DNA of 64,000 bases from Methanofollis fontis (GTDB taxonomy: Archaea; Halobacteriota; Methanomicrobia; Methanomicrobiales; Methanofollaceae). Below are positions 1 through 64,000 of this stretch, one piece after another. The stretch is taken from positions 248,001 through 312,000 of the forward strand of contig NZ_PGCL01000001.1 in the NCBI RefSeq assembly GCF_004297185.1, written 5' to 3'. The translations under genes were made by a program, and so were the position numbers. Below the pieces are notes generated by a model. The model did no database searches, was not told the DNA's origin, and was given only the letters and a program-made list of their open reading frames with translations. How positions within the stretch are numbered: the stretch's first letter is position 1; each line of letters opens with the position of its first letter.

Positions 1-70
1 CACCTGGTTCGAGCCCAAACTTCTCTCCGGCCTGGTGATCCACACCCTGGGCGAGGGAGAGCAGAAATAA
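1..70 (+). CDS. 3' end of an unidentified gene
   Basis: An open frame enters from the left edge and ends at the TAA at 68-70, so only the last 22 residues are visible (ending in LGEGEQK). They read like ordinary protein with a short hydrophobic stretch (LLSGLVIHTLG), but this is too little to name a family. The gene converges on the EamA transporter gene on the opposite strand. Confidence 0.4.
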   Translation, partial: TWFEPKLLSGLVIHTLGEGEQK

Positions 71-151
71 TTCTATTTTTCGGTCAGTTTACGTTCTTTT
101 TTTGAGCCCTGAATAGTGTCCCGGCCCCGATTAAGCCAGGGCTGCCTCTCC

Positions 152-1243
152 TCAGTGCCGGTGCCGGTGGTGGATATCGGGCATATGGGGGTGGTCGTGG
201 CTGACCTGCGCATGCAGATGCGTGTGTGAGTGATAGCCGCTCCTGTCGGTCGGGGGAGTGCCGGGCGGGTGCCCGTGATCATGGTGAAGGTCGTCGTGGC
301 AGTGGCGGTGCTCATGCTCCCCGCCAGGATGGTGATGCAGATGGGTGTGCCGTTCGGTGAGGAGCAGACCGAGTCCAACGAGCATGAGGAGGAGGGCAAC
401 GCCGAAGATAGGCTCCGGCACCCCATGGAAGATCAGGAGCGAGAAGAGCACACCGAATACCGGGTTCATGCCGAAGACCGAACCGGTGCGGGCGGCGCCG
501 AGACCGCGGAGGGCCCGGAAATACAGCAGGTTTGGAACGCCGTACATGACCATGCCCAGGGCAAGGGCGGCGAGGGCGATCGAAGGGGCGGGCGCCCCCT
601 CTCCCGCCACCAGGGCGATGAGGATCATGGCGGCGCCGGCCACCGTACACTTCACCGCCGTCAGGCGGACAGGGTCACCGGCATCGATCTGGCGGTTGAA
701 GCAGGCCTCAGAGCCCCAGAAGATGCAGGCGATCAGCACGCCGAAGGCACCCATGGAGAGCCCCAGGCCATCTTCGGGCCTGACGGTGAGGAGGAGGCAG
801 GCGGCGGTGATGAGGGCGATCGCCCCCCAGACACGCCTGCCGATCGGTTCGCCGAAGACCGATGCGGCAAGGAGGGTGGTCACCACCGCCTCGAAGCTGA
901 GCAGGAGGGAGGCGGTGGCGGCCGGCACATGCTCCAGGCTCATGAGCAGGATGATGGTGGAGAGGGCCGATCCGACCAGGGCGGAGAGGAGGAGCCAGGG
1001 GACATCCGAACGCCGGATGGGCGCTTCGATGGCGTTTCGCTCCCGTCCGGGCAGACTGAGGATAAATCCGAGGAGACCGGCCCCCAGGTAGAGCAGGGCG
1101 CCGAGCGTGATCGGGCCGATCGAATCGAGCAGCACCTTAGAGAGCGGGGTGCCGGCCCCGAAGAACAGGGCAGCGATGAGGGCGAAGGCAACCGGAACAG
1201 CACACCGGGAGTCCAGATGTGGAAAAAAAGGAAAAAACACCAC
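152..1243 (-). CDS. EamA/DMT-family transporter with His-rich tail
   Basis: Ten-helix drug/metabolite transporter built from two EamA repeats: hydrophobic helices fill residues ~15-295, and the second repeat carries GMNPVFGVLFSLL. The last ~66 residues are a hydrophilic tail with about two dozen histidines in HxH and HH patterns (for example HEHRHCHDDLHHDHGH), expected to protrude from the membrane and bind divalent metal. EamA proteins export small metabolites or metabolite-like compounds; the substrate here is unknown and the tail hints at a metal link. It lies 3 nt downstream of the FmdE-like gene. The start is uncertain: two GTG codons at 1243 and 1240 sit beside T-runs that could instead terminate the upstream gene. 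A close paralogue with the same tail is at 7649-8749. Confidence 0.85.
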   Translation of the reverse strand: MVFFPFFPHLDSRCAVPVAFALIAALFFGAGTPLSKVLLDSIGPITLGALLYLGAGLLGFILSLPGRERNAIEAPIRRSDVPWLLLSALVGSALSTIILLMSLEHVPAATASLLLSFEAVVTTLLAASVFGEPIGRRVWGAIALITAACLLLTVRPEDGLGLSMGAFGVLIACIFWGSEACFNRQIDAGDPVRLTAVKCTVAGAAMILIALVAGEGAPAPSIALAALALGMVMYGVPNLLYFRALRGLGAARTGSVFGMNPVFGVLFSLLIFHGVPEPIFGVALLLMLVGLGLLLTERHTHLHHHPGGEHEHRHCHDDLHHDHGHPPGTPPTDRSGYHSHTHLHAQVSHDHPHMPDIHHRHRH

Positions 1244-1246
1244 CCT

Positions 1247-1855
1247 CTACCAGCCGCGGGTGTACTCACCGGCACAGGGGATGCAGACGATCCGTCCGTC
1301 CTTCACCCGCGCCCGCGACTCGGCGACGCCTTCGCCGCAGACAGCGCAGATATGCGTCCTGAACAGCCGCGCCCGTTCGGGGACGACCGGTTCGACCTTA
1401 CGGATGATGAAGACCTCGTCCTCCGGGCGGGTGAGGATCGCCTGGCAGATGGCGTCGAGGCGGCGGTGCAAGTCCTCTTCCTCATCAGGGGTGGCGCTCC
1501 CCTCCCACACCCGCGCCCTGAGGGGGAGGAAGGCGGGATCGAGTTCTTCAATCGAGAACCCGGGGCGGACCACGATCCGCACCGCCGTTCCGGCCGTACG
1601 GTTGACGAGCGTCCAGGCGTTCTTGCCGAAGTCCCGGAGGATCAGGTTCCCCTTGCCGATGGTGCACCCGGTGAGCACCTGGAAGGCGTCCAGGCCACAG
1701 GCATCGTTCTCGGCAATCACCACGAGCTCCTCGTCCGGGGCGCGGCCCGCACCGGTCCTCTCCAGGGCGATCTGGGCTGCACGGTAACCGAAGGTCACCC
1801 CGGGACAGAGGTGGCCGTGGAAACGGATCACATCATCATAGGTGGGCATCTGCAT
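1247..1855 (-). CDS. FmdE-family protein (formylmethanofuran dehydrogenase subunit E-like)
   Basis: A 202-residue protein. The FmdE domain is at the N-terminus, with the signature FHGHLCPG near residues 10-17 followed by GYRAAQIAL and a conserved NDACGLDAFQ segment. A C-terminal zinc-ribbon has two CxxC-type pairs (ICAVCGEG and IVCIPCAG). FmdE proteins are found with molybdenum/tungsten formylmethanofuran dehydrogenases in methanogens, but subunit E is not part of the catalytic core, and this copy stands alone without fwd/fmd genes. The ATG at 1855 is chosen because GGAGGT lies 13 nt upstream; ATG 1849 is possible. The Cys/His-rich motif suggests metal binding. The assignment to the family is firm; the exact role is unknown. 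Confidence 0.85.
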   Translation of the reverse strand: MQMPTYDDVIRFHGHLCPGVTFGYRAAQIALERTGAGRAPDEELVVIAENDACGLDAFQVLTGCTIGKGNLILRDFGKNAWTLVNRTAGTAVRIVVRPGFSIEELDPAFLPLRARVWEGSATPDEEEDLHRRLDAICQAILTRPEDEVFIIRKVEPVVPERARLFRTHICAVCGEGVAESRARVKDGRIVCIPCAGEYTRGW

Positions 1856-1908
1856 GGGAGAGAGTACAACCTCCGAGGAAAAAAGTGTTATGAGGGAAAG
1901 ACCCCCCA

Positions 1909-3093
1909 TCAGGCAGCGGCAAACTCCAGAAGCGTCGTCCCCGGGGTGTCGGTGAGAACGAGGGCGGCGCCCTCGATCCGGTAGCCCCCCGCCGCCCCGA
2001 GATGCGCCAGCACGGTGTCCTCCTGCTCCTGCACCCCGGCGGGTTCGGCGCAGAACATCGCCGTCACGGCGAGCGGCCCGATCTCGATCATGCTGCCCTC
2101 CGCCCGGTAGGGGCCGCTGTAGAGGTTGCACCCCGCAGACCCACCGATCTCCCCGTCATCACCGAATACCGCCGTCACATTGGTCCCGTCGATCGGGGCG
2201 ACCAGCTCACCGGCGGCGCTGCGATAGGCCGTCAGGGTCCAGGACGTCCCGCTCAGGGGAACGGCAGGAATCACCCGGTACTCCAGCAGGGTCCGGCCGG
2301 CACCGTCGGAGAGCGCCAGCACGTCACCGGTGATCGCATAGGCCGAAACCTCCGGGAGGAGACCGAGATAGGCCGTCTCCTGATCCATCACGCCTGCAGG
2401 ATCGGCGCACGCCATCCGGGTCGTTCCCACCGGCCCGATGCGGAGGCTGCCGGCGTCCGCCTCATAGGAGGCGAAGTAGTCGTTGCAGCCTGCACTCCCG
2501 CTCATCTGCCCGCCGCTCTCAAAGACGGCGGTGATCTCCGTTCCGGCCAGCAACGAGAGCATGCCGCCCTTTTCGTCGTTGTAGGCGGAGAGGGTCCAGG
2601 CCGTGCCGCGCAGCGGCGCCGGCACAACCCCGGTGAAGGTCAGTATGGTGCGGCCCGAGGCGTCCGTCACCTCAAGACGACCGTCATCGGCGGTATAGCC
2701 GGCGGCACTTCCGAGCAGGGCCAGATATGCCGCCTCCTGCTCCATCACCCCGGCCGGATCGGCACAGAACCGCTCGGTGGAGGCGATCGGACCGATCGAG
2801 AGCGAACTCTCACCCGCCTCATAGGAGGCAAAATAGTTGTTGCAGCCCGCACTTCCGCTGACCTGACCGTCCTCCCCGAAGGCGGCGCGTATGGCGGTGC
2901 CGGCGATGGGGGAGGACATGCCGCCGCTCCCGTCCGCATAGAGCACAAGATCCCAGGTCGTCCCGGTCAGGGGCACTCCCGTCGCCGGCGTCGTGGTCGG
3001 TGTTCCGTCCCCCCCGCCGCCGCTGCTGCACCCCCCGGCAAAGATCGAACAGACCAGGAGAAGGGCCACGGCCCCATATGCCTTCAGATTCAT
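1909..3093 (-). CDS. Triple META-domain lipoprotein
   Basis: A 394-residue exported lipoprotein. The N-terminus has Lys, a hydrophobic core and a lipobox-like AGGC with the predicted lipidated Cys at ~22, then a Ser/Gly/Thr linker. Three tandem META (HslJ-like) domains follow at ~40-145, ~150-255 and ~260-394, each opening with L-x-GT-x-W and containing GSAGCN-(N/D/L)-Y and a Cys-(A)-(D/E)-PAGV-x-(E/D)QE segment. The paired Cys in each repeat could form disulfides outside the cell. META domains occur in bacterial heat-shock/motility-linked envelope proteins; here the role is probably surface-exposed binding or stability. ATG 3093 is preferred over longer forms because it opens the signal peptide. 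Divergent from the pilin-like operon. Confidence 0.85.
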   Translation of the reverse strand: MNLKAYGAVALLLVCSIFAGGCSSGGGGDGTPTTTPATGVPLTGTTWDLVLYADGSGGMSSPIAGTAIRAAFGEDGQVSGSAGCNNYFASYEAGESSLSIGPIASTERFCADPAGVMEQEAAYLALLGSAAGYTADDGRLEVTDASGRTILTFTGVVPAPLRGTAWTLSAYNDEKGGMLSLLAGTEITAVFESGGQMSGSAGCNDYFASYEADAGSLRIGPVGTTRMACADPAGVMDQETAYLGLLPEVSAYAITGDVLALSDGAGRTLLEYRVIPAVPLSGTSWTLTAYRSAAGELVAPIDGTNVTAVFGDDGEIGGSAGCNLYSGPYRAEGSMIEIGPLAVTAMFCAEPAGVQEQEDTVLAHLGAAGGYRIEGAALVLTDTPGTTLLEFAAA

Positions 3094-3281
3094 GGGGGGG
3101 AGTAGTATCAGGGGGCAATACATCTTTCCCCGGACCGGAACGGCGCCAGAACGAACCACGCCCCCGCCCCCATCGGTGAAATTCCAACAGAAAATCACCC
3201 AAACGCGAATATAACAATGATTACCCAACAAAGGATATTCGAATACTATAAATACCTGACCCCCTAAAGAGGTGATCGAAT

Positions 3282-3839
3282 ATGAAACCCGCCCCCCTCC
3301 CCCTTCTCCTGAGCCTGGGCATCCTGCTCCTCGTCACCATGACCGGCGGCTGCACCTCAGAGCCCGGCGCCCCTGCCGCCCCCTCCGGCGCCGGCATCGA
3401 GGACATCACGCAGGAAGCGCCCGATGAGGCGATCGACCTCGCCGAAGCCCTCGCCGAACTGGATATGCTGGCGGCCGAAGGGATGGAGAACATCACGGAC
3501 ATGACGATCCACACCATCACCGGCACCGGGGTCACCGCCGACGGGACGGCCCCCACCTGGATCATGGGCGTCCGGAAAGAGGGAGAGACCCACATGCTCG
3601 TCTATTCCGGAAACGGATGGTCAGGAGTGGCATGGACCGCACCCCTCCCCGAGGGAGAGATCGATCCCGAGACCGTCCTGATGCCCGCCGATCTCTACAG
3701 GATACAGAAGGAGGAGATCGGCGGCCTGGGGGAGACCACCGACCTCACCCTGGAGGAGGGAGTGTATACGGTCAGGGGGCATGCCACCCGCCCCGGCACC
3801 CTCAGGTTCGACGCCCTCACCGGCGAGGTGCTGCAATGA
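3282..3839 (+). CDS. Lipoprotein, first gene of the pilin-like operon
   Basis: A 185-residue protein with a signal peptide (MKPAPLPLLLSLGILLL) ending in a lipobox-like TGGC, followed by a Pro/Ala/Gly linker and an acidic extracytoplasmic domain of unknown fold. The start is supported by GAGGTGATC 5-13 nt upstream. TATA-like boxes at 3209-3216 and 3246-3253 lie in the divergent intergenic region. Its stop overlaps the next start (ATGA at 3836), so it is translationally coupled to the pilin-like genes downstream and probably works at the cell surface with them. The family was not recognised. Confidence 0.8.
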   Translation: MKPAPLPLLLSLGILLLVTMTGGCTSEPGAPAAPSGAGIEDITQEAPDEAIDLAEALAELDMLAAEGMENITDMTIHTITGTGVTADGTAPTWIMGVRKEGETHMLVYSGNGWSGVAWTAPLPEGEIDPETVLMPADLYRIQKEEIGGLGETTDLTLEEGVYTVRGHATRPGTLRFDALTGEVLQ

Positions 3840-4885
3840 ACCGGCAGGACGATGACGCCATTACAGCCATCGATTTTCTTGCCGGATTCACGATATTCAT
3901 GCTCGGACTGATCATGGCGGTCGGCATGGTCCCCGGCATGCTGGCCGGCCTCCAGAGCGCCACCATCGATTATGACGGCGTGGCCTACCGCACCTCGGTG
4001 ATCCTGGTCGAGGATCCGGGCTGGTGGTACGACGACGCCACCCTGCGGGCCGACACCCACTGGGAGGGGGAGACGACGGCGATGGTGCGGGTGCAGCGGA
4101 TGGGGCTTGCCCTCTCAAAGGACACCCCCTGCATCCTCTCAGACGACAAGGTCCGGATCTTCTTCAACCAGACCGGGCTGTATACGTATCCGGACGACTA
4201 CCGGGAGCGGGTGTTCTTCTCAGATATCCCCTACCTCTTCAACATCAGCCTGAAGACGGCGGGGGGCACCTCCTATTCGGTCGGCGAGGGGGTGCCGGCC
4301 GGCGAGTACGGCTATATCAGGCGGGCGGTGCAGGTGAAGGGGGACACCTCGGCGACGCTGGACTTCGCCGATGCAGCGGTGCAGACCGATTACACCTCTT
4401 CGCCTCCCGGCGCCGTCTCCCGCTTCAATGTCAGCCTGAACTTCACCGAACTGCTGGACGAGAGGGAGGCCTACCGCATCGATCCCTTCGGCGAGCAGAT
4501 CACCATCACCCTCGAGAACCTGAACGAAACGCGCTTCAACGGAGCAGCAAATGCCCGCCTGACGAGTGTCACCCTCTGGAAGAGGACCGAGACCGGCGCC
4601 TCCCAGGTGCCGCCTGCCCTCCCGGACAGCCGCTCGACCCTGTATGTTGATGGTTTGGGGGCCACGACACCCACCGATATCACCCGGAACCTGACGCTTG
4701 TTCTCGATCCCGGCTTTTTCCAGGGCAAGGCGGCGGAAACGAATACGATGGAGGTGCGGTTCCTGTTCACGAACGCTCCGAACGTCAATACCACGCTTGC
4801 CCGGACCTTCGCCTACTCACCGACCGACGGCAACCTCACCGCACCCCCGCTCGAAGACGCATGGCTGGAGGTGGCGGTATGGTAG
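3836..4885 (+). CDS. Pilin-like envelope protein (large, DUF7287-like)
   Basis: A 349-residue protein with a short charged N-terminus (NRQDDDAITAIDF), one hydrophobic helix at ~12-38 (GFTIFMLGLIMAVGMVP) and a long extracytoplasmic beta-rich domain carrying many N-x-S/T sequons. The layout (acidic/polar head, single helix, soluble body) matches the archaeal pilin-like protein sets seen next to type IV pilus secretion genes, and the N-terminus resembles haloarchaeal DUF7287. The start overlaps the previous stop (ATGA). It is the second gene of a six-gene operon. No secretion ATPase or platform gene lies in the window, so these subunits must use machinery encoded elsewhere. Function inferred from architecture only. 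Confidence 0.8.
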   Translation: MNRQDDDAITAIDFLAGFTIFMLGLIMAVGMVPGMLAGLQSATIDYDGVAYRTSVILVEDPGWWYDDATLRADTHWEGETTAMVRVQRMGLALSKDTPCILSDDKVRIFFNQTGLYTYPDDYRERVFFSDIPYLFNISLKTAGGTSYSVGEGVPAGEYGYIRRAVQVKGDTSATLDFADAAVQTDYTSSPPGAVSRFNVSLNFTELLDEREAYRIDPFGEQITITLENLNETRFNGAANARLTSVTLWKRTETGASQVPPALPDSRSTLYVDGLGATTPTDITRNLTLVLDPGFFQGKAAETNTMEVRFLFTNAPNVNTTLARTFAYSPTDGNLTAPPLEDAWLEVAVW

Positions 4886-5391
4886 ACGATTCGGCGCAGC
4901 TCTATACGATGGAGGGGATCGCGGCGGCGTTCGTGATCCTGGCGACGATCTATCTCGTGGCCGGGACGACGAGCGTCTACACCCCCGGCGACTCCCATAT
5001 CACCGACATGCAGCTCGAGGTGCTCGGCAACGACGCCCTGCGGGTGATGGACACGCCGAACACCGAAGGCGCCGACAGCGACCTTGCGGCCGATATCGCC
5101 GCCTGGGACAACGCAGCGTTTTCCAGCACCTTCGGGTCGCTGCTGAACGAGCGGACCTCGGGGAGCGACGACACTCTCCAGTTCTCAGCCCAGGTCTCCT
5201 ACCGCGACGATGATGATACAGGGGATGTGATGACAGCGACCCTTGTGGATAACGCAGAGCAGACCGGGTACGAGCAGGCGGTGCGGGTGACGCGGCTCGT
5301 GGATATCGCCGCACGACCCGGTGGCGCTCCGGCGACGATGGACGACCGGCAGCAGGTGGTGCTCGTGGAGGTGCTGATATGGCGAGGATGA
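4879..5391 (+). CDS. Pilin-like protein (DUF7288-like)
   Basis: A 170-residue protein. The N-terminus DDSAQLYTMEGIAAAFVIL is a polar head running into a single transmembrane helix (~12-33), followed by an extracytoplasmic domain. This head resembles haloarchaeal DUF7288 proteins of pilin-like operons. ATG 4879 is preferred over the upstream in-frame ATG 4861 because GGAGGTG (4867-4873) sits 5 nt before it; the start overlaps the previous gene's stop, indicating translational coupling. Probably a minor pseudopilin-type component at the cell surface. Confidence 0.8.
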   Translation: MVDDSAQLYTMEGIAAAFVILATIYLVAGTTSVYTPGDSHITDMQLEVLGNDALRVMDTPNTEGADSDLAADIAAWDNAAFSSTFGSLLNERTSGSDDTLQFSAQVSYRDDDDTGDVMTATLVDNAEQTGYEQAVRVTRLVDIAARPGGAPATMDDRQQVVLVEVLIWRG

Positions 5392-5735
5392 CGGACGAGG
5401 GGCAGTGGATCGTGATGATGGGCTTTCTGGTGGCGGTCGGCATTTTCTTCCTGGCCCTGGTGATCAACCAGGCCACCCTGGTGGGGCAGACAACGGCCGA
5501 GGGCGTGCTGGAATTCCCGAAGAACGACATCCGGGACTTCAGGAGCGAGGTGTTCACCCTGGCCGAGAACGGGACGGGCGGTGACGCAGACCTCAGGGCG
5601 GACATCATCGCCCTCGAAGAGGTCAGAAAGAACGCCATCGTGAATTATACGGTGGATTCAACGGGGAACTACGATATCGTGACCTTCCACTTCAACAACG
5701 GAGTGACGGAGTATGACGAGACGGTCTATTACTGA
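5379..5735 (+). CDS. Small pilin-like membrane protein
   Basis: A 118-residue protein with a polar N-terminus (ARMTDEGQW), a single helix at ~11-30 (VMMGFLVAVGIFFLALVI) and a short soluble domain. ATG 5379 has GGAGGTG 5 nt upstream; ATG 5388 is an alternative. It overlaps the preceding gene by 13 nt and the following one by 23 nt, the tight packing expected of subunits of one complex. Like its neighbours it has the TDEG-type head of pilin-like proteins. No specific function can be assigned. Confidence 0.75.
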   Translation: MARMTDEGQWIVMMGFLVAVGIFFLALVINQATLVGQTTAEGVLEFPKNDIRDFRSEVFTLAENGTGGDADLRADIIALEEVRKNAIVNYTVDSTGNYDIVTFHFNNGVTEYDETVYY

Positions 5736-6153
5736 TGACGAGGGGGTGAGCAACCTCCTCCAGTATGTGTACATCAGCGGCGTGCTGATCGTCCTCCTGG
5801 TCATCACGATGTTCGCCGTGAACGCCGCATTCATGGAGGGACCGGCGAACAAGCTGAAGTACCACGCCTATGTGGATATCGGCAACGGCCTCTCCACCCG
5901 GATCGTGGACGTCTATATGATCGCTCCCGACAACGGCACGATCGCCACCGAGTTCGATATCCCGGACGACGTTGCCGAGCAGGACTATATGGTGGAGCTG
6001 GACGGGAGCGGCGGCGACCAGGTGGTGGCGATCTACCGGGACGACATCAGGAGCAGCATCTCGATCGCCGGGATCGGGGTGACGATGGGCGTCACCGGCA
6101 ACACCACCAGCGGGGGGATCAACCGGATCGTCTATAATTCGAGCGGGGTGTGA
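5713..6153 (+). CDS. Pilin-like protein (DUF7266-like)
   Basis: A 146-residue protein whose head TRRSITDDEGVSNLLQY leads into one helix (~18-38, VYISGVLIVLLVITMF), then a ~100-residue extracytoplasmic domain with predicted beta strands. The basic stretch followed by DDEGVS recalls archaeal class III signal peptides, though no classic prepilin peptidase site is obvious. It overlaps the upstream gene by 23 nt and is followed at once by the next pilin-like gene. Resembles haloarchaeal DUF7266 proteins. Confidence 0.8.
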   Translation: MTRRSITDDEGVSNLLQYVYISGVLIVLLVITMFAVNAAFMEGPANKLKYHAYVDIGNGLSTRIVDVYMIAPDNGTIATEFDIPDDVAEQDYMVELDGSGGDQVVAIYRDDIRSSISIAGIGVTMGVTGNTTSGGINRIVYNSSGV

Positions 6154-6155
6154 AC

Positions 6156-6905
6156 ATGGCAGGTTTGAACACACGACAGGACGAGGGCGTCTCAGAGGCG
6201 ATCGGGTTCATCATCATCTTCGGACTGGTGATCACCGGCATCGGCCTCATCACCCTCTACGGATACCCGATGCTGACGCAGCAGCAGAGCAACGCCGACG
6301 TGCGCAACATGGAGCAGACCATGGTGGTGCTCCAGAACGACATCAAGAGCCTCTGCTACAAGAACGTCCCCTATAAGGAGACCGCCCTGCAGGTGAGCGG
6401 CGGGTCGCTCATGGCGGAGAACTCGAGCGAGACGGTGCAGAACTTCACCATCTCCGGAAACACCATCAACAAGGTCTTCAGTCCGGGCATGCTCTTATAC
6501 GACTCAGACAGCCAGGACGCCACCATCGCCCTCGAAAACGGAGGGGTGATCCGGGCGCAGAGCAGCGGGTCGACGATGCTGGCCGAACCGCGGTGGTACC
6601 TCGACGATGCGAGCAGCACGATGGTGATCAACCTGATCAACCTGACCACCAGCGGGACGATCGCACGGAGCGGGATGGGGAGCGTGCGGATGAAGCTCGC
6701 CGGCACCGAGACCGAAATCGACGACTCCGGCGGCATAAACGTCACGGTCACCTACACCCCCGATGCAACGGCGAACTTCTCAAAGGCATGGGAGAACTAC
6801 CTCACCGGCAGCCTCGGGATGAACAAGATAGCGCCGAACACCTACCAGATCACGACCGACAACCTGATCGTCAAGACCTATGAGGTGCAGGTGCTCTCGG
6901 TCTAG
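6156..6905 (+). CDS. Pilin-like protein (DUF7289-like), last operon gene
   Basis: A 249-residue protein with the head NTRQDEGVSEAIGF, a helix at ~13-35 (IIIFGLVITGIGLITLYG) and a large soluble domain rich in N-x-S/T. The head is nearly the same as in the preceding gene (DEGVS), supporting a common origin. ATG 6156 is preferred (GGGGTG 5 nt upstream); a GTG at 6150 overlapping the previous stop is the alternative. A T-run at 6917-6922 follows the stop and probably ends the operon. Resembles DUF7289. Likely a surface pilin-like subunit. Confidence 0.8.
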   Translation: MAGLNTRQDEGVSEAIGFIIIFGLVITGIGLITLYGYPMLTQQQSNADVRNMEQTMVVLQNDIKSLCYKNVPYKETALQVSGGSLMAENSSETVQNFTISGNTINKVFSPGMLLYDSDSQDATIALENGGVIRAQSSGSTMLAEPRWYLDDASSTMVINLINLTTSGTIARSGMGSVRMKLAGTETEIDDSGGINVTVTYTPDATANFSKAWENYLTGSLGMNKIAPNTYQITTDNLIVKTYEVQVLSV

Positions 6906-6916
6906 ACCCGAATCTC

Positions 6917-6922
6917 TTTTTT
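6917..6922 (+). terminator. U-run terminator of the pilin-like operon
   Basis: Six consecutive T residues 11 nt after the stop of the last pilin-like gene, the type of U-rich signal that ends archaeal transcripts. No strong hairpin precedes it. Confidence 0.4.
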
Positions 6923-7240
6923 ACAGACGTTTGACGAAGACCACAGTTTTTCGAGGGTGACGGCAGTCTTCAATTCGCCGTCCACCCTCAACAATAGGGG
7001 GCGGAACAGTCCTGTGTGGAGAGCAGGGGCGGGTCCGGGAGAGGTCTCCCCTCCCGGCGGGGACCGTCCAATCCCGGATATCACCGGACCGGGGGTCCCA
7101 CCCCCTGAAGTCCCCGTCCGATGTGACAGGGTCAGTCTTCAAGAACGTTCTGAAAAGTTAACGAATCATTTTCAGGAGGTGAGCACACCCATCCGTCGGC
7201 GAACAATCCCTCCCCGGCGATCAGAGGGCCAATCTCACGG
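6923..7240. other. 318-nt convergent intergenic region with inverted repeats, no gene recognised
   Basis: Between the convergent pilin-like operon and aIF1A. It contains an inverted repeat at 6953-6989 (GAGGGTGACGGC paired with GCCGTCCACCCTC, one bulge), a second AT-rich inverted repeat at 7150-7175 (CTGAAAA ... TTTTCAG), and a 9-base direct repeat AGTCTTCAA at ~6965 and ~7135. Open frames in it lack ribosome-binding sites and have unnatural composition. An orphan GGAGGTGAG at 7175-7183 has no start codon after it. No known RNA family recognised. Confidence 0.35.
6953..6989. repeat. Inverted repeat (12-bp arms)
   Basis: Arms GAGGGTGACGGC and GCCGTCCACCCTC, separated by 12 nt, pair with a single bulged base. 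The position, 48 nt after the end of the pilin-like operon and between convergent genes, would fit a shared transcript-ending structure or a decayed mobile sequence. Confidence 0.4.
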
Positions 7241-7257
7241 AAAAAGACGGCAAAAAA
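7241..7257 (-). terminator. Tandem U-runs after aIF1A
   Basis: On the minus strand the stop of aIF1A is followed within 20 nt by T6 and then T5 runs, a typical archaeal U-rich terminator. Confidence 0.5.
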
Positions 7258-7260
7258 GAT

Positions 7261-7575
7261 TTACAGATAATTCCGGCTGCGCAGCCAGTCCACCTGCGGC
7301 CGGGTATACCGATAGATGATATCGCACTTGTCGTCCTGGAAGTCCCAGGGCACGACGATGAGCACGTCCCCTTCCCGGATCCAGACACGCTTTTTGATCT
7401 TGCCCTTGATCCGCCCGATTCTGGTCACGCCGTCAAAGCACCTGACCCTGATATGGTTGGCGCCGAGCATCAGCTCCGCACTGGCAAACATCTCGCGGTT
7501 GCGCTTGTTCGGCAGCCTTACACGGATTATCTCTCCATCTGGCCCTTTATCATCATTTTTTCTAAAATTTGACAG
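7261..7575 (-). CDS. eif1A: Translation initiation factor aIF1A
   Basis: A 104-residue OB-fold protein of the eIF1A/IF1 family, essential for start-site selection on the small ribosomal subunit. Diagnostic segments are KGPDGEIIRVRLPNKRN, ELMLGANHIRVRCFDG, RIKGKIKKRVWIREGD and VDWLRSRNYL at the C-terminus, all at the usual positions, and the length is normal. There is no in-frame ATG at the expected start. The best site is CTG 7575 (reads M-SNFRKNDDKGPDG), 8 nt after GGAG in GGAGTTGAT, an 8-of-9 match to GGAGGTGAT. The alternative is GTG 7611, which would add 12 residues and be leaderless from the TATA-like CTTATATTC at ~7632-7640. See the findings. Confidence 0.93.
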   Translation of the reverse strand: MSNFRKNDDKGPDGEIIRVRLPNKRNREMFASAELMLGANHIRVRCFDGVTRIGRIKGKIKKRVWIREGDVLIVVPWDFQDDKCDIIYRYTRPQVDWLRSRNYL

Positions 7576-7648
7576 GCAATCAACTCCACACTCTGGGGTA
7601 TCCTTCTGCACCCTTTTCTGCTGAGAGAATATAAGCGTATGCCCGCCC

Positions 7649-8749
7649 TCACCGCCCGGGCTCATGGGGGTGGCGGTGGTGGATATCAGGCACATGGGGA
7701 TGGTCATGGAAGACCTCCTCATGGGCGTGGGGATGGGAATGGAAGCCGTTCCGGCCGACCAGTGGGGTGCCCAGGGGATGGGGGTGAGCGTCGTGGTGGA
7801 GGTCGTCATGGCGGTGCCGGTGCTCGTGGACGATCTGCAGGTGGCGGTGGGGATGGCCATGCCGTTCGGTGACCAGCAGATAGGCGCCGGCGGCCATCAC
7901 CGGGAGGGCGAGATAGAACGCCGGGTCAGGGGGGGCGGCGAAGAGGGCGAAGGAGACGGCCACACCAAAGAAGGGGGCGATCGCCAGGATCGAACCGGTG
8001 CGGGCGGTGCCGACGTCCCTGAGGGAGAGGAGGAAGAGGATGCTCGTGAGTCCGCCGTAACTCGTGAAGCCGACGGTCATCGCCGCCAGGGTGAGGGAGG
8101 GGGCGGGTAGGGGCTCGGCCAGGAGGAGGGCCACGAATAGCGAGAGGGCGCCGGCGCAAAGGCCCTTGATCATCACGGTCACCACGGGATCGCGGGCCGA
8201 GACGTTCCGGCTCACATTGTTGTCCAGCCCCCAGAAAGTGCAGGCGAGCAGGATACCCAGGGCGCCGATCGAGATGCCGCCGAATCCGCCGGTCCCCCAG
8301 GAGAGCAGGAGGCAGGACCCGGTGATCAGCCCGAGGGCCGTCCAGGTTCTCCGCCCCACCGCCTCGCCAAAGATGAGGGCGGCAAGGACCGCCGTCGCCA
8401 CCGCCTCGAAGTTGAGCAGCAGGGCAGCGGTGGCGGCGGGCGTCGACTCCAGGGCGAACATCAGGGTGAGGGGGGCGAGAAAGCCGCCGAAGAGGACGAC
8501 GCCGGCAACCCACGGCAGGTCGGCAGGGCGGAGGGAGGCCTCGGCATGGGCCCGCCGCCTCCCTGCCATTCGTCCCATGATGAGGTAGAGGAGGAGGCCG
8601 AAGCCGCTGCCCACATAGAAGAGACCGGCCAGCGCCGCCGGGCCGATGCCACTCTCGCCAAGGAAGAGTTTGGCGACCGGTGCCCCGATGCCGAAGAGCA
8701 CCGCTGCTCCGAGGGCATTGAGATAGCGGGCGGTCTCTGGCAGGGGCAT
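7649..8749 (-). CDS. EamA/DMT-family transporter with His-rich tail (paralogue)
   Basis: A 366-residue transporter of two EamA repeats (~10 helices over residues ~8-295), with a hydrophilic C-terminal tail of ~70 residues holding about two dozen histidines (for example VHEHRHRHDDLHHD and HHRHPHEPGR). Both membrane part and tail align with the protein at 152-1243: the shared blocks RHDDLHHD/RHCHDDLHHD, FHSHPHAH/YHSHTHLH and HPHVPDIHHRH/HPHMPDIHHRH show that the tail is conserved, not random. ATG 8749 is chosen because a TATA box (CTTATATCG, 8785-8793) would start transcription ~14 nt upstream. The substrate is unknown; the tail suggests divalent-metal sensing or binding. Confidence 0.87.
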   Translation of the reverse strand: MPLPETARYLNALGAAVLFGIGAPVAKLFLGESGIGPAALAGLFYVGSGFGLLLYLIMGRMAGRRRAHAEASLRPADLPWVAGVVLFGGFLAPLTLMFALESTPAATAALLLNFEAVATAVLAALIFGEAVGRRTWTALGLITGSCLLLSWGTGGFGGISIGALGILLACTFWGLDNNVSRNVSARDPVVTVMIKGLCAGALSLFVALLLAEPLPAPSLTLAAMTVGFTSYGGLTSILFLLSLRDVGTARTGSILAIAPFFGVAVSFALFAAPPDPAFYLALPVMAAGAYLLVTERHGHPHRHLQIVHEHRHRHDDLHHDAHPHPLGTPLVGRNGFHSHPHAHEEVFHDHPHVPDIHHRHPHEPGR

Positions 8750-8784
8750 GGACGGGTTTCCTTGATGGGATTGGGGCCAGGGAT

Positions 8785-8793
8785 CGATATAAG
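8785..8793 (-). promoter_or_regulatory. TATA box for the EamA paralogue
   Basis: CTTATATCG on the minus strand is centred ~40 nt upstream of ATG 8749, placing the predicted transcript start ~8763. The same bases read GATATAAG on the plus strand and could also serve the divergent permease genes. Confidence 0.45.
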
Positions 8794-8860
8794 TGGCGCA
8801 CCGCCCTGGATGCAGGGATCGATACACCTATGCGAGATAACCGTCGTTTATCTCACCAGG

Positions 8861-9322
8861 ATGAACAGCAAGGCAGGCCTGGTCGGCGGAAGAGAGGGCA
8901 TCAGGGAAAGTGCGTACAAAACGGGCAGAAGCGTGCTCCAGACCCTCCCCTGGATCGTCGGGCTGCTGATGCTCGTCAGCCTGCTCGTCGCCGCCATACC
9001 GGACGAAGCATATGCGGCTGTCTTCACCGGCAACCCCCTCATCGACTCCTGCACCGGCGCTTTCTTCGGGAGCATCGCCGCCGGCAACCCGGTCACCAGC
9101 TATGTGATCGGCGGCGAGCTCCTTGAGGCCGGCATATCCCTGGCGGCCGTGACCGCATTTCTGATCACCTGGGTGACCGTCGGCATCGTCTCTCTCCCGG
9201 CCGAGATGCAGATCCTGGGACGCCGCTTCGCCCTGGTCCGCAACCTCAGCGGCTTCCTCTTCTCGATCGCCATCGCCGTCTGCGTGGTGCTCACCCTCTC
9301 GGTCGTCGGGGGCGGGACATGA
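8861..9322 (+). CDS. Permease, N-terminal half (split COG0701-like)
   Basis: A 153-residue membrane protein with about four helices. Segments such as GAFFGSIAAGNPVTSYVIGGELL and AVTAFLITWVTVGIVSLPAE are characteristic of the permease family often annotated as predicted permease/DUF318, which contains two such homologous halves and is linked to efflux of arsenic, copper or other compounds. Here each half is its own gene: the stop overlaps the start of the second half (ATGA at 9319). The two products probably pair in the membrane. No arsenic- or copper-handling gene lies next to it. Substrate unknown. Confidence 0.8.
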   Translation: MNSKAGLVGGREGIRESAYKTGRSVLQTLPWIVGLLMLVSLLVAAIPDEAYAAVFTGNPLIDSCTGAFFGSIAAGNPVTSYVIGGELLEAGISLAAVTAFLITWVTVGIVSLPAEMQILGRRFALVRNLSGFLFSIAIAVCVVLTLSVVGGGT

Positions 9323-9858
9323 AGAAACAGCCCGGTAAGCAGAAAAAATCCGGGTTCCTGGCCCCCTATCTCTTCCTCCTGTGCGTGGTCCTCGCCTACG
9401 CCGGGGTGTTCATCGTCGAACCGGCACTCTTTTCCCGGTCGGTCGAGGGATTTCTCACCATCTTCAGGAACGTCCTGCCGGTGCTGGTCTTTGTCTTCGC
9501 CCTCATGTTCGCCGTCAACCTGCTGATCAGACCGGGACAGGTGGCACGACACCTCGGGCAGGAGGCAGGTCTCCGGGGCTGGGTCTTTGCCATCGTCGTC
9601 GGGGTGCTGGCGACCGGGCCCATCTACCTCTGGTACACCCTCCTCGCCGACCTGCAGGAGAAAGGGATGCGGCGGGCATTCACCGGCGCCTTTCTCTATG
9701 CCCGTTCAATCAAACTCCCCCTCATCCCCCTGATGATCTACTATTTCGGGGGGTTGTATACGGCGGTGCTGACCGCCTACCTGATCCTCTTCTCGGTCGT
9801 CAGCGGACTGGTCTGCGAGCGGTTCGGGAGACGCCCGGAACAGGATGAGGTGCCATAA
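9319..9858 (+). CDS. Permease, C-terminal half (split COG0701-like)
   Basis: A 179-residue membrane protein with a Lys-rich N-terminus (KKQPGKQKKSG) and about five helices. The conserved permease block GVLATGPIYLWYTLLADL and the following GAFLYARSIKLPLIPLM match the second half of the same permease family as the preceding gene. Translation is coupled through an ATGA overlap. Together the pair gives the length of one ordinary permease (~330 residues), so it is either a natural two-subunit form or a long-established gene split, not a recent frameshift, since each half has a proper start. Confidence 0.8.
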   Translation: MKKQPGKQKKSGFLAPYLFLLCVVLAYAGVFIVEPALFSRSVEGFLTIFRNVLPVLVFVFALMFAVNLLIRPGQVARHLGQEAGLRGWVFAIVVGVLATGPIYLWYTLLADLQEKGMRRAFTGAFLYARSIKLPLIPLMIYYFGGLYTAVLTAYLILFSVVSGLVCERFGRRPEQDEVP

Positions 9859-9923
9859 ATGCGATCCAGGTCGGATTCGGCGAGAAGCAAGGGCTGAGGC
9901 AGAAAAAAAGGAGTTTGGGGGTT

Positions 9924-10490
9924 TCAGAGCGGGACCGTCCCCATCACCGAGGCGAGATCCTGTGCAAGGGCCTTTGCCTCTGCGGCGGATCCGCCCGAAC
10001 CGATGCCGCCGGGTGTCTCGTAGTCGATAACGGTAACAGCGTTCGCCTTCACGACACCGACCTCCGAGAGTGTCCGTTCAGTCCAGGCATACCCTGCGTC
10101 GCCTGCATCGACGCTGACGATCTTGAAACCGGTGTAGGCGTTTTTCGCCTGCTCAAAGGCCTCCATGGCCGCTGCCGGTGTCAGGTACACCGATGCCCGG
10201 ATGGTGACGGTGTCGCCGTTCTCATTTGTAAGCACTGCCGTCACCGAGGTCTGGTCATGGGTAATCTCGGACATCTCCCATGCCCCGGCGATCTGCCGGA
10301 TCTGCTCCTCGATCGCTTCGAGCTGCTCACTGTTCTGAACTGAAGCGTCAGCTGCAGCGGCGACGCCTTCCTGTGCGTTGCCGCCTGCACCCAATGCGGC
10401 ATCGCCGCCCTTTGAGGTGCAGCCCGCACAGAGCCCGCATCCGATCAGGCAAATGCATGCGAGAACAACCGTGATCCTGCGTGAGTTCAT
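9924..10490 (-). CDS. Lipoprotein of unknown function
   Basis: A 188-residue lipoprotein with a signal sequence (NSRRITVVLACICLIGCGL) and a lipobox-like CAGC, giving a lipidated Cys near residue 24. A short linker and an alpha/beta domain follow. The mature part has a long EQLEAIEEQIRQIAGAWEM helix and a pattern seen in methanogen secreted proteins that share a helix-grip-like fold, but no family is recognised. ATG 10490 is preferred (GGAG 4 nt upstream); GTG 10493 is the alternative. A TATA-like CTAAATAATC at ~10509-10518 would make the leader very short. Confidence 0.75.
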   Translation of the reverse strand: MNSRRITVVLACICLIGCGLCAGCTSKGGDAALGAGGNAQEGVAAAADASVQNSEQLEAIEEQIRQIAGAWEMSEITHDQTSVTAVLTNENGDTVTIRASVYLTPAAAMEAFEQAKNAYTGFKIVSVDAGDAGYAWTERTLSEVGVVKANAVTVIDYETPGGIGSGGSAAEAKALAQDLASVMGTVPL

Positions 10491-10710
10491 CACACTCCAT
10501 GGGATCCCGGATTATTTAGGGAAGGTGATCCGGCCCGGACAGATAAGGGCACATTCACATCTTTGCGAGGAAAATCCCGCATAAAGGATGCTCTACCGGA
10601 TCACCGAGGCGGCCGGGATCGACGAGATGACCGGCAGGGGCCACGAGATCATCTCCTTGTTACCGGATCTGAGGGGCCGAACGATTCATACGCCGGGGCG
10701 GACACCATCT

Positions 10711-11520
10711 ATGATGCCCGGCGATCACCACACCCTGAAGTCGGCCCTCCTGGAACGCTGCCGCTCGATGGATATCCCGCTGGTCGGGGTGGCGGATGTG
10801 CGGCGGTGGGAGGATCCGCCCTTCCAGCCCTGGATGCACACCGATTTTTTCCCGCACGCCATCTTTTCAGAGGCCCGCTCGGTGGTGGTGATCGGACTTC
10901 CCGTCCACCTGCCGGCGATCGAGACCACACCCTCCATCTGGTACCGAGAGACCTATCGCACCCTGAACACCCTCCTCGACCAGTACACCTATCGGATCGC
11001 CGAATTCCTGAACGCGGAGGGGCACCCCTCGGTGTTCGTGCCGCGGGACGGGTATACCGGGATCGACGTCCTCCTGGAAAATCCGGTGGCGTTTTTCTCC
11101 CACCGGCACGCCGCCTATCTGGCCGGTCTCGGCACCTTCGGGGTGAACAACATGCTGCTGACCCCCGACTTCGGGCCGCGAGTGCGCTTCGGATCGGTGC
11201 TGACCGCCGCAGAACTCCCCCCTGACCCCGTGATGGAGGGGAACCTCTGCACCCGCTGCATGGCCTGTGTGCGGATGTGCCCGGCCCGGGCCCTGGGCGG
11301 GGAGGACTATCCGGCGGGTCTGACCGACAAACACGCCTGCGCCGAGAACAGCGCCGCGCTCGAACGGCGCCGCCTCGCTCCATGCGGCATCTGCGCGAAG
11401 GTCTGCCCGATCGGGAGGGATCGGGACCTCTATAGCAGACGAAATATCGGCGTCTACGCCGATCCCCCGGAGAACCTCAGGCGGGCATGGGGACATGTGC
11501 GATCCTACGGCACGAAATAG
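10711..11520 (+). CDS. 4Fe-4S double-cluster protein (epoxyqueuosine reductase-like)
   Basis: A 269-residue cytosolic protein resembling the QueG/reductive-dehalogenase iron-sulfur architecture. The N-terminal ~170 residues form a cobalamin-binding-like alpha/beta domain (AAYLAGLGTFGVNNMLLTPDFGPRVRFG block), followed by two clusters: CTRCMACVRMCP and CGICAKVCP. QueG reduces epoxyqueuosine in bacteria, but archaea use archaeosine, so the actual substrate in methanogens is unknown. A longer reading from 10588 is open, but the ATG pair at 10711/10714 starts at the usual place for the family. A second member is at 17005-17703. Confidence 0.82.
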   Translation: MMPGDHHTLKSALLERCRSMDIPLVGVADVRRWEDPPFQPWMHTDFFPHAIFSEARSVVVIGLPVHLPAIETTPSIWYRETYRTLNTLLDQYTYRIAEFLNAEGHPSVFVPRDGYTGIDVLLENPVAFFSHRHAAYLAGLGTFGVNNMLLTPDFGPRVRFGSVLTAAELPPDPVMEGNLCTRCMACVRMCPARALGGEDYPAGLTDKHACAENSAALERRRLAPCGICAKVCPIGRDRDLYSRRNIGVYADPPENLRRAWGHVRSYGTK

Positions 11521-11618
11521 GCCCGGAGGAGGGCGGCGCAATCACGCCGTATGATTGAGGGCAGGAAAAAGAGGAGAGAGGAGGGAAAAGAGACTCCTGG
11601 GCGGAAGGGTCCTGGATT

Positions 11619-13259
11619 TCAGACGACATCCCCCTCCAGACCCTGATCCAGCACGGACACAAGGGCACTGGATTCGTGCAGCGTCTTTCCAATCTCAACG
11701 ACTGAAGCACTCGTTTCCTGCGCAAGGGCGGCGAGATCCTCCATCTGTTTCTGGAAGCTCATCGTCATCTCTGCCCCCTCACTCACGTTTGATACGACGG
11801 AAAAGGCGATTTCCGCCTGATCTTCGATCGATGACGTGATGGCGCAGATGTCCTCCCTCACCTGCTCGGCGCTCTGGATGATCTTGTTCAGGCCGAGGAG
11901 GGCGGCATTGACACTGGCAACCCCCTCAACAATCTCCGCGTTGGCGGCCGTGATCGCTTCAGCCGTCTTTCCGCTGCTTTCCTGGACATTTGAAACCACA
12001 TTTTCGATTTTTTCTGTCGCCTCTCTCGCCTCACCGGCAAGTTTCTTCACCTCACCGGCAACGACGGCGAAGCCCCGTCCATGAACGCCCGCCCGCGCCG
12101 CCTCGATTGCAGCGTTCAATGCCAGAAGATTGATCTGACGTGCAATCTCATTGATGATCTTCACGACGGAACTGACCCGCTGTACCTGTTCGGTGAGAGC
12201 ATGAATCTCCTCGACACTTCTCCTCGCAATCTCTTCGACCTTCGCCATCTTTGTATTGGCATCGTCTCCAGCGATCTGGGCCTCTTTTCCGAAGTTGACA
12301 ACATTCATTGCGCTCTCAAGAACTTCAGACGATTTTTTCTCGATATTCATCGTCGAAGAGGAGAGTTCACCGATCTGCCTGTTGATGTCCTCGATTTTTT
12401 CATAGAGCTGCTGCGTTCTGCCGGTCGCCTCCTGCGTGGTGATGGCAACATTTTCCGAGGCCCTTTCAATCTCATGGGAACCCCGACTCACCGTTTCGGT
12501 GTTGCAGCGAATTTCCTGCATGATATCTTTCATTTCAGCGACCGTCTGCGAGACCTGGATCCCGACGGCGTTCACCGACTCTTTCAAGCGTTGAAAATCC
12601 CCTGTAACAACTATATCGTCGCTGAAACGGACGGAATAGGCCCGGGCACAGTAGGCATCAAGTACAGCCGCGGTCTCGGAGAGCGGGACGGTGCAGGCAT
12701 CGAGCAGGGCATTGATCTCTTCCGCCATTCTCCCCCATGAACCGGAAAACCGTGACCCATCGATACGGGCATGCATCTGCCCTGCAGATACCGCATCATT
12801 CAATCCCTCCACCTCATGCTGCATGTCAGATATGAGCATGAGGCAACGGTTGAGGTTACCGGTGACAATGGCATATTCGCCAGCATACTCCCCTGTGATC
12901 GGTCCGGTCATCTCGCCGTCAACGATCTGCCCGAGATGTGCGGACACCACTCTGAGGGGGGCGGCAACCGTTTCCAGGGTCAGATTGCAGTCGCCGATCA
13001 GGTCGGACCAGACACCCGGAACAGCGGTTGCATCCGCCCTGATATCGAGGTTTCCGTCCAGGGTGCCCTGTGAGATCGCCCTGATTGCATCGGCAACCAT
13101 CGAGAGCGTGGCGGTCGCCTGGTTGATCTGGTCCACGACCCCCTGCGTCTCCACAGAATATTCTCCTTCTATTGATCCGGGTTGCTCTCCCCGGACGATT
13201 TTTGCAACAAAATCCATCAATAATCGGTTTTGAAGCATCAACTCTGAATCGTCCTCCAT
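11619..13259 (-). CDS. Cytosolic methyl-accepting chemotaxis protein with HAMP tandem
   Basis: A 546-residue chemoreceptor without any transmembrane helix or signal peptide. Residues ~35-250 form at least three HAMP-like units in tandem (poly-HAMP), followed by the long coiled-coil signalling domain. The hairpin tip at ~355-400 contains the conserved NLLALNAAIEAARAG and GRGFAVVAGEVKKLA. It would signal from the cytoplasm to CheA/CheW, which are not in the window. Start: TTG 13280, GTG 13271 and ATG 13259 are possible. ATG 13259 is preferred because the AT-rich box at ~13292-13300 predicts a transcript start ~13270. It is divergent from a three-gene operon with two small membrane proteins. Confidence 0.9.
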   Translation of the reverse strand: MEDDSELMLQNRLLMDFVAKIVRGEQPGSIEGEYSVETQGVVDQINQATATLSMVADAIRAISQGTLDGNLDIRADATAVPGVWSDLIGDCNLTLETVAAPLRVVSAHLGQIVDGEMTGPITGEYAGEYAIVTGNLNRCLMLISDMQHEVEGLNDAVSAGQMHARIDGSRFSGSWGRMAEEINALLDACTVPLSETAAVLDAYCARAYSVRFSDDIVVTGDFQRLKESVNAVGIQVSQTVAEMKDIMQEIRCNTETVSRGSHEIERASENVAITTQEATGRTQQLYEKIEDINRQIGELSSSTMNIEKKSSEVLESAMNVVNFGKEAQIAGDDANTKMAKVEEIARRSVEEIHALTEQVQRVSSVVKIINEIARQINLLALNAAIEAARAGVHGRGFAVVAGEVKKLAGEAREATEKIENVVSNVQESSGKTAEAITAANAEIVEGVASVNAALLGLNKIIQSAEQVREDICAITSSIEDQAEIAFSVVSNVSEGAEMTMSFQKQMEDLAALAQETSASVVEIGKTLHESSALVSVLDQGLEGDVV

Positions 13260-13519
13260 ACCCTTCGCCACACCGAGCAATTATAATCATTAATATTTAA
13301 ATGTTGATATTCGTAAGGGCACATAATGACGAGGGTTCGTCAAGAGAGGGAGTGAAATTAAATGATATTAATAAAAATCAGAATTTTTATCCTCGAAGAT
13401 ATGAAAATCAATATATATGATATCGAACATAGCGAGAGAATGTTTATCTGCAGAGATATAATTTCCAGCAGATGTTCTTCAAATAGGCGTCATGGTGACA
13501 AATTACGGAGGTCTGGAAG

Positions 13520-13861
13520 ATGGTAATTGAAATTTTATCCTACAAAACCAGTGTTCTCAACCCGCTCCTGAAATTGGTCGTTCCCGTCATGTTTCTCGCC
13601 GGGACATACCTCTTCTATCAGGCGCAGAACAAGTACGGCGGCAACCTCAAGAAGATCGCCACATTCCTGATGTGGGGAGGGGTGACCGGGTTTATTGCGA
13701 CGGCGTTCAGGTACGGGGGCGACTATTTCGCCCAGTACAAATGGGGTGAAAGCACCCTCTTCCTGCTCTTCGCCCTGATCAGTCTCTTCGTTGCATATCT
13801 CGTGTACACGAAGTTCATGGAGATCGCCGAGGCCTTCGGGATGGCAGGGGGCGACGAGTGA
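13520..13861 (+). CDS. Small membrane protein, first of a tandem pair
   Basis: A 113-residue protein with three or four hydrophobic helices. The N-terminus SYKTSVLNPLLKLVVPVMFL is matched by DYETSPLNPLLKVIVPLIFL in the next gene, so the two arose by duplication. It lies behind a long AT-rich leader (13281-13519) divergent from the chemoreceptor gene, with GGAGG 8 nt upstream of ATG. The stop overlaps the next start (TGATG). The family is not recognised. The spacing suggests that the two proteins form a heteromeric membrane unit, possibly the membrane partner of the cytosolic chemoreceptor (inference). Confidence 0.8.
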   Translation: MVIEILSYKTSVLNPLLKLVVPVMFLAGTYLFYQAQNKYGGNLKKIATFLMWGGVTGFIATAFRYGGDYFAQYKWGESTLFLLFALISLFVAYLVYTKFMEIAEAFGMAGGDE

Positions 13862-14193
13862 TGATCGACATGCTGGACTATGAGACCAGTCCCCTCAACC
13901 CCCTCCTGAAGGTCATCGTCCCCCTGATCTTCCTGGCGGTGACGGGCATCTACTTCGCCGCCCGGCGGCACTATGACGGGGCCATCAGGTCGTTCATCGA
14001 CATGCTGATGCTCTTCGCCCTCTTCGCCACGATCTCCGGCGTCCTCAGGTTCCTGGGCCATGGCACCGATTTCGGGTTCACGAAGGATTATTCCCTGAAA
14101 TGGATTCAGAGCCTCGCATATGTATTTGAAGCCGGATTTTTCATCCTGGCAGGGTATAAACTGCTCCACCTCTTCGGGGGGGATGACGAATGA
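13861..14193 (+). CDS. Small membrane protein, second of a tandem pair
   Basis: A 110-residue paralogue of the preceding protein with three or four helices: the shared N-terminal TSxLNPLLKxxVPxxFL is followed by similar helix spacing and an acidic C-terminus (FGGDDE against MAGGDE). Its start overlaps the previous stop and its own stop overlaps the third gene (ATGA at 14190), so all three are translationally coupled. A GTG at 13858 is an alternative start. No catalytic residues are visible; function unknown. Confidence 0.8.
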   Translation: MIDMLDYETSPLNPLLKVIVPLIFLAVTGIYFAARRHYDGAIRSFIDMLMLFALFATISGVLRFLGHGTDFGFTKDYSLKWIQSLAYVFEAGFFILAGYKLLHLFGGDDE

Positions 14194-14414
14194 GCGGTTA
14201 CGCAGAGAAGATCATCGGGATTCTCGAACCGAAGATCGGCGCTGCGATGGCAAAAACCGCCCTGAAGACCCAGTGTAAAAAATGCGGCATCACCCCGGAG
14301 AACATCTCGGCGGGCGACCTCCCGAACCTGGCCGACAGCCTGTATGCCCCCCTCAAGGTGTTTGCAGGCGACGCATTTGCGCAAGGGATGGTGGATCAGA
14401 TCAGGAAGATCTGA
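14190..14414 (+). CDS. Small soluble protein of the tandem membrane-protein operon
   Basis: A 74-residue, mostly helical cytosolic protein with one CxxC (TQCKKCGI) at ~27-33, which could bind a metal with partners or form a disulfide. The C-terminal half (LADSLYAPLKVFAGDAFAQGMVDQIRKI) resembles small dimerising helical domains. It is coupled to the two membrane proteins through an ATGA overlap, so it probably docks on them from the cytoplasm. The T-run in CTTTTTTTAAG after the stop likely ends the operon. Family not recognised. Confidence 0.75.
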   Translation: MSGYAEKIIGILEPKIGAAMAKTALKTQCKKCGITPENISAGDLPNLADSLYAPLKVFAGDAFAQGMVDQIRKI

Positions 14415-14447
14415 TCGCCGGCTTTTTTTAAGGGGCACGAAACAGCC

Positions 14448-14894
14448 CTAGACCCAGCGGCGCACCCGCCCCATATACCGCCGGTAGTCATCGCCGAACT
14501 GCTTGATCATCCGCCCCTCCTCATAGGGGATGAAGTGGAAGTTGAGCACCAGGAAGACGAAGAGCGGGCCGGCAAAGGAGAGGAGGTTTGCGAAACAGCA
14601 GACGCACAGCCCGATATGCGCAACCACAAACCCGACATACATCGGGTTTCTGCTGTAGCGGTAGAGGTCGTCGGTGACCAGGCAGGTGGTCTCCTCCCGG
14701 TAGCTCTCCGTGGTGCCGCACGCCACGAACACCCGCCAGGCGCGGATGATGATCCAGAAACCGGCGGCGATAGGGAGGAGACCGATGCGGTTCCAGGGGA
14801 GAGTAAGGAGGTTATAGGACGGGAAGAGGAGGAAGAGGACGAGGCTCGCCCCCATCCCGAGTTAGAGATAGGTCGGCGGGATGTGAAGGTTCAT
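14448..14894 (-). pseudogene. Isoprenylcysteine methyltransferase-like membrane protein, interrupted by TAA
   Basis: The reading from ATG 14894 begins MNLHIPPTYL, meets TAA at 14862-14864, and continues in the same frame as LG-MGASLVLFLLFPSYNLL and onward for 135 residues to 14448. The downstream part is a typical ICMT/PEMT-like methyltransferase with RYSRNPMYVGF and the C-terminal EEGRMIKQFGDDYRRYMG region that binds S-adenosylmethionine. The first half of helix 1 is cut off if translation restarts at ATG 14855. The break could be a real nonsense mutation, a sequencing error, or an unimportant loss tolerated by restart. The methylated substrate is unknown in archaea. Confidence 0.65.
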
Positions 14895-15072
14895 GGAGAG
14901 GAGTCTGGTCTGCAGATCGATTGAACCTTCGGAGCACCAGGTTGCCAGAACAACTGTTGTCATGGCGAAACGTATGCCTGAGCGCGCCCCTGTTGATACC
15001 ATGACCGCCGGATGGAGGCATGAGAAAGGCGCGGCACGGGCAGGGCGGGGGCGGCTGAGGGGGGCACTCCCC
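14895..15072. other. Intergenic region, nothing recognised
   Basis: GC-rich stretch of 178 nt between two minus-strand genes. No convincing start, ribosome-binding site, hairpin or repeat was found. Confidence 0.4.
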
Positions 15073-15744
15073 TCAGGAGAGGTGCGCCTTGACAAAGGAG
15101 GCCGCCATATCCCCGGCACCTTCGGCGAACATCTGGACGGCGATGCCGAGCAGGATGATCCCGAAGACCCGCACCACGATCTCGAGCCCCTGTTTGCCGA
15201 GCACCCGCATGATGGCGTCGGAGGCGAGGTTGCAGAGCACGATCAGGAGGCAGACAACGGCCACGACGGCTACGGCCGGTATCAGATAGCCCCCGGCGAT
15301 CGCCTGCTGGCCGTAGAGCACCGAGACGGTGATCGTCGCCGCCCCCACATAGATCGGGATGACCAGGGGCACCAGGATCGTCGGGATAAAGGCCTCGGCG
15401 GCCTTCCAGGGGGTGGCGGCGCCCTTGCCCGAGGTGGCGGCGTGCACCCGTTCGGTATGGGTGCCGCTGATCATCGAGAGGGCGATGGTGAGCAGGATGA
15501 TGGCACCGGCGATCTGGAAGGCGGGGAGGGAGATCCCGAAGAAGGAGAGGGTCGAGGAGCCGAAGAACATGCAGAGCAGGATCGTGGCGAAGATCACCGG
15601 GCCGAGGAGGATGGCGACAGCATGACGGATGCGGGCGTTCGCCAGGTCGGTGGTATAGGTGATGAAGAAGGGGATGTTGCCGATCGGGTTTGCGATGGCG
15701 AACAATGCCGCAAAAAAGGCGGCGACAAAGGCGGCCTGATCCAT
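15073..15744 (-). CDS. MarC-family membrane protein
   Basis: A 223-residue six-helix membrane protein of the MarC/UPF0056 family. Typical blocks are FAIANPIGNIPFFITYT in helix 1-2 and FIPTILVPLVIPIYVGAATIT in the middle, which together form the two repeats of the fold. The family is named for E. coli MarC, but its transport activity is not established; it was once proposed to carry amino acids. Length and helix number are normal. It is followed on the opposite strand by a lipase-like gene. No regulatory site was seen. Confidence 0.9.
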   Translation of the reverse strand: MDQAAFVAAFFAALFAIANPIGNIPFFITYTTDLANARIRHAVAILLGPVIFATILLCMFFGSSTLSFFGISLPAFQIAGAIILLTIALSMISGTHTERVHAATSGKGAATPWKAAEAFIPTILVPLVIPIYVGAATITVSVLYGQQAIAGGYLIPAVAVVAVVCLLIVLCNLASDAIMRVLGKQGLEIVVRVFGIILLGIAVQMFAEGAGDMAASFVKAHLS

Positions 15745-15784
15745 ACGAAATCTGGTGCGGAAGCCCTATTGAAGGTTGTGAATT

Positions 15785-16648
15785 GTGCCGGGGGGAGAAG
15801 AAGGTTTAACGGGGGTGACCACCAGAGTCTGGACTCGCGTGAGAGGGAGGAGAGGGGTTCCGGTGGTGCTGGTCCATGGCTGGCGGAGCCATCCGGGGAT
15901 CTGGAAGCCGATGATGATGGCGCTCGATCGGGAGGGATACCGCTCGTTCGCCTTCGATCACTCCGGGATGGGCGATGAGGGGCCGGACGAGATCGCACGG
16001 GCGTTGCAGGAGTACATCAGAACGGTGCGGGATGAGATCGGGTATTCCGGACCGGTGGACCTGGTCTGCCACTCGATGGGGGCATGCATCGCACGCTACC
16101 TGCTCGAGGTGATCGACGGCGGGCGGCGGGCTGAGCGGGTGAGGAGGCTGATCGCCCTCGGTCCGCCGAACAACGGCTCTGCCATGGCCGAAATCTTCCA
16201 CGACCCCGTCCATGGCCCCGAGATCCTGCAACGGCTTGCCGGGGTCTTCGTGCCGCGCCGCTACGACCCCCTGGAGGACGTGATCGTCCAGGCCTTCAGG
16301 CCGGGCAGCCCCTTCCTCGCCCGCCTGGCCGCGGCAGGGCAGCGGGAGGGGACCGACTACCGCCTGATCCTGACCGAGAACCGGACAGGGGACCCGGCGT
16401 TCTTCCCCTTCTTTGACGGGAAGACCTGGGAGCGGGGGGCGGACGGGGCGTGGCGGACCACCCATGCTGGCGACGGCATCGTCCCTCACGCCGATTCAGT
16501 GATCCCGGGCGCGGGAGTAGAGGTGCTCGCACCGGACCCCGGGAGCGGTGGCGACCCCTCGGCCTACTGCCATCTCCGCCTGCCGCAGAACCCGGAGGTG
16601 ATCGGGCGGGTGCTCGCCCGTCTCGCCGTTCCGCCGCCCGGGGATTGA
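15785..16648 (+). CDS. Alpha/beta-hydrolase, lipase-like
   Basis: A 287-residue cytosolic hydrolase with VVLVHGWRSHPGIW (oxyanion-hole region), the nucleophile elbow VCHSMGACIARYLL with Ser at ~98, and ALGPPNNGSAMAE typical of lipase/triacylglycerol-lipase-like folds. A likely acid and the His near the C-terminus (for example THAGDGIVPHADSV) complete the triad. No signal peptide is present, so an intracellular ester or lipid substrate is likely. Start: GTG 15785 is used, with AAGGTTGTGA upstream; GTG 15815 is almost equally possible and would remove ten residues that precede the fold. Confidence 0.85.
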   Translation: MPGGEEGLTGVTTRVWTRVRGRRGVPVVLVHGWRSHPGIWKPMMMALDREGYRSFAFDHSGMGDEGPDEIARALQEYIRTVRDEIGYSGPVDLVCHSMGACIARYLLEVIDGGRRAERVRRLIALGPPNNGSAMAEIFHDPVHGPEILQRLAGVFVPRRYDPLEDVIVQAFRPGSPFLARLAAAGQREGTDYRLILTENRTGDPAFFPFFDGKTWERGADGAWRTTHAGDGIVPHADSVIPGAGVEVLAPDPGSGGDPSAYCHLRLPQNPEVIGRVLARLAVPPPGD

Positions 16649-16653
16649 ATGGT

Positions 16654-16917
16654 TCAGTCCCGCTCGATCTCGCCGCCGGCCTCCCGGATCGTCGTCTCGA
16701 TCTGCTCCAGCAGCCGGGCATTGTGGGTGGCATAGTCCAGCATCGGGAAGCCGCCGACAAGGGGGATGGGCTTGAAGATCGCAAGCGGGGCGACGCCGTT
16801 CCTCTCCGGGCTCTCGTTGGGGGCGATGATGGCAGTCGTGCCATCCGCCCAGACAGCCAGGTTCCCGTAGCCTTGGGCGTCCCAGATTTTTGTGATGATC
16901 TCGCGTGTGTTCAGCAT
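16654..16917 (-). CDS. Conserved small protein of unknown function
   Basis: An 87-residue protein starting MLNTREIITKIWDAQGYGNLAV, with a likely beta-strand core (WADGTTAIIAP) and a C-terminal amphipathic helix (NARLLEQIETTIREAGGEIE). ATG 16917 has GGAG 4 nt upstream. No Cys or metal motif and no signal peptide. It sits between the lipase-like gene (convergent, 5 nt apart) and a divergent Fe-S protein gene. I do not recognise a family. Confidence 0.7.
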   Translation of the reverse strand: MLNTREIITKIWDAQGYGNLAVWADGTTAIIAPNESPERNGVAPLAIFKPIPLVGGFPMLDYATHNARLLEQIETTIREAGGEIERD

Positions 16918-17004
16918 GATACTCCAAGAAGAGAAGAGGCACGATGGGGTTATCAACCTTCTGAATCCGGGAAAGTTCTTGCCGGCCGCCGCCCCATATC
17001 TGCC

Positions 17005-17703
17005 ATGGATGACCTCACCACCCGGATCCGGGGACATCTCCTGGAGAACGGCGCCTCTGTCGCCGGGATCGCCGACCTCTCTCCTCCGGGGCTGAGTCCG
17101 GAGCTCGAACTCCGGCGGGCGGTGGTATGGGGGATCGCCCTGGACCCCGCGGTCGTGCGGGGGCTTGCGGCGGGGCCGTCTGAGGACTACGGCCGCGAGT
17201 ATTCCGCCGTCAACAGACGGCTTGCGGCGCTGGTTCCGGGCGTGGCGGACCTCATCTCGGGGGCGGGCTTTCGGGCCACGGCCGTCGACCCCACCACGGC
17301 GGCATTTGACATGGCCACCCTCTCGGCCGGTTTCCAGCACAAGACCGCCGCCACGCGGGCCGGGCTCGGCTGGGTGGGGAAGTGCGCCCTGCTCGTCACC
17401 CGCCGCTACGGATCGGCCGTCCGTTTTGCATCGGTGCTCACCGACGCCCCCCTGACCGCCGACACGCCGATCGAGCGCTCCTCGTGCGGCCCGTGCGAGG
17501 GCTGCCGGACCGCCTGCCCGGCCTCGGCCGTCTCGGGGCTGGAGTGGCGGCCCGGGCTGGAGCGGGACGCCTTCTGGGACAGCCGGGCATGCCATGCCCA
17601 TTGCCGGCAGGTCGCCGACGAACTCGGCCTCGAGCACCCCATGTGCGGGGCCTGCATCGTCGCCTGCCCCTGGACGCAGCGATATCTTGCGAGAGAAGAG
17701 TAG
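17005..17703 (+). CDS. 4Fe-4S protein (epoxyqueuosine reductase-like, short form)
   Basis: A 232-residue relative of the protein at 10711-11520: the N-terminal cobalamin-binding-like domain ends in KTAATRAGLGWVGKCALLVT, followed by the clusters CGPCEGCRTACP and CGACIVACPWTQRYL near the C-terminus. Compared with QueG (~370 residues) it lacks the C-terminal HEAT-repeat extension. It is therefore probably a Fe-S electron-transfer or reductase enzyme of unknown substrate. ATG 17005 is the first good start and is preceded by a promoter-like AT-rich stretch. Convergent with the DUF169 gene, 8 nt apart. Confidence 0.8.
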   Translation: MDDLTTRIRGHLLENGASVAGIADLSPPGLSPELELRRAVVWGIALDPAVVRGLAAGPSEDYGREYSAVNRRLAALVPGVADLISGAGFRATAVDPTTAAFDMATLSAGFQHKTAATRAGLGWVGKCALLVTRRYGSAVRFASVLTDAPLTADTPIERSSCGPCEGCRTACPASAVSGLEWRPGLERDAFWDSRACHAHCRQVADELGLEHPMCGACIVACPWTQRYLAREE

Positions 17704-17711
17704 GGGGCCCT

Positions 17712-18479
17712 TCACCCCCGCCGTTCCGGGAAGGCCACCCTCGGCCGCCTGAGCACAAAGGAGGCCTCCAGGTTCTCTGCCATCCGCCGCGCCACACCGA
17801 TCGGGATGCCAATGCCCAGAACGTCCGCAGGAAGGGCGTAATTCACCGTGGGGTCGGTGGGGCCGAGGAAGGCGGTCTCCGCCGGGGCGCCGGCCGTCAT
17901 TCCGGCAGGATAGGAGACGAAGGTCGCACACGCCGGCCCCCAGGGGGCGATCACCGGCGAGAAGGGGTCGGGGCGATCGAAGTGGACGAGGGCGGCGATG
18001 TTTCGGACGGCCTCGGCGGTGCCGAGGAGACAGAGCGAACGGACGGCGGCATCGTCTGTCACCTCACGGCAGGGGCGGAGGAGCAGGTAGCGCCCCGGCG
18101 GGCTGACCGGTCCTGCCCGTGCAAAACAGGCATCGACAAGGTCGGGATCCGCCTTCAGGTATTCGGCCGCCCCGCCTCGCACATCGGCCCGCCCGGTAGA
18201 GACAAACCAGCGGATCTCATCGGAACGCTCCACAAGCCCCATGTGGGCAAGCCCCCCGGGGCAGCAGCCCCGGTCCGCATCCCCGCCAAGATAGAGCCCA
18301 TCTGCCCCCGTTGCCCCGGAGGCCAGGCGGTAGAGGGAGACGGCGATGCAGCGGTGGACCGAGGGGAGGGGGACGGCGCCCTCCGGCACCTCATCGACAC
18401 CGCAGACGGCAATCGGGAGGGTTGAAAGCCCAAAAGCGGCGGAAAGCCGCTCACCAATCTCTGAAACTCCGGACATCAT
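17712..18479 (-). CDS. DUF169-family protein
   Basis: A 255-residue protein of the DUF169 family (COG2043), widespread in methanogens and anaerobes, function unknown. Hallmarks visible are ADRGCCPGGLAHMGL with paired Cys, the motif FVSTGRADVRGGAAEYL, PPGRYLLLRPCREV and the C-terminal GIGIPIGVARRMAENLE. Two conserved cysteines suggest a redox or metal function. ATG 18479 follows GAGAGGTCG; ATG 18476 is adjacent. Transcribed divergently from the PHP gene with 121 nt between. Confidence 0.85.
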   Translation of the reverse strand: MMSGVSEIGERLSAAFGLSTLPIAVCGVDEVPEGAVPLPSVHRCIAVSLYRLASGATGADGLYLGGDADRGCCPGGLAHMGLVERSDEIRWFVSTGRADVRGGAAEYLKADPDLVDACFARAGPVSPPGRYLLLRPCREVTDDAAVRSLCLLGTAEAVRNIAALVHFDRPDPFSPVIAPWGPACATFVSYPAGMTAGAPAETAFLGPTDPTVNYALPADVLGIGIPIGVARRMAENLEASFVLRRPRVAFPERRG

Positions 18480-18600
18480 CGACCTCTCAGAGGGAGATGG
18501 GTCGGTCCCGCCCATAAGCCCTCCGCCGGCGGTGCCGCATATGATACCCTTTTGCTCCCTGAACACCCATCCCCCTCTGTCAACTCCAAGGAGCGAGCAT

Positions 18601-19473
18601 ATGCCAGACGACGCCACCCTCCCCCCTATTGCGTTCAGACGCCCGGACGCCGCCGGGATCAGGCGGTGCGGACTGCTGCCGGCCGACCTGCACGTCCACA
18701 CCCGCCACTCCGACTCATGGACGCGGGTGAGCGACGCCCTGCGGCTGGCAAGACAGCGGGGGATCGGGCTCGCCATCACCGATCACAACCAGATCGGCGG
18801 GGCCCTGGAGGCCGAACGGGCCGGCATGGGGGTGCCGCTCATCCCGGGGATCGAGGTGAGCGCCGCCGACGGCCCGCATATCCTTCTCTACTTCTCCTCC
18901 ACCAACGACCTCCGGGAGTTTTACCGGGCCCATATCGAACCACAGAAAGGCGAGGGCCCCTGCCTGGCCATCGGCCTGACCACCGCTGAAATTCTGGACG
19001 CCCGCGAGGGCTACCACTGCGTAGCGGTCGAGGCGCACCCCTGCGGCTACGCCTTCCTCAACCGCGGGGTGGAGCGCTGTATCGCCAGCGGGTGCGCCGA
19101 CCCCGGGATCTTCTCCCGGTTCGACGCCCTGGAGGTGATCTGCGGTGGTATGACCCGTTCCCACAACCTGAAGGCGGCGGCGCTCGCTCACCGCCACGCC
19201 CTGGGGCGGACGGGCGGGACGGACGCCCACCTCCTCCACGACATCGGGAATGTCGTCACGTGCGCACCGGCCGAAACGGCGGAGGAGTTCCTGGAGGCGA
19301 TCCGCTCCCGGGCGACGCGGGTGGTCGGACAGGAGAAAAATATCCTCGCCAGGGCGGCGACCGGCACCGCCGCCCTCCCCCACCACATCCCCTACGCCCT
19401 CCCTATCCTGAAGAGACGCTGCGAGGAGTGCGCCCCCCTCCTCGGGGCATACCTCCGCTCCCGCCTGAACTGA
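18601..19473 (+). CDS. PHP-domain metal-dependent phosphoesterase
   Basis: A 290-residue PHP-family hydrolase. The metal-binding motifs are in order: ADLHVHTRHSDSW near residue 28, the short AITDHNQIGG, EVSAADGPH, AVEAHPCGY and the C-terminal GRTGGTDAH. PHP enzymes bind up to three metals and hydrolyse phosphate esters such as nucleotide or sugar phosphates; the substrate here is not predictable. AAGGAG lies 8 nt before ATG 18601. The tail (CEECAPLLGAYL) holds a CxxC that may bind an extra metal. Converges on the cardiolipin synthase gene with 3 nt between. Confidence 0.88.
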   Translation: MPDDATLPPIAFRRPDAAGIRRCGLLPADLHVHTRHSDSWTRVSDALRLARQRGIGLAITDHNQIGGALEAERAGMGVPLIPGIEVSAADGPHILLYFSSTNDLREFYRAHIEPQKGEGPCLAIGLTTAEILDAREGYHCVAVEAHPCGYAFLNRGVERCIASGCADPGIFSRFDALEVICGGMTRSHNLKAAALAHRHALGRTGGTDAHLLHDIGNVVTCAPAETAEEFLEAIRSRATRVVGQEKNILARAATGTAALPHHIPYALPILKRRCEECAPLLGAYLRSRLN

Positions 19474-19476
19474 GGG

Positions 19477-20907
19477 TCACCCCAGGGGCGAGAAGAGTCG
19501 GGAGATCGATTCCTTGATCCGGATCCAGCGGGGGCGATCCGCGTATGCCTTCGGCGTGATCTCAGTGCAGTGCGCCAGGTCGCCCTCAAAACGCCGGCGC
19601 AGGTCGCCTGCCACGGCCGTATCATAGAAGAAGGCGTTCGCCTCGAAGTTCAGCCGGAAGCTCCGCACGTCCCAGTTGGCGCTCCCCACCGATCCGGCGG
19701 TGCCGTCGACCACGATCGTCTTGGCGTGGATGAAGCCGTTGTCATAGGTGTAGACCCGCACCCCGGCGTCGAGGAGGTCGGCGGCAAAGGAGAGGCTGGC
19801 CCAGTAGACGAAGGGGTGGTCGGGTTTGCAGGGGATCATCACCCGCACGTCCACGCCAGAGAGGGCGGCCAGCCTGAGGGCGTCGGTGACGCTCTCGTCC
19901 GGGATGAAGTACGGGCTCTGGAGATAGACCGATTCGCGGGCCGAGGTGATCAGCTTCAGGTAGCCCTCCTTGATCGGGTTCCAGCGGGTGTCCGGGCCGC
20001 CAGCGACGATCTGGATCGGTGTGCCCCCCTCCCCGTGCATCTCCGGGAAATAGGCCTGATTGAATTCCGGGTACTCGCCGGTCGTGAAGTTCCAATCCAG
20101 GCAGAAGCGGAGCTGCAGCAGGTTCACCGCCTGCCCGCGGATCTGCAGGGCGGTGTCCCGCCAGTAACCGAGGGGACCGGTGCCCAGGTACTCGTCCCCG
20201 ATGTTGAAGCCGCCGATGAAGCCAACGGTGCCGTCGATGACGGCGATCTTCCGGTGGTTGCGGTAGTTCACCCGCACATACGAGGGGAAAAAGACCCCGA
20301 TCCGCCCGCCGGCATCGGTGAGTTCGTGAAAGGCCTTTTCCGATCCCCCACCGGCGCGGGTGCCCATGGCGTCGAAGAGGAGGCGGACCTCGACGCCCTC
20401 CCTGGCCTTCTCTGCGAGGGCGGCGATGATCTCCCTCCCGAGGGCGTCGTTGTTGATGATGAAATATTCCAGGTGGATGTGGTGGCGGGCCGAGCGGATC
20501 GCCTCGAAGAGGGCATCGAACTTCTCCCGCCCGTCGGTGCAGATGCTCACCTGATTGCCCTGGGTGAGGAGGGCGCGGTTGTTCCTGAGCAGGGTGAAGA
20601 TGGTGCTGCGGTAGGCCTCGGCTGCGGGGGTGGAGAGGCGGTAGCGGCCGTCCACCATGGAGCGGTGCTGCTCCTCGAAGTATTTCCAGAGCGCCAGGTC
20701 GTCCTTCTCCTTGAGGGTGAACAACCGCTGCCTGGTGTAGTTCTGACCGAAGATCAGGTAGAGGGCAAACCCGATGGGCGGCAGGAAGACCAGCACCATC
20801 AGCCAGGCCATGGCGGCCGTGGGGTTCCTGCGCTCGAAGAAGACGACGACGATGGCGAAGAGGATGTTGAAGAGGAAGATCAGGTTCAGGATCAGGGAGA
20901 TATCCAC
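19477..20907 (-). CDS. cls: Cardiolipin synthase (phospholipase D family)
   Basis: A 476-residue enzyme with two N-terminal helices (LILNLIFLFNILFAIVV and WLMVLVFLPPIGFALYL), then two phospholipase-D catalytic domains with HKD motifs: HRKIAVIDGTVGFIGGFN at ~225 and HAKTIVVDGTAGSVGSANWD near ~405. It condenses two glycerophospholipids to a dimeric, cardiolipin-type archaeal lipid. A homologue from Methanospirillum hungatei was shown to make archaeal and bacterial cardiolipins. GTG 20907 is chosen: GGGGGTGATCC precedes it directly, and it opens the first helix; the longer reading adds unnatural residues. Confidence 0.92.
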   Translation of the reverse strand: MDISLILNLIFLFNILFAIVVVFFERRNPTAAMAWLMVLVFLPPIGFALYLIFGQNYTRQRLFTLKEKDDLALWKYFEEQHRSMVDGRYRLSTPAAEAYRSTIFTLLRNNRALLTQGNQVSICTDGREKFDALFEAIRSARHHIHLEYFIINNDALGREIIAALAEKAREGVEVRLLFDAMGTRAGGGSEKAFHELTDAGGRIGVFFPSYVRVNYRNHRKIAVIDGTVGFIGGFNIGDEYLGTGPLGYWRDTALQIRGQAVNLLQLRFCLDWNFTTGEYPEFNQAYFPEMHGEGGTPIQIVAGGPDTRWNPIKEGYLKLITSARESVYLQSPYFIPDESVTDALRLAALSGVDVRVMIPCKPDHPFVYWASLSFAADLLDAGVRVYTYDNGFIHAKTIVVDGTAGSVGSANWDVRSFRLNFEANAFFYDTAVAGDLRRRFEGDLAHCTEITPKAYADRPRWIRIKESISRLFSPLG

Positions 20908-20940
20908 GGGATCACCCCCTGCCTGCCGGGCCGAAAACAC

Positions 20941-21398
20941 CCGGATTTGAGATATTCTGCAGCATTACATCTATTCTGCCGGTCTGCGGCGCCGCATAAA
21001 CCCCCTCAGGCATCTCCCTTCTCCGCCGTCCCCATACCGGGGACAGAGAGGATATCTTCGGCAAGGCATTAATGATTATTGCCGTCCGGCCCGAAAGCAC
21101 ACGATTCCAGGCCTTCTGTTCACGGACGGCGACCCCGACGTGCTCGTCATGGTGCTCGTGGTGGCCCTGACCGGGCTTGTGATCCTGATGGTCGTCGGCG
21201 GGGAACCGGGGAGGAGGCAGGAGGAGGACCGCCACCACGAAGGGAGTGGATGAAGCATGACAGAACCATTCGGACAGAAGATGGCCGCCCCCCCACAAAC
21301 CGTCCCGTGGCCTCAGTGTCGATAACAAGCGCCGTGCCGTCAGGCAGGGATGAGGCGGGCATCGTCACCGGGAATCTGGAGGGGAAGGGGATACACCC
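20941..21398. other. 458-nt intergenic region; one weak small ORF
   Basis: Between two minus-strand genes. The only reading worth mention is a 37-codon plus-strand frame (GTG 21140 to TGA 21253) that encodes a single hydrophobic helix (MVLVVALTGLVILMVVGG) and a charged tail, but it has no ribosome-binding site. AT-rich bases at 21068-21080 look like a promoter element. The remaining frames look non-coding. Confidence 0.35.
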
Positions 21399-22313
21399 TC
21401 AATAATTCCTCACAATAATCTCGTTGATCTCCCCCCGCCCCCCCGCGTCCGAGTTGATCATCCGGCGAGCCGGCACCCGCTCGATCCGAAAACCCGCATA
21501 GATCTCGTCGAAAAAATTGTCGGCCGGGTCGATGTTGCGGGGGTCGGAGTTGGAGAGCATCAGCTTCGCCCCCCGGGAATCACACCTGGCAAAGAAGGCG
21601 GCGAGGCGGCGCTGCTCGGCATCCCCGAAGGCGTTCCGGGAGTACTGGGTGAAGGAGGCGGTCCGGCTCAGAGGGCGGTAGGGCGGGTCGAAGTAGACAA
21701 AGGTCCCCGCCCCGACGTACCGCCCGGCCCTGGAGAAATCGCCCAGGTGGATGCGGGTGTTCTGGAGGCGCTCGGCATCGGCCCGCAGCACCTCCGGGTA
21801 GAGGATCGTCGGGTTTGCGTAAGTGCCGAAGGGCACATTGAACCCCCCCTTCGAGTTCACCCGGAAGAGGCCGTTGAAGCAGGTGCGGTTCAGGAAGAGC
21901 AACTGCGCCGCCCGCGGCACCCAGGCCCGGCTGTAGCGGCGGAAGTTCATCCCGGCCCGCCCCCGGTTGAACTCCTCCCTGACCGCATAGTAGAGGGCCT
22001 TTCTCTCCCCCTCATCGCCGTCCAGGTACTCCCCGGCCAGGGCGGAGAGGGCGTCGATGAGGCCATCCACGTCCCGCTGCACCACGGTGTAGGCGAGCAC
22101 CAGCTCCTCGTTGGCGTCGAAGATATGGCACTCCTCGAAGGGGAAGAGGCCGGAAAAATGGAAGTAGACCGCCCCGCCGCCGACAAACGGCTCCACGAAC
22201 CGGGTAATCTTCCCGTCCCCCAGTTCGGGGGGGATGCGTTCGGTGAAGGCGTCCAGCAACTGGGTCTTCCCGCCCGCCCACTTCAGGAACGGACGTGCAC
22301 GGCATTGCGGCAT
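21399..22313 (-). CDS. DNA adenine methylase (Dam, GATC-type)
   Basis: A 304-residue class D12 N6-adenine methyltransferase. Motif I is FLKWAGGKTQLL at residues ~9-20, followed by VEPFVGGGAVYFHF, ANEELVLAYTVVQ, LFLNRTCFNGLFRVNSKGGFN and the catalytic VYFDPPYRPL near residue 215. These match Dam/DpnM enzymes that methylate GATC. No restriction endonuclease is beside it, so it is a solitary methylase; such enzymes mark DNA for repair or regulation. GATC is abundant in the window. The gene precedes the glycosyltransferase operon on the same strand but ~60 nt away. Confidence 0.92.
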   Translation of the reverse strand: MPQCRARPFLKWAGGKTQLLDAFTERIPPELGDGKITRFVEPFVGGGAVYFHFSGLFPFEECHIFDANEELVLAYTVVQRDVDGLIDALSALAGEYLDGDEGERKALYYAVREEFNRGRAGMNFRRYSRAWVPRAAQLLFLNRTCFNGLFRVNSKGGFNVPFGTYANPTILYPEVLRADAERLQNTRIHLGDFSRAGRYVGAGTFVYFDPPYRPLSRTASFTQYSRNAFGDAEQRRLAAFFARCDSRGAKLMLSNSDPRNIDPADNFFDEIYAGFRIERVPARRMINSDAGGRGEINEIIVRNY

Positions 22314-22375
22314 GGTGGGGCTCTCCTGGAGGAGTATGGGGGGGCAGGGAATTTAGGCATGCTGGATGGGGCCTT

Positions 22376-23158
22376 TCACGGCAGCCTCAGCCCCGCAGCG
22401 CCGATCCATTGCCGGAGGTCATCGATCCGCTGCCGGATCTCCGCCTGGGGGAGGCGGGGGGCAGGGCGACGGTAGTGGAGCAGCGCCCGCTCGTCCCGGC
22501 CCAGGTGGTAGTGGCAATAGCCCCGCAGGTAGGTCACCGCATAGCCAAGCACCCCGGTCATCCGGCGGGCCGAGGTGACCACCGCGATATGGGGGTCATA
22601 GCAGCACCGCTCCCCCTGCAGGCGGAGGGAAAGGTCATAGTCCTCCAGGATCGAGATCTCCCGGTGCCCCCCAGAACGCTCATAGGCCTCCCGCCGCACC
22701 GCACAATTCGAGCCGATGAGCCAGTAGAAGCCAAAGGGGTGGAGCAGGCGGTAATACCCCCGCCAGAGGCGGGTGACGCACGAGCAGAGGGTGGGGCGGG
22801 AGAAGCGCACCGGCCCGGTGCAGACGGCATAGCCGCGGACAGTGCAGGCGGCATGGATCCGCTCCAGCCAGTCCGGGGGGCAGCGGGTGTCCGCATCGGT
22901 GAAGACCAGGATCCGCCCCTCCGCCGCCTCCGCCCCGTCCCGGCGGGCACCCCCGATCCCGGAGCGACGCTGCACGAAGACCCGGTCGGCCATGGCGGCC
23001 GCTACCCGCCGGGTGCCGTCGGTCGAGCCCCCGTCCACAACGATGATCTCGTACATCCCGCGGGGGAGGCTCTGGTTGGCGAGCGAGGCCAGACAGCCGG
23101 CGATCCTCTCCTCCTCGTCGAGCGCCGGGACGATCACCGAGATGGGCTTCACGGCCAC
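22376..23158 (-). CDS. Family 2 glycosyltransferase
   Basis: A 260-residue GT-A glycosyltransferase. It begins ISVIVPALDEEERIAGCL, has the nucleotide-binding VVDGGSTDGT, the metal-binding DADTRCPPDW (DxD) and ILEDYDLSLRLQG near the acceptor site. A hydrophobic stretch (HPFGFYWLIGSN) may dock on the membrane. It overlaps the ubiA-like gene upstream by 10 nt and is the last gene of a tetR-ubiA-GT operon, so it may glycosylate the prenylated lipid made by the UbiA-like enzyme (inference). Confidence 0.88.
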   Translation of the reverse strand: MAVKPISVIVPALDEEERIAGCLASLANQSLPRGMYEIIVVDGGSTDGTRRVAAAMADRVFVQRRSGIGGARRDGAEAAEGRILVFTDADTRCPPDWLERIHAACTVRGYAVCTGPVRFSRPTLCSCVTRLWRGYYRLLHPFGFYWLIGSNCAVRREAYERSGGHREISILEDYDLSLRLQGERCCYDPHIAVVTSARRMTGVLGYAVTYLRGYCHYHLGRDERALLHYRRPAPRLPQAEIRQRIDDLRQWIGAAGLRLP

Positions 23159-23967
23159 GACCCCCGGGAGCCAGGCGAACGCACCTGAGGGAGCAATCGG
23201 CGCAGCCCCCAGACCGGGTAGAGGACCAGGAAGGCGAACGTCGCCGCATGCACCGGCAGAGGGAGGGGGAAGAGAGCGGCGGCCGCCTCCAGCGCCGCCA
23301 CCGAGAGGGCAACCAGGAAGGCGACGGCGTACACCCCGCCCATCCGCCCGATCCCGACCACCGTCGTCGGTGTGGTGCCGGCGTCCTGCTCATAATCCAG
23401 CACCTCGTGGACGACCAGGGCCTCGCAGCAGACCAGGGTGGCGATGAGGGCGCCGGCGGTCGGCAGGGAGAGGAGGGGGGGAACCGCACCCCCCGCCAGG
23501 GTATAACCCGCATAAAAGGGCAGCCCACCGAACATCAGCCCGTGGCAGAGGATATCGACGCCGAAACGGTCCTTGAGGCGGAGGGGCCGGACCGAGTAGG
23601 CAGTCAGGGCGGCGAGGCTCGCCAGGGTGAACACCCAGCCGGCGGGCGTCATGAACAGGGCCAGGGCCAGGGGGAGGGCGGCGAGCAGGGCGCAGAAGAG
23701 CCACGCCTCACGCCGCCCGAGCGTGCCGTCCGCACAGGGGTTCGTCCCGGCCGCCATCTTCCCGGCATGGCGGCGGTCGATCGCCGCATCGGCCAGGTTG
23801 TTGACGGCAAAGCCGTAGGCCGTCACCAGGACAAAGATCACGAACACGGGGAGGAGGCGGGGGGAGAGGCCGGCGGCGCAGAGGGCGCCGACCAGGGGGA
23901 AGAGGGGATAGAAGCGGATCCAGTCCCCGGTCCTGAGCATGCGGCGGTAGCCGTCGAGGGGGGCCAT
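23149..23967 (-). CDS. UbiA-family prenyltransferase
   Basis: A 272-residue membrane prenyltransferase with eight or nine helices. The first aspartate-rich site is in NNLADAAIDRRHAGK (N-xxx-D-xxx-D) and the second in HEVLDYEQDAGTT. Both bind Mg-diphosphate of the prenyl donor. Members include DGGGP synthase, menaquinone and heme-side enzymes; the divergent sequence and the glycosyltransferase neighbour fit an accessory lipid or pigment pathway rather than the main DGGGP synthase. ATG 23967 follows GGAGTGA by 7 nt. It is only 7 nt downstream of the tetR gene. Confidence 0.88.
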   Translation of the reverse strand: MAPLDGYRRMLRTGDWIRFYPLFPLVGALCAAGLSPRLLPVFVIFVLVTAYGFAVNNLADAAIDRRHAGKMAAGTNPCADGTLGRREAWLFCALLAALPLALALFMTPAGWVFTLASLAALTAYSVRPLRLKDRFGVDILCHGLMFGGLPFYAGYTLAGGAVPPLLSLPTAGALIATLVCCEALVVHEVLDYEQDAGTTPTTVVGIGRMGGVYAVAFLVALSVAALEAAAALFPLPLPVHAATFAFLVLYPVWGLRRLLPQVRSPGSRGSWP

Positions 23968-23974
23968 GGTCTGC

Positions 23975-24562
23975 TCACTCCCGGCCCGCAACGAGCCCGG
24001 ACCACATCATGCGCACCGCCTGATCGATGACCACCTCGATCTCCTCCTGCAGCCCGCCCAGGGCGTGGAGGTGGACGAGCATGAAGTTCGGGTACCAGAA
24101 ATGGGCCAGGAACACCTCCCGCCCCACGCCGGGAAAGAGGCCGCGGGCCTTCGCCCGCCCGAAAAGATCATCGAGGCCAGGTATAGGGAGGAGGGCTCTT
24201 TTTCGGAGGTTTTCAACCGTCCCGGGCATCGTGAGCGCCTGCTCGAAGAGGAGACTCTGTTTCGGGTTGGCAAACATCCAGGCGAGCACCCGCCGCTTCA
24301 CCGCCCGGATCTGCTCGTCCACCGGCGTCCCGGGCCGGATCGCCCCCTGCACCTCGTCGGCAATCGAGCGCAGGACCGAGGCCTGGACCGTCTCGACCAG
24401 GTCCTCCTTGGTCCGGAAATAGCGGAAGAGCGTGCCTTCGGAGACGCCTGCCCGGCGCGAGATCTGCTGGGTCGGTGTGGCGTGCACCCCCTGGACGGCA
24501 AACAGGTCGAGGGCCGCCTCCAGAAGCGCCCTTCTCTTCTCCTCGGATAATGGTCGGCTCAT
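23975..24562 (-). CDS. TetR-family repressor
   Basis: A 195-residue regulator. The N-terminal helix-turn-helix is at ~10-55 (LLEAALDLFAVQGVHATPTQQISRRAGVSEGTLFRYFRTKEDL in outline: ALDLFAVQGV, TPTQQISRRA, GTLFRYF), followed by an all-helical ligand domain with hydrophobic residues suggesting a lipophilic ligand. It heads the operon with ubiA and the glycosyltransferase, and the inverted repeat at 24578-24597 just upstream is its likely operator, so it probably represses its own operon and perhaps the divergent HD gene. TetR proteins are uncommon in archaea and often acquired from bacteria. Confidence 0.9.
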   Translation of the reverse strand: MSRPLSEEKRRALLEAALDLFAVQGVHATPTQQISRRAGVSEGTLFRYFRTKEDLVETVQASVLRSIADEVQGAIRPGTPVDEQIRAVKRRVLAWMFANPKQSLLFEQALTMPGTVENLRKRALLPIPGLDDLFGRAKARGLFPGVGREVFLAHFWYPNFMLVHLHALGGLQEEIEVVIDQAVRMMWSGLVAGRE

Positions 24563-24577
24563 CTGATCTCAGAATAA

Positions 24578-24597
24578 ATGAGTGAGTGTTCACTCAT
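24578..24597. promoter_or_regulatory. Probable TetR operator
   Basis: Inverted repeat ATGAGTG-N6-CACTCAT, 16 nt upstream of the tetR start and overlapping the predicted promoter of the divergent HD gene (AATAAATG at ~24573-24580). The size and symmetry are normal for TetR sites. Confidence 0.6.
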
Positions 24598-24649
24598 CAA
24601 TCTTCCCCATACACGCACCCTTATCCCCTCCCGCCGGAAACCTCTGGAT

Positions 24650-25243
24650 ATGGACGAGATCAGGGCTCATGTGCAGGCGGCGCTCGGGGAGGCCGGCGCC
24701 CACGGCCTCGACCACACCCTCCGGGTCACCAGCCTCTGCGAGGAGATCGGGCGGGCCGAGGAGGCAGATATGGAGATCCTCATCACCGCCGCCCTCTTCC
24801 ACGACATCGCCCGCCCCCTGGAAAAGGAAACAGGCATCCCCCACGAGGAGGAGGGGGCGCGGATCGCCGCCGATTACCTCCGCTCCAGGGGCTGGGACGA
24901 ACGGCGGGTGGAGGCGGTCGCCGCCGCCGTCCGCACCCACCGCTACCGCTCGGACCGCCGACCCGGGGGTCTGGAGGCGCAGATCCTCTCTGACGCCGAC
25001 AAGCTCGACGCCATGGGGGCGGTCGGGATCGCCCGCACCTTCCTCAGGGCCGGCGAGCACGGCGGCGGGATCCCGGACGGCACCGAACACATCCACGAGA
25101 AACTCCTGAACCTCCGGGAGCGGATCCGCACCCCGGCCGCGCGGGAGATCGCCGAACAGCGGCACGCCTTCCTGGAGGAGTTTGTCGGAAGGCTGGAAGG
25201 GGAGATGGGGGCGGATCAGCCCTCCGCACCCCTCCGGAAATAG
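24650..25243 (+). CDS. HD-domain hydrolase
   Basis: A 197-residue protein of the HD superfamily. Metal ligands are H in GAHGLDHTLRV (~22), HD in AALFHDIARP (~55), and D in ILSDADKLDAMG (~123); KLDAMG is characteristic of the YpgQ/YedJ-type phosphohydrolases that cleave nucleotide or other phosphates. ATG 24650 begins the fold; the longer open frame from 24578 would pass through the TetR operator and is unlikely. The last 28 nt overlap the 3' end of the convergent histidine kinase gene. Confidence 0.85.
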   Translation: MDEIRAHVQAALGEAGAHGLDHTLRVTSLCEEIGRAEEADMEILITAALFHDIARPLEKETGIPHEEEGARIAADYLRSRGWDERRVEAVAAAVRTHRYRSDRRPGGLEAQILSDADKLDAMGAVGIARTFLRAGEHGGGIPDGTEHIHEKLLNLRERIRTPAAREIAEQRHAFLEEFVGRLEGEMGADQPSAPLRK

Positions 25244-27069
25244 CCGGGGGGCACCCGGATCACAAACCGCGCCCCCTCACCCGGGGTGCCGCACTCCTCG
25301 ATCGCCGCCCCGGTGATCGCCAGGATCTCCTGCACCAGATAGAGCCCGAGGCCATGGTTCCGGCCATACCCCTGCCTGAAGATCAGGCCCTTTTCCTCCT
25401 CCGCCACCCCCTCGCCATCGTCCTGGCAGACGATCGAGAGTGCACCGTCCTCCCCGGCCTCCGCGGAGAAGCGGATGGAGGTCACGTGCCCGCCGTGGAT
25501 CACGGCATTGTCCATGAGGTTCGAAAACACCCTGGGCAGCATCGGGTCGGCATAGACCTGCACCCCCTCCAGGTCCGCCGTCACCGCCACGCCTGCGAAC
25601 TGCGGTGAGGAGCGGGCATACCTCTGGATGATCTCCCCGGGTGACTGCCAGAGCGGTTGTTTCACTCCCATGTCCTGGTAGTCCCGGCTGAACTCGATGT
25701 CCTGCCTGATACCGGAGAGCAACGCCCCCAGGTTCTCCAGATAGAGCGTGCGTTTTTCCTCCGGGGAGTCCGCGATCAGCTCCAGGTACATCACCGCCGC
25801 CGTCACTTCGTTCATGATGTCGTGGCGGGTGATGCTGTTGAGAATATTCAGCTTCTGGTTCGCCCGCTCCAGGGCCGCCGCCGCCCGTTTCCGCTCGGTG
25901 ATGTCCTCTCCCAAACTGAGGGTGCCGGTGACCGCACCAGACTCGTCCCTGAGCAGGGCAGTATGCCAGAGGATCTGGCGCTCCTCCCCGCCGGCGGTGA
26001 TCACCCGTCCCTCCACCTCCTGCCCGGCAGCCCCATCCCCGGCCATCAACCGGAAAAAGAGCGTTCGCATCTCCTCCCGGCCTTCGGGCGGCAAGAAGCG
26101 CTCGAACCAGTCGGCTCCGACCATCTCCTCCCCGGCATACCCCAGGATCTCGCACGCCCGGCGGTTGACCAGGCGCACCCGCCCCTCACGGTCGAGCACC
26201 AGGAAGATCACGCCGGAGACCGAGAGATACTGCCCCAGGCGGTTGCGCTCCTCCCGCACCTCCCGCTCCCGCTCGGCCAGGTCCCGGAAGATCACCTGAT
26301 AGGGCCTCCGGAGACCGGTGACCACCACCCCCTGGTAGATCAGGGCAAAGGAGACGATCTTGCAGAGGTGGCCAACCAGGTTCGAGAAACCGTAGACGCT
26401 CACATAGAAGGTGAAGGCCAGTTCGGCGGCGATAGAAAACCCGATCGCCAGCAGCACCAGCGAAAAGACGCGGGGCTCGAAGGCGGACCGGTGCCGCCAG
26501 AGGAGGAGGGCGGAGAGGGCGAAGAGGGCGGAGATCAGGTACTCGCTCCCAACCTTGAACGGGGTCAGCCCCGAGCCCACGATATAGCAGTCCGGGAAGA
26601 GGCCGGCAAAGATCAGGACGAGCAGCAGCAGGCTGACGGCGGCATATACCAGGAATTCGATTCCGGGGCGCACCCACCGCCCGAAGAGCAGGGCGGCGGT
26701 GACCAGGGTGACCGACTCCAGGTAGCGGGCGGCGATCCAGAGCTGCGTCGGGAGGTTGGCGTCATACCCCACAAAGATGTTCATGCCCGCATAGGCCAGG
26801 GTGTGGACCAGGTCGATCCCGCCGATGAAGAGGTAGGCCACCCCGATGAAGAGGAGATAGGTGTTGTCGATATAGGCGCGGCTGTTCCAGGCGATGATGA
26901 AGATAGCACCGGCGATGAGGATGCTGAAGAGTTCGGCCAGGGTATGGAAGAGCAGATAACTGTAGAGGGATGTGAGGGCCGTCAGCGCCAGAAAAAGGCA
27001 GAGCACTCCGAAAAACAGGCGGTCACCGGCATCATTCCCGGACGGGAGGGGCGGAGAGGCGGCGGTCAT
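25216..27069 (-). CDS. MASE3-PAS sensor histidine kinase
   Basis: A 617-residue membrane sensor. Seven helices at ~15-270 form a MASE3 domain (FHTLAELFSILIAGAIF, IGVAYLFIGGIDLVHTLAY, LWIAARYLESVTL). A PAS domain at ~290-405 is followed by the dimerisation helix with phosphoacceptor His in NSITRHDIMNEVTAA, then the HATPase with VFSNLMDNAVIHGG (N box), CQDDGEGV and YGRNHGLGLYLVQEI. Its ATG overlaps the stop of the response-regulator gene (ATGA at 27066), so the two are one two-component operon. The ligand is unknown. A related kinase is at 55285-57054. Confidence 0.92.
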   Translation of the reverse strand: MTAASPPLPSGNDAGDRLFFGVLCLFLALTALTSLYSYLLFHTLAELFSILIAGAIFIIAWNSRAYIDNTYLLFIGVAYLFIGGIDLVHTLAYAGMNIFVGYDANLPTQLWIAARYLESVTLVTAALLFGRWVRPGIEFLVYAAVSLLLLVLIFAGLFPDCYIVGSGLTPFKVGSEYLISALFALSALLLWRHRSAFEPRVFSLVLLAIGFSIAAELAFTFYVSVYGFSNLVGHLCKIVSFALIYQGVVVTGLRRPYQVIFRDLAEREREVREERNRLGQYLSVSGVIFLVLDREGRVRLVNRRACEILGYAGEEMVGADWFERFLPPEGREEMRTLFFRLMAGDGAAGQEVEGRVITAGGEERQILWHTALLRDESGAVTGTLSLGEDITERKRAAAALERANQKLNILNSITRHDIMNEVTAAVMYLELIADSPEEKRTLYLENLGALLSGIRQDIEFSRDYQDMGVKQPLWQSPGEIIQRYARSSPQFAGVAVTADLEGVQVYADPMLPRVFSNLMDNAVIHGGHVTSIRFSAEAGEDGALSIVCQDDGEGVAEEEKGLIFRQGYGRNHGLGLYLVQEILAITGAAIEECGTPGEGARFVIRVPPGYFRRGAEG

Positions 27070-28775
27070 GCCCCCTCCAGAGGGCGGCGGGCCGGCACCT
27101 GTTCAGGATCAGGGAAACGGACAGAGACCGCTGTTCCCCCCTCCCTGACGACGGAGAGGCTGCCATGGAGCCCTGACCGGACAAGCTGGAGGACGCCCTC
27201 CGGGATCTCCCGGCCATCCCCACCCTCCACCGTCAGGAGATACCCCTCGATACCCCTCTGCAGCCCGATGCGGAGCCGCATCCCGGCCCCATCCCGCAGG
27301 GCGGAGGTGATCAGTTCGTTCAGCACCAGAGTGACGGCGATCGCCGTCTCCTGGTCGAGGCTGATCTCCTCCACGTCCAGGTCATGGGCCCCCGCGCCAG
27401 GGCACGCCGCCGCCAGCGCACTGAAATGGGGGCGCATCTCCACCCGCCCGTTTTTAGTGCTCTCATAGACCAATGAGAGCGCCCGCACCCTGCCTTCGCA
27501 CTCCTTCAGGTGCGCCTCCGCATCCCCGGGATCAGAGGCGTCCGGCCGGATCAGCCCGGAGAGGGCCCGGAGGCCCTTCAGCACCCGGCGATCGGCCCCC
27601 CCAAGAAGGGCGGATTTCTCCTTGAGGGTTTCGAGGAGATCATCCTCGGTCTGTCTGCGCTGCGTGGTCTCGACGCAGAAGACAACGGTGGTGAGGTCGT
27701 GGGTGACGGAATCATGGTCCACGACCGCCGAGAGGTCGAGGCGATAGGCCGATCCGTCCGGGCGGACGGCCGACACCTCGCCGTGCCACTTCCCGTCCGA
27801 GCGGAGGGCCGGGGAGATCGTCTCTTCCCAGACGTCCCGACTCAGGATGTCCGCGAGATGGACCGTCGTCGCCGGATCCAGACCCATGATCCCCCTGGCG
27901 GCGTCGTTGAGAAAGGTGACCGAACCGTCCTGTTGTGCGATCAGGCAACCGACAAAGACCGACTCAAGGGTGCGCTTGAGGAGGCACTGTTTCCTCTGCT
28001 CTGTCGAGGGGCGGGCGACGGCGACATACATCCAGATCGCACCCGAACTCTCGGCGATCGGGGAGATGGAGAGGTCGATCGGGACCGTCATCCCGTCCTT
28101 TCGCAGGCACCGAAACGGAAAATGGTCGAGGCGGTTTCCCCCGTGAATATGGGCCGCGATCTCCCGGGCGTCCGCCTCACACCCCCGTGGGATCCATTCG
28201 TTGATCTGCCGCCCCACGGCCTCCCGGGCGGGAACCCCGGTGAGGAGGGATATCGCCGGGTTCCAGGAGGTGACGGTGCCGTCCGGAGTGAAAAAGACGA
28301 TCAGGTCGTCCGAGGTATGAAAGACCCGGCAGATCAGGCCATGCTCCCGTTCCCGCGCCGCCTCCGCACGCTGCCGCCCCACGGCGTTCCGGATCAGGTG
28401 GGCGAGTTCGGCAGAGGTCACCTCCAGATCAGGTCCCTTGCGGTGGTAGCCGGCGGCACCCATCCCGAGCGCCCGGCGGATCAGGTCGTCGTGGGAAAAA
28501 CCAGTGCTGAGGATGAATGGCATGTGGGGGTGATGCTCCTGAACGTGATCGAGAAAACAGAGCCCATCCATCACCGGCATACGGTAGTCAGAGACCACGG
28601 CATCATAGATGCGCTCGTCCAGCAGGCGAAGGGCGCGATCGCCGGATCGTGCGGTTTCAACGCGTATATCCCCGGTCTCCTCGAGATAGCACTTTGTCAG
28701 GTCGAGAAAATCGGGATCGTCATCGATCACCAGCACTGTTATCGGCCTGGAGGGAGAATCGGCGTCAGGAACCAT
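27066..28775 (-). CDS. Response regulator with PAS domains and degenerate kinase-like end
   Basis: A 569-residue protein: receiver domain at ~10-125 (VLVIDDDPDFLDL; phosphoacceptor Asp in DAVVSDYRMPVMDG; STGFSHDD), PAS domain(s) at ~150-385, and a C-terminal HisKA_2/HATPase-like region. The stretch that normally holds the phosphoacceptor His (E-x-HHRVKNN in the family) reads LLGGADRRVLKGLRALSGL, without His; the N box ends as LVLNELITSALRDG. The C-terminus may therefore bind but not transfer phosphate. ATG 28775 follows GGACGTGAT. It is the upstream gene of the pair with the MASE3 kinase. Confidence 0.88.
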   Translation of the reverse strand: MVPDADSPSRPITVLVIDDDPDFLDLTKCYLEETGDIRVETARSGDRALRLLDERIYDAVVSDYRMPVMDGLCFLDHVQEHHPHMPFILSTGFSHDDLIRRALGMGAAGYHRKGPDLEVTSAELAHLIRNAVGRQRAEAAREREHGLICRVFHTSDDLIVFFTPDGTVTSWNPAISLLTGVPAREAVGRQINEWIPRGCEADAREIAAHIHGGNRLDHFPFRCLRKDGMTVPIDLSISPIAESSGAIWMYVAVARPSTEQRKQCLLKRTLESVFVGCLIAQQDGSVTFLNDAARGIMGLDPATTVHLADILSRDVWEETISPALRSDGKWHGEVSAVRPDGSAYRLDLSAVVDHDSVTHDLTTVVFCVETTQRRQTEDDLLETLKEKSALLGGADRRVLKGLRALSGLIRPDASDPGDAEAHLKECEGRVRALSLVYESTKNGRVEMRPHFSALAAACPGAGAHDLDVEEISLDQETAIAVTLVLNELITSALRDGAGMRLRIGLQRGIEGYLLTVEGGDGREIPEGVLQLVRSGLHGSLSVVREGGTAVSVRFPDPEQVPARRPLEGA

Positions 28776-29001
28776 GCGTGTATCACGTCCGGGGGACCGG
28801 CAGCGGTGCGGCGCGATCCATACACCCATGTGAGGGCACCACCCAATAAAGGTTGTTTATCAGGTATTTCCCGCCGAACGCACGATCCAGAGGGGGCTCC
28901 TGGCGCATTCTGCGACAATGCAGAGAGCACATGGGCCGGGCCGCACTTTCGCACCCCGCACACGCCTCCCCCTGATAACGGTCGGAGGCCCACCACCACC
29001 C

Positions 29002-29619
29002 ATGGAGGACTCCTATCCGTTCCCCCTGTATTTCAGGCGCCAGACTTTCACCGTCGTCATCGCCGGGGCCGACCTGATCGCACCCTCGGTGCAGGGTTTC
29101 TGCCGCCGGCGGGGGGTCTACCCCATCTACATCTGTGGCAGGCGTCACCCCCTCCTGGACGTGCTGAGCGGGGGGATGGGCAACGCCCTGGTCCGCCCGG
29201 TCCCGGACGCCGCGGGGGTGCTCGCAGAACTGGAGGGGATCGGGCGGGGGGCAGCGGTGATCGAGTACGATCCCGCCTGGCCTGAGGAGGACGGGGACGC
29301 CGCCGGATGCCTGGCCGTCCGCCTCCGCTGCCTGGTCCACGAGGGAGGGGCCACCATCGTGCTCGTGACCACCCGCCCGGACGCCGCCGCCCTGGACCTG
29401 ATCGCACCGGCCGACCGGGGATATTACCTGGAGACGATCCCGGTGAACCGGCGGGGGCAGGACCTGCCGCCCGAGCAGACGAGCCTCGCCGACTACGGGG
29501 TGCAGGGGTTCAGCCCCCCGACCAGCCCTCCGCGACCTCCAGCAGGTCCAGGGGGCGCTCCTCCACGACCGCCACCTCCCCGGCATACACCTGCCCGCTC
29601 CCGCCGTCCAGGGAGATGA
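29002..29619 (+). CDS. Orphan methanogen protein, paralogue of 36280
   Basis: A 205-residue cytosolic protein of unknown family. Residues ~5-140 align with the protein at 36280-36762 (shared outline F/I-RR-x-TFT, VYPIYICGRRHPLLD / PVYFCGRTRPVLD, V-EYDP / VEHDP, VTTRPD / VATRQD). Its strand-helix pattern recalls a Rossmann or RecA-like fold without an obvious P-loop. The last ~36 residues are a Pro/Arg/Ala tail read across the 3' end of the convergent PPDK-like gene (overlap 110 nt) and may be an accidental extension after the loss of an earlier stop. Not seen as part of a known pathway. Confidence 0.6.
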   Translation: MEDSYPFPLYFRRQTFTVVIAGADLIAPSVQGFCRRRGVYPIYICGRRHPLLDVLSGGMGNALVRPVPDAAGVLAELEGIGRGAAVIEYDPAWPEEDGDAAGCLAVRLRCLVHEGGATIVLVTTRPDAAALDLIAPADRGYYLETIPVNRRGQDLPPEQTSLADYGVQGFSPPTSPPRPPAGPGGAPPRPPPPRHTPARSRRPGR

Positions 29620-31087
29620 CGTCCCCCTCGGAGAGGGACTCACCCCCGATCAGGCAGCGGTGGTTTTTCCGGTCGATGCTCAGACCCGCACAGTTCACGA
29701 TGCAGACCCGCCCCATCTGGCGGGCGACCACGGCGGCATGGGAGGTCCGCGACCCCCGGGCAGTGAGCACGCCCGCCGAGAGCCCGACCACCGGCAGATC
29801 GTCCGGGGAGAGGATATCGCAGACATAGATCACCGGACCCCGTTCGGCCGCCCGCTCCGCCGTCTCCGCCGAGAACACCGCCGCACCCGAGACGACACCG
29901 CCCGAGGCCGGTGTTCCGGCGGCGAGCGGAGGGGTGTCCGGCACCGGCACCCGCACCAGGAGGGTGTCCAGGTCCACCTCCCGGAGGCGCTCGCGCCCCT
30001 CGGCGGCGGTGATCACCCCCTCCCGCCAGAGGTCGACGGCGATCCGGAGGGCGGCCAGCGGCGCCCGTTTGCCGCTCCGCGTCTGGAGCAGATAGAGGGC
30101 GCCCTCCTGCACCGTGAACTCGAAGTCCTGCATATCCCGGAAATGCGCCTCCAGGATCCGGGCTGTCCCGGCGATCCGGCGGCAGACCTCGGGCATCGTG
30201 CGGCGCAGCCCCTCCTCGGAGGCGGCTGAGACGGCGCCCGAGACCACGTCCTCCCCCTGCGCCCCGAAGGCGAAGTCCACCAGGGCCCCGGGCTCCCCGG
30301 TCCAGGGGTTGCGGCTGAAGCCCACGCCGGCACCCGAACGCGGCCCGATGTTTCCGAAGACCATCGCCTGCACGCAGACGGCGGTGCCCCCCCCGTCGCG
30401 GATCAGGTTCATCTGGCGGTAGGAGAGCGCCCTCGGCCGCATCCAGGACTCGAGCACCGCCACCGTCGCCGCCGTCAGCTGGGCATGGGCGTCCGCCGGG
30501 AATGCCGCCTCCCCCTCCTCCTCCACGGCCGCCCGGACAAGATCCCGGAGCGAGAACGAGTCCAGCCCGGCCAGGGAGGGGACGCCCGCCGCCTGAAGCG
30601 CCCGCTGCTGGAGCCCGGCATAGACGGCGGGGTCGCGGCCGAGCACCGTGGTGCCGAAGTTCTGCACGAACCGCCAGCAGGAGTTCCAGGCAAACCGCGG
30701 GTTGCCGGTCAGGGCGATGAGGCCGCGCACCGCATCCGGGGTGAGCCCGACGTCCAGCACCGTCTCCATGATCCCGGGCATCGAGAGGGGGGCGCCCGAA
30801 CGGACCGAGACCAGGAGGGGACGGGCGCCGCCGAACGAGAGATCGGTGGCCTCCTCCAGGAAGGCGATCCCCCGCCCGAGCAGCCCGGGGACGTCGGGGG
30901 GGAGCACGCCGCCGTCCCGGTGGAACTCCTCGCAGATCTCCACGTTCAGCACGAATCCCGGCGGCACCGGTATGCCCAGGGCGGCCATCTCTGCCAGCCC
31001 CGCCGCCTTGTTCCCGAAGGCGCCGGCCGGCACCGGTTCGCGGGCCGTATGCCCGAACATCGCCATACGGGGCATCTCTTCCCTCAC
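29510..31087 (-). CDS. Pyruvate phosphate dikinase-like protein lacking the PEP domain
   Basis: A 525-residue protein matching the N-terminal 60% of PPDK: ATP-grasp domain (FGNKAAGLAEMAALGIPVPPG; LVSVRSGAPLSMPGIMETV; NPRFAWNSCWRFVQ; MVFGNIGPRSGAGVGFSRNP; FAFGAQGEDVVSG; MQDFEFTV; LLQTRSGKRA), then the swivelling phosphohistidine domain (LTARGSRTSHAAVVARQMG, catalytic His at ~450). It stops at DGGSGQVYAGEV, just before the PEP/pyruvate TIM barrel, which is absent. Its phospho-acceptor cannot be pyruvate on the same chain. GTG 31087 (GGTGAAGGAGT before it) or ATG 31075. It lies 13 nt downstream of the PhoU-like gene, so both form an operon. Confidence 0.88.
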   Translation of the reverse strand: MREEMPRMAMFGHTAREPVPAGAFGNKAAGLAEMAALGIPVPPGFVLNVEICEEFHRDGGVLPPDVPGLLGRGIAFLEEATDLSFGGARPLLVSVRSGAPLSMPGIMETVLDVGLTPDAVRGLIALTGNPRFAWNSCWRFVQNFGTTVLGRDPAVYAGLQQRALQAAGVPSLAGLDSFSLRDLVRAAVEEEGEAAFPADAHAQLTAATVAVLESWMRPRALSYRQMNLIRDGGGTAVCVQAMVFGNIGPRSGAGVGFSRNPWTGEPGALVDFAFGAQGEDVVSGAVSAASEEGLRRTMPEVCRRIAGTARILEAHFRDMQDFEFTVQEGALYLLQTRSGKRAPLAALRIAVDLWREGVITAAEGRERLREVDLDTLLVRVPVPDTPPLAAGTPASGGVVSGAAVFSAETAERAAERGPVIYVCDILSPDDLPVVGLSAGVLTARGSRTSHAAVVARQMGRVCIVNCAGLSIDRKNHRCLIGGESLSEGDVISLDGGSGQVYAGEVAVVEERPLDLLEVAEGWSGG

Positions 31088-31100
31088 ACTCCTTCACCCC

Positions 31101-33041
31101 CTACCTGCTGAAGCTCTCCAGCGTCATATCCCGCATGATATGGGCGGCCTTGCGCTGGGCGTTGGTCGCCCGCTCAATGCTGCATGCGCACTCCATGGCG
31201 AGCCAGAACTCCCGGCAGCCGCCCCCCCTCGCATACAGCGCCTTCTGAAACCCCCTCAGCGCCTCGTCGCACTCCTCCTCGAGCAGGATCAGGCGGTCGA
31301 TCGAGGAGAGCAGCGGCTTCATATCGGCTCTGCTCCCGCTCTGGTGGAACTCGCCGGCGGCCATGACCATCCGCAGCAGTTCGCGGCTCCCCTCCAGGGC
31401 GATCCCGGCAAGGCTGGCGAGTTCGGCGACCACCCCCGCATCGGCCTCGAAGGACCGGGGCAGGGAGGTGTAAAAGGAGGTCTGCTCAAGGGCGTCGATG
31501 ACGTCGTCCATTGTGCCGATGAGGGGGGCGAAGAAGGTGGATACGTTCATCCGTTCGGCGAGCGAACGCACCGAACTGACGATGCCGTCGGCGCTGCGCT
31601 CCCATTCCTTCACCCGCCGGGCACTGCGGGCAAGCCCCTCGCCGTCCGCCCCGCTCATCACCGAGAGGAAGGAGGCCTGAAGGTCGGTGGCCGCCTCGAC
31701 GACATAGGTGGCGTGCTCCTCGCAGAGGTCGATGAGGCGTTCGTGGACCGACCTGAAGTAGCGGGCCAGATCGGCCCTGATCTCGTCCTGGATCAGGAGG
31801 TGCGAGCGCCGCTCCGCCAGCCCCTCCTTCGCCGTCCTGAGCACGCCCTTGATGAACTCCACGGCGTTCTCCCGCCCCAGGATCCGGTGGAGGGGCTCGC
31901 CGTAGCGCATGTTCGTGCTCCCCACCACCTCCAGGGCACTGTAGATCAGGGTCTCCCCGCCGAGCTGGAGAAAGGCGCGGTGCCCGATCTCGTTCTCGGC
32001 CGCCCACCCGAGCACGGCCAGCACGTCCTGCCTGGGCAGGAAATAGCGGAGGCGTTTGCGGGCGCGGTTCCAGTCGATGAGAAAGACAAGCCTGGAGCCG
32101 AGGTGACGGAGAAACGCCTGCAGGTCCTCCCCGTCCCGGGCGGCATAGGTGCCGGTGGTCATCAGGTAGGTGCCCTTCTCAAAGCCCTCGCCGGCCGCAC
32201 GGGAGCGGGTGTCCTCCCAGTCCATCTCCCACCCCTCGAAGAGGCCCCGGAAGAAGTCCAGCCTGGGCATGTGGATATCGGTATAGACCACCGATGCCCG
32301 GCGGTCCCGCACATAGATGACGAGCACGTGGGCGTCGGTGAGCCCGATGTCGTTCTGGATCACCAGGCGGTCGTCGGTGCGGGTGGCGGTGGTGCCGAGA
32401 CCCGGATGATCGAACTTCAGGGAAGCGGTGCGGTTGAGCCCGGCCATGAACGCCGCCACCAGGGGGCGATCGGCGTCCTTGAGCAGGGAGGCGCGTGCCC
32501 CATCGATCGTCTCGGAGGCGAGGCCCGCCTGGAGGGCGTTCAGCCGCCGGTGCAGGTCGAGCACCAGCAGGTGGAGGCTGTCGCCGGCGGTGCGGTCCCC
32601 GGAGGTGAGGCGCCGGATCGTCTCGCCGCTCAGGATCTCGTTTTCGGCGGCGGGCAGATCGGCGAGGAGGGCGGAGAGCCGCGCTTCGAGCGCCCCGTCC
32701 CCCTCCTCCCCCATCAGCACCGGGCGGGCCATCGTCACCATCGCCTCCCTGACGGCGGCCATGATCTCGGCAGCGGCCGGGATGCGGTAGGTATCCGGGC
32801 CCGGGCGTTCGGCGCCGGCGACGACCTGGTCGAGGAGGGCGTTCTCGACCCCGGCCGCCTCCCGCTCACCCCTGAGCCCGGACCACTCCTCCTCGGGGGC
32901 GTCGGCGTGCGCCTTCGCCGCCTGAAGGAGCGTAAAATAGTATTTTACCCGGCCGTTCGCAACGAGAGCGGCATTCACATACTCAGGGATCAGGATATCC
33001 GATTCGCCGATCTCCCGGATGATCGAGGTCTTTCCGGTCAT
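31101..33041 (-). CDS. Large protein with C-terminal PhoU/DUF47-like domain
   Basis: A 646-residue cytosolic protein. Residues 1-430 are unrecognised: a helical N-terminus (TGKTSIIREIGESDILIPEYV), then an alpha/beta part with HVLVIYVRDRRASVVYTDIH and LVFLIDWNRARKRLRY. Residues ~440-646 form helical bundles with the PhoU/DUF47 pattern (RRVKEWERSADGIVSSVRSL; APLIGTMDDVIDALEQ). DUF47 proteins accompany phosphate transporters. It is expressed with the truncated PPDK-like protein downstream, so both may act on phosphoryl transfer or phosphate sensing. A shared TATA box (33085-33092) lies 44 nt upstream of ATG 33041. Confidence 0.72.
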   Translation of the reverse strand: MTGKTSIIREIGESDILIPEYVNAALVANGRVKYYFTLLQAAKAHADAPEEEWSGLRGEREAAGVENALLDQVVAGAERPGPDTYRIPAAAEIMAAVREAMVTMARPVLMGEEGDGALEARLSALLADLPAAENEILSGETIRRLTSGDRTAGDSLHLLVLDLHRRLNALQAGLASETIDGARASLLKDADRPLVAAFMAGLNRTASLKFDHPGLGTTATRTDDRLVIQNDIGLTDAHVLVIYVRDRRASVVYTDIHMPRLDFFRGLFEGWEMDWEDTRSRAAGEGFEKGTYLMTTGTYAARDGEDLQAFLRHLGSRLVFLIDWNRARKRLRYFLPRQDVLAVLGWAAENEIGHRAFLQLGGETLIYSALEVVGSTNMRYGEPLHRILGRENAVEFIKGVLRTAKEGLAERRSHLLIQDEIRADLARYFRSVHERLIDLCEEHATYVVEAATDLQASFLSVMSGADGEGLARSARRVKEWERSADGIVSSVRSLAERMNVSTFFAPLIGTMDDVIDALEQTSFYTSLPRSFEADAGVVAELASLAGIALEGSRELLRMVMAAGEFHQSGSRADMKPLLSSIDRLILLEEECDEALRGFQKALYARGGGCREFWLAMECACSIERATNAQRKAAHIMRDMTLESFSR

Positions 33042-33084
33042 GGTCCCGCACCCCCAGGCATCGGAGAGAACAACCCCTCCCATA

Positions 33085-33092
33085 CTATATAG
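33085..33092. promoter_or_regulatory. Bidirectional TATA box
   Basis: The palindrome CTATATAG lies between the divergent PhoU-like (start 33041) and flavodoxin (start 33157) genes. On either strand it would place a transcript start ~25 nt downstream, giving leaders of ~20 nt (minus) and ~43 nt (plus). Confidence 0.45.
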
Positions 33093-33156
33093 GTGTCGGA
33101 GGGGGGACGCAAAGGTCCATTACCCGCCACATCCCCTGCTGTATCAGGTGAGAAGG

Positions 33157-33669
33157 ATGGGGAAGAGTGTGCTCGTCACCTATGCAAGCCGCACCGGCAC
33201 CACGGCCGAGATCGCGGCGACGATCGGAGAGGAACTGGAGCGGCACGGGCTGACGGCGGAGGTGGTCGGCACCGACAGGGCCGGCGCACTCGGAGGATAC
33301 CGGGCGGTGGTCATCGGCAGCCCGGTGTATATGGGAAAACTCCTGCCCGATATCCGGCGGTTCGCCGGGGCGCGGGCCGACGACCTCGCCGCCCTCCCGG
33401 TCGCCGGTTTTGTCGTCGGCATACCCCTCGCAGAACCCACCCCGGAAAACCGGGAACGCGCCCAATCGCTCCTGAACGAGGCGATCAGCCCGACCAGGGC
33501 CAGGGACGTCGGGCTCTTTGCCGGCCGCCTCGATCCCGACCACCTCTCATTTGTGCAGAGGACGATCTGCACGATGATGAAGGCGGAGTTCGGGGACTTC
33601 AGGAACGAGGAGGCGATCCGCACCTGGGCTGCGGGGCTGCCGGCGGTGCTCGGGCTTGAGGGGGACTGA
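33157..33669 (+). CDS. Flavodoxin-domain protein
   Basis: A 170-residue flavodoxin of the protoporphyrinogen-oxidase (HemG)-like type. The FMN phosphate loop is VTYASRTGTTAEIA at ~5-18, followed by AVVIGSPVYMGKLLPD near 52-67, the loop over the isoalloxazine ring. Methanogen members transfer electrons in anaerobic redox reactions. AGGTGA sits 5 nt before ATG 33157. It is divergent from the PhoU-like/PPDK-like operon, and its partner is unknown. Confidence 0.85.
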   Translation: MGKSVLVTYASRTGTTAEIAATIGEELERHGLTAEVVGTDRAGALGGYRAVVIGSPVYMGKLLPDIRRFAGARADDLAALPVAGFVVGIPLAEPTPENRERAQSLLNEAISPTRARDVGLFAGRLDPDHLSFVQRTICTMMKAEFGDFRNEEAIRTWAAGLPAVLGLEGD

Positions 33670-33834
33670 AGGCAGGAAAAAACCACAGATCAAAACGACC
33701 GCCTTAAAAACATACCAACACGCACACACGCATTGCGCACAGAATACCCGAGGATACGGGCCGGCAGATGAGAACCATCGGAAGTAACCACAACCATTAT
33801 CCTATCCCATTACCATCATTCGCCGGTGATAAAA

Positions 33835-34044
33835 ATGGAGATAAGCGCACGAAACGTGTTTACGGGAACGATCAAATCGATCTCGTACGGCGAGATCCTG
33901 GCCGAGGTCGTCATCGAACTCCCGGGAGGACTGGAGATCACCTCGCTCATCACGAAATCCTCGGCAGAACGGATGAAACTCACCGAGGGCACCGGCGTCT
34001 CAACGGTGATCAAGGCATCGAACGTGATGGTGGCCACCGACTAG
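33835..34044 (+). CDS. Mop/TOBE-type molybdate- or tungstate-binding protein
   Basis: A 69-residue single TOBE domain (molbindin): begins EISARNVFTGTIKSI and has GEILAEVVIELPGG and the ITKSSAERMKLTEGTGV turn that binds oxyanions between subunits. Such proteins store molybdate or tungstate, needed for formylmethanofuran dehydrogenase and formate dehydrogenase. ATG 33835 follows GGTGAT by 4 nt; the GTG upstream is part of that site. A TTAAAAAC box at ~33705 is a likely TATA element. A GGGCA...TGCCC inverted repeat with T-runs (34044-34073) forms the terminator. Confidence 0.9.
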   Translation: MEISARNVFTGTIKSISYGEILAEVVIELPGGLEITSLITKSSAERMKLTEGTGVSTVIKASNVMVATD

Positions 34045-34073
34045 GGCAGGGTACCGTTTTTCCTTTTTTGCCC
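34044..34073 (+). terminator. Terminator after the Mop-like gene
   Basis: GGGCA (34044-34048) can pair with TGCCC (34069-34073) around a T-rich loop containing T5 and T6 runs. Confidence 0.45.
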
Positions 34074-34120
34074 GCTCTGTCCATTTCTCCGGAAGAACGG
34101 ACCGAAAGGCGGTGATCGGC

Positions 34121-34732
34121 GTGCCGCAGCAGGTCTTTGAGGAGTTTGCCGAAGACTATGACGCCTGGTTCGAGGAGCACGCCGCCGAATATCGCGCCGA
34201 ACTCGAGCGGGTCCGCCGCCTCGTCCCTCCAGGAGAGGGGTGTGCCGTCGAGGTGGGGGCCGGTTCGGGGCGGTTTGCCGCCCCCCTGGGGATCGGACTC
34301 GGGATCGAACCCTCCCTGGCCCTCGCCCGGATGACCCGGCAGCGGGGGGTTGAGGTCGTCCGCGGACGGGCGGAGGCCCTCCCCCTGCGGGATGGATCGT
34401 GTTCTCTGGTTCTGATGGTGACGGTCATCTGCTTCCTGGACGATCCTGCCAGTGCCCTCCAGGAGGTCCACCGGGTGCTCGCCCCCGGGGGGACGGTCGT
34501 GATCGGTCTCCTGGAGCGGGAGGGGAGGAGCGCCCGGACCTACCGGCACTCCAGGGAGAAGGGGAGATTTCTCTGCCATGCCCGCTTCTATTCGGCGGAT
34601 GAGGTCATCTCCCTCCTCAGGGCGTGCGGGTTCTCCGTGGCAGGCATGGAGTCCATGCAGGGGTTCTGTGTGATCCGGGCAGGAAAACACACGGACCGAT
34701 GTGCAACAACGCAGTCCGGGAATATTTATTAA
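34121..34732 (+). CDS. Class I SAM-dependent methyltransferase
   Basis: A 203-residue methyltransferase. The cofactor site is AVEVGAGSGRFAAPL at ~43-57 (motif I), then GIEPSLALARM (acidic loop), AEALPLRDGSCSLVLMV (motif II) and EVHRVLAPGGTVVIGLL (motif III/post). The N-terminal FAEDYDAWFEEHAAEY is typical of the ubiE/Methyltransf_11 type. The substrate may be a small metabolite or a metal/metalloid. GTG 34121 is chosen because GGCGGTGAT (34108-34116) precedes it by 4 nt; the GTG at 34112 lies inside that site. Confidence 0.88.
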   Translation: MPQQVFEEFAEDYDAWFEEHAAEYRAELERVRRLVPPGEGCAVEVGAGSGRFAAPLGIGLGIEPSLALARMTRQRGVEVVRGRAEALPLRDGSCSLVLMVTVICFLDDPASALQEVHRVLAPGGTVVIGLLEREGRSARTYRHSREKGRFLCHARFYSADEVISLLRACGFSVAGMESMQGFCVIRAGKHTDRCATTQSGNIY

Positions 34733-34778
34733 TATCTTCAGGCCAACCGGGAATCGTTCACGGGGGGTGAACACACAG

Positions 34779-35012
34779 ATGAAAATGCCCGAACTGAAGA
34801 TCCCGGAGTTCAAGATTCCGGGACTGGACTTTGGAAAATCGGATCTCGAAAAGTTCCTCGCCGGCGTGACCTTCCCGGCGAAGCGGGAGGACCTGATCAG
34901 GGTGGCGCGGGAGAAGAACGTCCCGGACGCCGTCATCAGCGCCATGGAAAAACTGCCGGAGAGGGAGTACACCTCCTCCGAGGACGTGGCCTCCGCCTTC
35001 GGGAAGATCTGA
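34779..35012 (+). CDS. DUF2795-family small protein
   Basis: A 77-residue protein. The first 22 residues (ELKIPEFKIPGLDFG) form a Pro-rich repeat (P-E-(L/F)-K-I-P); the rest matches DUF2795: LAGVTFPAKREDLIRVA, KNVPDAVISAMEKLP and REYTSSEDVASAFG. The family is widespread and thought to bind nucleic acid or partner proteins; its role is unknown. GGGGGTGA lies 8 nt before ATG 34779. An AT-rich box (ATATTTATTAATAT) at ~34721-34734 is the probable promoter. Confidence 0.85.
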   Translation: MKMPELKIPEFKIPGLDFGKSDLEKFLAGVTFPAKREDLIRVAREKNVPDAVISAMEKLPEREYTSSEDVASAFGKI

Positions 35013-35139
35013 ACGCCCTCTCCAGGGGTGAAGAGGTATCCGTCCCCCGCCACTCTTTTCCGGGGCGGAACCACGGGAGGAGGGCGTGCGCAGGACCGGC
35101 GGCGGGGACGGTGATCCTGGGGGGAGCTCTGCGGGATCC

Positions 35140-35305
35140 CTACAGGGGGAGGCCGAGCAGGGAGAAGACCCCCATCATCTTCAGCCCCATAGAGACCATG
35201 ACGGCGATGAACACATACCGCAGCTCTTTTGCCGGGAGGCGGTGCGCCGCCCCCGATGCCGATGATGCCGGAGAGGACAGCCGATAAAGAGGAGAATAAC
35301 GGCAT
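35140..35305 (-). pseudogene. TauE/SafE-family permease remnant
   Basis: Two pieces of a sulfite-exporter TauE/SafE-type permease remain in different frames. From ATG 35305 one frame reads LFSSLSAVLSGIIGIGGG, the hallmark glycine motif. A shifted frame that opens over the same region reads RLPAKELRYVFIAVMVSMGLKMM and ends in SLLGLPL-stop at 35140, the typical C-terminus. A normal member has ~250 residues, so most of the gene is deleted and the junction is frameshifted. No ribosome-binding site remains. Clearly non-functional. Confidence 0.7.
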
Positions 35306-35388
35306 TCCATGGCCTTCAAGACGCAAAAAGGGATAACCATAAAACCGCGTCCGCCGATGAACCTTCTGTATCCAGAGAGGGATCCATC

Positions 35389-36201
35389 ATGAACCACCAT
35401 CACGCTATCCTCTGCCTGCTGATCGTGGCGGCCGTCTGTTCGGCGCCCGCCGGCGCCGTGATCCTGGAGGTCACCGTCACCGGTGTCGTCGAAGAGGTCA
35501 GGCCGTCAGAGAACCTCATCGTCGCCAGCGCCGATGCGACCGTCGGACAGGAATACGGGAACGAGACTGTCCGGACGGTCTATGAACCGCTCGAACCGAC
35601 GGTCATGATCGAATGTGCCCCGCCCGACCCGGCGGCGCTCGGGGTCATCAGTGCCGGAGATGCGGTCGCCCTCACCCTGCTCGGCGGCATGAACGGCCCC
35701 TGCATCGCCATCGGGAAACTGCAGGAGACGGCGAGCGGCGATCCGGTGATAACCGACCTGGTCGGGGATCCTGCCGCCATGCCGGTCCCGCTGGTCGGGG
35801 AGTATGCCCTGACCTATGAGGCCGAACCGGACTGCGCCAATGCCACCGGCACGGTCGCACCCGCCCTGTCCGTGAACGTCAGCCTGTATGCTGAGGGGAT
35901 GGAGGTCTTCGAGAAGACACTTCTCCCGGGAGAGTCGTTCACCTGGAACGGCCGAAACGACGGATCGGCCGTGAACGTGACCTTCATCGGCGGTGAGGCT
36001 TCGAGCGCCTCCTGTCCGGGAAGCGAGGGGATCGTCGGCCCGCAGGCGGTTGCGACCTTCATCGTGGCCGTCACCCCGCCCATCGGCTCTGACCTCACCG
36101 TCCCGGAGACGACCGCCACCCCCACCGCGGCCCCCGGACTGCTGGCCCTGAGCGGCGTGGCGGCGCTGGCCGGTGCCGTGCTGCTGCTGCGCCGGGGCTG
36201 A
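35389..36201 (+). CDS. Secreted surface protein with C-terminal anchor
   Basis: A 270-residue exported protein: signal peptide MNHHHAILCLLIVAAVCSA, with cleavage near PAGA, a beta-rich extracellular domain with N-x-S/T sequons and six or more Cys, a Pro/Thr/Ala stretch (PETTATPTAAPG), then a C-terminal helix LLALSGVAALAGAVLLLRRG. The PG-helix-RRG end resembles archaeosortase (PGF-CTERM-like) sorting signals, although the exact motif is PGLL. It probably stays in the cell envelope. Function unknown. Confidence 0.78.
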   Translation: MNHHHAILCLLIVAAVCSAPAGAVILEVTVTGVVEEVRPSENLIVASADATVGQEYGNETVRTVYEPLEPTVMIECAPPDPAALGVISAGDAVALTLLGGMNGPCIAIGKLQETASGDPVITDLVGDPAAMPVPLVGEYALTYEAEPDCANATGTVAPALSVNVSLYAEGMEVFEKTLLPGESFTWNGRNDGSAVNVTFIGGEASSASCPGSEGIVGPQAVATFIVAVTPPIGSDLTVPETTATPTAAPGLLALSGVAALAGAVLLLRRG

Positions 36202-36279
36202 CGACCCCCCCTTTTCTCCCTTCACTTTCGGGCCGCACACGCCGCACCCTCACATAGGAGATGCGGACAACACACATCC

Positions 36280-36762
36280 ATGAACAGGCGACCCTGCCCG
36301 CCCCTGCACATCAGGCGGGCCACCTTCACCCTTCTTGTGGCGCACCGGGAACAGATCGTCCCATCCATTCGGAAACTGGGACGCCACCTCGGGCCGCCGC
36401 CGGTGTATTTCTGTGGGCGCACCCGTCCGGTCCTGGACCTGATGGGCGGGACCTATGCGGAGGGGGTGGACGCCTGGCCGGTGCGGGACGCCGCCGAACT
36501 CCTCGCCATGCTCGAGGAGGTGGGGCGGCTGACAATCGTGGTGGAGCACGACCCTGCCCTCTATTACCCGGACCCCGAGCGGGCGGCGGCGGTGGGCCGC
36601 GCCCTTGCCGAACGGGTGCAGATGACCTGCGCCACGGTGGCCTATGTGGCGACACGGCAGGACGACTACCTGGAGGCGATCGGGCGCCAGGCGGGAGCGG
36701 TGGGGGACGCCTGGCGCGACCCCCTGCCTGAGGGTCAGCAGCGGCTCTTCGGGCAGGGCTGA
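36280..36762 (+). CDS. Orphan methanogen protein, paralogue of 29002
   Basis: A 160-residue cytosolic protein, compact version of the one at 29002-29619. Shared sequence runs from LHIRRATFTLLVA through PVYFCGRTRPVLDLMGG, LTIVVEHDPALYYP and VAYVATRQDDYL. The strand-helix alternation, with an acidic end to one strand (VVEHDP), suggests a Rossmann/RecA-like fold without a P-loop. No conserved catalytic set is apparent. It ends 7 nt before the convergent DNA methyltransferase gene. A TATA-like element was not clear. Family unknown. Confidence 0.75.
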   Translation: MNRRPCPPLHIRRATFTLLVAHREQIVPSIRKLGRHLGPPPVYFCGRTRPVLDLMGGTYAEGVDAWPVRDAAELLAMLEEVGRLTIVVEHDPALYYPDPERAAAVGRALAERVQMTCATVAYVATRQDDYLEAIGRQAGAVGDAWRDPLPEGQQRLFGQG

Positions 36763-36769
36763 GAGGCGT

Positions 36770-37756
36770 TCATCGACCGTCCCCGGTTCGTTTGAGCGCC
36801 CGCTCCAACGACCACCGCCCCCGTCCGAACTCCTGCTGCAAAACGGCGATGCTCGCCTTCCGGGTCTTCCCCCCATCCCGGAGTTCGGCATACCGCCGCT
36901 CCAGCCGTTCCAGGTCGGCGCGGCTCCAGCGCTTCCCCTGGTTTCTCAGGGGGTCGATCACCGGTTGGCGCAGGGACGCCAGGAGATCCCCGGGCGTGAT
37001 TTCGGCGAGGGCAGGAGCGCGTTTGGCAAAGATCGTCTCCGAGACCTCGAATCCGACCGTCCGTCGGTTCAACCCGATGGCCGTGCGGGCGGTCGAGCAC
37101 CCGCCCAGAAAGAGGTCGCAGACCAGGTCGCCCTCGTCGCTGCTGTACTGGATCATCCTGCCGAGCAGGGCCGTCGGGAGTTCGTTTTTGTTCTTCACCA
37201 TTCCGGGCTTGTAATGACGGTTGATCGCCCAGACGTCCTCCCGGTCCCGGTAATTGAGTGACCCGCCATCGTCCGAGGCCTCGTTCGCCCCGTAGCGGCA
37301 CTCCAGGTTGAAGGTCCGCCGCCCCCCCGGCTTTTCATAGAAGAGGATGTGATAATGGGACGAGATGTATTTTTTCCGGGTATAAACCCCGAAATTATAT
37401 TTCCAGATGATATGGTTGACCTCCCTCAGGGAGGTCTGGCGGAGGGCGTGGAGGATGTGATAGAGGTTCGTGTAGCCCGAGACAATATAGATCGAACCGC
37501 CGGGGCGCAGAACCCGCTCGGCCTCGAGGATCCAGTCCAGGCTGAACTCCCCGTAGGCCCCGGCCGGCACCTCGACATACCCGCCGACCACGCAGGTCTC
37601 GTCCCGGTTGTAGTGGCGGTGGAGGCGGTCGCCGTCGATGCCGTACGGGGGATCGGTGACGATGAGGTCCACCGACCCGGAGGCCAGATGAGCTCTCGCT
37701 CCCGTGACGCAGTCCTGGTTGTAAAATCGGCCGTACGGCGTGATCACCGGTTCCAT
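36770..37756 (-). CDS. Site-specific DNA methyltransferase (amino-methyltransferase)
   Basis: A 328-residue methyltransferase of the N4-cytosine/N6-adenine beta class: the catalytic motif IV is LIVTDPPYGIDGDRL near residue 34, before the cofactor motif I in the C-terminal half (GDLVCDLFLGGCSTARTAIGLNRRTVGFEVSE; positions ~210-245), as in M.HindIII/CcrM-like enzymes. A C-terminal helical domain (KRWSRADLERLERRYAELRDG) may be the DNA-recognition part. No restriction enzyme is adjacent. ATG 37756 follows GAGGGTG; GTG 37762 is an alternative. Confidence 0.88.
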   Translation of the reverse strand: MEPVITPYGRFYNQDCVTGARAHLASGSVDLIVTDPPYGIDGDRLHRHYNRDETCVVGGYVEVPAGAYGEFSLDWILEAERVLRPGGSIYIVSGYTNLYHILHALRQTSLREVNHIIWKYNFGVYTRKKYISSHYHILFYEKPGGRRTFNLECRYGANEASDDGGSLNYRDREDVWAINRHYKPGMVKNKNELPTALLGRMIQYSSDEGDLVCDLFLGGCSTARTAIGLNRRTVGFEVSETIFAKRAPALAEITPGDLLASLRQPVIDPLRNQGKRWSRADLERLERRYAELRDGGKTRKASIAVLQQEFGRGRWSLERALKRTGDGR

Positions 37757-37997
37757 CCGCACCCTCGGAGACTACCGGAGGGGTTGGTGCCGGAGGGGTC
37801 TAATTCTTTCGGCGAACAGGGCAAAAAAAGGAGGTTGGATGAAGAGAGGGAAGACGGGTTCGTCCTCTCCGACGGAACGGATCAGGGACCCCGGCGCCCC
37901 ATGGCGGTATGCAGGCGCGGAGGTGTCGGTCTGGTCCCGGCAGATTCCCCCCTGCCGGGTTCGTAGCCACAGCACGTGGCATACATGATCAGACGAC

Positions 37998-38018
37998 CAG
38001 ACCCTGTATAAAGGTCTG
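37998..38018. promoter_or_regulatory. TATA element inside a palindrome
   Basis: CAGACC and GGTCTG flank TGTATAAAG, so the TATA box (TATAAAGG, 38007-38014) lies in the loop of a 6-bp-armed inverted repeat. No coding gene follows at the right distance on either strand. Confidence 0.4.
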
Positions 38019-38170
38019 CCGGGCGGTCCGAAAGTGTCGGGGCGCCACAGTGGGGCATGAGGGGGCGAAGCTTAAGATCCAGGGACTGGGGAACAAATAA
38101 AGATGTAAAAAGATAGCGTAACGGAAAAAAAACACAAAAAACGGGGTTTTCAGCGATTCAAGGGAAAAAT

Positions 38171-38187
38171 CCGTCCGGCCCGGACGG
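38171..38187 (-). terminator. Hairpin and U-run terminator of the 38-residue ORF
   Basis: CCGTCCG and CGGACGG pair around a short loop; on the minus strand the hairpin is followed at once by ATTTTTCCC. It lies ~35 nt after the stop of the small ORF. Confidence 0.55.
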
Positions 38188-38221
38188 ACCGGAGGTTCAC
38201 TGATCTCCAGGGGGACGGTTT

Positions 38222-38338
38222 CTATTCGTCCTGATCATCACCTTCCCTGAGGGCCAGCAGGATGATCTCACTCATTCTCAGGCTGCTTGAAGACATCAGT
38301 TCCTGATTATGGACATAAATGAATTTATCTGCTTCCAT
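38222..38338 (-). CDS. 38-residue protein from an intergenic small ORF
   Basis: An ORF of 39 codons beginning MEADKFIYVHNQELM and ending LREGDDQDE: an acidic, helical, cytosolic peptide with a hydrophobic segment (MSEIILLALRE). It has a TATA-like GATATATTTC centred ~28 nt upstream of ATG 38338, predicting an almost leaderless transcript, and a hairpin/U-run terminator after the stop, so it looks like an independent gene. Codon use resembles neighbours except for a more AT-rich start. No family recognised; it could regulate the divergent RecQ gene or act as a small partner protein. Confidence 0.55.
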   Translation of the reverse strand: MEADKFIYVHNQELMSSSSLRMSEIILLALREGDDQDE

Positions 38339-38475
38339 AGGCTACCAAAAATTTTTTTATGAAATATATCCCGACCAAACATAAACCCTGCGATCTGTTC
38401 CTGGACCGAACCGGAGACGGCACCGCCGGATGCCAACCTTCAACACCCCCACCCCCCCAGTATGAGAGGGACCTC

Positions 38476-40035
38476 GTGGACGCCACCGACGCACTCCTGA
38501 AAAAATACTGGGGGTATACCTCGTTTCTGCCGCACCAGCGCGAGATCATCGCATCGGTGCTGGAGGGGCGCGACACCCTGGCAGTGCTGGCGACCGGGGG
38601 CGGAAAGTCCCTCTGCTACCAGCTCCCCGCCCTGGCCCTGGGCGGTCTCACCCTGGTGGTCTCCCCCCTCCTCTCGCTCATGAAGGACCAGGTCGACGAC
38701 CTGACCCTGCGGGGGGTGCCGGCCGCCGCCTGCACCGGCTCCCTCAAGCCTGAGGAGAGGGAGGAGATCAGAAGAAGCCTGGAGGAGGACACCCTCAGGC
38801 TGCTCTTCATATCGCCGGAGAAATGCATGCAGCCCGCCGTGCTGGCATCCCTCCGCCGCCTCCCGGTCCGCCTCATCGCCATCGACGAAGCGCACTGCAT
38901 CTCCGAATGGGGGCACAATTTCCGGCCCGAATACCGGCACCTCAACGGGCTGAGACGGCACCTCCCGCATGTCCCCATCGTCGCCCTGACGGCCACCGCC
39001 ACTCCCGACGTCAGGGAAGACATCTGCCGGCAGCTCGGTCTCTCAGGGCCCGCCGTTTTCGTCGGCACCTTCAACCGCCCTGAGGTCCGCTACCGCGTCC
39101 TCCCGAAGAGCAACCCGACGGCCCTGCTCCTGGCATGCATCAGGGAGCACCGGAACGAATCCGGGATCGTCTACTGTTCTTCCCGGGAAAAAACAGAAGA
39201 GATCGCCGGAGTCCTGGGCAGATACGGCTACCGGGCGCACGCCTATCATGCCGGCCTCGATACGCGTACCAGGGAGCGGGTGCAGGAGGACTTTCTCCGC
39301 GGGCGGGTGCGGATCGTCTGCGCCACCGTCGCCTTCGGGATGGGCGTCGACAAGCCCGACGTCCGCTATGTGGTCCACTACGACCTGCCCGGGAGCCTGG
39401 AGTGCTACTACCAGGAGAGCGGGCGTGCAGGACGGGACGGGCGGCCCGCCGAATGCGTCCTCTTCTACGACCCCGCGGACCACGAGAGGATCCGCTCCAT
39501 GATCGACCGCGGCGGTCCGGGCGGGCGGCACCGGCGCACAGCCCTCCGGAAACTGGAGGAGATGCGAGGGTATTGCGAGACCGCGGCGTGCAGGCGCAAA
39601 TATCTCCTGAACTATTTCGGCGAGGCATATGCGGCCGAGACCTGCGGGCGGTGCGACACCTGCGAGGGGCCCGGCGGGAGGATCGACGGCACCGAATGCG
39701 CCAGACGGATCATCGCCTGCGTGGAGCAGCTGCCCGGAGACCCGGGCATCGACCTGATCGCGGACGTGCTGCGGGGGTCGAAGAACGCAACCGTCCGGAA
39801 CAACCGCTTCGACCTCCTTCCGGCCTACAATACCGGCAGGGAGTGGAGCAGGCGGCACTACCGTGCGATCGTGTCCGACCTGATCGGGCAGGGCTACCTG
39901 GCCCGGAGCGGAGGGAGGAGGCGGGGCGTCCGCCTGACCGAAAGAAGCGCCCGGATCACGGAGGGCGGGGAGCGGGTCACGGTGCCGGCGGAGCAGGAAA
40001 GAAGGGAAGAAAACCGGAAAAATCAGCAAAAATAG
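38476..40035 (+). CDS. recQ: RecQ-family DNA helicase
   Basis: A 519-residue 3'-5' helicase. Motifs in order: Walker A VLATGGGKSLCYQLPAL (~35-50), SPLLSLMKDQVDDL (Ia), DEAHCISEWGHNFRPEY (II), ALTATATPDVREDI (III), IVYCSSREKTEEIAG (IV), ATVAFGMGVDKPDVRYVVHYD (V, in part) and QESGRAGRDGRPAEC (VI). A Zn-binding set follows (C-RRKYLLNYFGE, CGRCDTC), then a winged-helix-like RQC region. Start: GTG 38476 is preferred (GAGAGGGACCTC upstream; protein then begins at the fold), although an ATG at 38359 would add 39 low-complexity residues. Confidence 0.93.
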   Translation: MDATDALLKKYWGYTSFLPHQREIIASVLEGRDTLAVLATGGGKSLCYQLPALALGGLTLVVSPLLSLMKDQVDDLTLRGVPAAACTGSLKPEEREEIRRSLEEDTLRLLFISPEKCMQPAVLASLRRLPVRLIAIDEAHCISEWGHNFRPEYRHLNGLRRHLPHVPIVALTATATPDVREDICRQLGLSGPAVFVGTFNRPEVRYRVLPKSNPTALLLACIREHRNESGIVYCSSREKTEEIAGVLGRYGYRAHAYHAGLDTRTRERVQEDFLRGRVRIVCATVAFGMGVDKPDVRYVVHYDLPGSLECYYQESGRAGRDGRPAECVLFYDPADHERIRSMIDRGGPGGRHRRTALRKLEEMRGYCETAACRRKYLLNYFGEAYAAETCGRCDTCEGPGGRIDGTECARRIIACVEQLPGDPGIDLIADVLRGSKNATVRNNRFDLLPAYNTGREWSRRHYRAIVSDLIGQGYLARSGGRRRGVRLTERSARITEGGERVTVPAEQERREENRKNQQK

Positions 40036-40049
40036 AGAGATCGGATGCA

Positions 40050-40132
40050 TGCGAGTGGCAGGATTCGAACCTGCGAACTCCTACGAGAATCGATCTTGAG
40101 TCGATCACCTTTGGCCGCTCGGTAACACTCGC
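40050..40132 (-). tRNA. tRNA-Leu (CAA)
   Basis: An 83-nt class II tRNA read on the minus strand: acceptor GCGAGTG pairs with CACTCGC; anticodon stem ATCGA/TCGAT encloses CTCAAGA, giving anticodon CAA, which reads UUG. A long variable arm and the T arm GCAGG-TTCGAAT-CCTGC are present. The discriminator is A and no CCA is encoded. Confidence 0.95.
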
Positions 40133-40161
40133 CTGTATCCTGTGTATTGGGCCGAATCCAT

Positions 40162-40752
40162 CTAATATCTATCGTCGTCGTCCCCCGGCGGCGGGCGCAC
40201 CCATCCCATCAGGATGTCGTCCTCCAGGTCCCCGTCCACACCGGCGATCCGCCCCCGCAGTATGCCCTCCATACAGAAGCCGAGCGAGGTGTAGAAGGCG
40301 ATCGCCCGCCGGTTGCTCTGCCGGGTGAAGAGTTCGACCCGGCGGACATCCGGCATATCCTCCCGCACAACCCTCAGAAACTCACTGAACAGCCGCCGGC
40401 CCCATCCCCGCCCCTGATATGCCGGACGGACGCAGATGGTCAGGTCGGTGAGCATATGGGAGAACGCCCGTAGAACGGGTCTGGCGGCATGGACCTCCCC
40501 GACGATCCTGTCCCCGTCGAGCGCCACCATCGAGAGACCGGCGGCGCCGCTCCGCCCGAGAAACGACACCACATAATCGGGGGTGATCTCGTCCTGAGAA
40601 CGTGCGATCCCCCCGGGAATGGCGGCGACGTCCAGGTAGAGGGAATACACACCCTCAAAATCGTCAGGACGTGACCGACGGATCACCGGCGTTCCGACCG
40701 CATCAGTCGCCCCTGGGGGGTTCACCGGAGAAGATGACGGGAAAAGAGTCAT
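40162..40752 (-). CDS. GNAT-family N-acetyltransferase
   Basis: A 196-residue acetyltransferase. The acetyl-CoA pyrophosphate loop is RPAYQGRGWGRRLFSEFL (R-x-x-G-x-G/A), flanked by DLTICVRP and VELFTRQSNRRAIAFYTSLGFCMEGIL. The N-terminal ~22 residues precede the fold and the start could be GTG further in. ATG 40752 is supported by GAGGGGG 4-5 nt upstream and by its position 9 nt after the acylphosphatase stop. The acceptor is unknown. Last gene of a cluster on the minus strand. Confidence 0.88.
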   Translation of the reverse strand: MTLFPSSSPVNPPGATDAVGTPVIRRSRPDDFEGVYSLYLDVAAIPGGIARSQDEITPDYVVSFLGRSGAAGLSMVALDGDRIVGEVHAARPVLRAFSHMLTDLTICVRPAYQGRGWGRRLFSEFLRVVREDMPDVRRVELFTRQSNRRAIAFYTSLGFCMEGILRGRIAGVDGDLEDDILMGWVRPPPGDDDDRY

Positions 40753-40761
40753 TCTGCCCCC

Positions 40762-41034
40762 TCACGAGCGGATCGAGAACCCGCTCTCGCCGAGGGGGTT
40801 CTCCTGCATCTCCTCGATCCCGTCCACCCGTGCACCGCGGGAACCCTGGCGGCAGAACACGAGCATGGCATTGACCGCCTCCTCATCCCCCTCGAAGACC
40901 GCCTCCACCCGCCCGTCCGGGAGGTTCTGCACCCATCCGGCGACACCGAGCCGTCCGGCCTCGTCCTCGACCGCATACCGGTAGCAGACGCCCTGCACCC
41001 GTCCGCTCACAAACACATGCACCCTGACCGTCAT
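40762..41034 (-). CDS. Acylphosphatase
   Basis: A 90-residue acylphosphatase with the active-site Arg in HVFVSGRVQGVCYR and Asn in GVAGWVQNLPDGRVEAVFEG, the two motifs that form the phosphate cradle; the length is standard. It hydrolyses carboxyl-phosphate bonds such as in acetyl phosphate or 1,3-bisphosphoglycerate. Its start overlaps the stop of the upstream gene (ATGA), so it is coupled to the C_GCAxxG_C_C protein. Confidence 0.95.
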   Translation of the reverse strand: MTVRVHVFVSGRVQGVCYRYAVEDEAGRLGVAGWVQNLPDGRVEAVFEGDEEAVNAMLVFCRQGSRGARVDGIEEMQENPLGESGFSIRS

Positions 41035-41477
41035 CGCTCCTCCAGGATCTCCTCAACGATCTCCACCGCATCCCGCACATACCCGCTGCACCGATCAGAA
41101 AACGCCCCGGCGGTGCGGGCCGCATCGATCTGCACGGGGTCGGAGAGATCGAAGCCCAGCAGGGGGGTGCAGTCCACCGAACCGTGGCGGGCGGAAAACC
41201 TATCGAGAAACTCCCGCACGGCGACATAACACCGTTCCTTCCCCTCCCGGTCACCGACGACGGCCGTGCCGCGGGCAAGCCCGAGCACCAGCACGCCGCC
41301 GCTCACCGCCCCGCAGGTCCGGTCCGTATGGGAAAGCCCGCCACCAAAGCCGCACGCCAGTCGCCGGATCACCGACTCCTCGATGCCACAATCCCCGGCA
41401 AAGGCGGCGGCCACCGCCTGCGCACAGTTCAGCCCGCCGGCGAACGAGGCGGCCGCCCGTTCGGATCGTTCAGACAT
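41031..41477 (-). CDS. C_GCAxxG_C_C-family redox protein
   Basis: A 148-residue cytosolic protein. Conserved cysteines appear in the order of the family: NCAQAVAAAF (~18), LACGFGGGLSHTDRTCGAVSGG (~42-62), KERCYV, VDCTPLLGFDL and SDRCSGYV. Such proteins are found with anaerobic redox enzymes and may hold a metal or use reactive thiols; the biochemical function is unproven. Translationally coupled to the acylphosphatase gene. Lies 76 nt downstream of the sulfite-reductase-like gene on the same strand. Confidence 0.85.
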   Translation of the reverse strand: MSERSERAAASFAGGLNCAQAVAAAFAGDCGIEESVIRRLACGFGGGLSHTDRTCGAVSGGVLVLGLARGTAVVGDREGKERCYVAVREFLDRFSARHGSVDCTPLLGFDLSDPVQIDAARTAGAFSDRCSGYVRDAVEIVEEILEER

Positions 41478-41553
41478 GAACAGTACTCCTCTCCGCGGGG
41501 AGATAATGCCGCTGGTCGGTGCCGGTTCTGCTCTGTTCGGTCATTCCGATCCT

Positions 41554-42219
41554 CTATCGCTCCTGCCGGTTGGTATCCTGTTCGGCGGTCCGACCGCACC
41601 CGCAGCGTTCGGCAAAGCGTGCAGTTCGCTCGCCCGGACGGGCGCCTTCCTCATAGCGGTCCAGGAGACAGGCCACCGTCTCGACCGCCGCCGACCGGTC
41701 CAGCCCCTCGGCGACCACATCACCGATCCGCGGCCGCCCGCCGGCATTCCCTCCAAAGGTCACCGTCCAGCCCGATCCGGTCCCGACCACGCCGACGTCC
41801 CGCACATAACTCCCGGCGCAACAGCGGGGGCAGCCGGAGACCCCGATCTTCACCTTCGCCGGAAACGCCCGCTCCCGGTGGATCTCCTCCAGGGCGAGGG
41901 CCAGGGAGAGGGCATCCTGCACCCCGTGCGGGCAGGCCAGACTGCCCGGACACGCCTGCACAAAGCAGAGCCCCGGCCCCGCCGCCGCCCCCTCGCCGCA
42001 CCCGATATCGGCCCGGATGGCCGGGATGTCCTCTTCGGACACGCCGATCAGGGCCAGCCGCTGCCCGGACGTCACCTTCACAAGCGGCACGTCATGCTCC
42101 CGCGCCACCCTGCCGATATGCTCCAGGTCCTCAGGCCCCAGGACGCCCCCCGGCACCCGGAGGAAAAGGGCATACGAACCGTCCCTCTGCCTGATCCCAC
42201 GGAGAGATCCGTTCTCCAT
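41554..42219 (-). CDS. Small siroheme sulfite-reductase-like protein (Dsr-LP)
   Basis: A 221-residue dissimilatory-sulfite-reductase-like protein. Siroheme/4Fe-4S ligands are in QACPGSLACPHG (Cys-x5-Cys) and GVSGCPRCCAGSYV (Cys-x3-Cys); VKVTSGQRLALIGV is a ferredoxin-like substrate-side domain. Small (group I) Dsr-like proteins of this size are known in methanogens, but their substrate is uncertain and not necessarily sulfite. It probably gets electrons from the polyferredoxin upstream. ATG 42219 is the first good start. Confidence 0.85.
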   Translation of the reverse strand: MENGSLRGIRQRDGSYALFLRVPGGVLGPEDLEHIGRVAREHDVPLVKVTSGQRLALIGVSEEDIPAIRADIGCGEGAAAGPGLCFVQACPGSLACPHGVQDALSLALALEEIHRERAFPAKVKIGVSGCPRCCAGSYVRDVGVVGTGSGWTVTFGGNAGGRPRIGDVVAEGLDRSAAVETVACLLDRYEEGARPGERTARFAERCGCGRTAEQDTNRQER

Positions 42220-42260
42220 TGCACATCGATCTCGGCGCCGGAAGGCATAGAGATTCGCAC

Positions 42261-43031
42261 CTATTCATCCGGACGGCGATAGACCAGCGCCCCCTCGACC
42301 GGACAGACCTCCATGCAGCGCCCGCACATATAGCATTCGGCCTTTGCATCACCCCTCTTCGCCTCGTCGACCGGGCAGGCCCGTTCACACGCCCCGCACT
42401 CGATGCAGAGGTCGGTGCGCACGAAACGGACCCTCGACCGGGAGGAAGGCACCGCCAGGAGCGCCCCGAACGGACAGACGAACCGGCAGAACGGACGATA
42501 GACGACCGCCGAGAGGGCCAGGATCACCAGGAAGAGCGCCGCCGAAACGGAGGGCACCAGATAGAAGAAATCCCGGATCCCGAGGGCACCCAGGAGGTTA
42601 TAGGAATAGAGGAGGCCGGCGACCAGGAAGAGGGCGAACACCACCCCCCGGACTGCCATCGGCGCCGCCTTCTGTGTTCTCCCCACTTTCCGCACCGGCA
42701 GCAGAGAGGCGATCTCCTGCAGCGCCCCCACCGGGCAGAAGTGCCCGCAGTACATCCGCCCGAATACAAAGGCGAGGACGAGCATCACTCCCAGCCCGAA
42801 GGCGACGGCCCCCACCGGCACACCCGGCCCCGCCTCCCCGAGCACGATCCCCTGGAGCTGGTAGGGGGCGACCGGGGCGAAGATCAGGAACCCGAACATG
42901 GCCGTTACGGCCAGAAAAGGATAGGCCCGGCGGCGCGAGAGGAAACCCCGCCACCAGAGATAGGCGAAGGCGAGGATACCGGCCATGGCATAGACCGGCC
43001 CGACCGTCTGCGGGATGGTTTCGACTACCAT
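42261..43031 (-). CDS. Membrane polyferredoxin (NapH-like)
   Basis: A 256-residue protein with four or five helices and NapH-type motifs: GRMYCGHFCPVGALQE and VYRPFCRFVCPFGALLA (each C-x3-CP), then two 4Fe-4S clusters, CIECGACERACP and CYMCGRCMEVCP. It would pass electrons between a membrane donor and a cytosolic acceptor. The next genes downstream are the siroheme protein and the redox protein, an obvious electron-transfer arrangement. ATG 43031 begins the first helix; GTG 43046 is possible. Confidence 0.88.
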   Translation of the reverse strand: MVVETIPQTVGPVYAMAGILAFAYLWWRGFLSRRRAYPFLAVTAMFGFLIFAPVAPYQLQGIVLGEAGPGVPVGAVAFGLGVMLVLAFVFGRMYCGHFCPVGALQEIASLLPVRKVGRTQKAAPMAVRGVVFALFLVAGLLYSYNLLGALGIRDFFYLVPSVSAALFLVILALSAVVYRPFCRFVCPFGALLAVPSSRSRVRFVRTDLCIECGACERACPVDEAKRGDAKAECYMCGRCMEVCPVEGALVYRRPDE

Positions 43032-43068
43032 GAGCAGAGGGTGCACCCGCCCGAACAAAAGTCTTCCG

Positions 43069-43542
43069 TCACCCGGATGGGGACAGCGGCGGTTCTGCCG
43101 GAAATTCTGTTTCGAACATCAGGTAGTCGGATTCCGCCATCCCGAGACGCCGGTAGGTCTCCTGCGCCGTCCGGTTCTCCCGCTCCACATAGAGCCTGAG
43201 CCCCACCACACCCGGACTCCGCCGTGCCTCCGCCTCGACGCACCCAAACAGGGCAGTAAACACACCCCGCCGCCGCCATGAAGGTTCGACATACACGCTC
43301 TGCACCCACCAGAACTCACCACACCGCCAGTCGCTCCACTCGGTAGTGACCATCGCCTGCCCGATCACCCTCCCGTCCGCTTCGGCCACGAAATACCGGC
43401 CCCTGCCCGGATCGACAAAAACCGCCTCCACACCCGCTTCGACGGTCAGGACGTCCAGAACCCGCCCCTCGGTCTCCATCGCCATCGCCCGGTTGAACGC
43501 TGCGATCGACCCCGCATCCCCTGCCCGTGCCGGGCGCACCAT
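43069..43542 (-). CDS. GNAT-family N-acetyltransferase
   Basis: A 157-residue acetyltransferase with the motif A loop SVYVEPSWRRRGVFTALFG, followed by RLYVERENRTAQETYRRLGM and a final LMFETEF strand. ATG 43542 follows GGAGG closely; GTG 43539 is adjacent and may be used instead, since the spacing from GGAGG is better. The longer open frame to 43689 runs through the promoter region. The acceptor substrate cannot be told. Confidence 0.88.
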   Translation of the reverse strand: MVRPARAGDAGSIAAFNRAMAMETEGRVLDVLTVEAGVEAVFVDPGRGRYFVAEADGRVIGQAMVTTEWSDWRCGEFWWVQSVYVEPSWRRRGVFTALFGCVEAEARRSPGVVGLRLYVERENRTAQETYRRLGMAESDYLMFETEFPAEPPLSPSG

Positions 43543-43633
43543 CGCCTCCCCGCACACATCTCCGTTCCGGTTCACCCTCTCGCGTGGGAGGTGGAGGATA
43601 GGGTGGTTTTCGGTCGGGCTCGCCGACAGGCAA

Positions 43634-43641
43634 AATATATT
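43634..43641. promoter_or_regulatory. Bidirectional TATA element
   Basis: AAATATAT on the plus strand lies ~28 nt upstream of ATG 43668, predicting a transcript start at ~43664 (almost leaderless). The minus strand reads ATATATTTTG and could serve the GNAT gene. Confidence 0.45.
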
Positions 43642-43667
43642 GCCGATGAGATAAAATCGGCGAGAAC

Positions 43668-44051
43668 ATGGGACACAGGAATGCGACACTCAAGGGGGAC
43701 CTCTGGTACCAGTCCTGGGACAACCGCTCGATCGCGATCGACGCCCCGCGCGGCTATCTGCAGGCAGGCGACGAGCGGGAGATCTTCTACGAGTTCGATA
43801 TCCACGACTTCGATCCGGTATCGAACGACTGGTCGCCGCATGTCGTCCACACCGAACTCTGGGTGAACGGCAAAAAGGTCAAGCGCGGCGGGATGAACTA
43901 TTCAACCGGAGCGTTTCCGGCCAACGTCGGGATGTACAAAGTGAAATTCCCGGAAGCCGGACACTACGACATTGAGATACGCGGCGGCAACAAAACGCTC
44001 AGCGTCTCAGTGGACGTCCGTCCCGCCCAGCTCCAGGCGCACCCGCGGTAG
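43668..44051 (+). CDS. Conserved hypothetical beta-sandwich-like protein
   Basis: A 127-residue soluble protein without signal peptide or Cys. It has a strand-rich profile (LKGDLWYQSWDNRSIAIDAP, MYKVKFPEAGHYDIEIRGG, LSVSVDV) reminiscent of immunoglobulin or carbohydrate-binding folds. The start has no ribosome-binding site but sits ~28 nt after a TATA element, consistent with a leaderless mRNA. It converges on the small gene at 44058. Family not recognised. Confidence 0.7.
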   Translation: MGHRNATLKGDLWYQSWDNRSIAIDAPRGYLQAGDEREIFYEFDIHDFDPVSNDWSPHVVHTELWVNGKKVKRGGMNYSTGAFPANVGMYKVKFPEAGHYDIEIRGGNKTLSVSVDVRPAQLQAHPR

Positions 44052-44057
44052 GCGCCC

Positions 44058-44330
44058 TCAGCGGGATGCCGGGGACTCGCACTTTGCCGGGCAGGCAGAG
44101 AGCTGCCTGGTCTCCGGGTCGACCTCATAGTCGGTCGGGTGCTCCACCAGGTCCAGGGCATTGATCCCCTGGTCGATGAGGTCCTGGTAGGTGAACCCGA
44201 CAACCGCATAACCCGACCCTTTTTTGTATTCGACAACGACACCGTCCTCTTTCTTTGACGCCCCCGTAATGGCCTCCATAGGGGTACCTGAACGCACATC
44301 CCCTACTTGAACTATTCGGCCAGACGCCAT
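44058..44330 (-). CDS. Hypothetical protein downstream of tRNA-Pro
   Basis: A 90-residue protein in the reading from ATG 44330 (MASGRIVQVGDVRSG), or 73 residues from ATG 44279 (MEAITGASKKEDG). The core has strands VVVEYKKGSGYAVVGF, then TYQDLIDQGINALDLVEH, and a C-terminal ETRQLSACPAKCESP with a CPxxC. Neither start has a strong ribosome-binding site. It lies ~120 nt behind the tRNA-Pro gene on the same strand and could be transcribed with it. No family recognised. Confidence 0.55.
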   Translation of the reverse strand: MASGRIVQVGDVRSGTPMEAITGASKKEDGVVVEYKKGSGYAVVGFTYQDLIDQGINALDLVEHPTDYEVDPETRQLSACPAKCESPASR

Positions 44331-44449
44331 GGGCGCAGCCGATACCCTCGCAGCGGCATACACCAGCGAGAGCAGGCGTGTCCCGGGGATGGCCCGAGGC
44401 AGAAGCAAAAGAACCGTTTCACTCCCCGCCGATGAATCCACAGAATGGA

Positions 44450-44524
44450 TGGGATCGCTGAGATTTGAACTCAGGTCAGAGCGTCCCGAACGCCCTAGGA
44501 TGGACCAGGCTACCCTACGATCCC
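44450..44524 (-). tRNA. tRNA-Pro (CGG)
   Basis: A 75-nt tRNA on the minus strand: acceptor GGGATCG/CGATCCC; anticodon stem GGGCG/CGCTC around TTCGGGA gives CGG, reading CCG; T arm CTGAG-TTCAAAT-CTCAG. Typical archaeal tRNA-Pro D-arm GGTAGCCTGGTC. Discriminator A; no encoded CCA. Confidence 0.95.
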
Positions 44525-44607
44525 TGTGCGCATCCGCAGCGGTGCCACAGAAGCGTGGATACTACGTATGCACTCCGAGTATTTAGCCGTTCCAGTTTCC
44601 GGTCAGT

Positions 44608-45969
44608 GTGAGAGGCGGAGCGGAACAACAGATCAGGGCATTGAAATACTCTCCGTTCCACTATCCTCTGACGACGGAGGACGACCGCATCACCATTTCA
44701 CTGCTCTACGTGGACGATGAGGAGGACCTGCGGGATCTCACGCAGATCTATTTCACCGAACTCTGCACCGACATCACCTGCACCACCGCTGCATCAGGGG
44801 CCGAAGCCCTCGAACTGGTGGCAAAGCACCCATTCGACGCCGTCGTCTCCGACTACCAGATGCCGGAGATGGATGGAATCGACCTTTTAAAGCGGATCCG
44901 CACCGCCGGTCTGGAGATCCCCTTCATCATCTTCACGGGCAGGGGACGCGAGGAGGTGGTGATCGAGGCGATCAACAATGGCGCCGACTTTTATCTCCAG
45001 AAGGGCGGGGCCGTCCGTCCGCAGTACGCCGAACTGGTGAATATGATCAGGAAGGCGGTGGGGCAGCGGCAGGACGCCGGGGCGCTGCGGCAGAAGGAGG
45101 AGCAGCTCAGGCTGATCATCGACACGATGCCCCTCTGCATCTCCTATCTTGACCGGGAGGGACGCTGCCTCTGCGTGAACCGCCGGTTCGCAGAGAACTT
45201 CGGGATCACCGAAGAGGAGTGCATCGGCAGACGGATCGAGGAAGTACTGCCGCCGGAGACGGCCTCCACCATCAAACAGAGCATGAAAGCGGCCCTGCAG
45301 GGGGAGAGCGACTTCCAGGAGAGGAGCGAAGAATACGGAGAGGGCGAGGTGCGTCACTTCAGGGAGGGCTGTATCCCGCAGCGGAACGGCCACGGGGAGG
45401 TGATCGCATTCCTGTCCCTCTCAGTAGATATCACCCACCTGAAGCGTGCGGAGGCGTTTGCCGTGAACCGTGCTCGCCGGCAGGCGGCGCTGGCCGAACT
45501 CGGGCAGAACGCCCTCACCGATATCGACAGGCAGGCGCTGATGGACAGCGCCGTGGCCATCACGGCCGAGGTGCTGGAGGTGGACTTCTGCAAGGTGCTC
45601 GAACCCCTCCCGTCGGGCGACCGCCTCCTCCTCTGCGCCGGCACGGGATGGCGGGCGGGCATCGTCGGGCAGACCACGGTGGGCGCCAGCACCGACTCGC
45701 AGGCAGGCTACACCCTGCTCACAAACGAAGCGGTGATCGTCGAGGACCTGAGAACGGAGACGAGGTTTACCGGCCCCTCCCTGCTCAGGGAGCATGAGGT
45801 GACCAGCGGCATCAGCGTGATCATCGGGAGCGTGGACGCTCCCTGCGGCGTGCTCGGTGCACATTCCTGCCGCCGCCGTCGGTTCAGCCGCGAGGACGTG
45901 GATTATCTCCAGGCGGTCGCCAACATCCTGGGGGCGGTGATGAAGGGGCCTGCCGCCATGGGGCCCTGA
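44608..45969 (+). CDS. REC-PAS-GAF signalling protein
   Basis: A 453-residue protein: receiver domain (LLYVDDEEDLRDL, phosphoacceptor Asp in DAVVSDYQMPEMDG, IFTGRGREEVV) at ~30-150, PAS domain (~165-285, CVNRRFAENFGITEEEC) and a GAF domain (~300-445). It has no kinase, DNA-binding or cyclase domain, so the output is probably protein-protein interaction. Start: GTG 44608 lies 27 nt after a TATA box (GTATTTAGC), suggesting a leaderless mRNA; a TTG a few codons later is the alternative. Divergent from tRNA-Pro. Confidence 0.87.
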   Translation: MRGGAEQQIRALKYSPFHYPLTTEDDRITISLLYVDDEEDLRDLTQIYFTELCTDITCTTAASGAEALELVAKHPFDAVVSDYQMPEMDGIDLLKRIRTAGLEIPFIIFTGRGREEVVIEAINNGADFYLQKGGAVRPQYAELVNMIRKAVGQRQDAGALRQKEEQLRLIIDTMPLCISYLDREGRCLCVNRRFAENFGITEEECIGRRIEEVLPPETASTIKQSMKAALQGESDFQERSEEYGEGEVRHFREGCIPQRNGHGEVIAFLSLSVDITHLKRAEAFAVNRARRQAALAELGQNALTDIDRQALMDSAVAITAEVLEVDFCKVLEPLPSGDRLLLCAGTGWRAGIVGQTTVGASTDSQAGYTLLTNEAVIVEDLRTETRFTGPSLLREHEVTSGISVIIGSVDAPCGVLGAHSCRRRRFSREDVDYLQAVANILGAVMKGPAAMGP

Positions 45970-45978
45970 ACCGACCCA

Positions 45979-48900
45979 TCACATAAAGTCCGCCAGCCCG
46001 AGCTGCGTCTCCTTCTCCTCCCCGAAGGTGGAGAGGATCGCCATATCGATCATCTCCACCCGCTGCCTGGTGTACTCGGAGATCGCATACTTCTCGCACA
46101 TCTTCCTGCTCATCTCCAGGTACTTCTTCACCGAGGCCTCGTGGACCGTCTGGATCACCTTCCCCCCGCAGCGCGGGCACCTCCCGGCCAGCGGCATGCG
46201 GCGGTACTTTGTCGAGCACTTCGTGCACCGCACCGTCTGGGAGGCGAACGCCCGCAGGTTGCCCATCAGGTCGCGGATGAAGTGGGTGTTGAGCACGCGC
46301 TCGGCGACGTCATCGACGTCCACCGCCCGGATCTTATCGCCCAGGTCGAGTTCGGCCTCCATCTTGTCGATCATCGACCCGAGCGTCGTATAGGTGGAGT
46401 CCAGCGGACCGGCCGAGATGTCGGCGGTGTCATGGGTGAAGCGGAAGCCCTCGTACTGACCGGGAGTGCCGAGGCGGAGTTCGACGTGGTCGATCACCTT
46501 CTCGAGCTCCTTGGGGGGGGCATAGCGCATCGCCGCCTCATAGAACTCCAGGGGGTAGCGGTCCACGATATCGACATTATGGCTCTCCTTGTCCACCTCC
46601 TTCGGGTCGAGGCGGGCGGTGAGCACCAGGGGGGCGTCCATCGAACCCCCCCGAGTCTCAGGGAGGAAGGTGCGGGAGAAGTTGATCAGCCCGTCGAGCA
46701 GGAACATCACACAGTCCTCGTCACCGTCGCACTGCCCGCAATAGATCCCGTTTGCCGCCAGTGTATGGTCGTCGGCGACCGTCAGGCAGTAGACCTCCGT
46801 GTCCGGGCAGCGGATATACCGGACCATCGTCACCGTGTCCGAGACCACCTGCCCCCCCTCGGCCAGCGGCAGGTGGTCCCCCTCCCGCACCTCCATCGCC
46901 CGCACCCGGCGGAGATAGCAGGTGTCCCAGACGAGCATCGTATGGTCGGGCGTCACCTCCAGATACCGGCCGCGGGAGGTCTCGAAGCGGATCAGGTGTT
47001 CGGGAGCGCGGTGGACCGAGACCGCCGTCACCCGGCGCAGATGGGTGGCGCCCTGGCAGTCCACCGCCTGCACCGCCGCGTACCGTCTGGGCTCTGACCA
47101 GTGGGTGCCGGCGGCGTCGAGGCCGGGCGTGGAGATATCGAAGTTCTCGATTACGAACTGGCGGATCGGCACCTCGCGCCAGCCGCCCCCCTCCTCCAGC
47201 ACCCGGATCAGGGTGTCGCCCTGGAAACAGTTGCGCCGCTTTGCGGCATGGTAGAAGGGATGGGCATACCCGACGTTCGCCTCGGTGTAGCCGATCAGGC
47301 GGCAGAGCACACCGGCCGAGGTATGCGGGGCAAGCCCGATGAGCATCTGACCGATGAGGTCCTCGGGCCGCTGTGCATTGTAAAATCGCGGCAGCCCGTA
47401 GAACTTCTCCAGCAGGTCGTCCAGAAAATGCGAGACCCGGAGCAGCCAGTCCCCGCACTTCCGGGAGACCATGATGTCCTGGCAGCGGAGCTCCAGCACC
47501 TGCTCCCGGGAGGTGAGGGGGACGCCGTCATAGTCATGGGTGTAGCCGATGGCCTGGAGCTGCTCCACCGTGGCCCCGACCTCCCGCGGCCGGAAATGGG
47601 TGACCGGGAGGTCGATCATATCGTAGCGGACCGTGCCGTCCTTGAAGACATAGACGTTGTGCAGGGCGCGGAGCAGCCCCTTTTCCAGGGGCTCCATCGT
47701 CCGTTCGCGAGAGATCAGCCCCTTGACGCCCTTGACCAGGGCCACGCTGTTCTCGCGCATCGTCAGGGCGGCGCAGGCGGTGGCGTACTCCTCCTTGATC
47801 GGCAGGCTGATCTCCTGCATGCAGACCGCCGGCCCCTCGCAGGAGGGGCAGACCGCCCCCTTCACCTCGCGGTTGCAGCGGGGGCAGCGGTTCACCGGTT
47901 CGGTATGGGCACCGCAGGACGGGCAGCAGTTCTTGTAGGTCACCGCCCCGCAGGAGGGGCAGCGCCTCTCCCCCACCTCGGCGCGGATCGAGCCCCCGTC
48001 GGTGTTGCTCCGCTGCTTGTAGGCCCCGGCCTCCTGCACCGAACGGCGGGAGCCCCCGTTCTCCCCCACCGGGAAGAGCACATGCGGCGCCGGTTTCATC
48101 TCGCGCTGCTTGGACTTGCCGGGCCGACCCATCCGCCCGCCGATCCGGGTCCCGGCCTTCGAGCGCACCGTCCACCCCGAGAGGTGCGAGACCAGGGCGA
48201 GGGAGGGGCCGTCGGGTGCGTCCTCCCATGCCGGACGGCGCTGCAGGTCCAGGGTGAGACCCAGGCAGGCAAGGAAGACCAGATAGGTGCCAATCACCAC
48301 CTCATCGCCGTCTATTGTATGGGGGACGAGCACCTCCTCCAGGACCGCCTTGATATCCGGATCAAACCGGATCCGCAGGCCGTCATCGGCGATCCGCCCG
48401 TTTCCACCCACATACGCCGCAAGGTCCCGGATCTGCTCGGGCTCCAGGTCGTCCCAGAACCAGATATAGTCCGGGTGGAGGGGGGCGCCGGCGAGGGCGA
48501 ACTCGATCGCCTCCATCTCGGACTCCGGGTGGCGGGGCCCCCCCTCCTGGAGCCACCACTCCTCGCAGTACGAGGGGGGAATAAGGGGATGGTTGTTCTC
48601 CAGGAACTCGCCGTACGAGATGAGGATCTCGCCGACATCCAGGATCCGCTCGATCCTGGGGACAATCCGCCGTGCCTCCTCCGCATCGTCCACCCGCCGC
48701 ACCTCCCCGGTGTCAAGGAGCACCGTCGGCCCCTCGACCGTGTCCACCGGCACCACCCCGGCGGCCTTGCCGGGTCGCTCGGTCTTCATCTGCGTCCCGA
48801 CGGCCAGGTAATCGCCCAGGATGTGCAGGGTGGCCGGATTGAAACCGGCGGCGGCAAAACCGGTGTTCCGGGAGCGCCCGAACCGCAGCCGAAAACCCCC

Positions 48901-49851
48901 TTTGCGCATCGGGTAGGAGAAGACCGGTCGCCCGCCGATGAGGTCGCGGATATACTTGTCCTTCGGGTGGATACCGCTCTCCTCCTCCTCATCGTCTCCG
49001 GACTGCGACGCCGCCCCGTCGATGATCTGCTGGATCCAGTCCCAGCCCTCCATCTTCATCTTCTTGACGTTCTTCATCACCTTCGGGGCCTTCAGGGCAA
49101 GCCCCTCGGCGACGACCAGGCACATCCCGCCCCGCACCGTATTCGTCTCCACCCGCTCCAGGTTGCGGTATCCGGAGACCTCCTCACGCTCGGTGGGTTC
49201 ACCGTCGATGCAGACCGGGCAGTTATTGATGATCAGCCTGATCTCTGCCTCGTTCGGCATGTACTGCATCGACTGGATGCCGTTGTACTGCTTGAGCTCC
49301 TCGATATAGCGCTCCACCTCCTCGGGGCGGGGCTTGTAGCGGTCGATCCCGATCGCCCGCCGCACATAGTCGCCCACCAGCACCGAGAGGGCCTGGGCCG
49401 TCCCGCCCGCCGAGCGGATCGGACCGGCATAATAGATCTTCAGGTATTCGGTGCCGTCGTCGTTGGTGCCGAACCCCACCTTGGCGATCCCCTCGGTCGG
49501 CGCCGCCACCACGCCCTCGGTCAACAGCCCCATCGAGGTGCGGATGGCGTGGTCCACGATCTCCTCCCTGGTGGTTTCGCCAAACATTTTGGCGGCAAAA
49601 TCGTCACCGATCTTCAGGGAGACCTCTTCACGCGACATCTGCGCCTCCAGGGCCCTGATCCTGGCAGCGACACCGTTGATCCCGAGCAGCGCCTCCACCC
49701 GGTCACCGATATCGTTGGCCCGCGGGATCTCGATCACGGTCGTGGGGTCCTGCCCCTTCGCCCGCGCCGCTTCGGCGACCTTCAGGGCCTCGTTGAGGTT
49801 GCTCTCGAGGAGCCTGAAGTATTCGGCCATCGCCGGGGAGACTGCCACCAT
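45979..49851 (-). CDS. polC: DNA polymerase D large subunit DP2 (with intein)
   Basis: A 1290-residue precursor of the catalytic subunit of archaeal PolD, the main replicative polymerase of Euryarchaeota. Markers: N-terminal [37 protein letters not shown], zinc-binding [18 protein letters not shown] and [17 protein letters not shown], the catalytic [15 protein letters not shown], and a C-terminal zinc ribbon [12 protein letters not shown] ... CPRCGG. The gene is interrupted by a 166-residue intein before the catalytic CDGDED. The mature protein has 1124 residues. The small subunit DP1 is not in the window. ATG 49851 is used; ATG 49830 would remove seven residues. Confidence 0.95.
46732..47229 (-). 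other. Mini-intein in DP2 (166 residues)
   Basis: The intein is inserted after KRRN and before CDGDEDC, the known PolC/DP2 site. It begins with Cys in [11 protein letters not shown] (block A), has TPDHTM (block B), and ends [17 protein letters not shown] (blocks F/G). The C-terminal residue is Gln, not Asn, and the penultimate residue is Gly instead of His. Pyrococcus PolII inteins are known to end in Gln. No LAGLIDADG endonuclease fits in the space. Splicing would join N and C exteins at RRN-CDGDED, restoring the active site. Confidence 0.88.
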
Positions 49852-49905
49852 GTGGATCAGATGGTCGGGCCAGAATAAAAAAAGTCGGGTATGGGGGGTG
49901 CGGGA

Positions 49906-51228
49906 CTAAATCCCGTTATGAATCTCTTTTTTCAGGCCGACCGTCAGGATCTCCCGGGCCGCCGCCCGCACCTCGGCATCGTCGTCCTCCAGGGCGGCGA
50001 CCAGGGCGTCAACACCCCGCTCGTCACCGGCCTCCCCCAGGATCATCGCCGCGCCGATCCGCACCCATCGATTCCGCCGTTCGAGGGCGGCAAGCAGGGC
50101 CGGGCGGGCGGCGTCGCCCATCCCCCTGAGGGCGTCCACCGCCCCGAACCAGCGTTCGCGCACCCGCAGGGCATCGACCAGCGGACCCGCCGCCGGCGCA
50201 CCGATGCCTGCAAGGGCGGAGGCGGCCGCCTCCCGCACCTCCCCCTCATCGTCACCCAGGGCGGTGATCAGGGGGGGGACGGCGGCCAGACCGCCGATCT
50301 CTCCGAGCGCCTCCGCCGCCTTCCAGCGCACACCGGTGTCACCGTCCCTGAGCAGGCGGGAGAGGGGGGGGACGCCCTCCTCCAGACCCGCTTTGCCGAG
50401 GGCCAGCGCCGCCGCCCAGCGGCCCTCCGCACTCCCGCCCTCCACCACTGCTGCCAGGGCCGGCAGGGCGGGCCCGCCGATCGCGGCAAGCGCCAGCGCC
50501 GCCCGCGTCCGCACGTAACGGTCCGTATCCTCCAGCCGTGCGGCCAGCGCCTCCACCGCCTCCCGGTCACCGATATCCCCGAGAGCGATCGCCGCCCCCC
50601 AGCGGACGTCCACATCGTCTGATGCGAGCAGTTCGATCAGGACGGGGAGCGCCGGGCGCCCGATCGCCCCGAGCGCCTCCATCGCCACCCAGCGCACACC
50701 GGGCTCCGGGTCGGAGAGGGCGGAGCGCAGGGGCTCGATCGCCGCCGGATCCTCCCGCTTCCCGAGGGCGACGGCCGCTTCATACCGGGTGTCGGCGTTC
50801 CGGTTCTGCAGGGCCAGGATCAGATCATCGGTCCCGAGATCCGGGGAAAACTCCGGTTCTGTAGAGTGCAGTCCACCCGGACCGCTCCAGCGGAGGCGTT
50901 CAGCGGCAAGACCGATCACTGCCGCCACCACCAGGAACATCAGCGCACGCCCGAGTGCGGAAACCGTCACCGCCCCACTCTGGGCCCAGGTGACAGCGAT
51001 GAGCACCAGCCCCAGTCCAAGGGCGACCGGTATCGCCCTCCTGCCGTACCAGATCCCGGCGAGCACGATCGGGACATAGAAGAAATGGCTATAGACGACA
51101 TCGATCCCGATGATCAGATGGACGACGACCTCGAGCAGCAGACTCGCTGCCAGCACCACTCCGAAGATGATCAGCCGCCTGCGCCCCTGGCCGGTCGGGA
51201 GTTCCGCCATCATCGAATGGAATCTCAT
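49906..51228 (-). CDS. Membrane protein with HEAT repeats
   Basis: A 440-residue protein. Three or four N-terminal helices (~20-110) include the block SHFFYVPIVLAGIWYGRRA found in methanogen sensor proteins; then ~9 HEAT/PBS-lyase-type repeats, each ~31 residues (for example VRWVAMEALGAIGRPALPVL, VRWGAAIALGDIGDREAVEAL). It would form a membrane-anchored helical solenoid for protein binding in the cytoplasm. The next gene upstream (51244) encodes a smaller HEAT protein. No enzyme motif. Confidence 0.85.
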   Translation of the reverse strand: MRFHSMMAELPTGQGRRRLIIFGVVLAASLLLEVVVHLIIGIDVVYSHFFYVPIVLAGIWYGRRAIPVALGLGLVLIAVTWAQSGAVTVSALGRALMFLVVAAVIGLAAERLRWSGPGGLHSTEPEFSPDLGTDDLILALQNRNADTRYEAAVALGKREDPAAIEPLRSALSDPEPGVRWVAMEALGAIGRPALPVLIELLASDDVDVRWGAAIALGDIGDREAVEALAARLEDTDRYVRTRAALALAAIGGPALPALAAVVEGGSAEGRWAAALALGKAGLEEGVPPLSRLLRDGDTGVRWKAAEALGEIGGLAAVPPLITALGDDEGEVREAAASALAGIGAPAAGPLVDALRVRERWFGAVDALRGMGDAARPALLAALERRNRWVRIGAAMILGEAGDERGVDALVAALEDDDAEVRAAAREILTVGLKKEIHNGI

Positions 51229-51243
51229 CCAGGCTCTTAAAAA

Positions 51244-51756
51244 TTATGTGGTTTCTTCCTGTTCGATGGATTCCACCAGCCCGCCGATCCCCTCCTCCCC
51301 CATCTTCCAGAGCGTGAGGGAGGCGCACGATTTCAACACATCGTCATCACATGCAGAGAGACGTTTCAGGGATTCGATGGCCGGTTTCCCGATCCGGCAG
51401 AGGGCAAGCATGGCAAAACCGCGTAGTTCCCGGTCCTCGCTGCTGAAAACAGCGATCAGGGGCTCAACCGCCGTCTCCCCCATCGAACCGAGGGCGGCGG
51501 CGGCATAGCGCCGGAAGACCGGGTCATCATTGACGACCATCGTCATAATCAACGGTTTTATCGCCGTGACGCCGATTCGAGCCAGGATCCGGGCGACATA
51601 CCAGCGGAAGCTCTCGGTGCCGTCCCCGGCCAGCACCTCGATGAGGGGCATGATCGCCCCCTCGCCCATCGAGACGATGGCATCTTCTGCCGCATGGCGC
51701 TTCTCGATATCAGGGTCAGAAAGAGCCCTGATCAGACTGGAAATACTCTCATCCAT
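51244..51756 (-). CDS. HEAT-repeat protein
   Basis: A 170-residue soluble solenoid of five HEAT repeats: LIRALSDPDIEKRHAAEDAI, LIEVLAGDGTESFRWYVARI, LIMTMVVNDDPVFRRYAAA, and so on. Each has the A and B helices with D and R at characteristic positions. It probably binds a partner protein. It is 9 nt downstream of the MscS gene and 15 nt upstream of the membrane HEAT protein, so the three are co-transcribed. Function unknown. Confidence 0.82.
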   Translation of the reverse strand: MDESISSLIRALSDPDIEKRHAAEDAIVSMGEGAIMPLIEVLAGDGTESFRWYVARILARIGVTAIKPLIMTMVVNDDPVFRRYAAAALGSMGETAVEPLIAVFSSEDRELRGFAMLALCRIGKPAIESLKRLSACDDDVLKSCASLTLWKMGEEGIGGLVESIEQEETT

Positions 51757-51765
51757 GGTTCATCC

Positions 51766-52644
51766 TCATGTTTTCTCACCGGGCGGCATCGGCCCTTCAC
51801 CCTCCTGAAGGACAGTGATCCGTCCTCCAAGGTCGTTCCGGAACCAGACCTCCCGCTGCGGGAAGGGTATCTCGATGCCGTTCTTCTGGAGTTCGGCCTT
51901 GATCGTCCAGAGGAGTTCGGTCCGCACCTCCCACCAGTCGGACGACGGGGCCCAGACCCGCACCTTGATATTCACCGCATTATCCCCGAGTTCGTCCACA
52001 AAGACCGACGGCCCCGGTTCGCACAGGGCCAGGGGATGGTCCCATATCACCTGCCTGATGATCCGGATCGCCTGCGGGGCGTCGGCGGCATACGGTATCC
52101 CGACCGTGTACTCGAACCGCCGCGCCACATGGGCGACATAGTTTGTAATATCAGAGGTAAAGACCGTTTCATTCGGGATCCGCACATAGATACCGTCATA
52201 GGTCTTGATGATCGTCGAGAAGATGTTGATGTCGGTGACATTCCCGCTGGTGCCGCCGATATTGATGTTATCCCCGATGGCGATGGGGCGCTCGACAATG
52301 AGAAATATACCCGAGACCAGGTTGCCAATCACCGACTGGCTCGCGATACCGATGACGATCGAGGCGAACCCGCCCGCCACCAGCAGACCGCTCAGGTCCA
52401 CCTCAAAGTAGGGGAGGATGATCAGAAAGGCGATGATGGCAATACCGTAGTTGACCGCCTTCAGGAGGATGTCGAGCTGGTTGCGCTTGATCTTGTCGGT
52501 CAGGCTCTTTTTCAGGTAGATGGTCAGCACCCGCGAGATCACCGCCGCCGCCGCCACGAGCAGGCAGACATAGATCAGGTGCCCCCAGGTGATCGCCGAA
52601 ACGGAGGTGACCGGCGCATCCAGGCTGAAGTTCAGGGGGTTCAT
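51766..52644 (-). CDS. MscS-family mechanosensitive channel
   Basis: A 292-residue channel with three helices; the pore helix TM3 is rich in Gly/Ala (VAGGFASIVIGIASQSVIGNLVSGIFLIVE). The beta domain has RPIAIGDNINIGGTSGNVTDINIFST and VRIPNETVFTSDITNY, and the alpha/beta domain follows. It opens under membrane tension to release solutes at osmotic downshock. It starts 3 nt after the DUF432 gene stop, so the pair is tightly coupled. Confidence 0.92.
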   Translation of the reverse strand: MNPLNFSLDAPVTSVSAITWGHLIYVCLLVAAAAVISRVLTIYLKKSLTDKIKRNQLDILLKAVNYGIAIIAFLIILPYFEVDLSGLLVAGGFASIVIGIASQSVIGNLVSGIFLIVERPIAIGDNINIGGTSGNVTDINIFSTIIKTYDGIYVRIPNETVFTSDITNYVAHVARRFEYTVGIPYAADAPQAIRIIRQVIWDHPLALCEPGPSVFVDELGDNAVNIKVRVWAPSSDWWEVRTELLWTIKAELQKNGIEIPFPQREVWFRNDLGGRITVLQEGEGPMPPGEKT

Positions 52645-52647
52645 CTC

Positions 52648-53352
52648 CTAGATCCCCTGGTCCATCAAAAACCGGGAACGCTCGATTCCCGGGATCGAAC
52701 GCGCCGTATAGAGTTCGAGTGACTTGCGCTGCCCATCCCGATACGGGGCGTCATGGCAGCCGGTTTCCGCCACCATCGAGCTGGAGATCCGCATCCATGC
52801 CCGTATGGAGGCAGAGTCGTCATAGAAGATCTTCATCCCGTAGCCCTCGAGCACCACGCGGGAGACATCCACCCAGGCATTTGTGGCATTGGTGATGGTG
52901 AGGGAGAGCAGCCCCTCGCGACGGGGGTCGACGAGGGGCGGGGAGAAGGCAACCTGACTCCCCCACCAGCGGGCGATCAACCCGCGGTCCGGCGAACCGT
53001 AGAGGGTATACTTCTGCCGGTTCCAGGAGAAAATATCCAGCACCTCATAGTTACCTTTCGCCGCCACGAATACGGCCACCTCGATCGGGAAGGTGAGATA
53101 GACCGTCTCCTGTGCCCCGGGCTCGATCGATACCGGTTCAAACTCTACAATCAGGTGGCGGGAGACCTCCCGCGGCAGGTTGAGGGGTTCGACGGGATTG
53201 ACGATCACACGCCCGCCCGAGGAGACGAGTTTCCGCTCGGCGCTGCTGCCGTCCAGGCTCCTGCGGTAGACATATATCCCGTTTTCCTGGTTTACCTCGA
53301 TGGAAAAACCGTCTTTCTCTATGTGGAAGGCGAAACCGTAGGTCCCGTACAC
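52648..53352 (-). CDS. DUF432-family protein
   Basis: A 234-residue cytosolic protein of the DUF432 family, often encoded next to mechanosensitive channels in archaea. Features: YGTYGFAFHIEKDGFSIEV at the N-terminus, beta-rich middle with IVNPVEPLNLPREVSRHLIVEF, and LLSLTITNATNAWVDVSRVVLEG. GTG 53352 is preferred: a TATA box CTTAATAC at ~53378-53386 predicts a transcript start within a few bases of it, so the mRNA is leaderless. Longer forms run through the promoter. Probably modulates the MscS partner (inference from gene order). Confidence 0.8.
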   Translation of the reverse strand: MYGTYGFAFHIEKDGFSIEVNQENGIYVYRRSLDGSSAERKLVSSGGRVIVNPVEPLNLPREVSRHLIVEFEPVSIEPGAQETVYLTFPIEVAVFVAAKGNYEVLDIFSWNRQKYTLYGSPDRGLIARWWGSQVAFSPPLVDPRREGLLSLTITNATNAWVDVSRVVLEGYGMKIFYDDSASIRAWMRISSSMVAETGCHDAPYRDGQRKSLELYTARSIPGIERSRFLMDQGI

Positions 53353-53437
53353 GCATTGCGTATTCGGGGCGGCCGGTATTAAGGTATCTGGAGAATGCGT
53401 CGAATATGGCTCGTGATACCGGGGGGTGAAGGAATAC

Positions 53438-53881
53438 CTACTCCCCGCTCCCCTCTTCCACCGCCACGACCTCGATGGCAAAGGTGAGGTCCCTGCCGGC
53501 CAGGGGATGGTTGGCGTCCAGGGTGACCGCCTCTTCAGTGAGGGCGGTCACGGTGACCATCACCACCTGCCCCTCCGCCACCTCGACCGGGTACTGCTGC
53601 CCGACGGCGAACTCGATCTCCGGCGGGAACTGCTCGCGCCCGACCACCATCACCAGGTCATCACGCTGCGGGCCGTAGGCCGCATCGGACGGGATGGTGA
53701 AGGTCTTTCTTTCCCCGACCGCCATACCGATGACGGCCTCCTCAAAACCCGGAATCACCTCACCCCGCCCGATGGTGAACCGCAGGGGGTCGCGCTCGCG
53801 GGAGGAGTCGAAGATGGTGCCGTCGTCGAGGGTTCCGGTGTAATGCAGGAGAACAGTGTTGCCGGGTGCTGCAATAGTCAT
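53438..53881 (-). CDS. FKBP-type peptidyl-prolyl isomerase
   Basis: A 147-residue SlyD-like protein: FKBP domain parts VLLHYTGTLDDGTIFDSS and the IF (insert-in-flap) domain between PSDAAYGPQRDDLVMVVGRE and VTLDANHPLAGRDLTFAIEV. The insert domain gives chaperone activity and the FKBP part isomerises prolyl bonds during folding. Lacks the His-rich tail of bacterial SlyD. It lies 85 nt upstream of the DUF432 start on the same strand, with that gene's promoter between. Confidence 0.93.
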   Translation of the reverse strand: MTIAAPGNTVLLHYTGTLDDGTIFDSSRERDPLRFTIGRGEVIPGFEEAVIGMAVGERKTFTIPSDAAYGPQRDDLVMVVGREQFPPEIEFAVGQQYPVEVAEGQVVMVTVTALTEEAVTLDANHPLAGRDLTFAIEVVAVEEGSGE

Positions 53882-53963
53882 ACAGAGTATGCAGGGTCAG
53901 ACATCTTACTGTTTTCCCTGCCACAAAAAGAAGACTGGCGGTGCAATCCGCCGCTTCAAAAAT

Positions 53964-54224
53964 TTAGTATCTGCGGAATTCGGTTCTGGGCTTCGGGGGC
54001 CGGGCCTCGTCGATCCTGAGGGTGCGCCCCATGAACTCGGTCTCATTGAGTGCGGCCATCGCCTTCTCCGCTTCCTCAACGGTGGCAAACTCGACAAAGC
54101 CGAAGCCTTTCCTCTCGAGGACACGGACGGACGTTACATCTCCATAGCTCGCAAACAGCTCGCCGAGCTGCTCTTCGGTGGTCGCGTAATTGAGATTACC
54201 GACGTACAACCTGCTGGTCTGCAT
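53964..54224 (-). CDS. RRM RNA-binding protein
   Basis: An 86-residue single RNA recognition motif: RNP2 RLYVGNLNYA near residues 5-14 and RNP1 ERKGFGFVEFATVEEA near 41-56, followed by the conserved LNETEFMGRTLRIDEARPP. Small single-RRM proteins are common in cyanobacteria and some methanogens, probably through transfer from bacteria, and may act as RNA chaperones, including cold adaptation. ATG 54224 has GGGAG 8 nt upstream. Function inferred from the domain. Confidence 0.93.
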   Translation of the reverse strand: MQTSRLYVGNLNYATTEEQLGELFASYGDVTSVRVLERKGFGFVEFATVEEAEKAMAALNETEFMGRTLRIDEARPPKPRTEFRRY

Positions 54225-54393
54225 AGTGTTACTCCCATCACTAACATCATGCACTTCCGGAAAAACATCACAGAGAGTAAAACAGAAATGCAGAATATCA
54301 GGACGTAGATCCCCGTTATACGCCACCACCCAAAAACCTTTCTGACGGGGCGGGGGGCGACAGCATCTTCCCCCCCAACGACCACCCTCAGAT

Positions 54394-55017
54394 ATGGCAC
54401 CGCACCGCATCATCGCCGTCGACCTCGCGCTGCTCCTCCCTGATGGGGTTGCCGGGGAGACCCGGAGACTTAACGCCCTGATCAGCAACCGTTCAGGCGA
54501 CCGCTCCATCCTGCTCGGCACACAGCGCTGTCTTCCCCACATCACCCTTGCCATGGCCCCCCTGGAACAAGGAAGAGTATCAGAGGCAGCGGAGGTGCTC
54601 TCTTCCGCTCTGGAGAGATGCGCCCCCCTCCACCTGACAATCTCCCGCATTTCCACGGTCGTGACCGGCGCCGGACACGCCGTTTCAGGCTTCGACCTCG
54701 AACCCGCCCCCCCCCTTCTCGCCCTCCACCAGGAGATCGTCGACGGCCTGGAGGCGATCCGGGCATTTGAACCCCCTGCGCTCTGTACTGGCAGAGGAGA
54801 GGAGTCAGATGCCCATATGGCCGGGTATGTGCAGCATTTCCTGGATCACTCCGCACGGGAACGCTACAGCCCGCACATCACCCTGGGCGCCGGAGAGGCG
54901 GGGGATGCAGACACCCGGTTTTCGCTTCCCCATTCCTTTGCGGTGCGCAGGGGGGCGGTCTGCCATGTGGGGCGGAGGGGCACCTGCCGGCAGATCCTCG
55001 CACAAACAGAAATATAG
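54394..55017 (+). CDS. 2H phosphoesterase (LigT/2'-5' RNA ligase-like)
   Basis: A 207-residue protein with the two catalytic HxT motifs of the 2H superfamily: PHITLAMAPL at ~50 and SPHITLGAGEA near ~165. Fold order (helix, LHLTISRIS strand, helix) also fits. Members act as cyclic phosphodiesterases or 2'-5' RNA ligases, or on nucleotides. The domain is ~20 residues longer than typical. Start ATG 54394 has no clear ribosome-binding site. It precedes the small gene at 55039 on the same strand. Confidence 0.82.
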   Translation: MAPHRIIAVDLALLLPDGVAGETRRLNALISNRSGDRSILLGTQRCLPHITLAMAPLEQGRVSEAAEVLSSALERCAPLHLTISRISTVVTGAGHAVSGFDLEPAPPLLALHQEIVDGLEAIRAFEPPALCTGRGEESDAHMAGYVQHFLDHSARERYSPHITLGAGEAGDADTRFSLPHSFAVRRGAVCHVGRRGTCRQILAQTEI

Positions 55018-55038
55018 GGGGAGGGCGAGGTGGGAGTG

Positions 55039-55278
55039 ATGGCCGAATCCTGGAAAAAAGCAAAGGCAGAGGCGGAGAGCCGCGGCCTCCAGCACGTCTA
55101 CCATGACATCGATGCCGGCACCTACGGGGCATGCAGGGCAGACGAACGGCAGGGAGCCTTCTCCTGCGGCGTCTTCACCGAGCACCGCTGCATCCACATG
55201 CCCGCATCGCTGAGTGCAGAGGAGATGGAAGAAAAAGAACGGGTGTTTCTCAGGGAAAACCCGGACTGGGCAGGGTGA
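55039..55278 (+). CDS. Small Cys-containing protein
   Basis: A 79-residue protein starting AESWKKAKAEAESRGLQHV (helix), with three Cys in GACRADE, SCGVF and HRCIHM, and a C-terminal helix SAEEMEEKERVFLREN. Three Cys plus a His could bind one metal or Fe-S cluster. ATG 55039 is preceded by GAGGTGGGAGTG. It lies 21 nt after the 2H phosphoesterase and probably shares its transcript. Family not recognised. Confidence 0.75.
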   Translation: MAESWKKAKAEAESRGLQHVYHDIDAGTYGACRADERQGAFSCGVFTEHRCIHMPASLSAEEMEEKERVFLRENPDWAG

Positions 55279-55284
55279 AGGGGA

Positions 55285-57054
55285 TCACATCCTGAACCTG
55301 CCGGGGGGAACTGCGATCTCGAAACAGGCACCGAAACCCGCCCTGCCGGTCTCGGTGATCGTGATGTCGGTGATCCCCAGGATCTCCCGGATGAGGAACA
55401 GGCCATATCCCTGATTTTTGCCAAATCCAGCCCTGAAAATCGCCTCCTTCTCGTCCGGGGGCACACCGACGCCGTCGTCCTCGCAGCGGATCACCAGGGT
55501 GCCGTCACGCACGACGCTCGAGAAACGGATCGCCGAGACCTCCCCACCGTGGTTGAGGGCATTGGTGATCAGGTTGCAGAACACCTTCTCGAGCATGGGA
55601 TCGGCATAGACGCGCACCCCGTTCAGGTCGGCGTTCACCAGGGCGTTCACCCCGTTCAGGGCCGCACAGGAGCGGATCAGGGCGCCGGGTTCCTGCCAGA
55701 CCGGCGGGGTATTGCCCATCTGCTGGTATTCGGAGGTGAACCTGAGGTCTTGCTCGATGCCTGAGGCCATAAGATGCGCTTTTTCAACATACGGAGAGGA
55801 TACACCCATATTCTCCGCCAGATCCAGGTAACCGTCCAGGGCCATCAGGCGGTTGAGGATATCGTGGCGGGTGATCGAGGTGAGCAGGGCGAGTTTCCGG
55901 TTCGCCTGCGCCAGCGCCTCCTTTGCCAGGTATTCCTCGGTGACATCGGCGCCCGACGCCAGTACACCAACCGTCCGTCCGTTTTCGTTCTCCAATACAG
56001 CGTTTCTCCACAGGATGCGTCGCACCGCCCCGTCCGCCCCGACGATCTCGTTCTCGTGGACCAGGGCATCGGAGATGCCGGTGTCGATCGAGGCGATCAT
56101 CGAGCGCACCCCCGCCCGGTCCGCCTCCGGGACATATGATGCCACCCAGTCGGTGCCGATCACCTCCTCCTGGGTGCACCCGATCAGGCGTTCGCCCTCG
56201 CAGTTGATCAGGAGCACACGCCCCTGCAGGTCGAGCACCAGGATGATCACCGCCGCAATATCCAGGTAGTTCTGCGCCCGGTCCCGCTCGTCCCGCGCCT
56301 CGGCCTCGGCCCTGGAGAGGTTCCGGAAGATCAGGGCATACGGTCTCTGGAGACCGGTCTCAATGATTGCACAGTAGACAAATGCAAATGCCCCGATCTC
56401 CAGCACGGTGCCGGCGGATGCGGAGAGCACCGGGAAGATCATAACGGATACTCCGGAGAGAAGGAGGAGGAATATGGCGGCGATCAGGTATCCGAGCACC
56501 CAGGCATCGAACTCGTCCCGCCGCTTCCAGAAAAGGTAGCCGGAGAGGGCGAAGGCGCAGGCAACGACGACACCGGCAAGAGGGATCAGCATGGGGGCAG
56601 GCGGTGACACGAACGGGATGAGGAGCATGACACCGGAGAGCGCCATCAACATCCCGAAGATCTGCCATTCCGCCCCCTTCTTGCCGGTCATCGAGAGGGC
56701 GATGAGAAAGGTTGCGGCCTCAACCCCCACCGCCGCCCACCCAAAACCCGCATTCAGCATGAAGGCCGACGACACCAGGGGTTCTGGGAGAACAGAGATC
56801 GAATGGGCCATTCTGAGGACGCTGACAAAGAGAAAGCCGATCCCGAGACTGACCAGAAAATCGTTCTTCTGAAAACGCCTGACATTCCAGGCTGTGACAA
56901 ATATAACACCAGAAATGACAACGGCGATCATTTCGCCAAGAAAATGGGCAGCCGCAGGATTGAAAAACTGGATCGCCCCGAGTGAGCAGATGAAGAGGAA
57001 AAGGACAAAGAGGTTGAGGGAGACCTCTTTCCCGGGGGGGAGGGGCATTCTCAT
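55285..57054 (-). CDS. MASE3-like PAS sensor histidine kinase
   Basis: A 589-residue membrane sensor. Seven or eight helices (~8-240; including AAAHFLGEMIAVVISGVIFVTAWNVR, in part) form a diverged MASE3-like domain, then PAS (~270-395), phosphoacceptor His in LTSITRHDILNRLMALD and HATPase with VFCNLITNALNHGG, EDDGVGVPPDE and GYGLFLIREILGI. It resembles the kinase at 25216 in the same order of domains. No receiver gene is adjacent. The TATA box at ~57074-57083 predicts a transcript start at ATG 57054, a leaderless mRNA. Confidence 0.9.
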   Translation of the reverse strand: MRMPLPPGKEVSLNLFVLFLFICSLGAIQFFNPAAAHFLGEMIAVVISGVIFVTAWNVRRFQKNDFLVSLGIGFLFVSVLRMAHSISVLPEPLVSSAFMLNAGFGWAAVGVEAATFLIALSMTGKKGAEWQIFGMLMALSGVMLLIPFVSPPAPMLIPLAGVVVACAFALSGYLFWKRRDEFDAWVLGYLIAAIFLLLLSGVSVMIFPVLSASAGTVLEIGAFAFVYCAIIETGLQRPYALIFRNLSRAEAEARDERDRAQNYLDIAAVIILVLDLQGRVLLINCEGERLIGCTQEEVIGTDWVASYVPEADRAGVRSMIASIDTGISDALVHENEIVGADGAVRRILWRNAVLENENGRTVGVLASGADVTEEYLAKEALAQANRKLALLTSITRHDILNRLMALDGYLDLAENMGVSSPYVEKAHLMASGIEQDLRFTSEYQQMGNTPPVWQEPGALIRSCAALNGVNALVNADLNGVRVYADPMLEKVFCNLITNALNHGGEVSAIRFSSVVRDGTLVIRCEDDGVGVPPDEKEAIFRAGFGKNQGYGLFLIREILGITDITITETGRAGFGACFEIAVPPGRFRM

Positions 57055-57073
57055 CCAATAATAATTAAGATGC

Positions 57074-57083
57074 AATATAATAC
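57074..57083. promoter_or_regulatory. Bidirectional TATA element
   Basis: AATATAATAC lies between the kinase (minus, ATG 57054) and the antiporter (plus, ATG 57131). On each strand a transcript start ~25-27 nt downstream would fit, at ~57053 and ~57105. Confidence 0.45.
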
Positions 57084-57130
57084 TTCTGATCCGATCCCTT
57101 GATAACCCCGGCGAGACATCCACCCCCTGC

Positions 57131-58321
57131 ATGAGCACAGAGATCGTCACCTCGATCGAGTTCCAGATGAGCCTCCTCCTCTTCATCGCCCTTGCGGGCT
57201 ACCTTGTGGCCTCACGCCTCGACCAGTCGGCAGTCATTGGTGAGATCCTGGTCGGGATCGTCGTCGGCCCGAGTCTGCTCGGGCTGATCACCTACACCGA
57301 TTTTGTCGCCAGTCTGGCCGCACTCGGCGCCGTCATCCTGCTCTTCGTCATCGGGCTTGAGTTCAACCTCCGCGACATCCTGGACGTCAGATATGCGGTG
57401 ATCGCTCTTGCGGGGGTGATCGTCCCCTGGTTCGGCGGCTACTGGCTGACCCTGGCGCTCGGCTACGGATTTTCGAGTGCGGTCTTTATCGGGACGGCGA
57501 TGACCGCCACCAGCATCGCCATCACCGCCAACGTGCTCCGCGAGATGGGGATGCTGAGCACCCCGGTCGCCCGGGCGATCATCGGAACGGCGGTGATCGA
57601 CGACGTCCTCTCCCTGATGGCCCTCTCGATCACGGTGGACGTGGTCTCGGGCACCTTCTCCCTCCTCTCGGTCGGCACCGTCGTCGCCAAGGACGTTGCC
57701 TTCATCCTGATCGCCGGATATGCCGGCATCCGCTTTTTCGCCCCCATGCTGGAGCGGGTGGACCGCCTCCCCTTCGCACAGCGCTACCCCGAGTTCGTGT
57801 TCATCACGGCGATGATGTTCGCCTTCCTCTTCGCCATGGGAGCGGAGGCCGTCGGGATATCGGCGATCATCGGGGCGTTTATCGCCGGCATGTCCTTCAG
57901 GGGGGTGGACCTGACCCATTCCCACGACCTCAAGGAGGGGGCCGAGTACCTGCATATCATCTTCGCAGCGATCTTTTTCGTCTCCCTGGGCATCCTGGTC
58001 GACATCACGGCACTCACCCCCGACATCATGCTCCTCCTGGTGCTGCTGACGCTGGTGGCGGTGATCACCAAGGTCGCCGGGTGCGGCATACCGGCCCGCC
58101 TGCAGGGGATGTCGGTGCACGACTCCCTGGCCGTCGGCTTCGGCATGGGGCCGCGGGGCGAGGTGGCGATGATCGTCGCCCTCATCGGGCTGAACCTGGG
58201 GCTGCTGGAGGGTGGGATCTATGTGGCGATCGTACTGATGAGCCTGATTACAACGGTGATCACACCGATCGTCTACCGGAACTGGCTGTTCAGGAAAATG
58301 GACCGGCAGAGCCCGGGTTGA
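57131..58321 (+). CDS. CPA2-family cation/proton antiporter (Kef/NapA-type)
   Basis: A 396-residue membrane protein with ~12 helices. Typical blocks: DQSAVIGEILVGIVVGPSLLG (TM2), FVIGLEFNLRDIL, and the ion-binding TAVIDDVLSLMAL (Asp-Asp) in TM5 area; EAVGISAIIGAFIAGMS follows. The double Asp is that of electrogenic Na+/H+ antiporters. It controls cytoplasmic pH or K+/Na+ levels. No TrkA/RCK domain is attached. Divergent from the MASE3-like kinase. Confidence 0.92.
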   Translation: MSTEIVTSIEFQMSLLLFIALAGYLVASRLDQSAVIGEILVGIVVGPSLLGLITYTDFVASLAALGAVILLFVIGLEFNLRDILDVRYAVIALAGVIVPWFGGYWLTLALGYGFSSAVFIGTAMTATSIAITANVLREMGMLSTPVARAIIGTAVIDDVLSLMALSITVDVVSGTFSLLSVGTVVAKDVAFILIAGYAGIRFFAPMLERVDRLPFAQRYPEFVFITAMMFAFLFAMGAEAVGISAIIGAFIAGMSFRGVDLTHSHDLKEGAEYLHIIFAAIFFVSLGILVDITALTPDIMLLLVLLTLVAVITKVAGCGIPARLQGMSVHDSLAVGFGMGPRGEVAMIVALIGLNLGLLEGGIYVAIVLMSLITTVITPIVYRNWLFRKMDRQSPG

Positions 58322-58337
58322 TCAGGAGGGACCCTGA

Positions 58338-58577
58338 TCACTGCCCTTCCCTCTCCTCCTGCACACTGAACTCGGCATCGATCACGCCCTCCTCCTCTTC
58401 CGGGATCAGGAACCAGGCGATGAGATAGGCAGCAACGCCGGTGACCACAAAACCCAGAAGGGCAAAGAGCGCCCAGAGCACCCGGACCACCGTCGGATCG
58501 ATCTCCAGGTAGCGGGCGATGCCGCTGCAGACCCCTGCAATGATGCGGTCGTCCCGCGGACGGATGAGTCGTTTCAT
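58338..58577 (-). CDS. PspC-domain membrane protein
   Basis: A 79-residue protein with a PspC domain: RLIRPRDDRIIAGVCSGIARYLEID, then two helices (LWALFALLGFVVTGVAAYLIAWFLI) and an acidic C-terminal tail. PspC proteins of archaea are membrane-stress sensors or partners. ATG 58577 is preferred over GTG 58583. Lies 17 nt from the convergent antiporter gene. Confidence 0.9.
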   Translation of the reverse strand: MKRLIRPRDDRIIAGVCSGIARYLEIDPTVVRVLWALFALLGFVVTGVAAYLIAWFLIPEEEEGVIDAEFSVQEEREGQ

Positions 58578-58663
58578 TCCCACAGATCATCCTTCGGCAC
58601 TCCCCATAAAAAGGGTTCTGGGGAGGGGATCACACTTAAGCCTCGCCGGGGACATGCTATCCC

Positions 58664-59146
58664 ATGGAAGAGAAAGAACGCCTCAAAGGCGTGCCCGGCA
58701 TGCTCAGGCCCTTCAAGGCATGGCTGAAGGGTGCCGCCCTCCCCGACGGCGCCCAGATCGTCTATTACGGTTGTCCGGGCACCTGTACGCCATTCATCGA
58801 GCTGCTCGCCTTCGCCACCCGCGACCTCCCCTATGAACAGGTCTTCGTCCCCTACCTGGACGAAGAGAAGGCCCGGACGATCCGTGCTGAAAAAGATGTC
58901 GGGATGCAGATCGGCGATGCACCGGCGTCCCTCTCACCGGCGGTGGCAGTGATCATGGGGGGACTTGCGATGCCCAACATTCCGGTGGAGGCCGGAGCGG
59001 CGGCAGAGATGCTGGCGCGGCACCCGGAGGCCCGGCGGATCGGCGTCTGCTTTATGAGCATGTTCGAGCAGGCGGGCTGGCTCGACACCCTCGATTTCGA
59101 CCTCCTCATCGACGCCGCCATCGACCCGGTGACCGTGTACGCCTGA
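58664..59146 (+). CDS. DUF2124-family protein
   Basis: A 160-residue cytosolic protein of the methanogen family DUF2124: GVPGMLRPFKAWLKGA at the N-terminus, IVYYGCPGTCTPFIELLAF (two Cys), PYLDEEKARTIRAEKDVGMQ and AVAVIMGGLAMPNIPV. The structure likely is a Rossmann-like alpha/beta fold. The function is unknown but the family is confined to methanogens, so a link to methanogenesis is possible. Convergent with the small gene 59150, 4 nt apart. Confidence 0.85.
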   Translation: MEEKERLKGVPGMLRPFKAWLKGAALPDGAQIVYYGCPGTCTPFIELLAFATRDLPYEQVFVPYLDEEKARTIRAEKDVGMQIGDAPASLSPAVAVIMGGLAMPNIPVEAGAAAEMLARHPEARRIGVCFMSMFEQAGWLDTLDFDLLIDAAIDPVTVYA

Positions 59147-59149
59147 CCT

Positions 59150-59347
59150 TCAGGCCGTCATCACCATCGGGTCCCGGCCCTCAAGGACCCTCAGGAGGTC
59201 CTTCATCATTTTTTCTACCTGCGCCCGTCCGGCAGTCCGGTCCCCGACACGCAGTGTCAGGTCTCCCCTCCGGATCAGCGACAGGGCGGCGATCCCCTCG
59301 AACAGGTTCATCTCCGCAAGTTCCTCAAATGTTATCGCCTCGTTCAT
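59150..59347 (-). CDS. Small conserved-looking protein
   Basis: A 65-residue helical protein starting MNEAITFEELAEMNLFEG and ending RVLEGRDPMVMTA. No Cys; likely helices EELAEMNLFEGIAALSLI and QVEKMMKDLLRVLEG. GGGGGACGT precedes ATG 59347, and a TATA box (GATTTATAGG, ~59376-59385) lies at the right distance. Its position, beside DUF2124 and frh, may be coincidental. No family recognised. Confidence 0.7.
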   Translation of the reverse strand: MNEAITFEELAEMNLFEGIAALSLIRRGDLTLRVGDRTAGRAQVEKMMKDLLRVLEGRDPMVMTA

Positions 59348-59545
59348 ACGTCCCCCGGAAGATACTATCAGGGCGATCCTATAAATCCTTTCCTCAGAGC
59401 AGAAGGCGATCCAGGCGAGTATCACGGATATTTAAGAACAGAAATCGGGAATTAACCAATTTATCGATTCCCTGTAGCGGCAAAACGGAAGAAGTGCCGG
59501 GGCATTCTTCCGGCCCACCCAGAGACGTGCAAAAATATGGTGGGT
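59348..59545. other. Intergenic region between small gene and frhB
   Basis: Contains the small gene's TATA box (59376-59385) and, after the frhB stop on the minus strand, ATATTTTTGC (T5 at ~59533-59538), a probable end of the frh transcript. No other feature was seen. Confidence 0.4.
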
Positions 59546-60409
59546 TTAGAGGTAGGGGTTCCGGAGACCCTTACCGACACCGAAGGTTGCACGGGCGTCC
59601 AGGGTCTTCTGGTTCTTCGTGATCTTCTCGGTGGCGAGCTTGGTCACGAGGTCCAGACCGGGCTTGACATCGGCGATGTCCTTGGTCTCGAAGCAGCCGG
59701 CGGCGATCGCCTTGGCCCAGACATCATCGCCGACAGCCGTCCTGACAAAGACCGTGCTCCAGCCGTCCGGGGCGCCGACCGATCCGGTCGAGACATCGGC
59801 CAGGTTGGAGACATAGTCCAGGCAGACGTGGCAGCCGGGCTGCTCGTACTTGTGGGTGATCTTGAGCGGGATCTGGGAGACCGCACCGCGCTCGGTGTAG
59901 GCCCAGAACTTGCCCTTGCCGATGTCCATCTTGGTGACAGACTCGAGTTTCTGGTTGCAGTGGTCCTCGACGATCGCCTCGATCGACTGGTAGGAGAAGT
60001 TCTCCATGCAGAAGATGCCGATGGCCAGGGCGATCTTGTCGGGGACGTCGCGCATCCCGATCGGGTAGAGCTGGGCCTTGCGGACCGCCTGCATCTGGCA
60101 GGGGGTGCCGACAATACCAACCTTGTCGAGACCGTAGCTGCGGGTCGCCTCCTTCAGGAGGGCGACGTTCGGGGAGAGGTTATATTTCGTGCCGCGTGCC
60201 GCAAGAAGCTCGGCCTTGGTCGTGGCAACGACCGGTTCGGGCTTCCAGGGCTCGTCGGACGGCCCTGCGACGATGGCGCCGTCGATGATCCCCTCTTCGA
60301 GTGCATACGCGAAGAGCTGGGTGACAATACCGCCGTCCTGGGCTCCCTTCAGGATTTCCTTGTCAGCGCTGCGTGCAGCAACAACAGACTTGTAGTTACC
60401 GAGTACCAT
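59546..60409 (-). CDS. frhB: F420-reducing hydrogenase, beta subunit FrhB
   Basis: A 287-residue iron-sulfur flavoprotein that carries FAD and a 4Fe-4S cluster and reduces coenzyme F420 with electrons from H2. Markers: [17 protein letters not shown] near the N-terminus, [15 protein letters not shown], and C-terminal [20 protein letters not shown], with Cys ligands, followed by [12 protein letters not shown]. Normal length. It follows frhG by 10 nt with GAGGTGAAGTAA before its ATG, so it is the last gene of the frhADGB operon. Reduced F420 feeds Mtd and Mer in methanogenesis. Confidence 0.96.
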
Positions 60410-60419
60410 TTACTTCACC

Positions 60420-61520
60420 TCACTCCATGACTCCTTTGATGAGTTCGGTAATGCCCTCGAACTCGTTCATCACATCGAAGTTGAAGAAGCTCCTCGGGCA
60501 CTGTGCATAGCAGGCGCCGCACTTGATGCAGAGGTCGCGGTCGACATTCGGCTTGCCGTATTCGATCGTGATCGCACGGACCGGACAGGCGGCGGCACAG
60601 GTACCGCAGCCCATGCAGAGGCCCTGGTTGATCACGTCATACATCAGGTCGCAGCCGCAGGCCTCGTCGCCGCGCTTGGCAAGATCCATGAGCGGCTTGA
60701 GGTATGCCGTTGCGAGCTCCTTCTGCTCGTCGGTGCCCTTCAGCAGCAGGTATGCCATGATGGCGACGTTCCTGATCTGCTGCGGGGTCGGCGCACAGCC
60801 GGGGATGTAGAGGTCAACATCGATCAGCTCGCCGATGGGCACATATGACTCCATCTGCGGCTGGTTCCACTGGCCACCGCGGGCGAAGCGGGTGATGTTC
60901 CCGTATGCCGCACAGCCGCCGAGGGCGACGACGACCTTCGCCTTCTCCCTGGTCTCCTTGATTTCATCGACAGAACTCTTGTCCTGCAGACAGACCGATC
61001 CCTCGACGAGGGCGACGTCCATCTCTGGGACATGCCTGACATCTACGAGGGTCAGTGCGTAGACAAGTTCCGCGTAGTTGTCAAGTATTTTGAAGAGTCC
61101 TTCGTAGTTGTCTGCAAAGGACACAAGACACCCGGTACAGCCACTCAGGTGCACGTGCCCAACGGTAATTTTCTCTACCACAGGCTTTTCCTCCTTTGTA
61201 TTTTCAACCTTTTCTTCCACTTCGATCTCAGAAGGCTTCACATCGGGTCTGGGTGCCGGTTGAGCAGTCTCTTCCGGCGCCTCAACCGATTCGGCAGGCG
61301 TTCCGGCAGGCGCCTGCCGGGCCTCTTTGACGGATGCAGGCCTCGGAGCGGGGGTCGGAGCAGGCTTTTTCACCCATTTCACCGAGCCCTTTTCCTCAGC
61401 GGGAGTCTGCTCCGCCCCGGCTGCGGGTACCGCCGCCGGTTTCGGTGCAGGAACGGGCTCCTCAGGCCTGGGTGACTCCTTCTTCCCGAAGATCTCCTTT
61501 AATTTTGATAGTAGCCCCAT
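60420..61520 (-). CDS. frhG: F420-reducing hydrogenase, gamma subunit FrhG, with N-terminal extension
   Basis: The small subunit that carries three 4Fe-4S clusters: proximal ligands in SGCTGCLVSFAD, LGGCAAYG and IPGCAPTPQQI; two ferredoxin motifs CMGCGTCAAACP and CIKCGACYAQCP. Normal FrhG corresponds to the part from GTG 61181 (253 residues, VEKITVGHVHLSG), which has AAAGGAGG exactly 8 nt upstream. The same frame is open to ATG 61520 (GGGGTGGATT before it), adding 113 codons: MGLLSKLKEIFGKK, an amphipathic helix, and a Pro/Ala/Glu/Lys linker. The long form has 366 residues. It overlaps frhD by 59 nt. Two starts may give two proteins. Confidence 0.9.
   Translation of the reverse strand: MGLLSKLKEIFGKKESPRPEEPVPAPKPAAVPAAGAEQTPAEEKGSVKWVKKPAPTPAPRPASVKEARQAPAGTPAESVEAPEETAQPAPRPDVKPSEIEVEEKVENTKEEKPVVEKITVGHVHLSGCTGCLVSFADNYEGLFKILDNYAELVYALTLVDVRHVPEMDVALVEGSVCLQDKSSVDEIKETREKAKVVVALGGCAAYGNITRFARGGQWNQPQMESYVPIGELIDVDLYIPGCAPTPQQIRNVAIMAYLLLKGTDEQKELATAYLKPLMDLAKRGDEACGCDLMYDVINQGLCMGCGTCAAACPVRAITIEYGKPNVDRDLCIKCGACYAQCPRSFFNFDVMNEFEGITELIKGVME
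61181..61197 (-). promoter_or_regulatory. Internal ribosome-binding site and start of the short FrhG
   Basis: AAAGGAGG at 61190-61197 on the minus strand is 8 nt before GTG 61181, from which the canonical FrhG (VEKITVGHVHLSG) would start. The strength and spacing are close to ideal, unlike what a random internal codon would have. Confidence 0.75.
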
Positions 61521-61986
61521 AATCCACCCCAATTTCTTTGAGTACATGACGTACTGCTTTGGGAATGGCCAAATTTACCTCATCTGTGAGCCCCAATTCG
61601 AAATTGGGTTCGGTAACGCGCTTTGGCTGACATCCAATAATCGTGATGTCGACCCGTTCCTTGAGCATCTGGAGCGGTTCGACCAGATTCCATGAGTGGA
61701 CGTCCCGGTAGCTTCCCGGAGGAAGGTCATCCGGTGTAAGACGGACGAGTGTGCCCGGTTCTGCACCGAATTCAGCAATATCAACGATCACCAGTTTCTT
61801 CACCGGTTCGTCTGACTGAGCCATCAGGGTAAACAGGTAGTGCGGTCCGCCGAGTCCTCCATCGATTACCTTGACATTCTCCGGAAGGTCGAGCTTCTGA
61901 AGTTCCTCGACCACCGCAGGGCCAAAGCCGTCATCGGCGAAGAGGGGGTTTCCGCACCCCACAATCACGATTTCCTGGAACAGCAT
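61462..61986 (-). CDS. frhD: Hydrogenase maturation endopeptidase FrhD
   Basis: A 174-residue HyaD/HycI-type protease that removes the C-terminal peptide of FrhA after nickel insertion. It has VGCGNPLFADDGFGPAVV (metal ligand D/E region), VIDGGLGGPHYL, VIVDIAEFGAEPG and DVHSWNLVEPLQML (conserved His). It lies 13 nt downstream of frhA. The C-terminus (DLREEGVTQA) is read in another frame over the first codons of long FrhG. Confidence 0.93.
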   Translation of the reverse strand: MLFQEIVIVGCGNPLFADDGFGPAVVEELQKLDLPENVKVIDGGLGGPHYLFTLMAQSDEPVKKLVIVDIAEFGAEPGTLVRLTPDDLPPGSYRDVHSWNLVEPLQMLKERVDITIIGCQPKRVTEPNFELGLTDEVNLAIPKAVRHVLKEIGVDYGATIKIKGDLREEGVTQA

Positions 61987-61999
61987 GCGTGTATACCGC

Positions 62000-63367
62000 T
62001 CATTCGATGAGTTTCTGGGCCACTATCCTCTTGTCCTCGTCGACCACCAGCATGTGGGTCGCACATGAAACACACGGATCATATGCACGCACAATGACCT
62101 CAGCAAGCTGCCAGGGTGCGCCCTCGAGGGCACGGCTGCAGGTCGGGAAGTTCCAGGTGGTCGGGACGAGCAGCGAGTACCAGCCGACCTTGCCGTCCTT
62201 GACCTTTGCGAGGTGGACATCGGTTCCACGCGGGGCCTCGTTTGCCGCCCAGCCAAGGGTTCCGTCGCCCTGCGGGATCTCGTCGGCAATGACCTTGCCG
62301 GAGGTGTCGAGGGCGTCGGCAGCCTCCATCATACCGTAGAGGCACTCCATGTATTCCATCTGCCGTGCAATCTGCAGGCCCATGGCTCCCTTCTTGTCGA
62401 AGTTCTTGAACTGGACAAGACGGGCACGCGGCCCGACCTCGACCGGCTGACCGTCATACAGGGGCACGCCCATGCAGGCCTCCATCTGCGGCCAGGCCTT
62501 GGAGCCTGCCGGGGTGGTGCCGCCGACCGGGTAGTTCGGCTCCTCGTAGTCGATCTCGGTCTCACCCATGTACCAGTCCCAGGGGCGGACCTCGGTCCAG
62601 CGCTCCGGGAACCAGGTCGGGTTCTCATCCAGGCTGCTGCTGCCGTACATCGGAGCGGTGGCCATGTAGCCCTGGTTGTGGAAACCAAAGGTGTCGGGCA
62701 CCGGCACTTCCATACCGCCAACCTCAACGGTGTCACGGTTCTGGAAGTTGTTGAAGACGGCGATCATGAACTCCATCTGCTCGCGTGCAAGGGGCAGGGC
62801 CTCCTTGGCGAGGTCATAGACCTTCTGCTTGGCCCGCGGGCTGATGTTCTTGTACATACCGCCGATGCGGGGGTTGGACGGGTGCACCGCCTCGCCGCCG
62901 ACGATCTCGCCGATGGTCTGGCCGACTTCACGGAGCTTCTGGATCCGCAGAGCGACCGAGCGCACCGGCTCCTCAGCCGAGAACGGGTTGATCTTCGTGT
63001 CCGTGCCCGGAATGTACATGTCGGGCAGGGAGAGGATGTTGTGCAGGGCGTGCGAGTGCAGCCTGTTTGCGCACTGGAGGATGTACCGGAGGAGCATTGC
63101 GTCCTCGGGGACTTCACATCCGATAGATGCCTCCATCGCTTCAGTACCGGCGAGTGTGTGGGCAATCGGACAGATACCACAGACGCGGGATGCGATCTTG
63201 GGCACCTGGTGCATCGACTTGCCGATGGCGAGTTTCTCGATACCCCTGACGGGAGTCAGGCTGAGCCAATCACCACGCTCGACGATGCCGTCGTCGTTTA
63301 TCTTGAGAACGAGTTTCGTGTGTCCCTCGTGTCTCGTCGTTGGGGAAATCTCTACAACTTTCGACAA
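62000..63367 (-). CDS. frhA: F420-reducing hydrogenase, alpha (large) subunit FrhA
   Basis: A 455-residue nickel-iron subunit. The N-terminal Ni-Fe ligands are in ASRVCGICPIAH and the C-terminal in YDPCVSCATHML, followed by a ~15-residue peptide (VVDEDKRIVAQKLIE) to be removed by FrhD after His. Length and sequence are standard. TTG 63367 is used: the protein then begins SKVVEISPTTRHEGH as in other FrhA, and GAGGCGAT lies 8 nt upstream; ATG 63400 would add 11 residues. It heads the operon, whose TATA box is at 63481-63488, ~90 nt upstream of the transcript start's codon. Uses Cys, not selenocysteine. Confidence 0.96.
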   Translation of the reverse strand: MSKVVEISPTTRHEGHTKLVLKINDDGIVERGDWLSLTPVRGIEKLAIGKSMHQVPKIASRVCGICPIAHTLAGTEAMEASIGCEVPEDAMLLRYILQCANRLHSHALHNILSLPDMYIPGTDTKINPFSAEEPVRSVALRIQKLREVGQTIGEIVGGEAVHPSNPRIGGMYKNISPRAKQKVYDLAKEALPLAREQMEFMIAVFNNFQNRDTVEVGGMEVPVPDTFGFHNQGYMATAPMYGSSSLDENPTWFPERWTEVRPWDWYMGETEIDYEEPNYPVGGTTPAGSKAWPQMEACMGVPLYDGQPVEVGPRARLVQFKNFDKKGAMGLQIARQMEYMECLYGMMEAADALDTSGKVIADEIPQGDGTLGWAANEAPRGTDVHLAKVKDGKVGWYSLLVPTTWNFPTCSRALEGAPWQLAEVIVRAYDPCVSCATHMLVVDEDKRIVAQKLIE

Positions 63368-63438
63368 ATATATCGCCTCATTATGGTTTGGGTTGTTCAA
63401 CCAGCGATACCACTTCGAACCTGTGCAATAGGTGTGAC

Positions 63439-63457
63439 ACGTACCACAGAAGTACGT
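63439..63457. promoter_or_regulatory. Inverted repeat at the predicted frh transcript start
   Basis: ACGTAC-N7-GTACGT (63439-63444 and 63452-63457). The TATA box TATAACTA (minus, 63481-63488) predicts a start near 63457, so the repeat covers +1 to +19: an operator or a 5'-end hairpin in the ~90-nt leader of frhA. Confidence 0.55.
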
Positions 63458-63480
63458 CTGATGGAGTTATCTCACGTTTT

Positions 63481-63488
63481 TAGTTATA
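63481..63488 (-). promoter_or_regulatory. TATA box of the frhADGB operon
   Basis: TATAACTA on the minus strand in an AT-rich setting, with AAAGG in front as a possible BRE-like element. The start is predicted ~27 nt downstream, near 63457. Confidence 0.55.
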
Positions 63489-63763
63489 CCTTTCGCTTTA
63501 ACACCGATCAAAAGACCCTTCCATTCATTTTATTCGAAGAGGATGCTCCGATCACTGGGAGGAGATTAATTATTAATTTTTCATTATATTGGCCGCATTT
63601 TATCCACATATACCGCAAAAAACAGCCAAAATTACCCACAATATGGCCATATTTAACATCTGTGCCGAAGAAAGGGGTAATCGGGTTAAACAAACCGGAT
63701 CTACCGATCCGGAGGGGGGGAAGCGCGGCGTGAAAAAATTTCAGCCCGAAAAAAACTACGGGG
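63489..63763. other. AT-rich intergenic region between frh promoter and mptA
   Basis: A 275-nt stretch, markedly more AT-rich than the rest of the window (63560-63660). It holds no open frame with a ribosome-binding site. On the minus strand the stop of mptA is followed by none of it; it lies upstream of frhA and downstream of mptA. It may contain upstream regulatory sites of the frh promoter. Confidence 0.4.
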
Positions 63764-64000
63764 TTATTCCCCGTTCAGTTCGTTGATCAGTTCGGCCAGA
63801 GTGGCCTTGCGCTCGGCATAGGCATCGTGCTGGTGGATGCTCTCCTCGTTGGTCTGGCGGATCAGGATGATCGAATCGCCGGGCAGGTTGCCGAAACCGG
63901 CGACGACATGCCGGGCCATCTCACGGACACAGTCCTCGACAAACCGCGGGTTCCGGTGGGCCTGCATCACCACATAGTTCTCGTCGCCGCGTTTGAGGAG
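63764..64000 (-). CDS. mptA: GTP cyclohydrolase MptA, C-terminal part (partial)
   Basis: The last 78 residues of archaeal GTP cyclohydrolase (MptA), Fe(II)-dependent, first step of methanopterin synthesis: visible [53 protein letters not shown]. The N-terminus is beyond the right edge. Stop TGA at 63764-63766 is preceded by [11 protein letters not shown]. It is upstream of frhA on the same strand but separated by an AT-rich region with the frh promoter. Confidence 0.93.

Follow-up and report, generated by a model that had tools for sequence, protein, structure and literature searches.

The pyruvate phosphate dikinase (PPDK)-like gene studied here in the archaeon Methanofollis fontis encodes a protein that stops short of the PEP barrel, and it directly follows a gene for a larger partner protein that ends in a PhoU/DUF47-like helical bundle. 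The partner and the short PPDK form a deeply conserved unit, present in both archaea and bacteria. The pair is often found among genes of polyphosphate (polyP) metabolism, which suggests an undescribed phosphate-handling machine. The explanation we prefer, to which we give about an even chance of being right, is that the two proteins make up a two-subunit, PPDK-derived dikinase, in which a phosphohistidine is formed from ATP and the phosphate then passed to or via the partner, in the service of polyP metabolism. The features of the pair are collected in Table 1; positions are those of the window, by which is meant the whole stretch of 64,000 nucleotides that was analysed.

Table 1. Features of the partner and short PPDK genes in the window
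Feature	Position	Strand	Description
Partner, 646 aa	31101..33041	(-)	New N-terminal region and C-terminal PhoU/DUF47-like bundle
Partner residues 1-413	31803..33041	(-)	Unrecognised helical and alpha/beta region
Partner residues 414-646	31104..31802	(-)	PhoU/DUF47-like helical bundle
Intergenic gap, 13 nt	31088..31100	(-)	Contains AAGGAG, a Shine-Dalgarno-like motif, upstream of the short PPDK
Short PPDK-like kinase, 525 aa	29510..31087	(-)	ATP-grasp (~23-340) and swivelling phosphohistidine domain (~390-505); PEP barrel absent

The two proteins

An earlier note on this DNA, made from the sequence alone, had described the smaller protein as holding the ATP-grasp and phosphohistidine domains of PPDK and ending where the barrel should begin, and the profile searches bear this out. 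The PPDK model TIGR01828 matches residues 23-510 with 467 bits, the match ending at the onset of the barrel; Pfam detects PPDK_N (2e-39) and the PEP-utilizers His domain (6e-18), and the same scan gives no match to the barrel family, PF02896. The TIGR01828 score is well below the equivalog cut-off of 843, which places the protein outside that family, and the 403.7 bits obtained with the 534-position PPDK model NF004531 / PRK05878 likewise lie below its cut-off of 456. With the barrel absent and the score under the cut-off, the short PPDK is, as judged from its sequence, not a PPDK. Its start codon is a GTG, though translation could just as well begin at an in-frame ATG at 31075.

Residues K27, R96, R139, D321, E323, Q335, R337 and H450 of the short PPDK are invariant across 19 paired members. 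They align to K22, R92, R135, D321, E323, Q335, R337 and H455, respectively, of the Clostridium symbiosum PPDK, which serve ATP binding and phosphoryl transfer in that enzyme. By these residues the short PPDK is an intact ATP-to-histidine half-enzyme, with His450 as the residue predicted to be phosphorylated.

The open reading frame of the partner spans 31101-33083, and the start at 33041 is favoured by the conserved N-terminus of its relatives, MTxKxxIIxELGE. It had been described as 646 residues long, with an unrecognised N-terminal part and a C-terminal PhoU/DUF47 bundle, and on both counts the description has held. The match to PhoU_div/DUF47 (PF01865, residues 441-636) is marginal by sequence, at 24.5 bits against a gathering score of 24.4, but clear by predicted fold: the model of this part (pLDDT 86) superimposes on 3l39, 2iiu and 2olt with a TM of ~0.82 and a probability of 1.00, and confirms that the C-terminus is a genuine PhoU/DUF47 bundle. 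In an alignment of 52, the bundle has invariant E(D)xxxD motifs at E481-D485, D512-D516 and E588-D592, which are putative metal-binding sites; E(D)xxxD is the signature motif of PhoU (PMC5686610).

The conservation is far denser in the core of the partner, residues 136-360, where 47 of 225 positions in the alignment of 52 are near-invariant, the figure for the PhoU part being 14 of 233. Invariant in this core are the motifs QNDIG, TDxHxxR and DWNxxRK and the histidines H157, H164, H212, H238, H257 and H354. The model of the first ~410 residues is confident (pLDDT 88), and for residues 1-440 no relative was found in Pfam or the PDB by profile searches or structure comparison. A Foldseek comparison of the N-terminal domain with the PDB and with viral models gave only weak and mixed matches, all with E > 0.02, to the large glutamate dehydrogenase, ACT-like proteins, YbjN and phage proteins of little-known function; these matches being what they are, and the profile searches empty, no fold is claimed. 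A stand-alone, diverged relative of the N-terminal region is encoded in one further genome (G148, locus L066, 3665-4669); the key motifs, the PhoU domain and the PPDK neighbour are all absent there, and no functional clue to the domain was gained from it.

Conservation of the pair

The two genes had been placed 13 nt apart, a gap that was confirmed in the window, and across 80 loci the median distance between partner and PPDK is 10 nt. A scan for close relatives with the single window protein gave no matches; the alignment-based scan of 84,980 species genomes gave 476 relatives of the partner, the best 80 of which were kept. The earlier note had made its proposal depend on whether the genes are conserved as neighbours, and they are: a short PPDK lies immediately 3' of the partner in 81 of the 83 loci inspected, which span methanogens, Ca. 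Methanoperedens, Nitrososphaeria, Thermoplasmata, Proteobacteria, Desulfuromonadales and Planctomycetota, while the two exceptions are contig ends, stopping 55 and 128 nt past the partner. All of the downstream PPDKs in the 81 loci end within 25 residues of the end of the query. Clustering of the neighbouring genes detected no constant third member.

Within the order to which M. fontis belongs, a strong partner match was obtained in 32 of 199 genomes, and all of those in which the locus was read and the contig continues have the short PPDK directly 3' of the partner. The other PPDKs of the order are full-length (open frames of ~920-1000 codons), ~40% identical and unpaired; genome G119 carries both a short paired PPDK and a full-length one. 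In a tree, 48 paired PPDKs form a single clade (SH-aLRT 100), to the exclusion of full-length PPDKs and of other short forms, and the distance matrices of partner and PPDK are closely correlated (r = 0.91, with 0 of 999 permutations as high). Only one of 12 genomes of the window's genus, that of the M. fontis window itself, has the pair, a distribution suggesting that it was either acquired by transfer or lost repeatedly.

The pair is currently annotated merely as "pyruvate phosphate dikinase" or "PEP/pyruvate-binding" together with "DUF47" or "phosphate transport regulator"; in two plasmids, the entries read "DUF47 family protein" / "phosphate transport regulator" and "PEP/pyruvate-binding protein". 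One copy of the pair lies in a record titled Thermoleophilia bacterium (L113), an actinobacterial MAG, where it groups with a euryarchaeal sequence and adjoins PPX and CHAD genes; this contig may be misbinned archaeal DNA.

In the window, the pair is flanked by genes for paralogous small proteins at 28918-29619(+) and 36280-36762(+), which are 40% identical over 121 residues and have no Pfam match; the first of these converges on the short PPDK gene, whose 3' end it overlaps by ~110 nt. Beyond it, at 25216-28829(-), lie two adjacent PAS-type histidine kinase-like genes that overlap at their junction, the one at larger coordinates carrying an N-terminal receiver domain. On the other side are a DNA methyltransferase-like gene with a DPPYG motif (36770-37762(-)) and then, on the opposite strand, a RecQ-like helicase gene (38359-40035).

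Polyphosphate genes around the pair

Longest-ORF calling is unreliable for neighbours in GC-rich DNA, and the neighbouring genes were therefore called by codon usage and then Pfam-scanned, with a caller that closely reproduced the annotated genes of Methylocella. The Ppx-GppA and CHAD families were prominent among the neighbours, and PPK1, PPX, CHAD and the pair were located in 50 pair-bearing genomes. A gene of one of these three polyP families lies within 10 kb of the partner in 15 of the 50, where ~1 would be expected under random placement (Poisson ~2e-13, a figure that ignores shared ancestry as well as the post hoc choice of the families, which were picked after the neighbours had been seen). 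In the remaining 35 no such gene is found within that distance, many of the assemblies being fragmented. The 15 include Methanomicrobiales, Methanosarcinales, Ca. Methanoperedens, Nitrososphaeria, a Pelobacter, Thiobacillus-like bacteria and a planctomycete. The phosphate context first suggested for the pair is supported by the PPK1/PPX/CHAD neighbourhood, and sharpened by it to polyphosphate.

Two of these loci look like operons. In Methanolinea (L102) the genes for PPK1, CHAD, PPX, the partner and the short PPDK follow one another on one strand; in Ca. Methanoperedens (L121) the order, also on one strand, is ppk1, CHAD, a metallophosphatase/HD protein, partner and short PPDK. In the planctomycete (L154) a CHAD domain and the partner share one reading frame uninterrupted by a stop codon, although there is an internal ATG where the partner usually starts. 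CHAD domains are demonstrated polyphosphate binders (PMC6537752).

Among the 50 pair-bearing genomes, PPK1 is found in 43, PPX in 44 and CHAD in 46. Within the order, 31 of the 32 genomes with the pair have PPK1, versus 85 of 167 others (Fisher 2e-7); when tested within three families the co-occurrence has a p of ~0.01, and in the order as a whole it is therefore partly phylogenetic. The nearest PPK1 gene in the M. fontis genome itself is 112 kb from the pair, and the link to polyP therefore comes from the relatives and not from the window. That genome has two PPK1 genes (G000 C4:65509 and C1:393357), and any PPK1 at all is found in 4 of 12 genomes of the genus.

Two assemblies of Nitrososphaeria have a PPX gene within 10 kb of the pair and no detected PPK1. 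Polyphosphate granules have been reported from ammonia-oxidising archaea, in Nitrosopumilus maritimus, without known polyP genes (PMC11082331). That the pair fills the polyP gap of these archaea is offered as a lead, not as a result.

Possible functions and known systems

In the two-subunit dikinase that we prefer, the short PPDK would bind ATP, phosphorylate its own His450 and release AMP and PPi (or Pi), a step proposed because its active site is intact and because VadK (Rv1127c) of Mycobacterium tuberculosis, also a short PPDK, is autophosphorylated with Mg-ATP on the equivalent histidine in the absence of barrel or pyruvate (PMC13400623). The short PPDK thus probably works like VadK in its first step. 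The mobile phosphohistidine domain would then dock on the partner rather than on a PEP barrel, and the highly conserved N-terminal alpha/beta domain of the partner would supply the acceptor site. The phosphoryl group might go to partner-bound phosphate or polyphosphate or, in reverse flow, come from it, and the PhoU-like, putatively metal-binding bundle would sense or bind the (poly)phosphate. The role in polyP metabolism is suggested because of the gene neighbourhood, the one gene fusion and the co-occurrence.

The main rival is a regulatory kinase-sensor pair, which is possible though clearly less probable than the two-subunit dikinase: the short PPDK would act as a VadK-like histidine (di)kinase, phosphorylating or holding other proteins, with the partner as its phosphate-responsive regulator instead of a catalytic acceptor. 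VadK, which has the same architecture, autophosphorylates on His422 and binds methylcitrate-cycle enzymes, and it is more soluble when co-expressed with its operon partner Rv1126c (PMC13400623); PhoU proteins, too, are regulators, and the bundle of the partner retains their E(D)xxxD motifs. However, conservation in the partner peaks in the domain that is not PhoU, and its many invariant His, Asp, Arg and Lys residues point to an active site more than to a sensor. Nor does a constant third gene present itself as a candidate target, and the VadK-like proteins sampled from plasmids lie outside the clade of paired PPDKs, with no DUF47 match in the single upstream protein examined.

A specific and stronger form of our preferred explanation, whose probability is contained in that of the latter, makes the pair an enzyme of polyP outright. 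That it is a dikinase joining ATP, AMP and PPi to polyP through phosphohistidine, able to make polyP or to turn AMP back into ATP with PPi and polyP, including in archaea that lack PPK1, and that its acceptor domain has a new fold, is rather unlikely. As an alternative ATP-polyphosphate enzyme parallel to PPK1, forming polyP from ATP, or ATP from AMP, PPi and polyP, the pair is improbable on our reckoning. This agrees with the operon-like arrangements that include ppk1, CHAD and ppx, with the granules of N. maritimus and with the reversibility of the PPDK reaction, ATP/Pi <-> AMP/PPi (PMC13400623). PPK1 is undetectable in 7 of the 50 pair genomes, including the two Nitrososphaeria, on a count that covered PPK1 alone. 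Yet most genomes with the pair do have PPK1, so that the pair does not just stand in for it.

The PPDK superfamily is known to evolve by swapping the acceptor domain, as in rifampin phosphotransferase and PigC, and the pair could accordingly be a small-molecule phosphotransferase unrelated to polyP, with the N-terminal domain of the partner binding a metabolite and the polyP genes being neighbours for other reasons. Some bacterial copies of the pair, e.g. in Methylocella, adjoin genes of fatty-acid oxidation, and others redox genes, as might then be expected; but the polyP neighbourhood is ~15-fold over expectation and recurs in archaea, Proteobacteria and Planctomycetota, and with the CHAD domain in frame with the partner in the planctomycete as well, this reading too has a low probability. 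Least credible by far is an ordinary PPDK that has been split into two genes or is decaying, which was rejected, despite the close likeness to PPDK over both domains, since a search of the M. fontis genome found no separate barrel gene, the outcome that the earlier note had named as refuting its own proposal (the barrel family occurring there only within a 790-aa PEP synthase-like protein), the partner is no barrel by sequence or by predicted fold, the catalytic residues are invariant in the 19 members and the architecture is constant in more than 80 loci.

The literature search, with most subscription journals outside it, returned no paper that joins DUF47 with PPDK or describes the pair, and within that literature the N-terminal domain of the partner, the paired clade and the link to polyP appear undescribed. 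A PPDK without its barrel is not new in itself, barrel loss being already known from VadK (PMC13400623). Taken together with VadK as the other case, the pair suggests that loss of the PEP barrel and gain of a partner arose more than once in the PPDK family, and such repeated loss makes a general question testable, namely where the phosphate of the phosphohistidine goes. If the polyP link is true, an unrecognised player is added to polyP metabolism, and the pair becomes a concrete candidate for how some archaea with incomplete known gene sets handle polyP.

Of the known systems, VadK is like the short PPDK in having the ATP-grasp and phosphohistidine domains of PPDK with their catalytic residues, no PEP barrel in cis or elsewhere, and an operon with a partner of obscure function. 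VadK is actinobacterial and linked to the methylcitrate cycle (PMC13400623); the short PPDKs of Rhodococcus and Streptomyces, used as stand-ins for the M. tuberculosis sequence, fall outside the paired clade, and the 202-aa protein encoded upstream of the VadK-type gene in Rhodococcus gives no DUF47 match. Further barrel-less short PPDKs outside the paired clade are encoded on plasmids of Skermanella (L087), where the gene is directly 3' of one for pyruvate kinase, and Azospirillum (L090), where pyruvate kinase is a few genes off; these look like a further independent barrel-less lineage.

PPDK itself (TIGR01828) shares with the short PPDK the first ~510 residues and the catalytic residues through the phosphohistidine, but has in addition the PEP/pyruvate barrel. 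The DUF47/PhoU_div proteins (PF01865; 3l39, 2iiu, 2olt) share the C-terminal fold of the partner and its E(D)xxxD metal motifs, whereas the partner has ~410 extra N-terminal residues with the new domain, and a short PPDK as neighbour; a stand-alone DUF47 protein met in the analysis adjoins a phosphate permease. With the polyP operons of CHAD, PPK1 and PPX the pair has a common neighbourhood in several lineages and the one CHAD-partner fusion, though by Pfam scan neither of its genes is homologous to PPK1, PPX or CHAD. Finally, in rifampin phosphotransferase and PigC/RedH a phosphohistidine made from ATP is, as proposed here, handed to an acceptor site other than that for pyruvate; in those enzymes the acceptor is fused to the rest, whereas in the pair it would be provided by a separate protein, unrelated in sequence.
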